Source: Magnetococcales bacterium
Lineage (GTDB): Bacteria > Pseudomonadota > Magnetococcia > Magnetococcales > DC0425bin3
DNA: 39,545 bases
Reading direction: 5' to 3'
NCBI GenBank assembly: GCA_015228935.1
Contig: JADGCO010000016.1
Location: forward strand, 1-39,545
Part shown: piece by piece, positions 1 to 39,545 of the stretch
Layout of the letters: every line of letters begins with the position of its first letter
How positions within the stretch are numbered: position 1 is the first letter of the stretch
Notes under the pieces: generated by a model
The model's input: the letters and a program-made list of their open reading frames with translations, nothing else
What the model was told of the DNA's origin: nothing
The model's database searches: none
Translations under genes and position numbers: made by a program

Positions 1-5
1 TGAAA

Positions 6-284
6 TCATCTCAAAAACAGCTCGAAAAATGGGCAAAGCTGCGAAGATGGGTTGAGTGCCTGGTGGGTAGACTCGTTGGGCATCAGGGTGGCGAGATTCT
101 TGCGCATATCGGAAGGACCCAGCATGCCCGGCACAAACGCCCGCAAGCGCCCCGTAGACAAGCCATCATCATAGGCATTGATCAACAGCGTCAGTTCGAT
201 CTGCGAGTGAGAGGCCAGATAGGGTGACAGACTCGCCGTGCCTCGCCCGCCACTGAACAATACCACCCGAATCTTGTTGCGCAT
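6..284 (-). pseudogene. CofD/YvcK-like protein, truncated or frameshifted 5' fragment
   Basis: The first ~68 residues read as the start of a CofD/YvcK-type protein (the fold of 2-phospho-lactate transferase and of the gluconeogenesis factor YvcK). A glycine-rich loop SGGRGT at residues 11-16 is followed by INAYDDGLSTGRLR and then GMLGPSDMRKNLATLMP, which fit the nucleotide-binding segments of the family. After about residue 75 the sequence (NPSSQLCPFFELFLR) no longer resembles the family and a stop follows at position 6. Family members are normally 300 residues or more, so this is a fragment, either frameshifted or internally deleted; the rest may lie beyond the window edge. The start ATG at 282-284 has a strong ribosome site (GGGGGAGAACGGGC). 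That start region is itself copied upstream in a 57-bp tandem repeat. Family call moderately sure; function unknown. Confidence 0.6.
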
Positions 285-425
285 GCCCGTTCTCCCCCAG
301 GTTCAACTCGTGTATCGAGCCAGCCGAATCCTGTCGCACATGCCCGTTCTCCCCCAGGATCAACCCGTGTATCGAGCCAGCCGAATCCCGTCACACATGC
401 CCGTTCTCCCCAGGACAAACCCGTG
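282..425. repeat. 57-bp tandem repeat of a gene start (RBS + ATG), about 2.5 copies
   Basis: Copies begin at 282, 339 and 396 (spacing exactly 57 bp); the third fades out near 425. Each copy holds, on the minus strand, the same Shine-Dalgarno stretch (CTGGGGGAGAACGGGC) followed by ATG. The bases after each ATG resemble the beginning of the CofD-like gene: ATGCGCAACAAGATTCGG in the gene, ATGTGCGACAGGATTCGG in the next copy. The array is therefore a duplication of the gene's own translation start, and it keeps frame because 57 is a multiple of 3. Confidence 0.9.
303..398 (-). other. Two tandem 12-codon upstream ORFs with their own RBS
   Basis: Within the 57-bp repeats two minus-strand mini-ORFs can be read: 360-398 (MCDGIRLARYTG, stop TGA) and 303-341 (MCDRIRLARYTS, stop TGA). 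Each is preceded by a GGGGAGAA ribosome site about 5-7 bases from its ATG. Each is in frame with the ATG of the CofD-like fragment, separated from it by TGA. Whether they are translated is unknown. They could be leader peptides acting on the downstream start, or only by-products of the repeat. Confidence 0.4.
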
Positions 426-464
426 TCTCCTACCGGGAAAAAAAAAGCAGGATCGCAGGGACTT

Positions 465-576
465 GTCAATCCACAAGGCAGAGTGTCAACAAAGTCCACA
501 AGGCGATCAACCCGTCGCATGTCAATCCACAAAGCGAAATTTCAACAAGGTCCACAAGGCGATCACTCCGTCGATG
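465..576. repeat. 56-bp direct repeat copying the 3' end of the glycosyltransferase gene
   Basis: Two copies begin at 465 and 521, both with GTCAATCCACAA and ending near CCGTCG. The right-hand copy encodes the last codons of the GT2 gene including its TGA (LLKFRFVD, stop at 522-524). The left-hand copy lies just beyond that stop and has drifted (about 10 differences). The period is 56 bp, so unlike most repeats in this window it does not keep frame. Confidence 0.85.
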
Positions 577-1241
577 GGACGAATTTTTTTGCCTTCGGCA
601 ACCGTGCGCGGCGCATAGGCAATGGGAACATCCACAATCTTTTGCCTGGCTTTGACCAATTTGGCGGTCAATTCGTGATCGGTTTCAAAACCGCGGGTGC
701 GAACATTGAAATTTTTGATGATGGCCGCCGGATAGATTTTATAGGCCGTCAAGAGATCGGTCAGCCAGCAGCCATAGAGCAGAAAGGCCCAGACACTCAA
801 AACGATATTCATGATCCAGGGTCCCAGGCTTTGCTGGGGATGGCGGCCTGGAAACAGGGTCCACCCCCCCTGTTGCGCCCTGACGCCCAAAATGCGGCTG
901 CCATACACCACGTCACCCCGTGCCAATGCCCGCAACATGGGCAGATAATCCGCCGGGTCGTATTCCAGGTCGGCATCCTGGACCAGAACATAATCGCCCA
1001 CCGATTGACGAATGCCGTGCTGAACGGCACTTCCCTTGCCGGCATTCGCCTGGCGCAGGACCCGTACACCGGCAAAAGCGGCGGCCACTGACCCGGTTGC
1101 ATCCCGGGATCCATCATCCACCACTATGATTTCCTTGCCAAACCCCAGGGATTCCGTATCCACGGCCAGAATGCGTTCCAGCAACTGTCCAATAAACTGT
1201 TCTTCGTTATAAGCAGGGATGATGATGGACAAGGTCTTCAT
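522..1241 (-). CDS. GT2 family glycosyltransferase (DPM1/polyprenyl-phosphate type)
   Basis: This 239-residue inverting GT-A glycosyltransferase opens with the family signature SIIIPAYNEE. Next come VVDDGSRDATG (donor nucleotide binding) and the metal-binding QDADLEYDP at about residues 92-100, the DxD position. The pattern and length match bacterial dolichyl-phosphate-mannose-synthase-like enzymes, which move a sugar from a nucleotide sugar to a polyprenyl phosphate. There is a hydrophobic stretch (IVLSVWAFLLYGCWL, about residues 147-161) but no long C-terminal membrane domain, so it is probably membrane-associated. It lies 39 bp downstream of the radical SAM gene on the same strand and is probably in one operon with it and the sugar nucleotidyltransferase, consistent with a surface glycan or glycolipid role. 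The acceptor and sugar cannot be told. Its last codons are duplicated downstream in a 56-bp repeat. Confidence 0.88.
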   Translation of the reverse strand: MKTLSIIIPAYNEEQFIGQLLERILAVDTESLGFGKEIIVVDDGSRDATGSVAAAFAGVRVLRQANAGKGSAVQHGIRQSVGDYVLVQDADLEYDPADYLPMLRALARGDVVYGSRILGVRAQQGGWTLFPGRHPQQSLGPWIMNIVLSVWAFLLYGCWLTDLLTAYKIYPAAIIKNFNVRTRGFETDHELTAKLVKARQKIVDVPIAYAPRTVAEGKKIRPIDGVIALWTLLKFRFVD

Positions 1242-1280
1242 GGATTCTCACAAAAGGCCGTCTGTGGGTGTCCGGGTCCT

Positions 1281-2696
1281 TCATTTTTGCCAGGCAAGGG
1301 TCCGTTTCAACATTTCGGCAATGTTGCGCATGAGCTTGCCCAGCAAAAACCGTGGATTGAAAATCTTGAGCATGTAGGGAATATTGAGCGGATCCCGCAA
1401 GGCAAACATCAGGTAGGTGCGCAGGATGAACCCTGGAAAATTGAAATCTTTCAGGCCGGACGGGGTGTAGGTCCGCACCCCGTCTGAATAGGTTTTGGGC
1501 AGCAGACCATCAACAATTTCCCCCTCGCGCACCAGCTCGTCATAGATCGGCGTGCCTGGCAAGGGCTGAAAATTGCCCAGGAATATGAAGTTGAATCGAC
1601 ACCGGCGAATGAAATCCAGGGTCAGCATGAGGTCTTCCCGGGTCTCGCCGGGAAAGCCCACAATGAAAAAAGCCTGGACCTTCAAGCCGGCCTTGCGCAA
1701 CTGATCCACAACCCCCGGGATCAGGTCGAGATTGATCTTTTTTTTCATGCGTTGCAAGGTCCGGGGGGAACCGCTCTCCGGGGCCACAATCACGAAACGC
1801 CAACCCGCCTGTTTCATCAGACGCCACAATTCGGGATCGCCGCGTTGCATGCGGATGCCGTTGGGTGTTCCAAAACCAATTCCCGGCAGGTTGAGGGCGA
1901 TCATGGCCCGGCAGAATCTTTTGGCATAATCGACATTGAAGGTAAAATTGTCGTCGATGATGTTGAACCAGCGCGTCCCCCATTCATCATAGAGATACTT
2001 GATCCAGGCCACGACATACTCCAGGCTGTGGACCCGGACATCGCGCCCGTTCAGGTTGGGTGCATTGCAAAAGGTACACTGGTAGGGACAGCCCCGGGTG
2101 ACCCAGATGGGGGCATTGTTGATGACGGTGGTGTTCCAGCGATAACCGATTGCCCGATAGCCTTGCAGATCCATGGCCGCATAATCGGGAATGCGAATCC
2201 GATCCAGATTGGTTTCCCGTTCCACATCGTTGGTGTGCATCTGTCCGGATCCATCGAGCCAGGTCAGGCCCTTGACCCGGCTCCAATCCGGATTCTGCTG
2301 TTCCAGTTCATCGAGAAACACGGGAAACGACAGTTCCGCCTCTCCCCGAAACAAAAAATCAATTTCCTTGTTTTGTATAATCTTTTCATAATAGGATGAG
2401 GCCTGGACCCCGCCAATCACGGTCACGGCATCCGGCAGGATGTTCCGGACCAGACGGAACAGATCCATGGCTTCGGGAAAGGTCGGTCCCCAACAGGTAA
2501 CCCCCACCACTCTGGGCGCAAACTCTCGCAGCTCGGCGGCCAAGGCAGGCGACCTGGCATCCCTGTCTGTCAGGACACAGTTCACAATCCGCACCTCATG
2601 ACGTTCCAGATCGAGATTGCTTTTCAGGTATCCCAAAGCCAGAGGCATGACGGTGGTACGATCAAAACCATGGGGCCAGATGAGGGCAACCTTCAC
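1281..2696 (-). CDS. B12-binding radical SAM protein
   Basis: At 471 residues this has the standard layout of a cobalamin-dependent radical SAM enzyme. The N-terminal B12-binding-like domain (about 1-150) contains VIGGVQASSYYEK. The radical SAM core carries RGCPYQCTFC, whose CxxxCxxC motif at about residues 203-210 binds the 4Fe-4S cluster. Later segments IIDDNFTFN, VIVAPESGSPRTLQRMKK and FFIVGFPGETREDL are typical of the TIM barrel. Members perform methylations or rearrangements on unreactive carbons, often in lipid or secondary-metabolite pathways; the substrate here is unknown. Translation starts at a GTG (2694-2696) with GAGAGGA eight bases upstream. The gene is followed by the GT2 gene in the same direction, so the pair may modify and glycosylate a common lipid or glycan (inference). 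Confidence 0.88.
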   Translation of the reverse strand: MKVALIWPHGFDRTTVMPLALGYLKSNLDLERHEVRIVNCVLTDRDARSPALAAELREFAPRVVGVTCWGPTFPEAMDLFRLVRNILPDAVTVIGGVQASSYYEKIIQNKEIDFLFRGEAELSFPVFLDELEQQNPDWSRVKGLTWLDGSGQMHTNDVERETNLDRIRIPDYAAMDLQGYRAIGYRWNTTVINNAPIWVTRGCPYQCTFCNAPNLNGRDVRVHSLEYVVAWIKYLYDEWGTRWFNIIDDNFTFNVDYAKRFCRAMIALNLPGIGFGTPNGIRMQRGDPELWRLMKQAGWRFVIVAPESGSPRTLQRMKKKINLDLIPGVVDQLRKAGLKVQAFFIVGFPGETREDLMLTLDFIRRCRFNFIFLGNFQPLPGTPIYDELVREGEIVDGLLPKTYSDGVRTYTPSGLKDFNFPGFILRTYLMFALRDPLNIPYMLKIFNPRFLLGKLMRNIAEMLKRTLAWQK

Positions 2697-2819
2697 AAAA
2701 AATCCTCTCTATGGACGTGTCCATGAATAACCCAGACAGAACAGTCCCCATCGGCACAAGGCAGCAGCTTGTCTGAGCAGTTATCATATTCAACTTGTTT
2801 GTTGATAAATCCTGTTCGG

Positions 2820-3659
2820 TCAACAGGATGCCGTTTGCCTGGCAGCCTGGCGGCGGGCCAGTTCGGCTTCCACTGTTCGGACATCGTCCAACGTATTGAC
2901 ACCCAAGGTATCCAACACCTCATGGATGCGCAAGGTCGTCACGCACCCGGGTCCTGTTTCAAACCACGGCAGGGATTGCAGTAAATTGAACTCCCTGGTC
3001 TCGTTACCCAGGCCGGCACCGGAGTGCCGGAACCGTTCCAGGGTGGGGTACAGAATGGCACTCGTCAACAAAAACAGGCCACAATCATTTTCACCTGTTG
3101 CGGTTTTGATCTCTTTTTCCCGGGCCTGCAAGACGGCCTGGATGCGACCCTGCTCATCCCGCTGCAAGTGGATATAGGGATTTTCCTTGACGATACTGGG
3201 CAGGGTCAGGGTGGCATGGGGACGTTGTTCGTGCAGGGTGGCACAGGCCAGCAAGGTTTCCTGGCGCAGGGTGACCTGATCGCCCCAGACCACGACGGTA
3301 TAAGGGGTTTTGACGACGGATCTGGTCAACAGGACGGCATCCCCCATACCGGTTGGCGTCTCCTGGATGACCACTTCGCAGGCATCTCCCAGCCTCTCTT
3401 GCAGGACGGGTTCTACCTGGGAACGATTGTCCGGTGACAGTACAAAAACGAAGCGGGAGCAAACCTGTCCGAGGGAATCAAGGAGCCAGTCCAGGATCGG
3501 GCGACCCAGGATGGGATACAAAATCTTGGGCAACGGTGACGCAAGCCGCGAACCACGGCCAGCCGCCGGGACCACCGCCGTCCAGAGCTGCGGATGAATC
3601 GTAACCGATTTGACATCATGGATGTCAACAATGGGAGATATCATCGGCGAGCAAGGCAT
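2820..3659 (-). CDS. Sugar nucleotidyltransferase (GlmU N-terminal-like NTP transferase)
   Basis: This 279-residue protein has the nucleotidyltransferase signature near its N-terminus: VVPAAGRGSRLASPLPKILYP (about residues 29-49, with G-x-G-x-R and the Lys of PK), then QETPTGMGDAVL and VVWGDQVTL, the conserved Asp of the sugar-nucleotide site. The order and spacing match the pyrophosphorylase domain of GlmU/RmlA-type enzymes, which join a sugar-1-phosphate to an NTP. There is no left-handed beta-helix acyltransferase domain, so it is not a full GlmU. The first 35 bp overlap the end of the HAD gene, suggesting coupling. Start choice is uncertain: the ATG at 3659 has a poor ribosome site, and a second ATG lies five codons inside. 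Pairing with a beta-phosphoglucomutase-like HAD protein suggests phosphosugar activation. Confidence 0.85.
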   Translation of the reverse strand: MPCSPMISPIVDIHDVKSVTIHPQLWTAVVPAAGRGSRLASPLPKILYPILGRPILDWLLDSLGQVCSRFVFVLSPDNRSQVEPVLQERLGDACEVVIQETPTGMGDAVLLTRSVVKTPYTVVVWGDQVTLRQETLLACATLHEQRPHATLTLPSIVKENPYIHLQRDEQGRIQAVLQAREKEIKTATGENDCGLFLLTSAILYPTLERFRHSGAGLGNETREFNLLQSLPWFETGPGCVTTLRIHEVLDTLGVNTLDDVRTVEAELARRQAARQTASC

Positions 3660-4290
3660 CGAGACTGTTGATCATGGCGAAGACCGAGTATAGCCGAAGC
3701 TGGTCAGCCGTCAAGGTACCCGTCATGCCGACCACGCGAATCCCGGCCCCTTGCGCGGCCTGGATGCCGGTGATGGCATCCTCCACCACCAGGGCCTGTT
3801 CGGGAGTCACCTGCAAACGACGCAAGGCTTCCAGGTAAATCCCGGGATCCGGTTTGGCGTGTAGCACCTCGTCGCCGCTGAGAACCACCTGAAAGCAATC
3901 CGTCAATTGCGCCGCCTCCAGGAACACCCGCACACTGGCCAGGGAGGCCGAACTGGCCAGGGCCAGCCGGTATTTTTTCCGCAACTGGCGCACCACTTTC
4001 TGACAATGGGGAAAAAGGGGCCGGGTTTCTGCCAGAAGCTGCCGTGCCCGCACCTGCTTGCCCAGGGTCAGTTTTTCGACCAGCGTGGCGTCGGGCAGGC
4101 GACCGGCACCTTGCAACAGATGGGCAAACATTTCGTTGGTCCGCCGCCCGGCAATGAGATGATACGCCGGCATCTGCAACCCGATCTCATCCAGCACCTC
4201 CTGAATGGCCTGGGCGTGGGCGGCACTGGAGTCCCACAGGACGCCATCCATATCAAAAATAATGGCTTGAACATTTTCCGGAATTTTCAT
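3625..4290 (-). CDS. HAD hydrolase, beta-phosphoglucomutase/phosphatase subfamily
   Basis: This 221-residue HAD-superfamily protein shows motif I as FDMDGVLWDS (nucleophile Asp and acid/base Asp at about residues 12-14), motif II in LALASSAS, the motif III lysine in HAKPDPGIY, and motif IV as VVEDAITGIQAAQGAG. An alpha-helical cap lies between motifs I and II, as in subfamily I enzymes such as beta-phosphoglucomutase and phosphoglycolate phosphatase. It likely acts on a phosphorylated sugar in the cytoplasm; the exact substrate cannot be read from sequence. The ATG at 4288-4290 has GAGGA at good spacing. Its 3' end overlaps the nucleotidyltransferase gene, and it lies 30 bp after cca, so all three probably share a transcript. 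Confidence 0.87.
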   Translation of the reverse strand: MKIPENVQAIIFDMDGVLWDSSAAHAQAIQEVLDEIGLQMPAYHLIAGRRTNEMFAHLLQGAGRLPDATLVEKLTLGKQVRARQLLAETRPLFPHCQKVVRQLRKKYRLALASSASLASVRVFLEAAQLTDCFQVVLSGDEVLHAKPDPGIYLEALRRLQVTPEQALVVEDAITGIQAAQGAGIRVVGMTGTLTADQLRLYSVFAMINSLDALLADDISHC

Positions 4291-4320
4291 GGCGTCCTCA
4301 ACAAACCCCTTTCAAAGAAA

Positions 4321-5556
4321 TTATTTTCTGGGCTGCTGCATGGCCTGGGTCACCCGCCGGACCCGTTCCTGCCGGATCGCCTCGCCCATGGCTTTGCCTG
4401 CCAGACCCTGCTTCAACAATGCTGTCGTATCGATGTTCTGACACACAGCCAGGGCCGCACGCAACAACCGGGCCTGAGGATAATCCACCTGGGCCATACC
4501 GCGTCCCTGCATATCCGCCGTGCAGGCCATCAAGACCCTGTCGAACCGTTCCGGATTGCGAAACGCATCGGCATCCGTCAATAAACGCACGATGGTTTTG
4601 GGCCGCATCTGGTTGGCCAGATGGACCCGCATGTGCAACCGGGCTGTCAAGACCCCAATCTGTTGTTCATGCGCCGGAATCCGCAACCGCCGACACATGC
4701 TTTCGATACAACCGACCCCTTTCTCTTCATGGCCGTAGTGATGCGGCAGGAGAGACCTGGGTGTCAATCCCTTGCCCAAATCGTGGACCAGCGCCGCAAA
4801 GCGCACTTGCGGATCAGGACTCAATCGCGCAGCCTGTTCAAGGACCAAGAGGGTATGTTCCCAGGCATCCCCTTCCGGGTGATAGCGGGGTGGTTGACTT
4901 TGCCCTTGCAGGGCGGCCAGTTCGGGAAAGACAACCGGCAGGGCACCACAGGCATCCAGGATGCGCAGGTAGACGGCAGGGGCATCGGTGGTCAAGGCCT
5001 TGCGTGTTTCCTGCCAGACCCGCTCCGGGGTCAGGGTTGCCAGTTCGCCGGAACGAGCCAACCTTTTCATCAATTGCAAAGTTTCCGGGGCCACCCGAAA
5101 CCCGAGGGAAGCAAAGCGGGCCGCAAAACGTGCCACCCGCAGGACCCGCAATGGATCTTCCACAAAAGCCACCGACACATGTCGCAACCAGCGCTCTTCC
5201 AGGTCACGCTGCCCGGCAAACGGATCGATCAGACCGGTCGTCTCTGCCCAGGCCATGGCATTGATGGTCAAATCCCGGCGCGACAGATCCTCCGCGAGGG
5301 TGACCCGGGGATCAAAATGGGTCGTAAAACCCTTATAACCCGAGCCACTTTTGCGTTCGGTGCGGGCCAGGGCATACTCTTCGCCGGTTTCCGGATGGAG
5401 AAAGACCGGAAAGTCCGCCCCAACCTGGCGATATCCCAGGGCCAGCAGGTCGGCAGGGGTTGCCCCCACCACCACCCGGTCCACATCCCCTGTCGGCAGT
5501 CCCAGCAACCGGTCACGGACACAACCACCTACCTGGTAGATTTGCCATCCGGCCAA
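4321..5556 (-). CDS. cca: CCA tRNA nucleotidyltransferase (multifunctional, HD domain)
   Basis: This enzyme adds or repairs the 3'-terminal CCA of tRNAs. At 411 residues it matches the length of the E. coli enzyme and follows it closely: YQVGGCVRDRLLGLP at the N-terminus, the catalytic DxD in GDVDRVVVG, then GADFPVFLHPETGEEYALARTE, the RRDLTINAMA motif, and EDPLRVLRVARFAARF. The C-terminal half carries an HD-type phosphohydrolase motif (ALVHDLGKGLTP), which marks the gammaproteobacterial-type multifunctional enzyme with phosphatase/phosphodiesterase activity. The first codon is TTG (5554-5556), preceded by GGGAGT; no ATG fits before the conserved VGG motif. It heads the run of minus-strand genes down to position 6. 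Confidence 0.95.
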   Translation of the reverse strand: MAGWQIYQVGGCVRDRLLGLPTGDVDRVVVGATPADLLALGYRQVGADFPVFLHPETGEEYALARTERKSGSGYKGFTTHFDPRVTLAEDLSRRDLTINAMAWAETTGLIDPFAGQRDLEERWLRHVSVAFVEDPLRVLRVARFAARFASLGFRVAPETLQLMKRLARSGELATLTPERVWQETRKALTTDAPAVYLRILDACGALPVVFPELAALQGQSQPPRYHPEGDAWEHTLLVLEQAARLSPDPQVRFAALVHDLGKGLTPRSLLPHHYGHEEKGVGCIESMCRRLRIPAHEQQIGVLTARLHMRVHLANQMRPKTIVRLLTDADAFRNPERFDRVLMACTADMQGRGMAQVDYPQARLLRAALAVCQNIDTTALLKQGLAGKAMGEAIRQERVRRVTQAMQQPRK

Positions 5557-5606
5557 AGTGTGTCACTCCCGACCAACCCTGCGTGCAATCCACTTTGACC
5601 AGCCTG

Positions 5607-8117
5607 TCATTCGGCAGGCACCACAAAGCCGGTGGCCTTGATGCGTTCCTGCATCAGGGTGACGACCTGTTCGGCCTCCTGACGACTGGCAAAGGGACCA
5701 ACCCCCACTCGAAACCAGGTTGTCTCCCCCATTTTGACCCGCCGACCGAACACCGGCAGGGGACGATCCCGAAAACGAATCTGGTTCACCTGCCGGACCA
5801 GGGCATCGGCTTCCGCCTGTTCGGAGTGGGATGTCAACTGCACGATGAACCCACCCTGCCCATGCCCGCCGCTGCGACCCGGTTCAACCACTTTTTCCGC
5901 CGCAGTCTGTACCTGACGGAGCCGTGCTTCCAATTCCGCCACCCGTTTCTCGGCAGATTGTGCCCGTTGCAGACGTTCTTCCGTCTCTGCCAGACGTTGG
6001 CGGAGGGAATTCATGGCCCGGAGTTGTTCTTCTCCGGCACTGTTTTCGGCCCCCACGATGGCGCTACCCGTTGCTGATTCCATTGCTGGCGTCACCGACC
6101 GGCGTTCCTGATCCGTCAACTGCTGTTGCAGGGTTTGCACCTGCCGTTCCAAGGCACTTGCCCGGCGTTTTTCCCGTTCCAGAGCGCCCGCATGTTCATC
6201 CAACTGTAGCCGCAGGGTTGTCACCTGTTGTTCCATGGCTCCTGCCCGCCGCTTTTCCCGTTCCAGATCGGCTGCCTGGTCAACTGACGGTAACCGCAGT
6301 TCTCCCTTCTGTTCACCCGACGGCAAACGCGCTTCACCTTTCTGCTCACCCAACGGCAGACGCGCTTCACCCTTCTGCTCACCTGACGGCAGACGCGCTT
6401 CACCCTTCTGCTCACCCGACGGCAGACGCGCTTCACCCTTCTGCTCACCCGACGGCAGACGCGCTTCACCCTTCTGCTCACCCGTCGGCAGACGCAATGC
6501 AACCTTTTGATCATTCGGCGGCATACGCGGTTCACCCGGCGGCACACGCGATTCGGCTGTCACTTTATTTTCGGCGTCGATATCTCTTGCCATGCTCTGC
6601 CCGGTACGATACCCCTCCGCCTCCGTGGCATCCCCTGGAGTGGAAAGATCCCTGATAGCCGACTCAGAAGCAGATTGGTCCTCTCCTGCAACTGTTGTCT
6701 CGGCAAACTCCACGACACCGGCCCCGGAATCCCCCTCATCCATGGCCCACCAGGCAACACCACCCACGCCAAGAACGATGGCCATGGCCAGAAGGATCCA
6801 GGGCCAAAGAGTCGTTCCCTGCCGCGTTTCCATGACTGCTTCAGCCGCGGCTTGCTTTTGAATATCCGCACGGATCTCCATATCGTCCGGGGATTCCGGA
6901 GTCTGGTACCACGCGGCTTCACGTGCCAGGGATGTGGCTTTTCCAGAGGATGTCCGCCGCTCTTGGTCCTCGCCCGATCCATGGCCGGATTCAGGCAACG
7001 CATCCTCTTCGGAAAGAGCATCCGATTTTTGTTTCGACTCCTGGTCAACCCCTTCGGCTGACACCGGGATACCTGCCTCTGTCGGCTGATCTGCCTCATC
7101 CTGCGCCTTTGGTACGGCAATTCTTGTCGGAGCTGACGGGGCGGATGCCGATCCTTCAATGGAAGGGGTCATCGCATGGATAAAAGCCATGGCCGAGGCC
7201 AGACGCTGGCGTGGATCCCAGTGCAGCGCCCGTTCCAGGATCATGTTTTGCTCATCGCTCAACATGGCCAGGGGTTTTGGCACGGGTCCTTCACCACGCC
7301 AACGGGCCGCACTCAGGGCACGTCGATCCTCATCCGAAAAGGGCAGTTGACCCGAGACCATTTCATAAAACATCACTGCCAGGGCATAGATATCGCCACC
7401 CGAGTCCGGGGTTTGCCCCAGAAAGCGGGCACCGCCGTGTTCTGCGAAGAGGAGCGTATTCCGGGCCTGCCCCATGCCGGCACTCTTGACCACATACTGT
7501 TCCGGAGAGGCATAAGGAACCTGTTCCTGCAATATTTTCTGGTCAAAATCCACTCCCCGGCTCCAGGCCAGGGCACGCAGAGCATAAGCCAACCCGAAAT
7601 TGACCAGTCGTACCTCACCACTGGCCATGATGATGACATTGCCCGGATTGAGATTGCGATGACAAACCCCTTCGAGATGGGCATGGTTCAAAACGACGGC
7701 GATTTTCTTGACCAGTTCCAGGGCTTCAGAGGGGGGCAGGACCCCTCCCGAACGACCGGCCCGCAACGTGCCAAGCGTGACACCGTCCTCGTAAGAAGAA
7801 AGCAGAAAACGCCGCTTTTGCCCGGCATCGTACAGGTGACCCAGAGAGGGTGAGACACCCGGATGCACCGAAAGCTTCGCAATATCCGCAACAACTTTTT
7901 CAAATTTTTCAAAAAAAGCCGTATCGGCAGCAGAAAAAAGGTCCGGGAGAGCACGCAGCACCAGCATGCGTCCCGTTCCCGTCTCCTCCGCCAAATAAAC
8001 GGAACCCAGCGCCCACTTGCCAAACGGACGGCGGACTGTGTATCGCCCCGCGTCGATCTTCGTTCCAGTGTCCATGGTGCCAAGTGATACCCGAAAAAAA
8101 CGGCGCGGCTCAACCAC
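5607..8117 (-). CDS. Membrane pseudokinase with repeat spacer, coiled coil and C-terminal SPOR domain
   Basis: This 836-residue protein begins with a Ser/Thr-kinase fold (about 25-320) in which all three main catalytic residues are replaced. The beta-3 Lys is Arg (VLRALP, R55), the catalytic loop reads HRN instead of HRD (N155 in CHRNLNPGN), and the DFG motif is NFG (N173). Structural motifs such as YASPEQ and DIYALAVMFYEMVSGQLPF remain. An acidic linker follows, then one transmembrane helix (about 435-457, LWPWILLAMAIVLGVGGVAW), six 11-residue repeats (GEQKGEARLPS), a coiled coil rich in LEREKRRA units, and a SPOR domain (about 755-836). SPOR domains bind denuded peptidoglycan at division sites. 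The kinase-like domain should therefore be cytoplasmic and the repeats and SPOR periplasmic. Translation starts at GTG with AGGAAAAAGGCG upstream; an ATG 14 codons inside is an alternative. Loss of phosphotransfer is predicted, not shown. Confidence 0.88.
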   Translation of the reverse strand: MVEPRRFFRVSLGTMDTGTKIDAGRYTVRRPFGKWALGSVYLAEETGTGRMLVLRALPDLFSAADTAFFEKFEKVVADIAKLSVHPGVSPSLGHLYDAGQKRRFLLSSYEDGVTLGTLRAGRSGGVLPPSEALELVKKIAVVLNHAHLEGVCHRNLNPGNVIIMASGEVRLVNFGLAYALRALAWSRGVDFDQKILQEQVPYASPEQYVVKSAGMGQARNTLLFAEHGGARFLGQTPDSGGDIYALAVMFYEMVSGQLPFSDEDRRALSAARWRGEGPVPKPLAMLSDEQNMILERALHWDPRQRLASAMAFIHAMTPSIEGSASAPSAPTRIAVPKAQDEADQPTEAGIPVSAEGVDQESKQKSDALSEEDALPESGHGSGEDQERRTSSGKATSLAREAAWYQTPESPDDMEIRADIQKQAAAEAVMETRQGTTLWPWILLAMAIVLGVGGVAWWAMDEGDSGAGVVEFAETTVAGEDQSASESAIRDLSTPGDATEAEGYRTGQSMARDIDAENKVTAESRVPPGEPRMPPNDQKVALRLPTGEQKGEARLPSGEQKGEARLPSGEQKGEARLPSGEQKGEARLPLGEQKGEARLPSGEQKGELRLPSVDQAADLEREKRRAGAMEQQVTTLRLQLDEHAGALEREKRRASALERQVQTLQQQLTDQERRSVTPAMESATGSAIVGAENSAGEEQLRAMNSLRQRLAETEERLQRAQSAEKRVAELEARLRQVQTAAEKVVEPGRSGGHGQGGFIVQLTSHSEQAEADALVRQVNQIRFRDRPLPVFGRRVKMGETTWFRVGVGPFASRQEAEQVVTLMQERIKATGFVVPAE
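6300..6497. repeat. 33-bp in-frame coding repeat, six copies
   Basis: Six consecutive 33-bp units encode GEQKGEARLPS with only single changes (one LG for SG, one EL for EA). Degenerate copies flank them (NDQKVALRLPT before, a partial unit after). The near-identity at DNA level indicates recent expansion or homogenisation. The array lies in the predicted periplasmic spacer between the membrane helix and the coiled coil, so copy-number change would alter reach without shifting frame. Confidence 0.93.
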
Positions 8118-8183
8118 TAAATCGCCTTTTTCCTGAAATTCAGGAAAAAATATTCCCTTGCATTCTGTTCCCGGATGAAATCC

Positions 8184-8249
8184 GGAAGATCATCAACATC
8201 CATGTCTTGGAAAAAAACAGGAAGATCATCCACTTCCATGTCCGGGAAA
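8184..8249. repeat. 36-bp direct repeat between the pseudokinase and GGDEF genes
   Basis: Two copies start at 8184 and 8220 (GGAAGATCATC, then a CATGTC block and an A-run). They fill most of the 153-bp gap between the end of the GGDEF gene and the start of the pseudokinase gene. No gene or terminator is evident in the gap. Confidence 0.75.
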
Positions 8250-8270
8250 AAATGCGTGTTTCTGGTCAGC

Positions 8271-9299
8271 TCACATTGAAACCTGCGAACGCCCGGCATC
8301 CTTGGCCCGGTACAGGGCGTCGTCAACCCGCGCCATGAACGTTGTGGAAGATTCGCCCCGTTCCCAGCACGCCACGCCAATACTCACCCCCAATTGCCTG
8401 GCACCTGGAGCCTGGATATGCAAATCCGTAACCGACTGGCACAAACGTTCCAGCAAAAGGCGGGCATTGGTCATGTCCGTGTTGGTCAGGATCAGGGAAA
8501 ATTCATCCCCGCCAACCCGGGCCAACACATCCGTGTCCCGCACCATTCCCGAGAGGGTGCGGGAAACCTGCCGCAGAACTTCATCGCCCTCGCCATGTCC
8601 CATCCGGTCGTTGATGGCCTTGAAATGATCCAGATCCATCCCGGCCATCACCAGGGGTGTCCCATATCTCTGGGCCTTGGAGATTTCCTGCTCCAGGCGT
8701 TCGTTGAATACCCGCCGGTTGACCAGGCCTGTCAAAACGTCCCGCCGTGCCTGATCATAAAGATCCTCGTAGGCCAGGGCACGCTCCAGAGGTCCACGCA
8801 ACTCAGAGGTCATTTCGCCAATAAACGGCACCAGAACGGATTCCACCTCGGGAGTTGCCCCATGCAGAATCAGGATCCCTTCCATGGGACCATCCGGGTT
8901 CAGGTCAACAAAGCAATATCTCAATCCCGGACGATCCACACAGGACCCACATCCGACTGCGGGTTTTTCATTCATGATCTTATTAGCAAAATCAAGAAGT
9001 TCTTGACGTTGTGGACCATGCGTGGAGCAGACCATGTGACTCCGGTTCCGTGCCACATTCCGATAGGCAACCAGATCGTGCCGCATGTGTGGCATCAGCC
9101 AGACCGAAAACGCATCCACCATGGAAGCCAGGTCGAGCATGCCGGACAGTTGCTTGTGCAGATCGTAGATGCGGGCCAGGTGTTCATTCCGGCGCCGATA
9201 CCAGTCCAGTTCCTCGATCAGGTTGGAGGAATAACTGGTCAGCAGCAGATTTGCCTGGCTTTCCAGTGACCGGTTTTTCAGGTTGAGAATGATGCCCAT
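8271..9299 (-). CDS. Diguanylate cyclase with N-terminal GAF-like sensor region
   Basis: This enzyme makes c-di-GMP from two GTP. The C-terminal GGDEF domain (about residues 175-342) has the active signature GGDEF at about 262-266. It also has the product-binding inhibitory site RDTD exactly five residues before it (RDTDVLARVGGDEF), so activity and feedback inhibition are both expected. The preceding ~165 residues look like a soluble GAF-type sensor and contain the Cys-rich segment VGCGSCVD, which could hold a ligand or metal (inference). There is no transmembrane segment. I start at the ATG at 9297-9299 because CAGGGGAGCAAAAAGTC gives a good ribosome site; a TTG ten codons upstream is less likely. 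It lies upstream of the pseudokinase gene on the same strand, 153 bp apart. Confidence 0.9.
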   Translation of the reverse strand: MGIILNLKNRSLESQANLLLTSYSSNLIEELDWYRRRNEHLARIYDLHKQLSGMLDLASMVDAFSVWLMPHMRHDLVAYRNVARNRSHMVCSTHGPQRQELLDFANKIMNEKPAVGCGSCVDRPGLRYCFVDLNPDGPMEGILILHGATPEVESVLVPFIGEMTSELRGPLERALAYEDLYDQARRDVLTGLVNRRVFNERLEQEISKAQRYGTPLVMAGMDLDHFKAINDRMGHGEGDEVLRQVSRTLSGMVRDTDVLARVGGDEFSLILTNTDMTNARLLLERLCQSVTDLHIQAPGARQLGVSIGVACWERGESSTTFMARVDDALYRAKDAGRSQVSM

Positions 9300-9575
9300 G
9301 ACTTTTTGCTCCCCTGACAGGATCAACAACGGAGAACCGACTGTTCAATGCACTGTTGGAGGTTGCCAAGTTCATGCCAACCCTGGAAGCCCGGGTATTC
9401 AAATTGTTAATATTTCAACATAAACAATGTTCTAAATATAATCATGCCAGCAAGGAACCTTCCCGGAAAGTCGCTTCATTCCCGATCAGGGGAGAATTTT
9501 GCCGCCATCGGCAAGGAAGGATTGTAACAAGCACCTGGAAATTCCTGCCTGGTACGGAGTCAAAGCCACCAATCA
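9300..9575. other. Gap upstream of the GGDEF gene, no gene seen
   Basis: No coding sequence is supported here. The part around 9400-9445 is strongly AT-rich compared with its surroundings and lies about 100-150 bp upstream of the minus-strand GGDEF start. It is the likeliest place for that gene's promoter, but no clear -35/-10 pair could be fixed. Confidence 0.4.
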
Positions 9576-9731
9576 AAAACCACCCCATTCTCACCTGGAA
9601 AAGGGCAGTTTGCTGATCGTGAAACCACTTCGGCATCGACGCCAAACAAAAAAACCGCCCTGTTCTCACCTGGAAAAGGGCGGTTTGTCGGTCGTAAAAC
9701 CGCTTCGGTACCGGTCGTGAAACTGCTTCGG
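9576..9731. repeat. 75-bp duplication of the flagellin terminator region
   Basis: The block CTCACCTGGAAAAGGG occurs at 9590 and again at 9665, 75 bp apart, with matching flanks (AAACCACCCC versus AAACCGCCCT, and CGTGAAACCACTTCGG versus CGTAAAACCGCTTCGG). A third short copy of the last element, CGTGAAACTGCTTCGG, abuts the flagellin stop codon at about 9716. Only the copy nearest the gene keeps a perfect terminator stem. Confidence 0.8.
9645..9686 (-). terminator. Rho-independent terminator of the flagellin gene
   Basis: AAACCGCCC (9652-9660) pairs with GGGCGGTTT (9678-9686) around a 17-base loop. Read on the minus strand, the stem is followed by TTTTTTTGTTTG. It lies 46 bp after the flagellin stop codon. 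Confidence 0.85.
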
Positions 9732-10535
9732 CTATTGGAGAAGATTCAGACTGTTGGCCGAGAGCCGGTTCATCTGGCCCTGCAAGGCCGCACCAAAACG
9801 CTGCTTGACCATGGAACTGACCAGACCTGCCGTGGCCTGGCCATAATCGGTTTCCTGGATGGTGGCACGCGCCCCTTGCACCGCCCCGTTGGTACTTTGC
9901 AGCGAAGAGAGTCTGGACTCCAAACCCGACTGGGCTGCACCCATCTGTCCCCGGGCTTGGTTCAGAGTATCGAGGCTGGTGTCAATCGAGGAGATGGCAC
10001 TGGCCGCCCCTGCCTGCGTTGACAGATCCACCTGCGGAAACGCCGCCGACAGGTTTGGCAAGTCAAGCGCGGTCTGATCCGCCGCTCCGGCACCGGTCTG
10101 CAACGTCAAAGTCTGCCCGGTTCCCAACAAATCCTGGCCGTTATAGCTGGTCTTGGTCACGACATCGTTGATCTGTGACTGGATCTGCTGGGCCTCGGCT
10201 TGAAGATTGGTACGATCCGCACTGGAGAGCGTCCCATTGGCGCTCTGCACGGCCAATTCGCGCAGACGCTGCAAACCGTCGCCGATCTGCCCCATCCCGG
10301 CATCGGCCACCTGGGTGACGGAAATTCCCTCATTGACGTTACCCAGCGCCTGATTGTTGCCGCGAATTTCGCGCGTCATACTGTCGATCATGTTCATCAG
10401 ACCGGGACCATCCTGGGCCTGATTGATGCGATTCCCGGAGGCCAACTGCCGGAACAAGCCATTCATTTTCGTCCGGGAAGACCCCATCTGCTGAATCAAC
10501 CCTTGACCAACAGCGTCCTGAATGGGAAATGCCAT
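9732..10535 (-). CDS. Flagellin, short D0-D1-only form
   Basis: This is the structural subunit of the flagellar filament. The N-terminal half has the flagellin signature: LASGNRINQAQDGPG (about residues 33-47), then ISVTQVADAGMGQIGDGLQRLRELAVQSANGTLSSADR and LQAEAQQIQSQINDVV. The C-terminal half carries the matching helices (LDTLNQARGQMGAAQSGLESRL) and ends in MNRLSANSLNLLQ. The canonical RINxAxDD is slightly changed (QDGPG). At 267 residues it holds only the conserved D0/D1 parts and a short central link, with no D2/D3 outer domain. The start at ATG 10533-10535 is fixed by ACAGGAGGGATACCC; a longer reading upstream is unlikely. No other flagellar gene is in the window. A clear terminator follows the gene. 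Confidence 0.92.
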   Translation of the reverse strand: MAFPIQDAVGQGLIQQMGSSRTKMNGLFRQLASGNRINQAQDGPGLMNMIDSMTREIRGNNQALGNVNEGISVTQVADAGMGQIGDGLQRLRELAVQSANGTLSSADRTNLQAEAQQIQSQINDVVTKTSYNGQDLLGTGQTLTLQTGAGAADQTALDLPNLSAAFPQVDLSTQAGAASAISSIDTSLDTLNQARGQMGAAQSGLESRLSSLQSTNGAVQGARATIQETDYGQATAGLVSSMVKQRFGAALQGQMNRLSANSLNLLQ

Positions 10536-10755
10536 GGGTATCCCTCCTGTCAATGCCACAAACCTGACTGCAAACCTCACCCAACAAACACCGGCTGCCA
10601 TCATCCAACACAACCTCTTTTACATAATACAAAACCCCGGCACAAATTCCAACATGTTTCATGGCCAGACGTGTTTTCCATACCCGGCCCCTGTCAATTC
10701 TGCTAGAATCGGGGCAACGTCAGCTCCAATCTTCTCATGAGACCGGCCCGATACC
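10536..10755. promoter_or_regulatory. Divergent intergenic region, flagellin / cNMP-GGDEF
   Basis: These 220 bp separate two genes read in opposite directions and must hold both promoters. On the plus strand TAGAAT (10701-10706) could be a -10 element for the GGDEF gene, though no good -35 was found. For flagellin, neither a sigma-54 GG-N10-GC pair nor a sigma-28 motif could be placed with correct spacing. Confidence 0.3.
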
Positions 10756-11715
10756 ATGATCGAACTCGACCTGCACGATGAAAATTTTCGCAATCTCCGG
10801 CTCTTTCAGGGCGTCAGTCCCGAGTCGGTCGAACACATTTTGAAAACCTGCGCCATCCGTCGTCTGCAACGCGAAGAGATTCTGCTTTCGCCCGGCCAGT
10901 CCAACAGTGAAATTTTTCTTCTTCTTTCCGGATCCCTGCGCATTCACCTGGAAACCCTGGGCACACCCGCCCTGACCATCATTCAACCCGGCGAGTGCGT
11001 CGGCGAAATGTCCATCATCGACAACGAAATCGCTTCGGCCTTCGTGGTGGCAACCGACGAGAGCAGGCTCTTGACCATCCACCAGGATGCCCTGTGGCAA
11101 CTGATCCACGTCTCCCACCAGGTGGCCCGCAACCTGCTCTATATCCTGTCGCGCCGCATGCGCTTCACCAACGACGTGATCGTCGAAAACAGCAAGCGCC
11201 AAACCCTCCTGGAACATTATGCCCGGGTCGATCCCCTGACCGGGCTGTACAACAGACGCTGGATGGACGAATCTCTCGCCCGGCAGATCCAACGGTGCCA
11301 ACACAGTGACAAACCCCTCTCCCTGATCATGATGGATGTGGACCGGTTCAAAAATTTCAACGACTCCCATGGCCATCTGTCCGGGGATTTTGCCCTGATC
11401 ACCCTGGCCCAGACCATGTCGGAAATGTTGCGTCCGGGGGATTTTGCCGCCCGTTATGGCGGAGAAGAGTTCATTGTCGTCCTCCCCGAAACAAGCACTG
11501 CCGACGGATTGACGATTGCCGAACGATTGCGGGTGTCCATCGCCGAAACCGACATTCTGACCGGTGACGGTTCCACCCTGCCCCCCTTGACCATTTCCGC
11601 CGGCATTGCCACTTCCCCCCCTGCCACCTCGGCTGAAGAGCTGATCGCCAGCGCCGACAAGGCGCTCTACCAGGCCAAGGCAGCGGGACGTAACCGGGTC
11701 ATCTCAATGACATGA
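10756..11715 (+). CDS. Cyclic-nucleotide-binding-domain diguanylate cyclase
   Basis: This 319-residue protein has a CAP_ED/cNMP-binding domain (about 10-130: LFQGVSPESVEHIL, EEILLSPGQSNSEIFLLLSG, PGECVGEMSIIDNEIASA) joined to a C-terminal GGDEF domain (about 160-319: DPLTGLYNRR, MMDVDRFKNFNDSHGH, YGGEEF at 234-239, ADKALYQAKAAGRNRV). The GGEEF signature is an active form, and an inhibitory RPGD site lies five residues before it. It probably makes c-di-GMP in response to a ligand of the N-terminal domain. The phosphate-binding cassette lacks the canonical RTA, so cAMP may not be the ligand. It is divergent from flagellin, suggesting a role in the motile-sessile switch, and its stop codon overlaps the nuclease start (ATGA). 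Confidence 0.92.
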   Translation: MIELDLHDENFRNLRLFQGVSPESVEHILKTCAIRRLQREEILLSPGQSNSEIFLLLSGSLRIHLETLGTPALTIIQPGECVGEMSIIDNEIASAFVVATDESRLLTIHQDALWQLIHVSHQVARNLLYILSRRMRFTNDVIVENSKRQTLLEHYARVDPLTGLYNRRWMDESLARQIQRCQHSDKPLSLIMMDVDRFKNFNDSHGHLSGDFALITLAQTMSEMLRPGDFAARYGGEEFIVVLPETSTADGLTIAERLRVSIAETDILTGDGSTLPPLTISAGIATSPPATSAEELIASADKALYQAKAAGRNRVISMT

Positions 11716-12335
11716 ATACGGCACAAAAATCCCGCCTGCCCATGATCCTGGCCCTTCCGGCACAAAAATCCCGCCTGCCCGTGATCCTGGCTCTCCCGGC
11801 ACAAAAATCCCGCCTGCCCATGATCTGGATACTTCCGGTCCTGGCCCTGTCGTTTTTTCCCGCAACCGGTGCATCTGAACCCCAGACCAGCTTTCCCATC
11901 GTGGGCACAGCAACCGTCCTTGACGGAGATACCCTGCTGGTCAATGGTCAGAAGATTCGTCTGCACGGCGTGGATGCCTGGGAACATGGACAAACCTGCC
12001 CTGATGAAGCCGGCAAGCCACTTCCCTGTGGTGACATGGCAACCTCCTTTTTGAAAAAAATGGTCGCTGGGGTACCTCTGTATTGCCTGCCTCTTCTCCG
12101 CGACAAATACCGGCGCCATGTCGGTCACTGCCTGTTGCTTGGTCGTGATCTGGGCTGGATCCTGGTGGAACAAGGGTGGGGTGTCGCCTACACCCGTTAC
12201 GACGATTATTATCGTCAACCGGAACTGCAAGCCAAAAATCAACACCTGGGTGGCTGGCAGGGTTTTCCCCGTTACGAACCCATTCCACCAGAAAAATGGC
12301 GCATCGCCGACCGCTCCAAACCATCCCTTCGATAG
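11712..12335 (+). CDS. Secreted thermonuclease (SNase family) with triplicated N-terminal segment
   Basis: This 207-residue protein has the staphylococcal nuclease fold. VLDGDTLLVNG gives the calcium-binding Asps, and IRLHGVDAWE places Arg, Asp and Glu at the spacing of R35/D40/E43 of the staphylococcal enzyme. DKYRRHVGHCLLLG supplies the second catalytic Arg. All key residues are present, so it should cleave DNA or RNA outside the cytoplasm. The N-terminus holds three copies of a 13-residue unit (AQKSRLPMILALP), the last leading into the hydrophobic core IWILPVLALSFFP and a probable cleavage after ATGA. The original signal peptide probably had one unit. The ATG at 11712 overlaps the preceding stop (ATGA); an ATG at 11820 in the third copy would give an ordinary signal peptide. 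Cysteines in QTCPDE and LPCGD may form a disulphide. Confidence 0.88.
   Translation: MNTAQKSRLPMILALPAQKSRLPVILALPAQKSRLPMIWILPVLALSFFPATGASEPQTSFPIVGTATVLDGDTLLVNGQKIRLHGVDAWEHGQTCPDEAGKPLPCGDMATSFLKKMVAGVPLYCLPLLRDKYRRHVGHCLLLGRDLGWILVEQGWGVAYTRYDDYYRQPELQAKNQHLGGWQGFPRYEPIPPEKWRIADRSKPSLR
11722..11826. repeat. 39-bp in-frame repeat at the nuclease 5' end, about 2.7 copies
   Basis: Units start at 11722, 11761 and 11800, each CACAAAAATCCCGCCTGCCC followed by an ATG or GTG codon. Thirty-nine bp is 13 codons, so the reading frame is kept. The units differ at only a few bases, indicating recent duplication of the charged n-region of the signal peptide. Confidence 0.92.
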
Positions 12336-12345
12336 AGGTCCCGTC

Positions 12346-13293
12346 ATGAAACCTCCTGCCCAGTCAAGAATCCGGATGCGTCCTGAGCTGCTTCAGCCCT
12401 GGTCTGTCGCTCTTGCGCTCATGGGATTGTCTCTCTCCTGGTCATGGCCAGTGGAGGCGGACATCTACGAATGTGTCAACCGTGTCTCCGGTGACCGGGT
12501 TTGGCGAAATCGCCCCTGCGATCCGAGTGAAAACAGAAAATTCCACCAGGCAACAACCCCTGTCACCCCCAAAGAGACAACCCCGGCAACTCCGGCAACT
12601 CCGGCAACTTCGGCAATCCCCCCAACTCCGCCAACCACCGCCGCTTCAACATCGGATGCACATCCCAACCCGACCCAACAGGCATCCTCTCCCCCCGCAG
12701 CCCCGCAATCGTCTGCTGCCCCGGGTCAATCCGCCACCGGCAATCCGCCTGTCAGCCAGCCGACTCCAGGCAAATCCGAACCAGACAAGCCCATGCCTGA
12801 AAACAAGTCCGGAGTCCCCACGCTCCCCCCGGTCAGCACACCACCCGCGCCCCCCTCTCCCGGCACAAATCTGGCCGATGTGGATCAGGTCCTGATGGTC
12901 GCCGCACGCCAAAAAAACAGCCAAAACGGCCAGATCGCCATGAGATTTCAATATCGCGATTCCAAAAACAATCGCGAAATTCAATGGGAATCGAAACTGA
13001 AAAGGGTTTTGACATCCTGCACCCTCTTCGTGGACGAAGGAACACCCGGCCCGGATGCCCCCAATAAAGACAAACCCCTGGGAAGCGGCAAAAAACAGTT
13101 GAATCAAGGTTCCGGACTGTTCGGCTCCTGGCAGGAGTCTTTTCCGCTGCATATCCCTGCCGATTATCTGACCACAACAAAAACGGAAACTTTTGGTCGC
13201 ATCGAATGCGACATGGAACTGCCGAACGGCAAGCGCCTCCATACCCGGACCGTCGCATTCAACAAGATACCCCTGACCAGCAATGCCCCATAA
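12346..13293 (+). CDS. Secreted Pro/Thr-rich protein with DUF4124-like N-terminus
   Basis: This 315-residue protein has a positively charged N-terminus and the hydrophobic segment WSVALALMGLSLSWSWPVEA, a likely signal peptide. The mature start DIYECVNRVSGDRVWRNRPCDP resembles the DUF4124 pattern of short periplasmic domains. A ~130-residue linker of Pro, Thr, Ala and Ser follows, including the 9-bp coding repeat TPATPATPATSA. The C-terminal part (about 185-315) is folded-looking and has two Cys (LTSCTLF, RIECDME); I do not recognise it. The ATG at 12346 has AGAGG upstream, and the gene starts 10 bp after the nuclease stop, so it is probably in the same operon. It is not an enzyme I can name; an envelope or matrix role is a guess. 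Confidence 0.75.
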   Translation: MKPPAQSRIRMRPELLQPWSVALALMGLSLSWSWPVEADIYECVNRVSGDRVWRNRPCDPSENRKFHQATTPVTPKETTPATPATPATSAIPPTPPTTAASTSDAHPNPTQQASSPPAAPQSSAAPGQSATGNPPVSQPTPGKSEPDKPMPENKSGVPTLPPVSTPPAPPSPGTNLADVDQVLMVAARQKNSQNGQIAMRFQYRDSKNNREIQWESKLKRVLTSCTLFVDEGTPGPDAPNKDKPLGSGKKQLNQGSGLFGSWQESFPLHIPADYLTTTKTETFGRIECDMELPNGKRLHTRTVAFNKIPLTSNAP

Positions 13294-13329
13294 ACCAGGA
13301 CGCCCAACAAACAGTTCCCGGTCACGTTC

Positions 13330-13686
13330 ATGACCATGCCGCAGCACCAGACAGACCCAAACCTTGCCTTGGATGCCTTGCTGGCCACGCTGCGTGAGGC
13401 CTTGGTACGAACGCCGCATGCCCGGGGGGACCATACGGATCTTTGCCGGCACCACAACGCCGGCATGCCCCCGGCAACCCTGAATCACTGTCACTGTCAC
13501 GTCGCCCGGATCGTGCAAACCCTGGCAACGCCCATGCCCCGCGCCGAAGCCATCCTGGAAACCGTGCGGGCCGCCCGGCATGCCTGTCACATACTGGCCG
13601 ATCCAACATCACCTGCCACTCTTCAGGCTTTGCACCTCCTGCAAACCGCCTTGCAGCGGTTGGATGCCACAGAAAGCAGTTCTTGA
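13330..13686 (+). CDS. Small hypothetical helical protein with repeated 3' end
   Basis: I do not recognise this 118-residue protein. It is predicted mostly helical, with a central His/Cys-rich stretch (DLCRHHNAGMPPATLNHCHCH) that could bind metal. The start is uncertain (ATG at 13330 or 13336, no strong ribosome site). It follows the Pro-rich protein gene by 36 bp. Its last 21 codons, including the TGA, are repeated twice more directly downstream. The real-gene call rests on reading direction, context and the in-frame character of the 3' repeat; coding status is only moderately certain. Confidence 0.5.
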   Translation: MTMPQHQTDPNLALDALLATLREALVRTPHARGDHTDLCRHHNAGMPPATLNHCHCHVARIVQTLATPMPRAEAILETVRAARHACHILADPTSPATLQALHLLQTALQRLDATESSS

Positions 13687-13812
13687 CAGGCTTTGCACAT
13701 CCTGCAAACCACCTTGCAGCGGTTGGATGCCACAGAAAGCAGTTCTTGACAGGCTTTGCACATCCTGCAAACCGCCTTGCAGCGGTTGGATGCCACAGAA
13801 AGCAGTTCTTGA
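13624..13812. repeat. 63-bp tandem repeat of a gene's 3' end with stop codon, three copies
   Basis: Copies start at 13624, 13687 and 13750, each CAGGCTTTGCAC and ending AGCAGTTCTTGA, almost identical (ACCTCC/ACATCC, ACCGCC/ACCACC). The first copy is the end of the 13330 gene; the others follow its TGA. Sixty-three bp is 21 codons, so each copy stays in frame and each TGA (13684, 13747, 13810) lies exactly 21 codons after the last. Stop read-through would add whole 20-residue units. Confidence 0.95.
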
Positions 13813-13875
13813 CTTGCGGTTTGTTTGCCTGTTAAAAACGCTTGGTGAAGAATTTTACAACATTAATAATTTTTA

Positions 13876-14736
13876 ATGTTTCAAATTTTCGCGGTGCCTG
13901 ACCTGATGTGGAATAAAATATATTGTGATCCCTGGAAAAAAGTGGTGGTCATGGTTGCCATGATCGTTATGGCCGGATCTCCCGGAAGTGTGGCTGGTTT
14001 CCAGGGAGGCGGAATCTCCGGAACGGATCCGAACTCCCCGGAGGCAACACCTGAACGGCCCGGAGGAATGCCTGTACGCGAAATTCGTGGCCATTTGCTG
14101 CCGCGCCAGTTTACCACCCTGGCCAGCGAAGTGGCGGCCAAGGTGGAACAGATTACCGTGCGGGAAGGGGAGCGGTTCAAGGCGGGCCAGCCTCTGATTG
14201 TCTTTGATTGCACGCAGCAAAAAACCCAACTGAATCGCGCCACGGCTGTGGCCGCTTCCGCCGAACGGGTCCTGGCAGCCAATCGCCGCCTCGTGGTCTT
14301 GAAAGCGGCAGGCGAGTTGGAAACAGAAATGTCGGCCCTGGAAGCCGCCAAGGCACGGGGCGATATGCAGGTGATCAAAGCCACCCTGGAAAAATGTCAG
14401 ATTGTGGCCCCCTTCGCCGGGCGGGTGGCCGAACAAAAAATTCGTGAACAACAGTTTGCCCAACCCGGCCAACCCCTCCTGGAAATCCTGGATGATTCAA
14501 AGCTGGAACTCGAATTCATCGCCCCCTCCCACTGGTTGACCTGGTTGAAGGTGGAACAGACGTTCCAGATGCACTGTGATGAGACAGGCAAAAGTTATCC
14601 TGCCCAGGTCAGTCGTTTGGGGGCACGGGTGGACCCGGTCAGCCAGTCCATGAAAATCATGGCCAGAATCAATGGATCATTTCCCGAACTCGTATCGGGT
14701 ATGAGCGGGCGGATTTTGCTGCGTCCACCCCCTTGA
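13876..14736 (+). CDS. HlyD/RND-type periplasmic adaptor protein
   Basis: This 286-residue membrane-fusion/adaptor protein has an N-terminal signal or anchor (KKVVVMVAMIVMAG, about 21-34). A lipoyl-like half-motif ASEVAAKVEQITVREGERFKAGQPLIVFD is followed by a helical hairpin (about 115-165). The second half-motif is KCQIVAPFAGRVAEQKIREQQFAQPGQPLLEILD, and a beta-barrel domain follows. Such proteins bridge an inner-membrane transporter to an outer-membrane channel. The hairpin is short. The start is uncertain: the ATG at 13876 has no clear ribosome site, and ATG 13906 is possible. It is first in a three-gene set with a second HlyD-like protein and an M50-HlyD fusion; no ABC or RND transporter and no TolC is adjacent, so its partners are unknown. 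Confidence 0.85.
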   Translation: MFQIFAVPDLMWNKIYCDPWKKVVVMVAMIVMAGSPGSVAGFQGGGISGTDPNSPEATPERPGGMPVREIRGHLLPRQFTTLASEVAAKVEQITVREGERFKAGQPLIVFDCTQQKTQLNRATAVAASAERVLAANRRLVVLKAAGELETEMSALEAAKARGDMQVIKATLEKCQIVAPFAGRVAEQKIREQQFAQPGQPLLEILDDSKLELEFIAPSHWLTWLKVEQTFQMHCDETGKSYPAQVSRLGARVDPVSQSMKIMARINGSFPELVSGMSGRILLRPPP

Positions 14737-14780
14737 TGCCGATTCCACGCTCCTGCTGATTCCACCCCTGCACTGACTGG

Positions 14781-16100
14781 ATGATCCGGATGGAACAACT
14801 CTCGACACTGTTGCACCTGGAGGAACGGGCGCGTTCCGTGGGCAATACTGCCGAACTGGGTTTTGTCATGGTCAACGAAACCGTTGGCCTGGTGGCTTAT
14901 CGGCAGGCGGCTTGCTGGTTGACGAATCAGGGCGTGGTGGCCCTTTCCGGCATTCCCGTGACGGATCCCAATGTGCCCATGGTGCAATGGCTCAATCGGG
15001 TTTGCCGCTCCCTGCATGCTTCGGCAGCGGTGACCCGGGTGGTCGATCCGCAACAGTTGGCCACCCTGGACCGGGAAGAGTGGCAGGAGTGGTTCCCCCC
15101 TTATGGCTTGTGGCTGCTCCTGCCGGGCAGGGAAGGAACCAGGCTGGGAGGAATCCTGCTGGCCAGAGAGACCCCCTGGCAAGAGGGGGAACTTGTTTTA
15201 TTGCAACATTTGGCCGGAGCCTATGCCCACGCATGGCTGGCCCTGCTGCAACCCTCCCCCTGGTCGTGGTTCAAAAGACACCTGGCTTTTTTTTCCCGTG
15301 TAAAAATATGGCTTTGGTTGGGTTTGATCGGTGCCTTGTCCGTTGTGCCAGTGCGGCTCACGGTTTTGGCACCGGCAGAGGTGGTGCCGGATGATCCCAT
15401 CCTGGTACGCGCCCCCCTCGAAGGGGTGATCGAAAAAATTCATGTCCAACCCAATGATTCCGTCACAGAAGGCACCCCGCTTTTTGACCTCGATCCCACA
15501 TCCCTGGCCAGCAAACTGGAGGTGGCCGAAAAATCCCTGGCCACCGCCTTGGCCGAATATCGGCAGGTGTCCCATCAGGCGGTCGAGGATGTCAAAAGCA
15601 AGTATCTGCTCGCCATCATTTCCGGACGCATTGAAGAGCGACGCGCCGAAACCGTCTACCTCAAACATGTCTTGAACCGCATTCGGGTCAAGGCACCCCG
15701 ATCCGGTGTGGTCATTTTTGATGATCCTTCAGCCTGGCTGGGACGCCCGGTAGCTTTGGGCGAAAAGGTGATGGTGGTCACGGGAATCCACGAAACCGAA
15801 TTGGAAGCCTGGGTGGCCATGGGGGATGATATCGACCTGCCCCCGCAGGCCGAGGTCACTTTTTTCCCCAATGTCAATCCCCTGCAACCGGTGACGGCGC
15901 AGGTGCGCTTCATGGCCTATGAAGCCTTTCCCAAACCCAACGGCCAGCTCGCGTTCCGGTTGCGGGCCACCGTGGAAGCCAACAACAAGCCCCGGGTGGG
16001 TTTGAAAGGAACAGCCCGCATCCATGGCGAACAGGTCCCCCTGCTCTACTGGTTGTTCCGCAAGCCCTTGGCCTTGGTACGCCAGGGGATCGGCTGGTGA
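14781..16100 (+). CDS. HlyD-like protein with N-terminal GAF-like domain
   Basis: This 439-residue protein starts with a soluble domain (about 1-155) that reads like a GAF domain (ELGFVMVNETVGLVAYRQAACWL, WLLLPGREGTRLGGILLARE). One membrane helix follows (VKIWLWLGLIGALSVVPVRLTV, about 174-195). Then comes an HlyD-type barrel-sandwich region: VRAPLEGVIEKIHVQPNDSVTEGTPLFDLD and IRVKAPRSGVVIFDDPSAWLGRPVALGEKVM. Topology would put the GAF-like part in the cytoplasm and the adaptor part in the periplasm, allowing an internal signal to gate export (inference). The start may be ATG 14781 or 14790. Its stop overlaps the next start (GTGA), so the two are translationally coupled. Confidence 0.83.
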   Translation: MIRMEQLSTLLHLEERARSVGNTAELGFVMVNETVGLVAYRQAACWLTNQGVVALSGIPVTDPNVPMVQWLNRVCRSLHASAAVTRVVDPQQLATLDREEWQEWFPPYGLWLLLPGREGTRLGGILLARETPWQEGELVLLQHLAGAYAHAWLALLQPSPWSWFKRHLAFFSRVKIWLWLGLIGALSVVPVRLTVLAPAEVVPDDPILVRAPLEGVIEKIHVQPNDSVTEGTPLFDLDPTSLASKLEVAEKSLATALAEYRQVSHQAVEDVKSKYLLAIISGRIEERRAETVYLKHVLNRIRVKAPRSGVVIFDDPSAWLGRPVALGEKVMVVTGIHETELEAWVAMGDDIDLPPQAEVTFFPNVNPLQPVTAQVRFMAYEAFPKPNGQLAFRLRATVEANNKPRVGLKGTARIHGEQVPLLYWLFRKPLALVRQGIGW

Positions 16101-18208
16101 TTTCACTCCCCCCATTGCGTGAAGAGCTGAACCTGTTTCCTGGACCTCCCGAGCGGGATGGTTCCCCGACCTGGACCCTCCAGGATCCGGCCAGCAATCG
16201 TTTTTTTCGTTTGAGTTGGCAGACCTTCGAAATCCTGTCGCGCTGGGATGCGGGAGATCCCGCCGGTATCGCCCGGCAGGTTTGCGACCAGACCTCCCTG
16301 ACCATTACCGCCGAGGATGTCCTGAACCTGGTGCAATTCGTCGGCAACAACCACTTGTTGCGGGCGTTCCATCCCGGTGACACCCGGCGGCTGGAACAGG
16401 CCAGGCTGGCCACCCGGCTCTCCTGGTCGCGCTGGCTTTTGCATCACTATCTTTTCATTCGTCTGCCGCTGGTCCGCCCGGATCGTTGGCTGGCACGGGT
16501 CGTACCCTGGGTTGCACCACTGTTTACCAGGGGATTTGTCGTCTTTACCCTGATTATTTTGCTGGTGGGCCTGCTTCTGGTCGTGCGGCAATGGGATCTT
16601 TTCATGGCCACTGCGGTCAGCACGGCCAATTTTCAGGGAATGGTCAGTTACGGGGTGGCCTTCATGGGGATCAAGGTGATCCATGAACTCGGACATGCCC
16701 TGGCCGCCAAACGCGAAGGGTGCCGGGTTCCCACCATGGGGGTGGCGCTCATGGTGCTGGTTCCCGTCCTGTACACCGATACAACCGAAGCCTGGAAACT
16801 CACCCATCGTCGGCAACGTCTGCTCGTGGGAGGTGCCGGCATTCTGGCCGAATTGACCCTGGCCGCCTATGCCACCCTGCTGTGGGTACTCCTGCCGGAT
16901 GGCGTTTTGCGCACCGTGTTTTTCATCCTGGCCACCACGACCTGGATCTCCTCCCTGATCATCAATTCCAGCCCTTTCATGCGTTTCGATGGGTATTTTC
17001 TCTTGATGGACTCCTGGAACATGCCCAACCTCCATCGGCGCGCCTTCGACATGGCACGCTGGTGGTTGCGGGAGCGGCTTTTTGACCTCCGGACACCTCC
17101 CCCGGAATCCCAACCAGCAAAAACACAACGACTCCTCATTGTGTTCGCCGTCGCCACCTGGATCTACCGCCTGATCCTGTTTCTGGGCATTGCCCTGCTT
17201 GTTTATCATCTGTTCGTCAAGATTCTGGGAATTTTTCTGTTTGCAGTGGAATTGGGCTGGTTCATCCTCCTGCCTGTCGTTTCCGAAGTCAAAACATGGT
17301 GGCACATGCGTCAGAAAATCGTGCAGGATCGGCGTTGGCGCTTCTCTTTTCTGTTGACCGGTTTGTTCCTTTTGACCGGGTTGCTGACAGTTCCCTGGCA
17401 GGGAGAGATTGTTCTGCCGGCCTTGCTGCGGGCACGGGAACAGGTGGCCGTCTACTCCCTGACGGCAGGCCGGGTGCAAAGCATCCTGAAAAGGGAGGGT
17501 ACCCTGGTCAAGGCCGGAGAAACCCTGCTCATCCTCGATTCACCCGATCTGGAATACCGTCTCTCCCAGGCCCGGCGGCGCGTGGATCTGCTGGGTTGGG
17601 AAATTGCCAGCATGGGATTTGAAATGACCTTTCGGAGCCGCATCCAGACCCTGGAACAGGAAATGGCGGGAGCCGTGGCCGAGCGTTACGGCCTGGAACA
17701 GGAAAAACAGCGTTTGCATCTGCGGGCCGCCATTACCGGAAAAGTGGCAGACTTTTCTCCAGAAGTGGATATCGGACAGTGGCTCCCCGCCCGTTTCCAG
17801 ATTGCCACCCTCGTCTCCCCCGAGCAGGCCATGGTGACGGCCTATGTGGCGGAAAAAGAGATTGCCCGTCTGCATCAGGGGGCGGAGTGCAGATTTTATT
17901 TCCGGGACGCACGGCATACCGGAATTCCCTGCCGCCTGGAAGCCATGGATTCCCTCTCCACCGGAGTCTTGCTGGATCCTGCCCTGGCCGATCTCTACGG
18001 CGGCAACGTCCCCGTCCGGGAACATGGGCAGGCATTGATTCCGGAACAAGCCTTTTATCGTGTCATGCTGCGGACAATGGAATCCACGCCTGTTCCCGAA
18101 CGACAACGCCTGGGGCGGGTGGCAATCGCCGGCGACAGGCAAAGCCTCGCCATGAATTTTTTTCGCACCGTTCTTGCCGTCGTCTTCCGGGAGGCAGGGG
18201 TGAATTGA
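16097..18208 (+). CDS. M50 site-2-protease-like membrane protein fused to an HlyD-type adaptor domain
   Basis: This 703-residue polytopic protein carries the zinc-metalloprotease motif HELGH (H196-H200, VIHELGHALAAKREGC) and the second M50 motif NSSPFMRFDGYFLLMD (Asp at about 298). Several membrane helices surround these (about 150-172, 235-285, 350-400, 425-445). The C-terminal third (about 455-650) is an HlyD-like barrel-sandwich (VAVYSLTAGRVQSILKREGTLVKAGETLLILDSPDLEYRL, helical hairpin, AAITGKVADFSPEVDIGQWL). The N-terminal ~100 residues are soluble and could bind a peptide. Similar fusions are annotated as peptide zinc metalloproteases beside HlyD genes and are thought to act in peptide processing or export. 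All zinc ligands look present. The start is GTG, overlapping the preceding stop. Confidence 0.87.
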   Translation: MISLPPLREELNLFPGPPERDGSPTWTLQDPASNRFFRLSWQTFEILSRWDAGDPAGIARQVCDQTSLTITAEDVLNLVQFVGNNHLLRAFHPGDTRRLEQARLATRLSWSRWLLHHYLFIRLPLVRPDRWLARVVPWVAPLFTRGFVVFTLIILLVGLLLVVRQWDLFMATAVSTANFQGMVSYGVAFMGIKVIHELGHALAAKREGCRVPTMGVALMVLVPVLYTDTTEAWKLTHRRQRLLVGGAGILAELTLAAYATLLWVLLPDGVLRTVFFILATTTWISSLIINSSPFMRFDGYFLLMDSWNMPNLHRRAFDMARWWLRERLFDLRTPPPESQPAKTQRLLIVFAVATWIYRLILFLGIALLVYHLFVKILGIFLFAVELGWFILLPVVSEVKTWWHMRQKIVQDRRWRFSFLLTGLFLLTGLLTVPWQGEIVLPALLRAREQVAVYSLTAGRVQSILKREGTLVKAGETLLILDSPDLEYRLSQARRRVDLLGWEIASMGFEMTFRSRIQTLEQEMAGAVAERYGLEQEKQRLHLRAAITGKVADFSPEVDIGQWLPARFQIATLVSPEQAMVTAYVAEKEIARLHQGAECRFYFRDARHTGIPCRLEAMDSLSTGVLLDPALADLYGGNVPVREHGQALIPEQAFYRVMLRTMESTPVPERQRLGRVAIAGDRQSLAMNFFRTVLAVVFREAGVN

Positions 18209-18291
18209 AAAAAATACATTGATGAAAAAATACGGGGTAAAGGCATGATGGCATCCCCGTTGCTCTTACCCCCAATATGGAACGCTCGATC

Positions 18292-21200
18292 ATGAAATCG
18301 CTGAACTTCGAATTCCTGCGCCCTTCCTGGCCGCAGTTGGCGGAACTGGGTGGCTTTGCCGAAAGCTATGCCCATCCCGATCCCGGAAGCAGCCTGGTGA
18401 AGCTGCGTGCGTTCGCGGAACAGCTCGTCCTGTGGATCTACGACCGGGCCGGCTTTCCCAAGCCGTTCAAGCCCAATCTGAATGATCTTCTCAATGAGGA
18501 CGCTTTCCAGGCTGCCGTACCCAAGGTGGTGGTGGACAAGCTCCACGCCATCCGGATTCACGGCAACAAGGCGGCCCATGGCGAAAAAGCCACCACCGAC
18601 ACGGCTTTGTGGCTGCTCAAGGAGTCTCACGAAATTGGCCGCTGGATCTTCGTGACCAGTGGCCAGGGCAAAACCACCGATCTGGACGCCTACCAGGAAC
18701 CACCCGCTGGTGGCCTGGCGGGCGAGGCCCGTTCCCAGCTCAAGCGGGAAAAGAAGACGGTGCTGAAGCAATTGGCCGCTCAGGAAGCGCAGATGCAGAC
18801 GCTCCTGGAAGAGTTGGACGCGGCCCGGGAAAAGACGCAAACCGCCGAACTCAAGGCGGACGAGCTGGAAGCGCTCATCCAGTCCGGTCGCCATGCCGCC
18901 GATGCCTTGAATTTTGATGAAACCACCACTCGCGCCCGCCTCATCGACAGCCAACTGGCCGCCGCCGGTTGGCGCGTCACCCAGTCGGATGATGTCGGCC
19001 AGGAGGTGGAGGTTGACCATCAGCCGACCCAGACCGGCAAGGGTTATGCCGATTATGTTCTGTGGAACGACGACGGCAAACCTCTGGCCGTGGTGGAGGC
19101 CAAGAAGACGGCCAAGAGCGCCGAACTGGGCCGCAAGCAGGCCCAGCTTTATGCAGACGGCCTGGAGAAGATGCATGGCCAGCGCCCGGTAATCTTCTAC
19201 ACCAACGGCTTCGACATTTGGATCTGGGATGATGCCGGTGGTTACTCGCCGCGCAAGCTTTATGGCTTTTACTCCAGGGACAGTCTGCAATACCTCGTCA
19301 CCTTCCAACGCATCAGCCGCAGGGGGCTGGATGAAATCCAGCCTTCTGAAATCGCGGGCCGACTCTATCAACTGGAAGCCATCAAGCGTATCTGCGAACG
19401 CTTGACCGCCCGGCATCGCCGCGCCCTGGTGGTCCAGGCCACCGGCACTGGCAAGACCCGGGTGGCCATCTCGCTCACCGATGTACTCATCCGTGCCGGG
19501 TGGGTCAAGCGGGTGTTGTTCCTGTGCGACCGCAAGGAACTGAGAAAACAGGCCAAAAACGCCTATGCCGATCTGCTCAACGAGCCTCTGGTCGTGGTGG
19601 GCCGCCAAACGGCCAAGGATCGGGACAAACGCATCTACCTGGCCACCTATCCAGCCATGATGACGGTCTTCGAGACCTTCGACGTGGGATTCTTCGACCT
19701 GATCATCGCCGACGAATCCCACCGCAGCATCTACAACCGCTATCGCGATCTTTTTTTCTATTTTGATGCCCTTCAGGTGGGGCTAACCGCCACGCCGGTG
19801 GGGATGATCAACCGCAATACCTTCCGGCTCTTCGGCTGCGAGGATGACGACCCCACCTTCAACTACGATTTTTCCCGTGCGGTGGAGGAAGGGCATCTGG
19901 TTCCCTTCGAGCTGTTCACACACACCACCGAGTTCCTGCGCCGGGGGATCAGGTACGAACAGCTCAGCGAGGCGCAGCGCCAGCAGTTGGAGGACGACGG
20001 CGAGGATCCGGAATCCTTCGACTACGACGCCGGGCAAGTGGACAAGGCGGTGTTCAACAAGGACACCAACAAGCACGTCCTGCGCAACCTGATGGAAAAT
20101 GGCCTGCGGGAGTCCACCGGCACCCATCCAGGCAAGACCATCCTCTTTGCCCGCAACCACAACCATGCGGTGCTGCTCTCCCAGCTTTTCGATGAGCTGT
20201 ATCCCCAGTATGGCGGCGGGTTCTGCCAAGTGATCGACACCTACGACCCCCGCGCCGAGCAGTTGATTGATGACTTCAAGGGGGTGGGTTCCAATCCGGG
20301 GCTGACCATCGCCATCTCGGTGGACATGCTGGATACCGGCATCGACGTGCCCGAGGTGGTGAATCTCGTTTTTGCCAAGCCGGTCAAGTCCCGGGTCAAG
20401 TTCTGGCAGATGATCGGGCGTGGCACCCGGCTTTGTTCGGAACTGTTCGGCCCCGGCCAGCACAAGCGCCATTTCCGCATCTTCGACCACTGGGGCAACT
20501 TCGAATTCTTCGCCGAAGCGTTTCAGGAAGCCGACCCGGCCCCATCCAAATCCCTCCTGCAACAGGTGTTTGAGGCGCACATTGATCTGGCCGAGGCCGC
20601 CCTGGAGCAGTCCGAACCGGCGGCCTTCAAGCTGGCAGTGGAACTGATGGCCAAGGATTTGGCCGCCCTGCCCGAGGAGACCATCGCCGTGCGGGAGAAG
20701 TGGCGGGAAAAGCGCACTGTTCAGCGGGCTTACGTTCTGGAGCAGTTCGCCTCGGAAACAGTGATCCTGCTGCGCCAGACCATGGCCCCGCTGATGCAGT
20801 GGATCGACATTCGCGACCACGCCGCCGCCTGGCAGTTCGACCGGCTCATGGCCCTGATGCAGGTCGAGTTGCTGAAGAAATCCAGCCGTTTCGAGGACTA
20901 CCGGGATCAGGCCATGGATCAGGTGGCGCAGCTCCAGATGCACCTGAACCCGGTGCGGGAGAAGGGGGAGACGATCAAGCGGTTCAAGGATGGTGCGTTC
21001 TGGGCCACGGTGAGCGTGGCGCAACTGGAAGAGATGCGTCGGGAGTTGCGGGGCATCATGCATCATCGCCGTCCGGAAGAGCGTTCCGGCGAAACCGTGC
21101 GGGTAGTGGATGTGACCGATGGCGGCATCGAGTTCGCCCAGCGCAAGGCCAACATCACCGCCAACGACCTGGCCGCCTACCGCCAGCGGGTGGAAGAAGT

Positions 21201-21669
21201 TCTCATGCCTCTGTTCGAGAGCAACCCCACCTTGCAGAAGATCCGCGCCGGCGAGCCGGTGACCGGGACGGACCTGAACGCCCTGAACGCCCTGGTTCAC
21301 CTGGAGCGGCCCGACGTGGACCTGAACATACTGCTGGAGTTCTACCAGGAGACCGCCGGCGGGCTGGCGCAGATCCTGCGCTCCATCATCGGTATGGATG
21401 CGGCAGCGGTGGAACGGCACTTTGCCGATTTCGTCCGCCGCCATCCCAAGCTGAACGCCCGGCAGATCCGTTTTCTGGGCCTGCTCAAGAACCACATCAG
21501 CAGGTTCGGCGTCATTGCCATCGACCGGCTCTACGAACCGCCGTTCACCACCGTGGACAGCGAAGGCCCCGATGGCGTGTTCCGCGACGAGGCGCAGATG
21601 GATGACCTGATCGCCATCCTGGACGCCTTCAAACCCCCTGCACAGCATGAAGTGAGAACCACCGCATGA
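18292..21669 (+). CDS. hsdR: Type I restriction enzyme R subunit (system 1)
   Basis: This 1125-residue motor/nuclease subunit begins with a DUF4145-like helical domain (about 1-110) and a coiled coil (about 145-205). The PD-(D/E)xK nuclease core has Asp in [20 protein letters not shown] and the ExK at about 268-270. The SF2 helicase motifs follow: Walker A ATGTGKT (about 383-389), DESH (474-477), LTATP (about 498) and motif [10 protein letters not shown] (about 706-713), then a C-terminal helical domain of the EcoEI-R type. It translocates and cuts unmodified DNA when joined to M2S. I prefer the ATG at 18292 (GGAACG upstream) over 18277. The stop overlaps the hsdM start (ATGA). All catalytic motifs are intact, but its partner hsdM is broken, so restriction is probably off unless another M subunit substitutes. 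Confidence 0.93.
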
Positions 21670-22834
21670 TTACCGGCGAGTTGAAAGCAAAAGTGGACAA
21701 ACTTTGGACAGAATTCTGGACCGGCGGCATTACCAATCCGCTTACCGTCATCGAGCAGATTTCGTTTTTGATGTTCGCCCGGCTGCTGGATATCGCCGAG
21801 TCCCGCAACGAGAAGCGCGACGCCCGCACGGGCCACCAGGGCCGCCGTAATTTCGGCGAGACCGAGCAGGATCTGCGTTGGTCCCGTTTCAAGCACCTGG
21901 GGGCGGAAGAGATGCTGCCCCTGGTGCGGGATCGGGTCTTTCCCCACTTCAAGAAGGTGGCGGTGGATGGGGCCGAGTTCGGCGAATACATGAAAGAGGC
22001 CCAGTTGATGATCGCCAAGCCCAGTCTGCTGGTGAAGGCGGTGGAGATGATCGACGCCCTGCCGCTCACCGCCGGGGACACCAAGGGGGACCTCTACGAG
22101 TATTTGCTGGGCAAGTTGACCACGGCGGGCATCAACGGCCAGTTTCGCACCCCGCGCCATGTGATCCGCGCCATGGTGGAGATGGTCGCCCCCCGCCCCG
22201 ACGAGGTGGTGGGGGATCCTGCCTGTGGCACCGCCGGCTTCCTGGTGGAGGCCTTGCAATACCTGATGCGGGAACACACCTCCCCGAAAATGGTGGAGAC
22301 CGACCCGGAAACGGGTGAAAAAATCTACCACGGCGACCTGCTGGAGCCTCACCGGGAGCATATCCAGCGCCGCATGTTCCGGGGCTTCGACTTCGATGTC
22401 ACCATGCTGCGCATCGCCGCCATGAACCTGTTGCTCCACGGCATTGACGCCCCGGACATCCACTATCAGGACACCCTGAGCAACACCTTTCCGGAGCGTT
22501 ATCCCAAGCTGGCGGTTGCAGGCTTTGACGTAATCCTGGCCAACCCGCCCTTCAAGGGCAGCCTGGACCATGAGAATGTCCATCCCTCTCTGTTGGGGCT
22601 GGTAAAGACCAAAAAGACCGAACTGCTGTTTGTCACCCTCATTCTGCGCATGCTCAAACTGGGGGGACGGTGCGCGGTCATCGTGCCGGACGGGGTCCTG
22701 TTTGGCAGTTCCAATGCTCATGTGGACCTGCGCTCCCTCCTGGTGGAAAAGAACCAGAGATTCTGGACCGCATGCTGGCTCTGGAGCGTGATATCATGGG
22801 GGACCTGGAGGAATTGAAGCGGATGATCGGATAG
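21666..22834 (+). pseudogene. hsdM: Type I DNA methyltransferase M subunit (system 1), internally deleted and frameshifted
   Basis: The first ~360 residues are a normal HsdM: N-terminal helical domain ([34 protein letters not shown]), SAM-binding motif DPACGTAGF (about 184-192) and catalytic NPPF (293-296). The frame then leaves the family after [12 protein letters not shown] and stops at 22815-22817. In another frame, 22757-22834 reads [20 protein letters not shown], then KRMIG and TAG, which is the usual extreme C-terminus of HsdM. Family members have about 480-500 residues, so about 125 residues between VEKN and EILDR are missing and the joint (about 22745-22757) is out of frame. The SAM site and catalytic site survive, but the lost part helps bind HsdS, so a functional complex is unlikely. 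The start overlaps the hsdR stop (ATGA). Confidence 0.9.
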
Positions 22835-22846
22835 GGGGTCGTTACG

Positions 22847-23245
22847 ATGAACACGGCAGACAGAATTTATGAGGAAGTCAAACAGGTGCCTGAAGAACAT
22901 GCCCAAAAGATTTTGGACTTTGTCCTGGCGATCAAGAAGCAAACCTCTTTTGAGGAAAAGGTGTGGCAAGGGGAAACGGATGGCCTGTCATCCGGGAATT
23001 GCCGGAGAGATGGGTCGGTAGACGATCAGAAGGCCCATAAGCATTGGCCCGCCAATTTATGTTCAATAGATATGCGTGGCTGGCGTTTGGACCGGGAAGA
23101 GGCCCATGCATCCATGGACGCCATGGCCAGGCTGCTGGCCAATCCAGTTTCTTTGAAAGAGGGAGGAACATTGTCGGGAAATCAACGTGATTTGAAACAA
23201 GAAAACCCGCATTTCGTGAATAACACGAGAGAAACAACACCATGA
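22847..23245 (+). CDS. Small protein with DUF2281-like antitoxin N-terminus, probably degenerate
   Basis: The 132-residue reading frame begins MNTADRIYEEVKQVPEEHAQ, then KILDFVLAIKKQ, which looks like the DUF2281-type start of type II antitoxins. The following ~95 residues have no recognisable pattern and poor composition for a folded protein, although WRLDREEAHASMDAMARL may be a displaced piece of another antitoxin. The gene starts 12 bp after the hsdM remnant with GGGGGT upstream of ATG. Its end overlaps the start of the ribbon-helix-helix antitoxin (23242). It is best read as a decayed antitoxin or a fusion of remnants. Confidence 0.4.
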   Translation: MNTADRIYEEVKQVPEEHAQKILDFVLAIKKQTSFEEKVWQGETDGLSSGNCRRDGSVDDQKAHKHWPANLCSIDMRGWRLDREEAHASMDAMARLLANPVSLKEGGTLSGNQRDLKQENPHFVNNTRETTP

Positions 23246-23454
23246 TCGAGTTATCACTCCCCTCCGAAATGGAGTATCAACTGGTCCGCCGAGCCAAGGA
23301 ATCGGGGCAGGATCTGACCATTTTCATGGAAGCCATCGTCGCGGAGTACCTGGAGGATCAAGCCGACAGGGAACGTGCCGAAGCCGTTTTGGACCAAAAC
23401 AATCCCCGGTTCAGCCTGGAAGAAGTGGAACGGAAGCTTGGCTTGGCGGATTGA
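23242..23454 (+). CDS. RelB/ParD-like antitoxin
   Basis: This 70-residue protein has a short N-terminal strand MIELSLPSEMEYQLVRRAKE, fitting a ribbon-helix-helix DNA-binding domain. An acidic helical tail follows (EYLEDQADRERAEAVLDQNN, then PRFSLEEVERKLGLAD) of the kind that wraps around RelE-type toxins. It overlaps the next gene, a RelE-family toxin, by 17 bp, the normal arrangement of an autoregulated type II toxin-antitoxin operon. It lies between hsdM and hsdS of R-M system 1. Confidence 0.78.
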   Translation: MIELSLPSEMEYQLVRRAKESGQDLTIFMEAIVAEYLEDQADRERAEAVLDQNNPRFSLEEVERKLGLAD

Positions 23455-23707
23455 GTTCGACGCCGTGGCCGTGGAGGCCCTGCGCCGTTTGGACAAAACC
23501 GTGCAGCGTCGCATCCTGGATTACCTGAAAAAACGCATCGCGCCTGCGGAGAATCCGCGTCTGTGGGGCAAGCCGTTGCGTGGCAACAAGCGGGGATTAT
23601 GGCGTTATCGTGTTGGAGATTATCGGTTGCTGTGCCAGTTGCGGGATGATCAACTGGTCGTGCTGGTGGTGGATGTGGGGCATCGGGGGCATGTGTATGA
23701 ACGGTAA
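23438..23707 (+). CDS. RelE/ParE-family toxin
   Basis: This 89-residue protein starts at TTG 23438 (AWRIEFDAVAVEALRRLDKT) and continues VQRRILDYLKKR, LWGKPLRGNKRGLWRYRVGDYRLLCQL and VVDVGHRGHVYER. This is the compact RelE fold with its basic catalytic face; R and Y residues in WRYRVGDYR and the terminal HRGHVYER occupy the usual functional positions. RelE toxins cleave mRNA in the ribosomal A site. The TTG start is chosen because the family begins two residues before the first strand; GTGGAACGGAAGC upstream can serve as ribosome site. It looks intact and is paired with the antitoxin at 23242. Confidence 0.85.
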   Translation: MAWRIEFDAVAVEALRRLDKTVQRRILDYLKKRIAPAENPRLWGKPLRGNKRGLWRYRVGDYRLLCQLRDDQLVVLVVDVGHRGHVYER

Positions 23708-23753
23708 GGAGATCATGGCCAACCTGGAAAAACTGCGGGGGATGGTGGGATGA
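23697..23753 (+). pseudogene. Short ORF resembling an HsdM C-terminal tail, coupled to hsdS
   Basis: The 18 codons MNGKEIMANLEKLRGMVG end in a TGA that overlaps the hsdS ATG (ATGA). The peptide resembles the extreme C-terminus of HsdM proteins and the tail already seen at 22757-22834 ([16 protein letters not shown]). Direct hsdM-hsdS overlap is the normal arrangement, so this may be the original or a duplicated hsdM end, left behind when the toxin-antitoxin block came to lie between M and S. It could also be a chance leader ORF. Confidence 0.45.
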
Positions 23754-24934
23754 TGCGTGAGGTGAAGCTTGGCGACCTGTTCCAAGTAAAATCAAGCAAG
23801 AGAGTGCTGAAATCCCAGTGGCAAACCAATGGAGTCCCTTTTTACAGAGGGCGTGAAATTACAGCGCTTTCCGAGGCCGGGCATGTTGATAATGAGCTAT
23901 TCATTTCAGAAGAGCTTTACGCTGAGCATAAGGCAAAACACGGTGTGCCAGTACCTGGAGATTTGTTGATCACAGCAATCGGTACAATTGGCAATGCCTA
24001 TATTGTGCAGCCAAAGGACAGATTTTATTTTAAGGACGCAAGCGTTCTGTGGCTTCAAAAAAAGAATGATGTGAACAGCACTTTTATTAACTATTGGATA
24101 CATTCACCCTTTATGCGAAGGCAGATTATCAAAGGAGTAGGGACAACGGTAGACACGTTGACAATAGATAAGCTCAGGAGCATGACTCTGCACATCCCAC
24201 CCCTCCCGGAGCAGAAGCGCATCGCTGCCATTCTGGACAAGGCCGACGCCATCCGCCGCAATCGCCGCCAAGCACTGGCCCTGGCCGACCAGTTTCTCCG
24301 CGCTGTCTTTCTCGACATGTTCGGCGACCCGGTCACCAACCCGAAGGGGTGGCCGGTCGGTACAATCCGGGATCTCCTTTCCGAGGTTCGGTATGGCACG
24401 GCCAAGAAGGCCGACGCTATTGAAGGTGAATTCCCTGTTCTTCGAATGGGGAACATCACGTTCGAAGGTGCTTGGGATTTGTCGGATCTGAAGTACGTTG
24501 ATATCAGCGAACAAGAACAGCCAAAGTATCTTGCTGCACGAAATGATATCTTATTCAATAGAACGAATAGTAAAGAGCTTGTTGGAAAGACTGCTGTTTG
24601 CGATTTTGACGAACCCATGGCCTTTGCTGGATACCTTATAAGAGCCAGGGTAAATGATCGAGCAGACCCATATTATATTTCAGGATATTTGAACTCTAAG
24701 CACGGTAAGGCAACCCTTATGGGAATGTGTAAAAACATCGTGGGGATGGCAAACATCAACGCTCAGGAAATGCAGGATATTTCTATCGCTCACCCACCTA
24801 TCGATATTCAACGTGACTTCAGGCAGGTTGTGGAAGGAGTAAAGAAAAGCAAGAGCCTTCATCTTGCAGGGGTTGAGCAAGCGAATATTCTTTTCGGCTC
24901 CCTCACCCAACGCGCCTTCCGTGGGGAGTTGTGA
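23750..24934 (+). CDS. hsdS: Type I restriction-modification specificity subunit S (system 1)
   Basis: This 394-residue protein sets the DNA target of the R-M complex. Target-recognition domain 1 covers about 1-140, and the central conserved region about 143-200 (IPPLPEQKRIAAILDKADAIRRNRRQALALADQFLRAVFLDMFGDP) forms a helical spacer. Domain 2 covers about 200-355, and a distal conserved region ends in LFGSLTQRAFRGEL. Both domains look complete. The two recognition domains are AT-richer than the central spacer and neighbouring genes, as expected where domains are swapped between strains. The first ATG overlaps a short HsdM-tail-like ORF. Without an intact M subunit nearby its use is unclear. 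Confidence 0.92.
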   Translation: MMREVKLGDLFQVKSSKRVLKSQWQTNGVPFYRGREITALSEAGHVDNELFISEELYAEHKAKHGVPVPGDLLITAIGTIGNAYIVQPKDRFYFKDASVLWLQKKNDVNSTFINYWIHSPFMRRQIIKGVGTTVDTLTIDKLRSMTLHIPPLPEQKRIAAILDKADAIRRNRRQALALADQFLRAVFLDMFGDPVTNPKGWPVGTIRDLLSEVRYGTAKKADAIEGEFPVLRMGNITFEGAWDLSDLKYVDISEQEQPKYLAARNDILFNRTNSKELVGKTAVCDFDEPMAFAGYLIRARVNDRADPYYISGYLNSKHGKATLMGMCKNIVGMANINAQEMQDISIAHPPIDIQRDFRQVVEGVKKSKSLHLAGVEQANILFGSLTQRAFRGEL

Positions 24935-24957
24935 GCGGCCTATGAGATCAGCCGGAC

Positions 24958-25029
24958 GTGCCGCACAAGGGATGGCAGTGCATCGACGCCTATGACCTGG
25001 AAAAGGCCACAGGAACCTGCGGCGCATAA
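24958..25029 (+). pseudogene. Fragment of a small Cys-containing protein (HKGWxC family), 5' part only
   Basis: From GTG 24958 the codons read VPHKGWQCIDAYDLEKATG, then TCGA and TAA. This resembles the beginning of a small bacterial protein family (HKGWxCxDxxDL followed by TCxMC) that I recall only from general familiarity. Members go on with a second Cys and a longer body, which is missing here. The rest of the 24935-25212 gap shows no gene. Confidence 0.3.
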
Positions 25030-25212
25030 ACAGACATGCGGAATCAGAAGATTGTTTATGGTTGAGACCTGAACCAGGGAGCCGAACGCTCCAGGTGTTT
25101 TAATTCAACCATCTGATAAATAAGGAGAATCAATTCACTCAAGCAAGGCGGCTCAATTGGCCTGGGCGTTGCGTTGGAGAGGGGCAGGCAACCCCTTCAA
25201 CGGAGACCGACC

Positions 25213-25548
25213 ATGAACCTCTCGAAACGAAGATTCCTGAAAGCGGGCGCAGGAGTGGCCGGGTTCCAAGATCACCAGGGGCAACGGGTCTGGTCCCAAT
25301 TGCGGATCGGTCAATCCCTGATTCTGCAACGGGAAGCGGACAACCCCTATGACGGCAAGGCGGTGATGGTACTCTGGAACGGGCGGAAGCTGGGCTACGT
25401 CCCCCGGGCCTCCAACGTGGCGGTCTCCCAAATGCTGGATCGGGGACAGAACCTGCGGGCACGCATCGCGAGACTCAAGGATTCCAGCAACCCGTGGGAA
25501 AGGATCCAGGTGGATATCCTCATGGAAACCCGGCCCGGACGGGCGTGA
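25213..25548 (+). CDS. HIRAN-domain protein with twin-arginine-like leader
   Basis: This 111-residue protein consists of a HIRAN domain (about 17-108: WSQLRIGQSLILQREADNP, YDGKAVMVLWNGRKLGYVPR, NVAVSQMLDRGQNLRARI). HIRAN domains bind DNA ends in eukaryotic remodellers; many bacteria carry stand-alone forms of unknown role. The N-terminus SKRRFLKAGAGVAG has the twin-arginine (Tat) pattern, but the hydrophobic stretch is only about 7 residues before the domain begins, shorter than a usable signal peptide. A deletion may have shortened it. The ATG at 25213 with CGGAGACCGACC upstream is a good start. It lies between R-M system 1 and a cytochrome region. Confidence 0.82.
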   Translation: MNLSKRRFLKAGAGVAGFQDHQGQRVWSQLRIGQSLILQREADNPYDGKAVMVLWNGRKLGYVPRASNVAVSQMLDRGQNLRARIARLKDSSNPWERIQVDILMETRPGRA

Positions 25549-25870
25549 TGTCATACGAGGTATGGTTGACGCAGACAATGCGCAAAACGATCCTGCTCTT
25601 GAGATATGGATTCAGAGGAAAATTTCAAGAGTACCCCGGTCGCCTTTCCCACACGATATGAATGGATAGGGCACCATGGTCCTGGATTTTTGCAGATTGG
25701 GAATACATTTTTTTGGGAACTCTTTTGTACGGTCAGTGACACATGATCAAGCCAGGGGTAAGATGTCGCCGCCTGGACTGAGAGCATGCCGTGTCCCGAA
25801 TTCTGGCCCCTGCGTGCCTGATGGTGCATATTCCCCATGGACAATATGTGCGAAACACTGGAGAGAAAAA
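25549..25870. other. Intergenic gap, no gene recognised
   Basis: These 322 bp hold no supported gene. The sequence is less GC-rich than its neighbours and includes a T-run around 25707-25715. It should contain the promoter for the small Lys/His-rich protein at 25871, but no convincing -35/-10 pair could be placed. Confidence 0.4.
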
Positions 25871-26119
25871 ATGAAAATGAATGGCTTGAATAAAGTGGCA
25901 TTGTTGGCCGGTGCAGCAGCTTTTGCCCTGGGTGCGACGGTTGCCCAGGCTGGAGAACACGTCAAAAATCCTTGTGCGCCCAAAAATCCCTGCGCTGCCA
26001 AAAAAGATGAGCATAAACACGATGCCAAAAAGCATGAGGGCATGAAGCACGACGACGGCAAAAAGAAGGAAGAAGGCAAAAAAGACGAAGCCAAAAAGCC
26101 GGAAGCCCCGAAACATTGA
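25871..26119 (+). CDS. Small secreted Lys/His-rich protein
   Basis: This 82-residue protein has a clean signal peptide (NKVALLAGAAAFALGATVAQA, cleavage after AQA near residue 27). The mature part is low-complexity: two NPCA units (KNPCAPKNPCAAKK), then a stretch of Lys, His, Asp and Glu (DEHKHDAKKHEGMKHDDGKK). The paired Cys and many His suggest metal binding in the periplasm; similar NPC-Lys proteins occur in other proteobacteria without known function. GGAGAG precedes the ATG, and a strong terminator 45 bp after the stop ends the transcript, so it is probably a single-gene unit. Confidence 0.8.
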   Translation: MKMNGLNKVALLAGAAAFALGATVAQAGEHVKNPCAPKNPCAAKKDEHKHDAKKHEGMKHDDGKKKEEGKKDEAKKPEAPKH

Positions 26120-26163
26120 GTGAACGCCGGACCCATGCCCAGGCATGGATCCAGGTAGCCGGA

Positions 26164-26206
26164 AAACCCCTTCCCTCCTTATCCAGGGGAAGGGGTTTCT
26201 TTTTCA
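26164..26206 (+). terminator. Rho-independent terminator after the Lys/His-rich gene
   Basis: AAACCCCTTCCC (26164-26175) pairs perfectly with GGGAAGGGGTTT (26187-26198) around an 11-base loop, followed by CTTTTTC. It lies between the stop at 26119 and the cytochrome start at 26217. Confidence 0.9.
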
Positions 26207-26216
26207 AGTCAGGCTG

Positions 26217-27437
26217 ATGCGATCCAGAATCTTTTATCAAAGGCTGCTGCGGATTGTCGTGCCATGGCTATGGAGTGCCTTGGTTGCCGGAGGGACCGGC
26301 CTCTGTTTTGCAGCGGATCAAGACGCCGTTGCCGCATTTCTGCATCGCCACTGGAGTCGCCCCATCCCGGCCCAGGGACCACCACCGGAACGTTTTACAC
26401 CCGCTGAATCGGATGTCATGAACCCGGCGGGGTGCGGTCTTTGCCATGTGACCCAATATGCCGATTGGCAGTTGAGTCATCATCGTCGTGCCCTGGGACC
26501 CGGCATTCTCGGGCAGTTGCTGGATATGCCTGCCGATGCCCGGGAAGATCATCAGGCCTGTTTGCGCTGTCATGCGCCTCTGGCCGAACAGGCCGATGCC
26601 CTGGTCGCCATCCTGACCAAAAATGAAAAAAAAGGGATGGACGGTCTGACCTGTGCCGGCTGCCATGTCCGGGGACATGTTTATTATGGACCCCCGGCCC
26701 GTTCTCCATCGGCCATGGCCAAGGAACTCCTGCCGCACGGGGGGTGGACCACGGCCACCGCTTTTGAGGATGCGCGTTTTTGTGCCGGCTGCCATCAATT
26801 TTCCGCCGAGGATCCAGCCCTCAACGGAAAATTATTGGAAAATACCTTCGAAGAGTGGCGACAAAGTCGTTATGCCAAGGCGGGGCAACCCTGCCAAGCC
26901 TGTCATATGCCGGATCGTCGCCATTCATGGCGGGGCATTCATGACCCGGAGATGGTGCGTTCCGGTCTGACCATACAGGTCGAACGTTTGACACCGGCCC
27001 GGCCCGATGAAGTGGCGGTGCGCATCGTGTTGCGCAATACCGGAGTGGGGCACTCTTTCCCCACTTATGTCACACCCAGGGTGCTTGTGGAAACCTGGCA
27101 AAAAGACTCGTCAAACCAGATCGTGCCAGAGACCAGCCAGGAGATGGTCATCAGTCGGGATGTTTCGCTCGATCTGGCCGAGGAACGCTTCGATACCCGC
27201 ATTCCACCGGATGGCCAGGCGGTTCTGGAGTATCGCCAGCCGCTCAAATCCCAAGCCACGCTTCTGGCGTGGCAGGTGCGCGTGGAGCCGGATTATTTCT
27301 ATAAATTGTTTTATGAAGCCGTTCTGAAAGCAGGCTCCAATCCTCGGGGAGATGCCTTGCTGCGGTCTGCCTACCATCAGGCGGCCAATTCGCCATATAT
27401 CCTTTTTTCCGGGGAAATTCCGCTGGCCACCCCGTGA
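26217..27437 (+). CDS. Pentahaem cytochrome c (cytochrome c554-like)
   Basis: This 406-residue exported protein has a signal peptide (RIVVPWLWSALVAGGTGLCFAA) and five CxxCH haem-binding motifs: CGLCH, CLRCH, CAGCH, CAGCH and CQACH, all between about residues 72 and 230. The C-terminal ~170 residues form a haem-free, beta-rich domain (VAVRIVLRNTGVGHSFPTYVTPRVLVETW). The layout resembles cytochrome c554-type domains of periplasmic electron carriers. His residues outside the motifs (HRR, HMPDRRHSW) could be distal ligands. The substrate and redox partner are unknown, as no oxidoreductase lies next to it. The ATG at 26217 is chosen because longer readings run through the terminator. Confidence 0.9.
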   Translation: MRSRIFYQRLLRIVVPWLWSALVAGGTGLCFAADQDAVAAFLHRHWSRPIPAQGPPPERFTPAESDVMNPAGCGLCHVTQYADWQLSHHRRALGPGILGQLLDMPADAREDHQACLRCHAPLAEQADALVAILTKNEKKGMDGLTCAGCHVRGHVYYGPPARSPSAMAKELLPHGGWTTATAFEDARFCAGCHQFSAEDPALNGKLLENTFEEWRQSRYAKAGQPCQACHMPDRRHSWRGIHDPEMVRSGLTIQVERLTPARPDEVAVRIVLRNTGVGHSFPTYVTPRVLVETWQKDSSNQIVPETSQEMVISRDVSLDLAEERFDTRIPPDGQAVLEYRQPLKSQATLLAWQVRVEPDYFYKLFYEAVLKAGSNPRGDALLRSAYHQAANSPYILFSGEIPLATP

Positions 27438-27467
27438 AACCCGGACGCCGACCCGCTACTTTTTTTT

Positions 27468-27515
27468 CAGCCTCCGTCCTCCAATCTCCAGCCTCCAGCC
27501 TCCAACCCCCGGTCT
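27468..27515. repeat. Short CAGCCTCC-type repeat tract
   Basis: The 80-bp gap between the convergent cytochrome and FkbM genes holds a run of imperfect 7-9-bp CCTCCA/CAGCCTCC units. No terminator stem is obvious. Confidence 0.5.
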
Positions 27516-27517
27516 CC

Positions 27518-28285
27518 TTATCCACGTTGCATCATGAAGGGCCAGTGGGGATGGTTTTTGGCCTTGTTGGCCACAAAAACCAGGGATGGCCCCAGAATGT
27601 TGACCAGGTCATACCCCTTTTCCCGCAAAAACTCAAAAAGCGGTGAGCGAAACAGGCTCTCCAGCGTGGAAAAATGCATCTCCACCAGGATCACCCTGGG
27701 AACAAACCTTTCCCAATCATTCGATTGCAACACAGAAAGATCATGCCCCTCCACATCCACGGAGAGAAGATCAATGCCGGTTCCCGCCGGAACATGCGTT
27801 GCCAGAATGTCTGCCAGAGAACGGGAATGCAGATGGAGTGTGGACCATGAGTGACCCGAGGCTTTCTTGAACGCTTCGGCGCGGGCCAGATCAAGCGTAT
27901 TCATGGAACTCAAGCCAAAACAATAAAAAGTCAGCATCGTCTCCTGGTTGGAAACCAGCGTGTGAAGATTGATGTCGCGGGGACGAAACCGTTGCAGAAG
28001 AGAGAAGGATCCCGGTGAGGCATCGATGTTGATGCCATGCCAGCCCCGCCGATAAAGGCGATAGGTGTTGGACTCCCGGATGGGATGGTGGGCACCGACA
28101 TCCACATAAAATCCGGCCCGTATGCCCTGGAACATATGATCCAGAATGATGTCTTCACCAAATTCGGCATAGACCCGTTTTCCACCCAGGCCGGGAAGAT
28201 GGATTTCCATCCAGGTCAGCAACCGGCGCAGGCGATCTTCCCCCACAAAGGTCAACAGGATACGGAGCAAAAGGGACCTGTTCAT
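27518..28285 (-). CDS. FkbM family methyltransferase
   Basis: This 255-residue SAM-dependent methyltransferase is of the FkbM type. The N-terminal segment ends in YAEFGEDIILDHMF and the SAM-binding motif is FYVDVGAHHPIRESNTYRLY (about residues 59-78). GINIDASPGSFSLLQ follows, then ILLSVDVEGHDLSVLQ-like LLSVDVEGHD (about 172-181) and VILVEMHF. The YVDVGAHHP variant is typical of members acting on glycans or small molecules. The substrate is unknown; O-methylation of a surface sugar is plausible. AGGAACAGGG precedes the ATG. It lies downstream of the M48 protease gene on the same strand, 78 bp apart. Confidence 0.9.
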   Translation of the reverse strand: MNRSLLLRILLTFVGEDRLRRLLTWMEIHLPGLGGKRVYAEFGEDIILDHMFQGIRAGFYVDVGAHHPIRESNTYRLYRRGWHGINIDASPGSFSLLQRFRPRDINLHTLVSNQETMLTFYCFGLSSMNTLDLARAEAFKKASGHSWSTLHLHSRSLADILATHVPAGTGIDLLSVDVEGHDLSVLQSNDWERFVPRVILVEMHFSTLESLFRSPLFEFLREKGYDLVNILGPSLVFVANKAKNHPHWPFMMQRG

Positions 28286-28363
28286 GACCCTGTTCCTGAC
28301 CAGATGCCCGGGCGATCAACCCTCCCCCGGAAGCTGCACAGGGGATGAAACAAAAGGGAACCG

Positions 28364-29188
28364 TTAATTTCCATGTTCCTGATAGTGGCGCATCGCCTCG
28401 GGAATGACCCGGCGCAAATTCTGGATGCGACTGGCCGGCAGGGGATGGGTACTCAACCATTCCAGGGAATTTTTATTGCCGGAGGCATTTTGGGCCTCGT
28501 TCATTCTTTCCCAGAGACCGATGGCCTCCTGGGGATCATAACCGGCCATGGCCATGAATAGGGTTCCCATGCGATCCGCTTCGGTTTCGTGAACGCGACT
28601 GAAGGGGAGCATGGCACCGTACTTGACCCCCAGGCCAAACGCGGAATTGAACATTTCCTGCTGGCCCGGGGAGAGCGCCCCCAGGGAACTGGACAATACG
28701 GTGGAACCCAATTCAACCACGAGTTGCTGGCTCATGCGTTCATTGCCATGATTGGCAACGGCATGGGCAATTTCGTGGCCCATGACCGCCGCCAGACCGG
28801 CATCACTGCGGGCAACCGGCAACAATCCCGAGTAGACCACCACCTTGCCACCCGGATAACAGGCCGCGTTGCGCTCCTTGCTCTCGACCAGATTGAATTC
28901 CCATTGATACCCTGCCAGACGGCTGCTCTGGTTCCGACGGGCAAAATAATTTTCCACGGCCCGTTGGACCCGTTGGCCGACCCGTTCCACCATGGCCGCA
29001 TCCTTTGATCCCTTGCTGACCTTCTCTTCCTTGAGCATCTTGTCGTAGGCTTGGAACCCCAGACTCATGACCTGCTGCGAAGGGAGCAGGGTCATCTGAC
29101 TGCGCCCGGTAATGGGCACCGTGGCACAGCCAGTCAGCATCCAGGTAACCAGAAATGCCCGGCACAGATGTCCAAACGTCTCTTTCAT
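28364..29188 (-). CDS. M48 family zinc metallopeptidase lipoprotein (LoiP/BepA-like)
   Basis: This 274-residue protein has a lipoprotein signal peptide (FLVTWMLTGCATVP, Cys about 21). Its M48 peptidase domain has the zinc motif HEIAH at about 138-142 (VMGHEIAHAVANHG), the third ligand in ETEADRMG (about 200-207), and STHPLPASRIQNL near the end. It should work in the periplasm on misfolded outer-membrane or envelope proteins, as LoiP and BepA do. The usual NAFALPGG substrate-strand motif reads NAACYPGG. It has no TPR domain, so it is closer to LoiP than BepA. It is divergent from the radical SAM gene at 29386. Confidence 0.9.
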   Translation of the reverse strand: MKETFGHLCRAFLVTWMLTGCATVPITGRSQMTLLPSQQVMSLGFQAYDKMLKEEKVSKGSKDAAMVERVGQRVQRAVENYFARRNQSSRLAGYQWEFNLVESKERNAACYPGGKVVVYSGLLPVARSDAGLAAVMGHEIAHAVANHGNERMSQQLVVELGSTVLSSSLGALSPGQQEMFNSAFGLGVKYGAMLPFSRVHETEADRMGTLFMAMAGYDPQEAIGLWERMNEAQNASGNKNSLEWLSTHPLPASRIQNLRRVIPEAMRHYQEHGN

Positions 29189-29385
29189 GTTCTTTCCGGA
29201 TGAAGAAGGGCCTGGAGTGAAAAACAGAGTGGATCATACTGGATTATTTTACGCCATGTTTCAATTGAAAAATTTGCAGGATTTTTCCGTTTGGACACGC
29301 TCTGCAACCCTGCCGGATGAACTGACAGAACCCTGTTCCCCCGGACATGCATCCCGGTCCCTGCACAGGTTTTCCCGGGTGAAAC

Positions 29386-30846
29386 ATGGCTGATATTTTG
29401 TTGACGACCATCAATGCCCGTTTTCGTCATACCGCCTTTGGCTTGCGCTGTCTTCTGGCCAATCTGGACGAACTGGCCCAGAGGGCGGAGATTCTCGAAT
29501 TCGATCTGGAAAAAACACCCGCCGAAATGGCCGAAGCCATCCTGGCGCACCAACCCCGCATTGTGGGCCTGGGAGTCTATGTCTGGAATGCCGATCTCTC
29601 CCGTCGCCTGGTCCAGGTTTTGAAAAGTCTGCACCCGGAACTTATCATCGTCGTGGGTGGACCCGAGGTCAGTCATGACATTGCCGGACAAATCATCACA
29701 TCCATGGCAAATCATGTCATTGTGGGCGAGGGTGAATTGCTGTTGCGCACTCTTTGCCGACGCTTGTTGGCAGGTGAACAAGCCATCGAAAAAATCTGCG
29801 CGGCCCCACCGCCGGACCCTGACCAGTTGCTCCCGGCCTATGCGTTCTACAGTGAACGGGATATCCAGCAACGGGTCATTTACGTCGAGGCATCACGCGG
29901 CTGTCCATTCAAGTGTGCCTTTTGTCTCTCGGCCCTGGAACAGGGAGTGCGTCATTTTGCCCTTGAACCCTTCCTGGCCGCCATGGAAAACCTGTGGCAA
30001 CGCGGCGTGCGGCACTTCAAATTTGTGGACCGGACCTTCAACCTGAAAATAACCACAGCCCAGGCCATCCTCGATTTTTTCCATGCCCGTCTGACGCCCG
30101 ACCTGTTTTTGCATTTTGAGGTCATTCCGGATCGTTTTCCAGAGCCTTTGCGCGCCAGCGTGGCCCGCTTTCCGGCAGGAACCATTCAGTTCGAGATTGG
30201 TTTGCAGAGTTTTTCCGCCGAGGTTTTGGCCCGCATCGACCGGCCCCAGGAGATGACCCGGGCGGTGGAAAACCTCTCCTGGTTGCGCAACCATACAGGC
30301 GTTCATCTGCATACCGATCTGATCATCGGCTTGCCGGGCGAGGATATGACGGGGTTTGCCGCCGGATTTGACCGTCTGATTGGTCTGGATCCGCACGAAA
30401 TTCAGGTGGGAATCCTGAAACGCCTGCGGGGTGCCCCCATCCAACATCAGATCGAGCCGTTTCGCATGGTGTTCGACCCGGAACCACCTTATGAATTGTT
30501 GTGCAACGACCGGATTGATTTCATGACGATGCGGCGACTCAGGCGCTTTGCCCGCTACTGGGATTTGATTGGCAATTCCGGGCGGTTTGCCAAGACCCGC
30601 CCCGGTTTGTTGGGAGAACAATCCCCTTTTGCCCAGTTCATGGCCCTGAGCGACTGGCTCTTCGCCACCACCGGCCAGACCCATCGCATCGCCTTGCCGC
30701 GTCTTTACGACCTGGTGCAGACCGGCCTGGTCCAAGCCTTGGGCTGCGATCCTGGTCTCGCCGCCGAGATGATCCATGCGGATCGCTCCCGCAGCCACAC
30801 CGGCCAGGGTCCGGAAAGACAGGCGCGGCACAGCGGTTTTGCTTGA
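29386..30846 (+). CDS. B12-binding radical SAM protein with DUF4080
   Basis: This 486-residue protein has an N-terminal cobalamin-binding-like domain (ILLTTINARFRHTAFGLRCL, IVGLGVYVWNADLSRR, VVGGPEVSHD). The radical SAM core has RGCPFKCAFC (Cys at about 173, 177, 180) and the barrel motifs FKFVDRTFN, IQFEIGLQSF and HTDLIIGLPGEDM. The C-terminal DUF4080 region ends near RQARHSGFA. Proteins with this layout are widespread, but their reaction is not known; a methyl transfer or ring change on an unreactive carbon is expected. Its TGA overlaps a TTG that opens a small ORF leading towards the second R-M operon. Confidence 0.9.
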   Translation: MADILLTTINARFRHTAFGLRCLLANLDELAQRAEILEFDLEKTPAEMAEAILAHQPRIVGLGVYVWNADLSRRLVQVLKSLHPELIIVVGGPEVSHDIAGQIITSMANHVIVGEGELLLRTLCRRLLAGEQAIEKICAAPPPDPDQLLPAYAFYSERDIQQRVIYVEASRGCPFKCAFCLSALEQGVRHFALEPFLAAMENLWQRGVRHFKFVDRTFNLKITTAQAILDFFHARLTPDLFLHFEVIPDRFPEPLRASVARFPAGTIQFEIGLQSFSAEVLARIDRPQEMTRAVENLSWLRNHTGVHLHTDLIIGLPGEDMTGFAAGFDRLIGLDPHEIQVGILKRLRGAPIQHQIEPFRMVFDPEPPYELLCNDRIDFMTMRRLRRFARYWDLIGNSGRFAKTRPGLLGEQSPFAQFMALSDWLFATTGQTHRIALPRLYDLVQTGLVQALGCDPGLAAEMIHADRSRSHTGQGPERQARHSGFA

Positions 30847-30956
30847 ACCAGACCCTCATCGATCCCAACGTGCGCCAATCCAGGTACCAGCAATTCGTTC
30901 TGTTCAACCGGGATGAGGTGTATTCGGACTTTTCTCTGACAAGGAAAAATATATAA
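30843..30956 (+). CDS. Small ORF (37 codons) coupled between radical SAM gene and R-M operon
   Basis: A TTG start overlaps the radical SAM stop (TTGA). The peptide begins LNQTLIDPNVRQSRYQQFV and ends in a TAA that overlaps the ATG of a further 15-codon ORF (TAATG). Its composition looks protein-like and could be the C-terminal remnant of a lost gene. I do not recognise the family. A true small protein, a gene remnant and a chance reading are all possible. Confidence 0.35.
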   Translation: MNQTLIDPNVRQSRYQQFVLFNRDEVYSDFSLTRKNI

Positions 30957-30957
30957 T
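30952..30957 (+). promoter_or_regulatory. Perfect -10 hexamer upstream of R-M system 2
   Basis: TATAAT lies 43 bp before the hsdM GTG, in a short AT-rich stretch (AAAAATATATAATG). A CTGACA at 30936-30941 resembles a -35 box, but only 10 bp separates the two, so the promoter call rests on the -10 alone. Confidence 0.3.
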
Positions 30958-31003
30958 GAGTCAGGTGCTTTCCGAAAAACAGACAAAAGGGAACAAGGCG
31001 TGA
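30956..31003 (+). other. 15-codon leader ORF overlapping the hsdM start
   Basis: ATG 30956 opens MSQVLSEKQTKGNKA and its TGA (31001-31003) overlaps the hsdM GTG (31000-31002) as GTGA. It links the upstream small ORF (TAATG) and hsdM by overlapping stop/start codons. Translation is unproven. It could set hsdM expression by coupling, which may explain the GTG start. Confidence 0.4.
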
Positions 31004-33132
31004 GCAGCCTGAATATCAGCAATTTCATCTGGGGTATCGCCGACGACGTGCTGCGTGATGTCTACGTTCGCGGTAAATATCGGGACGTGATTCTGCCCAT
31101 GACGGTCATCCGGCGTTTGGATGCCGTCCTGGAGCCAACCAAGGATGCGGTGCTTCGGATGAAGGCGCAGCTTGACAAGGCGGGTGTGGCCAACCAGCAT
31201 GCCGCCCTTTGCCAAACTGCCAGAGAAGCGTTTTATAACACATCTCCCTTCCGCTTGCGCGACCTGGCTTCCCGGGCCAGGCAACAACAGCTCAGGGCAG
31301 ATTTCGAGGCCTACCTGGACGGATTCTCGCCCAACGTCCAGGAAGTCCTGGAAAAATTCAAGTTCCGCAACCAGATCCAGACGTTGGTGGAAGCGGATGT
31401 CCTTGGCTATCTGATCGAAAAATTTCTCGATACCTCGGTCAACCTCAGCCCGAAGCCGGTTTTGCACCAGGATGGGTCCGTCCGTCTGCCTGGTCTGGAC
31501 AATCACTCCATGGGGACAATCTTTGAGGAGTTGATTCGCCGTTTCAACGAGGAGAACAACGAAGAGGCTGGCGAGCATTTCACCCCTCGCGACGTGGTGG
31601 AGTTGATGGCCTACTTGATTTTCATGCCTGTTGCCGGCACGATCCAGTCCGGCACCTATCTGGTTTATGATGGTGCCTGCGGCACGGGCGGCATGCTGAC
31701 GGTTGCCGAGGAGACCCTTGGCAAACTGGCGGCGGAACATGGCAAGGAAGTCTCGGTTCACCTCTATGGCCAGGAGGTCAACCCGGAGACTTTTGCCATC
31801 AGCAAGGCGGACCTGATCCTCAAGGGCGAAGGCGTCGAGGCAGAGAACATGAAGTTCGGCTCCACTCTCTCTGCCGATGCTTTTCCCTCGCGGGAATTCG
31901 ACTTTATGCTGTCCAATCCGCCTTACGGAAAATCCTGGAGGTCCGATCTGGATCGCATTGGGGGCAAGAAAGAACTCCGCGACCCACGTTTCATCATCGA
32001 GCATGGCGGCAATCCGGAATACAGCCTGATCACCCGCTCCAGCGACGGCCAGATGGTGTTCCTGGCCAACATGTTGAGCAAGATGAAGAAGGCCTCCCCA
32101 CTGGGCAGCCGCATTGCCGAGGTTCACAACGGTTCCTCTCTGTTCACCGGAGATGCCGGGTCGGGTGAGAGCAACATTCGCCGCTGGATCATCGAGAACG
32201 ACTGGCTGGAAGCCATCATTGCCCTACCCCTCAACATTTTCTACAACACCGGCATCGCCACCTACATCTGGGTTCTCAGTAATCGCAAAGCACCTGAACG
32301 GCGAGGCAAGGTCCAGTTGATCGACGCCACCGCATGGTTCAAGCCCCTGCGCAAGAACCTGGGCAAAAAAAACTGCGAACTCGGCCCGGACGATATTCGG
32401 CGCATTTGCGACGCCTTTCTCAAACGCGAGGAGAGCGAACAATCCAAGGTCTTTCCCAACCAGGCATTCGGCTACTGGAAGGTGACGGTGGAACGCCCGT
32501 TGCGTCTGAGAGTGGATTTGTCGGCGGATGTGTTGCGGAGGTTCAGTAAAACCTGTGCGGATGTCTCTGAAGAATCCCTCTCGGATCTTGTCGGAATCGT
32601 TACTAAAAAATTTGGTGAAGGCTCTTATGGCGATTTCAACCGCTTTCTGGATGTCTTGGGAGCCATGTTAACGGCCCAGAAACTTGGTATGACGGCAAAG
32701 CGGCAGAAGCTGCTCATGACAGCCCTGGGCGTGAAGGATCCGGATGCTGCACCGGTTATCCGGAAGGTAGCCAGGGCCAGGGCTGGCATGAATCGCGAAC
32801 AGGATGCTTTGTACGGCAGGCATCACCTCACCATGGACGACAAACCGATGGTGGTGGAGTACGAACCGGACAGCGAACTGCGCGATACCGAACAGATACC
32901 CTTCCTGGAAGAGGGCGGCATCGAAGCCTTCATCCGCCGTGAAGTGCTGCCCCACGCCCCGGATGCCTGGATCGATGCCGGGAAGACGGCCATCGGCTAT
33001 GAAATCTCCTTTACCCGGCATTTTTACAAGCCCCAGCCTTTGCGCACCCTGGCAGAGATCAAGGCCGATATCCTGGCTCTGGAGCGTGAATCCGAAGGAT
33101 TGCTCCTGCACATTGTGGGGGATGGACCATGA
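31000..33132 (+). CDS. hsdM: Type I DNA methyltransferase M subunit (system 2)
   Basis: This 710-residue adenine-N6 methyltransferase subunit has an N-terminal helical domain (FIWGIADDVLRDVYVRGKYRDVILPMTVIRRLD), the linker MGTIFEELIRRFNEENNEEAGEHFTPRDVVELM, and SAM motif DGACGTGGM (about 224-232). The catalytic motif is NPPYG (306-310), followed by ENDWLEAIIALPLNIFYNTGIATYIWVL. About 250 C-terminal residues extend beyond the usual core and end in the conserved PLRTLAEIKADILALERESEGLL. It is intact and unlike the M subunit of system 1, so the two loci are not recent duplicates. Start is GTG with AAGGGAACAAGG upstream, overlapping a 15-codon leader. It methylates host DNA at the site chosen by HsdS. 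Confidence 0.93.
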   Translation: MSSLNISNFIWGIADDVLRDVYVRGKYRDVILPMTVIRRLDAVLEPTKDAVLRMKAQLDKAGVANQHAALCQTAREAFYNTSPFRLRDLASRARQQQLRADFEAYLDGFSPNVQEVLEKFKFRNQIQTLVEADVLGYLIEKFLDTSVNLSPKPVLHQDGSVRLPGLDNHSMGTIFEELIRRFNEENNEEAGEHFTPRDVVELMAYLIFMPVAGTIQSGTYLVYDGACGTGGMLTVAEETLGKLAAEHGKEVSVHLYGQEVNPETFAISKADLILKGEGVEAENMKFGSTLSADAFPSREFDFMLSNPPYGKSWRSDLDRIGGKKELRDPRFIIEHGGNPEYSLITRSSDGQMVFLANMLSKMKKASPLGSRIAEVHNGSSLFTGDAGSGESNIRRWIIENDWLEAIIALPLNIFYNTGIATYIWVLSNRKAPERRGKVQLIDATAWFKPLRKNLGKKNCELGPDDIRRICDAFLKREESEQSKVFPNQAFGYWKVTVERPLRLRVDLSADVLRRFSKTCADVSEESLSDLVGIVTKKFGEGSYGDFNRFLDVLGAMLTAQKLGMTAKRQKLLMTALGVKDPDAAPVIRKVARARAGMNREQDALYGRHHLTMDDKPMVVEYEPDSELRDTEQIPFLEEGGIEAFIRREVLPHAPDAWIDAGKTAIGYEISFTRHFYKPQPLRTLAEIKADILALERESEGLLLHIVGDGP

Positions 33133-33186
33133 AAATATCTGATTCGCCACGTACTCCATTTGGCAGATGAAAGCAGGATCCCTACC

Positions 33187-34617
33187 ATGACCCTTTCCCC
33201 TTATCCGGCATACAAAGACTCTGGATTGCCCTGGCTGGGACAGGTGCCGGAGCATTGGTCAGAAACAAAGCTCAAAAGAGTTTCCCAAGTTCAAAGTGGG
33301 ATCACATTGGGCAAGCGATACGAGGACACAGAACTCACTGAATATCCGTATCTTCGCGTAGCGAATGTACAGAATGGTTTTTTAAATCTCAGGCACATAA
33401 AAACTGCGGTCATTCCTGAAAACGAGGCGCTGTCAGCGAGGTTGATACCGGGTGACGTTGTTGTTACGGAGGGTGGTGATATCGACAAACTTGGAAGAGG
33501 GGCGACATGGAATGGTGAAATAGATAACTGCCTACATCAAAACCATATTTTTGCTATTCGCCCCAATAAGGACCGCATGCTGCCAAGTTTTTTGGTAAGT
33601 CTATTAGAAAGCCAGCACGGTCGCTCATACTTTTACCTGACCGCCAAGAAAACAACAAATCTTGCCGCAACAAACAGAACAACGCTTGGAATGTTTCCGC
33701 TTTTTTTGCCGTCTCTCGATGAACAAGCAATAATCGGACGTTTTCTCGCATGGAAAACCGCTCAGATTCGTCGCCTCATCCGTAACAAGCGTCGGCTGAT
33801 TGCGCTGTTGAGCGAGCAGAAGCAGGCCATCATCAATCAGGCGGTCACCCGGGGCCTGGACCCCAACGCCCCCATGAAGCCCACCGGCATCGACTGGATG
33901 CCGGAGATTCCGGCGCATTGGGAAGCAAAACGGATTAAAACGGTTACGAAAATTCTTCGCGGACAATTCGGCCATCGTCCTCGAAATGATCCAATCATGT
34001 ATGATGGAAAGTTCCCTTTTATTCAGACCGGTGACGTGGCAAGAGTTGGGAAATATATTATTGACTACAAGCAAACCCTCAATGAAAAAGGATTTGCAGT
34101 CAGCAAACAATTTCCTCGTGGAACCTTGGTAATGACAATTGCGGCAAATATTGGAGATGTCGCAATCCTTGATTTTGACGCATGCTTTCCAGACAGTATT
34201 GTTGGCTTCGTTCCAGAGAATGACGTTATGCTGGATTTCCTATTTTATTCATTTAAAGCGATGAAAGAAAAACTCCTGAAAGAGGCTCCCGTGAACACAC
34301 AAGGGAATCTCAGTATTGAAAGAGTTGGAGCAATGCCCATTGCCATACCAGAAATAGCAACACAGAAAGTTGTTGTTGCTGAAATTGAGTGTGAGGCAGA
34401 AAAAATCAACCAAACCATTGATCGATCCGAGAATGAAATCAAGCTTATCCAAGAATACCGCGAACGCCTGATTACCGATGTCGTCACTGGCAAGCTGGAC
34501 GTGCGGGGCGTGGCGGTCACCATGCCAACTGACGATGACGTCATTGAAGACCTGGAGGAGGAAGGCGTGGACGACCTGCTGAGGGATGATGCCGAATCGG
34601 AAGATGTGGAGGGATAA
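33187..34617 (+). CDS. hsdS: Type I specificity subunit S (system 2)
   Basis: This 476-residue subunit opens with YPAYKDSGLPWLGQVPEHW, the usual start of this S-subunit class. Target-recognition domain 1 (about 15-185) is followed by a central spacer (LPSLDEQAIIGRFLAWKTAQIRRLIRNKRRLIALLSEQKQAIINQAVTRGLDP), then the repeated opening GIDWMPEIPAHWEAKR. Domain 2 covers about 245-410, and the terminal spacer reads EIKLIQEYRERLITDVVTGKLDVRG. The tail is acidic. Both recognition domains are clearly AT-richer than the spacers. I start at ATG 33187 (AGGA nine bases upstream). It lies 54 bp after hsdM and two bases before the darT remnant. Confidence 0.92.
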   Translation: MTLSPYPAYKDSGLPWLGQVPEHWSETKLKRVSQVQSGITLGKRYEDTELTEYPYLRVANVQNGFLNLRHIKTAVIPENEALSARLIPGDVVVTEGGDIDKLGRGATWNGEIDNCLHQNHIFAIRPNKDRMLPSFLVSLLESQHGRSYFYLTAKKTTNLAATNRTTLGMFPLFLPSLDEQAIIGRFLAWKTAQIRRLIRNKRRLIALLSEQKQAIINQAVTRGLDPNAPMKPTGIDWMPEIPAHWEAKRIKTVTKILRGQFGHRPRNDPIMYDGKFPFIQTGDVARVGKYIIDYKQTLNEKGFAVSKQFPRGTLVMTIAANIGDVAILDFDACFPDSIVGFVPENDVMLDFLFYSFKAMKEKLLKEAPVNTQGNLSIERVGAMPIAIPEIATQKVVVAEIECEAEKINQTIDRSENEIKLIQEYRERLITDVVTGKLDVRGVAVTMPTDDDVIEDLEEEGVDDLLRDDAESEDVEG

Positions 34618-34619
34618 CC

Positions 34620-34791
34620 ATGATCGCGCTCCCCGTCCAGCCGAAAATCTACCACATCACCCATGTGGACAACCTCCCCGCCATTCTGGTGGATGGTGGT
34701 TTGGTTTCGGATGCGGAGATGATCCGGCGGGGTGGTCCGGCGGCGGCCATCGGCATGTCCAGTGGAGACAAGGCCGGAATGGTATTGTTGA
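34620..34791 (+). pseudogene. darT: DarT toxin remnant: both ends kept, middle deleted
   Basis: DarT (DUF4433) is a DNA ADP-ribosyltransferase toxin of about 210 residues. Here the first ~50 residues are typical (KIYHITHVDNLPAILVDGG, then LVSDAEMIRRGGPAAAIGMS), after which the frame runs on to a stop at 34809-34811 without similarity. In another frame 34762-34791 reads VETRPEWYC and stop, matching the extreme C-terminus usual for the family (VxxRPxWYx). About 150 residues, including most of the catalytic fold and the catalytic Glu, are gone and the joint near 34758 is out of frame. The toxin should be dead. GGAGGG at the end of hsdS serves as its ribosome site. Confidence 0.85.
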
Positions 34792-34807
34792 GGAGGGAGG
34801 AGACACC

Positions 34808-35359
34808 ATGATCGAATTCACCAGCGGAGATATCCTCGCCGATGACGCCGAGGCCATCGTCAACACCGTCAATTGCGTGGGCGTCATGGGCCGGGGCATC
34901 GCCTTGCAGTTCAAGAAGGCCTACCCGGAGAATTTCAAGGCCTACGAGTCCGCCTGCCGGCGCAAGGATGTGGTGCCTGGCCGCACGTTCATTTTCGATA
35001 CCCACAGCCTGACCACCCCGCGCTATATCGTCAACTTTCCCACCAAACGCCATTGGCGCGACAACAGCCGCATGGAGGATGTGGAAGCGGGGCTGGTGGA
35101 CCTGGCCCGGGAGATCCAAGCCCGGGGAATCCGCTCCATCGCCATTCCGCCCCTGGGCAGCGGTTTGGGCGGCCTGAACTGGCCGGAAGTCCGGCAACGA
35201 ATCGTCCAGGCCCTGGCAGGACTGGATGGAGTCAAGGTCATCGTCTACGAACCCACGGGTGCGCCTGATGCCAAGCAGATGGTGAAAGCCAAAGAGCCGC
35301 CCAAAATGACTCCGGGACGGGCTGCCCTGGTGGGACTCATGCATCGCCGGGGGGCTTGA
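34808..35359 (+). CDS. darG: DarG-type macro-domain protein, C-terminal domain lost by frameshift
   Basis: The first ~155 residues form a full macro domain: EFTSGDILADDAEAIVNTVN, CVGVMGRGIALQFKKAYPENF, IFDTHSLTTPRYIVNFPTK and IAIPPLGSGLGGLNW. In DarG this domain removes ADP-ribose from thymidines of DNA, reversing DarT. The catalytic Lys in QFKKAYP and the glycine loops are present. The frame then leaves the family after ALVGLMHR and stops at 35357-35359, giving 183 residues instead of about 350. The remaining C-terminal coding pieces follow in another frame. A very strong ribosome site (GGAGGGAGGAG) precedes the ATG. The macro domain alone may still be active, as an orphan hydrolase beside a dead toxin. 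Confidence 0.87.
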   Translation: MIEFTSGDILADDAEAIVNTVNCVGVMGRGIALQFKKAYPENFKAYESACRRKDVVPGRTFIFDTHSLTTPRYIVNFPTKRHWRDNSRMEDVEAGLVDLAREIQARGIRSIAIPPLGSGLGGLNWPEVRQRIVQALAGLDGVKVIVYEPTGAPDAKQMVKAKEPPKMTPGRAALVGLMHRRGA

Positions 35360-35541
35360 TGGACCCCTTCGTCTCCCTCCTGGAGGTACACAAGCTCATG
35401 TATTTCATGGACGTCATCGCCAAGATTCACGCCTGGAACGACCGCAAAGCCCAGTTCAGCGACCGTCAAATTCACATCGCCCTGGAAGTGCTGGGCCGGA
35501 AGGGCTGGCTGCCGATTCCCATCCCGACGGGCCTGGCATGA
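35359..35541 (+). pseudogene. darG: DarG C-terminal remnant with internal deletion
   Basis: The frame starting MDPFVSLLEVHKLMYFM is the continuation expected after the DarG segment RAALVGLMHR, shifted out of frame by a small deletion near 35350. After LMYFM about 100 residues are missing, and the text resumes with AKIHAWNDRKAQFSDRQIHI, ALEVLGRKGWL, the usual end of DarG. Its TGA overlaps the hsdR start (ATGA), so the original darG-hsdR coupling survives. The ATG of this piece overlaps the frameshift stop (TGATG), so the piece could be translated as a separate 60-residue peptide. Confidence 0.78.
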
Positions 35542-38477
35542 GTACCGACACCAGCGAAAAGGGGTTGGAAGCCCTCATCGTCCGGTCATTGATCGACGAG
35601 GCGGGCTATGTAGCCGGTGATTCCAGGGACTACGACCGCGACCACGCCGTCGATACGGCCAAGTTGCTGGTTTTCCTTCAGACAACCCAATCCAAGACCT
35701 GCGACACCCTGGGCCTGGCCGATGACGGCCCCAAGCGGTTTCAGTTCCTGAACCGTCTTCAGGGTGAAATCGCCAGACGCGGGGTCATCGATGTGTTGCG
35801 CCGGGGCATCAAACATGGCCCGGCCAGTGTGGAGTTGTTCTACGGCACCCCCTCCCCCGGCAACCCCAAGGCTGTGGAGCTGTTCGCTGCCAATCTGTTC
35901 AGCGTGACCAGACAACTCTGTTTCTCCAAGGACGACACCCGGCTCTCGCTGGATGTGGTTCTGTTCATCAACGGCCTTCCCATCGCTACCTTCGAGTTGA
36001 AGAACAGCCTGACCAAACAGACTGTCGAGGATGCCATCGAGCAGTACAAGCGCGACCGTGACCCCAAGGAACTGTTGTTTCAGTTTGGGCGTTCGGTGGT
36101 TCACTTCGCGGTGGACGACCACGAGGTGCGCATGTGTACCCACCTGAAGGGCAAGGCCTCGTGGTTCCTGCCCTTCAACCGGGGATGGAACGGTGGTGCA
36201 GGCAACCCTCCGAACCCCAATGGACTCAAGACTGCCTACCTTTGGCGCGAGATTCTCACCAGGCCCAACCTTACCGACATTTTGGAGAACTACGCCCAGT
36301 TGGTGAAGGAGAAGGACGACAAGGGGCGCAGGAAGCCGCCCAGGCAGGTCTTCCCCCGCTTCCATCAGCTTGACGTGGTGCGCAAGCTCCTGGCGGACGC
36401 CAAGGCCTCCGGCGTGGGACGCCGCTATATGATCCAGCATTCGGCGGGATCGGGCAAAAGCAACTCCATCGCCTGGCTTGCCCACCAGTTGGTGGGACTG
36501 GAGACCGGAGACACCCCCACCTTCGACTCCATCATCGTGGTGACCGACCGGCAGGTGCTGGACAGGCAAATTTGCGACACCATCAAGCAGTTCGCACAGG
36601 TCTCCTCGGTGGTGGGCCATGCCGAACGATCCGTCAATCTGCGCGCCTTCCTCAAGGCGGGCAAACGCATCATCATCACCACGGTGCAGAAGTTTCCCTT
36701 CATCCTGGATGAGATCGGCGACGAACATCGCGGGCGAACCTTCGCCATCATCATCGACGAGGCCCACTCCAGTCAGGGTGGGCGTACCTCCGCCAAGATG
36801 AACATTGCCCTGGCCGCCGATGGTGCCGAAAAGGAAGAAGAGTCGGTCGAGGACGCCATCAACCGCTTGATGGCGTCTCGGAAGGCTCTCCCCAATGCGA
36901 GTTACTTTGCCTTCACCGCCACGCCCAAAAACAAGACCCTGGAGGTTTTTGGCGATCCTGTTCCCGAAGGGGACAAGGTCCGCCATGTTCCTTTCCACAG
37001 CTATACAATGAAACAGGCCATCCAGGAGGGGTTCATCCTGGACGTACTCAGGCGGTACACCCCGGTGGACAGCTACTATCGCCTCATGAAGACGGTGGAG
37101 GAGGATCCCCGGTTCGACGCCAAACGGGCGCAGAAGAAACTCCGCCGCTACGTCGAATCCCACGAGCATGCCATCCGCCAGAAGGCGGAGATCATGATCG
37201 ACCATTTTCACGAGCAGGTCATCGTGCAGCGCAAGGTCGGCGGCCATGCCCGGGCCATGGTGGTGACCAGCGGCATTCAGCGCGCCATCCAGTATTTTCA
37301 GGCTTTCAAAGATTACCTGAGGGAACGCAAGAGTCCGTACCAGGCCATCGTCGCCTTTTCGGGTGAACATGAATACGGTGGTGACAAGGTGACGGAAGCC
37401 ACGCTCAACGGTTTTCCCAGCCACGCCATCGAGGAGACCTTCAAGCGAGATCCCTGCCGGTTTTTGATTGTGGCGGACAAGTTCCAGACCGGCTATGACG
37501 AACCCTTGCTCCACACCATGTACGTGGACAAGACCCTCTCCGGCATCAAGGCCGTGCAAACCCTGTCGCGGCTGAATCGGGCCCACCCGCAGAAACACGA
37601 CACCTTCGTACTCGACTTCATGAACGACGCCGATGGCATACGCCAGTCGTTCGAGCCTTACTACCGCACCACGATTCTCAGTGAGGAGACAGACCCGAAC
37701 AAGCTGCATGACCTGAAATCGAGTCTGGACGGCTATCAGGTCTATGCCTGGGCGCAGGTAGAGGAGTTGGTGACTTTGTACCTTGGCGGGGCGGGTCGGG
37801 ACAGGCTTGATCCGATTTTGGACGCTTGCGTGGCAGTTTACACCGGAGAACTGGACGAAGATGGGCAGGTGGATTTCAAGGGCAAGGCCAAGGCGTTTAC
37901 CCGCACCTATGGCTTTCTGGCCTCCATCCTCCCTTTTTCCAATGCCGACTGGGAAAAGCTCTCCATCTTCCTCAACTTCCTCGTCCCGAAACTCCCTGCA
38001 CCGAAGGAAGAGGATCTGTCCAGGGGCATTCTGGAAGCCATCGACATGGACAGCTACCGGGTGGAAGCACGGGCATCCATGGCCATTATCCTGCCGGATG
38101 CGGACGCCGAAATCGGCCCTGTGCCCACCAGTGGCGGGGGCGGCAAGCCGGAGCCAGAGTTGGACTTACTGAGCAATATCCTCAAGACTTTCAACGAGAT
38201 GTTCGGGAATATCGACTGGAAGGATGTGGACAGGATCGGCAAGGTCATCGCGGAGGAACTTCCGGCCAAGGTCTCATCCGACAAGGCCTACCAGAATGCA
38301 ATGCGGAATTCCGACAGGCAGAACGCCCGGATCGAACACGACAAGGCGTTGGAGCAGGCGGTCATCGATCTGCTCTCGGATCACACCGAGCTGTTCAAGC
38401 AGTTCAGCGATAATCCCTCCTTCAAAAAGTGGCTGTCGGAAACGATTTTTGCGGCGACTTATGCCGAGGCATCCTGA
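35538..38477 (+). CDS. hsdR: Type I restriction enzyme R subunit (system 2)
   Basis: This 979-residue R subunit has the HSDR_N nuclease domain first. LDVVLFINGLPIATFELKN supplies the Asp (about 139) and ExK (153-155), and QYKRDR follows. The helicase core has Walker A SAGSGKS (about 302-308), DEAH (407-410), FAFTATPKN, ADKFQTGYDEP and TLSRLNR (motif VI region). A helical C-terminal domain binds the methylase core. All motifs look intact. It has no DUF4145 domain and a different Walker A context from the system 1 R subunit, so the systems belong to different type I families. ATG 35538 overlaps the darG remnant's stop. With intact M and S genes upstream, system 2 is predicted functional. Confidence 0.94.
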   Translation: MSTDTSEKGLEALIVRSLIDEAGYVAGDSRDYDRDHAVDTAKLLVFLQTTQSKTCDTLGLADDGPKRFQFLNRLQGEIARRGVIDVLRRGIKHGPASVELFYGTPSPGNPKAVELFAANLFSVTRQLCFSKDDTRLSLDVVLFINGLPIATFELKNSLTKQTVEDAIEQYKRDRDPKELLFQFGRSVVHFAVDDHEVRMCTHLKGKASWFLPFNRGWNGGAGNPPNPNGLKTAYLWREILTRPNLTDILENYAQLVKEKDDKGRRKPPRQVFPRFHQLDVVRKLLADAKASGVGRRYMIQHSAGSGKSNSIAWLAHQLVGLETGDTPTFDSIIVVTDRQVLDRQICDTIKQFAQVSSVVGHAERSVNLRAFLKAGKRIIITTVQKFPFILDEIGDEHRGRTFAIIIDEAHSSQGGRTSAKMNIALAADGAEKEEESVEDAINRLMASRKALPNASYFAFTATPKNKTLEVFGDPVPEGDKVRHVPFHSYTMKQAIQEGFILDVLRRYTPVDSYYRLMKTVEEDPRFDAKRAQKKLRRYVESHEHAIRQKAEIMIDHFHEQVIVQRKVGGHARAMVVTSGIQRAIQYFQAFKDYLRERKSPYQAIVAFSGEHEYGGDKVTEATLNGFPSHAIEETFKRDPCRFLIVADKFQTGYDEPLLHTMYVDKTLSGIKAVQTLSRLNRAHPQKHDTFVLDFMNDADGIRQSFEPYYRTTILSEETDPNKLHDLKSSLDGYQVYAWAQVEELVTLYLGGAGRDRLDPILDACVAVYTGELDEDGQVDFKGKAKAFTRTYGFLASILPFSNADWEKLSIFLNFLVPKLPAPKEEDLSRGILEAIDMDSYRVEARASMAIILPDADAEIGPVPTSGGGGKPEPELDLLSNILKTFNEMFGNIDWKDVDRIGKVIAEELPAKVSSDKAYQNAMRNSDRQNARIEHDKALEQAVIDLLSDHTELFKQFSDNPSFKKWLSETIFAATYAEAS

Positions 38478-38531
38478 TGGCCATATTGTTTAAAATGTCC
38501 AATAAGTTGGAAGTCTTCCGTTCGGCATCCG

Positions 38532-38759
38532 TTACTGCCTGATACCAGGATAACCTTCCAGTAAAGTGCCTGGTTTATCGTGGGAACTTTTTGGTTGCAG
38601 GAGTTTATCGACCGCAGCCTGGGCATTTTTGTGCTGGGCATGCAGAACGGCGAGGCGCGAGGCATGGCGTCCTGCATCCGCCGCAAGTTTATAGACCTCT
38701 TCGGCGGAGGCAATCCGTCCTGCCAACTCCAGTCCGGTCAAAAAATCAAAGGTCGTCAT
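38532..38759 (-). CDS. Small hypothetical protein at the PIN-toxin locus
   Basis: I do not recognise this 75-residue, mostly helical protein (FDFLTGLELAGRIASAEEVY, then KLAADAGRHASRLAVLHAQ). Its ATG overlaps the stop of the PIN fragment (ATGA), so it would be translated from the same message. It may be a real small gene or a displaced part of the locus; coding support is limited to composition and the overlap. Confidence 0.4.
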   Translation of the reverse strand: MTTFDFLTGLELAGRIASAEEVYKLAADAGRHASRLAVLHAQHKNAQAAVDKLLQPKSSHDKPGTLLEGYPGIRQ

Positions 38760-38941
38760 CGTGATGAGACGTTGGCTCCCAAAGATCCACTCTTGACTGT
38801 TGCCTCGTACAAGACTGCGTCGGGAATATGCACGGGCACCCCGGGATACAGTAAATAACCCAACGCATCCGCCGTGGCGAGGGCGATGAGAGGTCCGGTG
38901 TCCGTCACCAGGAGTTTGGCAGTCAATTCAGGAACAGTCAT
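38756..38941 (-). pseudogene. PIN-domain toxin (DUF3368/VapC-like), truncated
   Basis: The frame LLVTDTGPLIALATADALGY, then LLYPGVPVHIPDAVLYEAT, is the beginning of a PIN-domain nuclease of the DUF3368 kind. It includes the first catalytic Asp in VTDTGPLIALA. Such toxins have about 150-170 residues and three more acidic residues; here the protein ends after 61 (VKSGSLGANVSSR), so it is very likely dead. The ATG at 38939-38941 overlaps the end of the antitoxin gene by 14 bp, the normal arrangement of the pair. A longer reading starting at 38962 is possible but less likely. Confidence 0.72.
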
Positions 38942-39155
38942 GAGGTTTTTGGCGCGATGCAAGCTGGCGAATCAATTGGACGCCGGGAGATAACGGGTCA
39001 CTGGGACGGTGCGGGAGGGGCAGGTGATATTGGCGAAGCAGGTGCAGGGCATCGGCAAAATCAACTTCCTGTTCGATTCGATTGCCAAGCTCTCTGCGGC
39101 TGATCTCGCCCCGGCTATAGGATTCGACAGCTTCCCTTATGGCGGACTCGGTCAT
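38928..39155 (-). CDS. Putative antitoxin partner of the PIN toxin
   Basis: This 75-residue protein begins MTESAIREAVESYSRGEISR, then RELGNRIEQEVDFADALHLL, and ends in a basic tail (QLIRQLASRQKPHDCS). Size, position and a 14-bp overlap with the PIN gene identify it as the likely antitoxin, although I cannot name the family. AGGGGTGG precedes the ATG at 39153-39155, which I prefer to a start 12 codons upstream. It looks intact, leaving it an orphan. Confidence 0.65.
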   Translation of the reverse strand: MTESAIREAVESYSRGEISRRELGNRIEQEVDFADALHLLRQYHLPLPHRPSDPLSPGVQLIRQLASRQKPHDCS

Positions 39156-39472
39156 GGACCACCCCTGAGGGCCTTGTTTTATCTGATTCAATAAAGAAAA
39201 AAAGCCGGGCAGGAATCTTCAGTAAAATATTGTCAAAAACCTTGTGCATGACCAGACCGACACGAAAAACATGACGATTCAGTATGGACCAGGACATGGG
39301 GAAGGTTATAATTCCGCACAGAAAAAATCAAGGTCAAAAGTTCGCCGGCAAACTTTTTTGGCTGTGATGTCTGTTTTCCCTTTACAGGACCACCCTTTTT
39401 GCCGTTTCCTTCCCTGGAACGACGACCGGTTCCATTTTTCCAGGTGTAACGGTGCCGGGGGTTTCTGCTTTC
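39156..39472. other. Intergenic stretch, no gene recognised
   Basis: No supported coding sequence, RNA gene or terminator is visible. Open frames here have poor composition and no ribosome sites. The promoter of the minus-strand antitoxin should lie near 39160-39250, which is AT-richer (AATAAAGAAAAAAAG around 39190), but no clear boxes were found. Confidence 0.35.
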
Positions 39473-39545
39473 GAGCCGGGGATACTCCTGAGCCGGGGAT
39501 ACTCCTGAGCCGGGGATACTCCTGAGCCGGGGATACTCCTGAGCC
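39473..39545. repeat. 17-bp tandem repeat array running off the window end
   Basis: GAGCCGGGGATACTCCT repeats at 39473, 39490, 39507, 39524 and 39541 with no changes. The array is cut by the window edge, so its true length and any associated gene end are unknown. Confidence 0.95.

Follow-up and report, generated by a model that had tools for sequence, protein, structure and literature searches.

A predicted pseudokinase joined through the membrane to a SPOR domain in Magnetococcales

The window, which is the whole stretch of 39,545 nucleotides analysed here, carries on its reverse strand a single unbroken reading frame of 836 codons. Homologues begin at the ATG at 8075 (MxxGTxI), which is therefore the likely start of translation. 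From the N terminus to the C terminus, the frame encodes a kinase-like domain, a linker, a transmembrane (TM) helix, a repeat, a predicted coiled coil and a SPOR domain. The features are as follows.

5607..8117, reverse strand: the whole gene (predicted pseudokinase, TM helix, repeats, coiled coil, SPOR); 836 aa, intact frame
7143..8075, reverse strand: Hanks-type kinase-like domain, residues 15-325 (PF00069; profile matches to PknA/PknB/StkP structures)
7998..8021, reverse strand: Gly-rich loop GKWALGSV, with Trp35 at the central Gly by alignment
7953..7955, reverse strand: Arg55 in place of the beta-3 (VAIK) Lys, in VLRAL; codon CGT, CGC in both congeners
7653..7655, reverse strand: Asn155 in place of the HRD Asp, in HRNLNPGN, by alignment
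7599..7601, reverse strand: Asn173 in place of the DFG Asp, in VNFG; codon AAT, AAC in both congeners
7416..7454, reverse strand: LLFAEHGGARFLG, a piece of an insert that separates the APE motif from helix F in much of the SPOR-linked clade
6903..6920, reverse strand: juxtamembrane motif EAAWYQ, conserved within the genus in an otherwise poorly conserved linker
6741..6809, reverse strand: single TM helix by hydropathy, about residues 437-459
6300..6537, reverse strand: 33-bp tandem repeat encoding 11-aa units EARLPSGEQKG, 7.2 copies, residues 527-606
5892..6284, reverse strand: predicted periplasmic coiled coil, residues 612-742 (heptad test)
5619..5858, reverse strand: SPOR domain, residues 754-833 (PF05036), with Gln760 and Arg803 at glycan-binding positions
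8271..9329, reverse strand: adjacent upstream diguanylate cyclase gene (GGDEF), a neighbour in six genomes

The N-terminal domain matched Pkinase in Pfam (PF00069, E 6.6e-17, 62.2 bits against a cut-off of 31.7) with the kinase motifs in order. When compared by sequence with solved structures, its profile matched PknA, PknB and StkP at E values of about 1e-35 to 1e-39. A Hanks-type protein kinase fold is predicted from these matches. PADLOC matches to PD-T4-6 and mad6 were rejected, as they reflect the kinase fold in general.

The sequence-only reading of this DNA had claimed that the beta-3 Lys, the HRD Asp and the DFG Asp (K/D/D) were replaced by Arg, Asn and Asn while the structural motifs were kept. 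Alignment verified both claims. R55, N155 and N173 occupy the three positions (R/N/N), and the catalytic-loop Asn (HRNLNPGN), the PE of APE (SPE), the alphaF Asp (DIYALAV) and the late Arg (DPRQR) are retained. The alphaC Glu position aligned with Val75. The AlphaFold2 single-sequence model of the domain had a pLDDT of only 34.7 and was not usable, so closure of the nucleotide pocket is read from the alignment. With these replacements the window's clade lacks the catalytic residue together with most of the contacts to phosphate and metal, and ATP binding has presumably been lost. With K/D/D replaced, and kept as R/N/N in three species, the domain would be classed by its residues as a bacterial pseudokinase.

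No signal peptide was found ahead of the kinase-like domain, and negative residues lie C-terminal to the TM helix. From the missing signal peptide and the charge pattern around the helix we infer an N-in/C-out topology. In the predicted coiled coil, heptad periodicity was above that of shuffled sequences for residues 612-680 (p 0.007) and reached only p 0.04 for residues 698-742. Other perfect or near-perfect tandem repeats in the window lie at 39473-39545, 13624-13813, 263-426 and 464-573, with units of 17, 63, 57 and 56 bp, respectively.

The C-terminal domain matched PF05036 (E 1.9e-9, 38.2 bits against a cut-off of 21). Its single-sequence model (pLDDT 75.8) showed a SPOR-like fold with the order beta-alpha-beta-beta-alpha. 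From the score and the RNP-like fold of the model, the product is predicted to be a SPOR-domain protein. In a Foldseek search with this model no structure matched at E <= 0.001; the RlpA SPOR structures 6i05 and 6i09 ranked second and third with weak E values. A phmmer search of the domain against PDB sequences gave no match. In RlpA, Q270 contacts the glycan (PMC6895207). The glycan-site Gln is present in 14 of the 15 SPOR copies of the clade described below, the exception being a Leu in one congener (G002), and the basic-patch Arg is likewise present in 14 of 15. By analogy with the SPOR family, the domain would bind glycan and target the protein to the septum. SPOR proteins studied so far act mostly there (PMC6895207).

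We found 26 SPOR matches in the window's genome and 4-25 in other genomes of the order, so a SPOR domain by itself says little about a divisome role. This strong expansion, 4-26 matches per genome, compares with four SPOR proteins in E. coli.

Orthologues were found in two genomes of the same genus. In G002 the gene is one frame; in G001 it falls on the ends of two contigs that share an identical overlap. An apparent stop in G001 (contig C117) lies upstream of the ATG, so the gene there is merely divided between contigs. Both congeners keep R/N/N, at some sites through different synonymous codons. Constraint is strongest in the kinase-like domain. This domain is 76% identical to that of G002; in G001, identity is 61% for the piece with the N-terminal 120 residues and 80% for the other piece, whereas the linkers are 25-38% and the SPOR domain 48-57% identical to the congeners. 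The dN/dS of the kinase domain against the congeners is about 0.08-0.19, a rough figure because synonymous sites are near saturation. The contrast in constraint between the domains is independent of this ratio.

These data bear on whether the gene is a single decaying allele or is under relaxed selection. The linkers and repeats do evolve fast, and the EARLPSGEQKG repeat, absent from both congeners, is species-specific and stands outside the conserved design. However, the frames are open in all members of the clade, the kinase domain is strongly constrained and the same substitutions occur in both congeners. We give decay almost no credence, and regard it as already largely refuted. The relatives show instead, as had been proposed, that the kinase-like domain, though stripped of its catalytic residues, is kept by selection, and its likely role is therefore that of a docking platform and not of an enzyme.

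We ran a profile search over 48 genomes of the order Magnetococcales. Eleven proteins scored 320-443 bits; since 10 of them are themselves rows in the profile, the height of these scores is partly by construction. Every other kinase scored 157 bits or less, and no score fell between 157 and 320. Outside the order, nothing exceeded 114 bits in 299 genomes of the phylum, and no clade member turned up in a sample of about 250 genomes from other parts of the phylum. A scan of genome contigs gave one distant acidobacterial kinase and nothing else. A maximum-likelihood tree that included 31 other kinases placed the 11 proteins together on one side of a branch with support of 100/99. The kinase-TM-SPOR proteins are thus a single clade, its 11 members spread over four families of Magnetococcales.

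Every complete member joins the kinase-like domain to SPOR, in one to three copies; the genes of G003 and G017 run off contig ends. Of the architecture first proposed from the sequence, the kinase-like domain, TM helix and SPOR domain therefore hold in every complete member, but the repeats do not. The HRD Asp is present in none of the 11 members, where the residue is N, N, N, N, A, S, S, S, G, G and L. Orthologues with intact K/D/D, which had been named as the finding that would speak for a decayed allele, are therefore excluded as the dominant form. The Lys is kept in 7 of 11 members and the DFG Asp in 5 of 11. The proposed HRN/NFG pattern proved narrower than the clade: R/N/N is conserved in the window's genus and confined to it, while wider relatives keep the Lys and/or the DFG Asp. 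The closest relative outside the genus (G003) has K/HRN/DHG. On the simplest reading, the common ancestor had already lost the HRD Asp, and the Lys and DFG Asp went later in the window's genus.

Since the wider relatives keep the Lys and/or DFG Asp, some of them may still bind nucleotide. The protein could then have another ATP-dependent activity, or residual kinase activity through unusual residues. SelO and SidJ have degraded kinase motifs and yet have other enzyme activities (PMC12599244). Lys and DFG Asp persist in several members, including a paralogue in the window's own genome (L043:4226-7465, contig C38) with Lys and DFG intact and HRA in place of HRD, and ATP binding may persist there. 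Against this, the window's genus lacks the Lys, the HRD Asp, the DFG Asp, the alphaC Glu and the central Gly, and we consider such activity very unlikely.

Several known systems share parts of this design. The PASTA kinases PknB, StkP and PrkC also combine a Hanks-type domain, one TM helix and an extracytoplasmic peptidoglycan-binding region, and their kinase domains are, by sequence, the nearest solved ones. They are catalytically active, however, whereas here K/D/D is lost and SPOR stands in place of PASTA. A Pfam scan found no PASTA domains in the window protein, and its score against the PASTA kinase model NF033483 was 122.6 bits, well below the equivalog cut-off of 450. MviN (MurJ) of Mycobacterium, family ActPs3, is a membrane-linked pseudokinase tied to wall biology; its pseudokinase recruits FhaA when phosphorylated by PknB (PMC12599244). 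In MviN, unlike here, the domain is part of a membrane protein that is required for peptidoglycan synthesis, the motifs are VALT / Y-- and there is no SPOR. EssB/YukC is likewise a pseudokinase that spans the membrane once, has all three motifs degraded and serves as a scaffold (PMC12599244), but it belongs to type VII secretion, has different motifs and has no SPOR.

From the SPOR side, DamX, DedD and FtsN are inner-membrane proteins with a periplasmic linker and a C-terminal SPOR domain. DamX is a TM protein with a large folded cytoplasmic domain in addition to SPOR, but no kinase-like cytoplasmic domain is described for the three (PMC7642682). Other pseudokinase families differ in their motifs or layout (PMC12599244): GLW pseudokinases have GLW for HRD, and DLHK pseudokinases keep the HRD Asp and have no TM helix, in contrast to the HRN and single TM helix found here, while CP1 pseudokinases are described as lacking a TM helix and carrying COG3899. 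A 2025 review of bacterial pseudokinase families does not mention SPOR (PMC12599244). We found no kinase-SPOR or pseudokinase-SPOR protein in the literature searched, with preprints and most subscription papers outside its scope; within that scope, the statement that no division protein of this exact design had been described holds. The sister group of the clade joins a kinase to PEGA-like and sulfatase-modifying-factor-like domains. These kinases, from the same order, share the kinase lineage, the TM helix and, by eye and in part, a TPR-like periplasmic segment, but those examined have no SPOR and about half keep the HRD Asp.

The gene contexts differ between families, and no divisome gene is a conserved neighbour across the clade. 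In one relative (G006, family f4; L045:7986-12839), the pseudokinase gene is immediately adjacent to murE-ftsI-ftsL, in convergent orientation. The ftsI there encodes 945 aa with a long N-terminal extension. The diguanylate cyclase gene is paired with the pseudokinase gene in the four genomes of family f1 and the two of f4. The conserved N-terminal half of this cyclase has no Pfam match, and its gene often adjoins a flagellin gene.

The cyclase neighbour, kept in six genomes of two families, could point to a wall-state receptor that is not tied to division. SPOR would sense peptide-free glycan anywhere in the envelope, as in turnover or damage, and the pseudokinase would relay this by conformation or dimerisation to partners such as the cyclase, much like a PASTA kinase without catalysis. 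The kinase domain is nearest to the PknB/StkP types, genomes of the order carry 4-26 SPOR matches each, and the own-genome paralogue is followed by two TerD-family genes on the same strand, all of which fit this reading. However, the cyclase is order-wide: it occurs in 40 of 48 genomes, mostly once, and in some without the pseudokinase or at another genome position. The pairing may therefore reflect inherited position and not function. Known SPOR proteins, moreover, act mostly at the septum (PMC6895207). We regard a receptor of this kind as possible but doubtful.

The explanation that we favour, and think somewhat more probable than its opposite, is a non-catalytic docking or scaffold pseudokinase, single-pass in the inner membrane and tied by SPOR to septal denuded glycan. 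By binding such peptide-free glycan, the periplasmic SPOR domain would hold the protein in place, for the most part at the septum, and the coiled coil would probably dimerise it. The kinase-like domain would transfer no phosphate and, in the window's genus, would probably bind ATP poorly or not at all. It would offer a docking surface and so bring a cytoplasmic partner to where the wall is being remodelled, much as the MviN pseudokinase recruits FhaA or DamX presents its cytoplasmic domain. The adjacent diguanylate cyclase and the other Hanks kinases of the genome are candidates for this partner. There are 8 other kinase-like genes in the window's genome, and some of their products might phosphorylate the pseudokinase.

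This docking explanation is supported by the replacement of all of K/D/D, kept so in both congeners, and by a constrained kinase domain beside far less constrained linkers. All 11 SPOR-linked members, which form one clade, lack the HRD Asp, and the glycan-site Gln and Arg are mostly kept. The murE-ftsI-ftsL cluster beside the gene in one relative and the 8 other kinase-like genes also fit, as do the precedents of MviN and EssB/YukC as recruiting pseudokinases and of DamX as a SPOR protein with a cytoplasmic fold. Counting against it, the 26 SPOR matches suggest that some SPOR proteins lie outside the divisome, congener G002 has a Leu at the key SPOR Gln, and no divisome neighbour is conserved. 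In addition, pocket closure is read from the alignment, and the degraded kinases SelO and SidJ have other activities.

A broader proposal is an undescribed, order-restricted family of receptors built on a catalytically dead kinase, in which septal glycan controls the docking platform through SPOR. It would be a Gram-negative, non-catalytic counterpart of the PASTA kinases, linking wall state to c-di-GMP through the adjacent cyclase. We consider this speculative and rather unlikely. Bacterial pseudokinases are numerous, and roles are established for few. Here the extracytoplasmic half suggests a ligand (peptide-free glycan) and a place (the septum), which makes the function directly testable. 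A readable order of loss in the clade, the catalytic Asp and then the ATP contacts, also lets one ask why the fold is kept.

Non-SPOR kinases of the order are often degraded as well. Among the 25 that we examined, the HRD Asp is present in 14 and K/D/D in only 5. Examples are L016, L026, L029 and L086, and the patterns include HRD-NFC, HRN-NFD and HRH-C.
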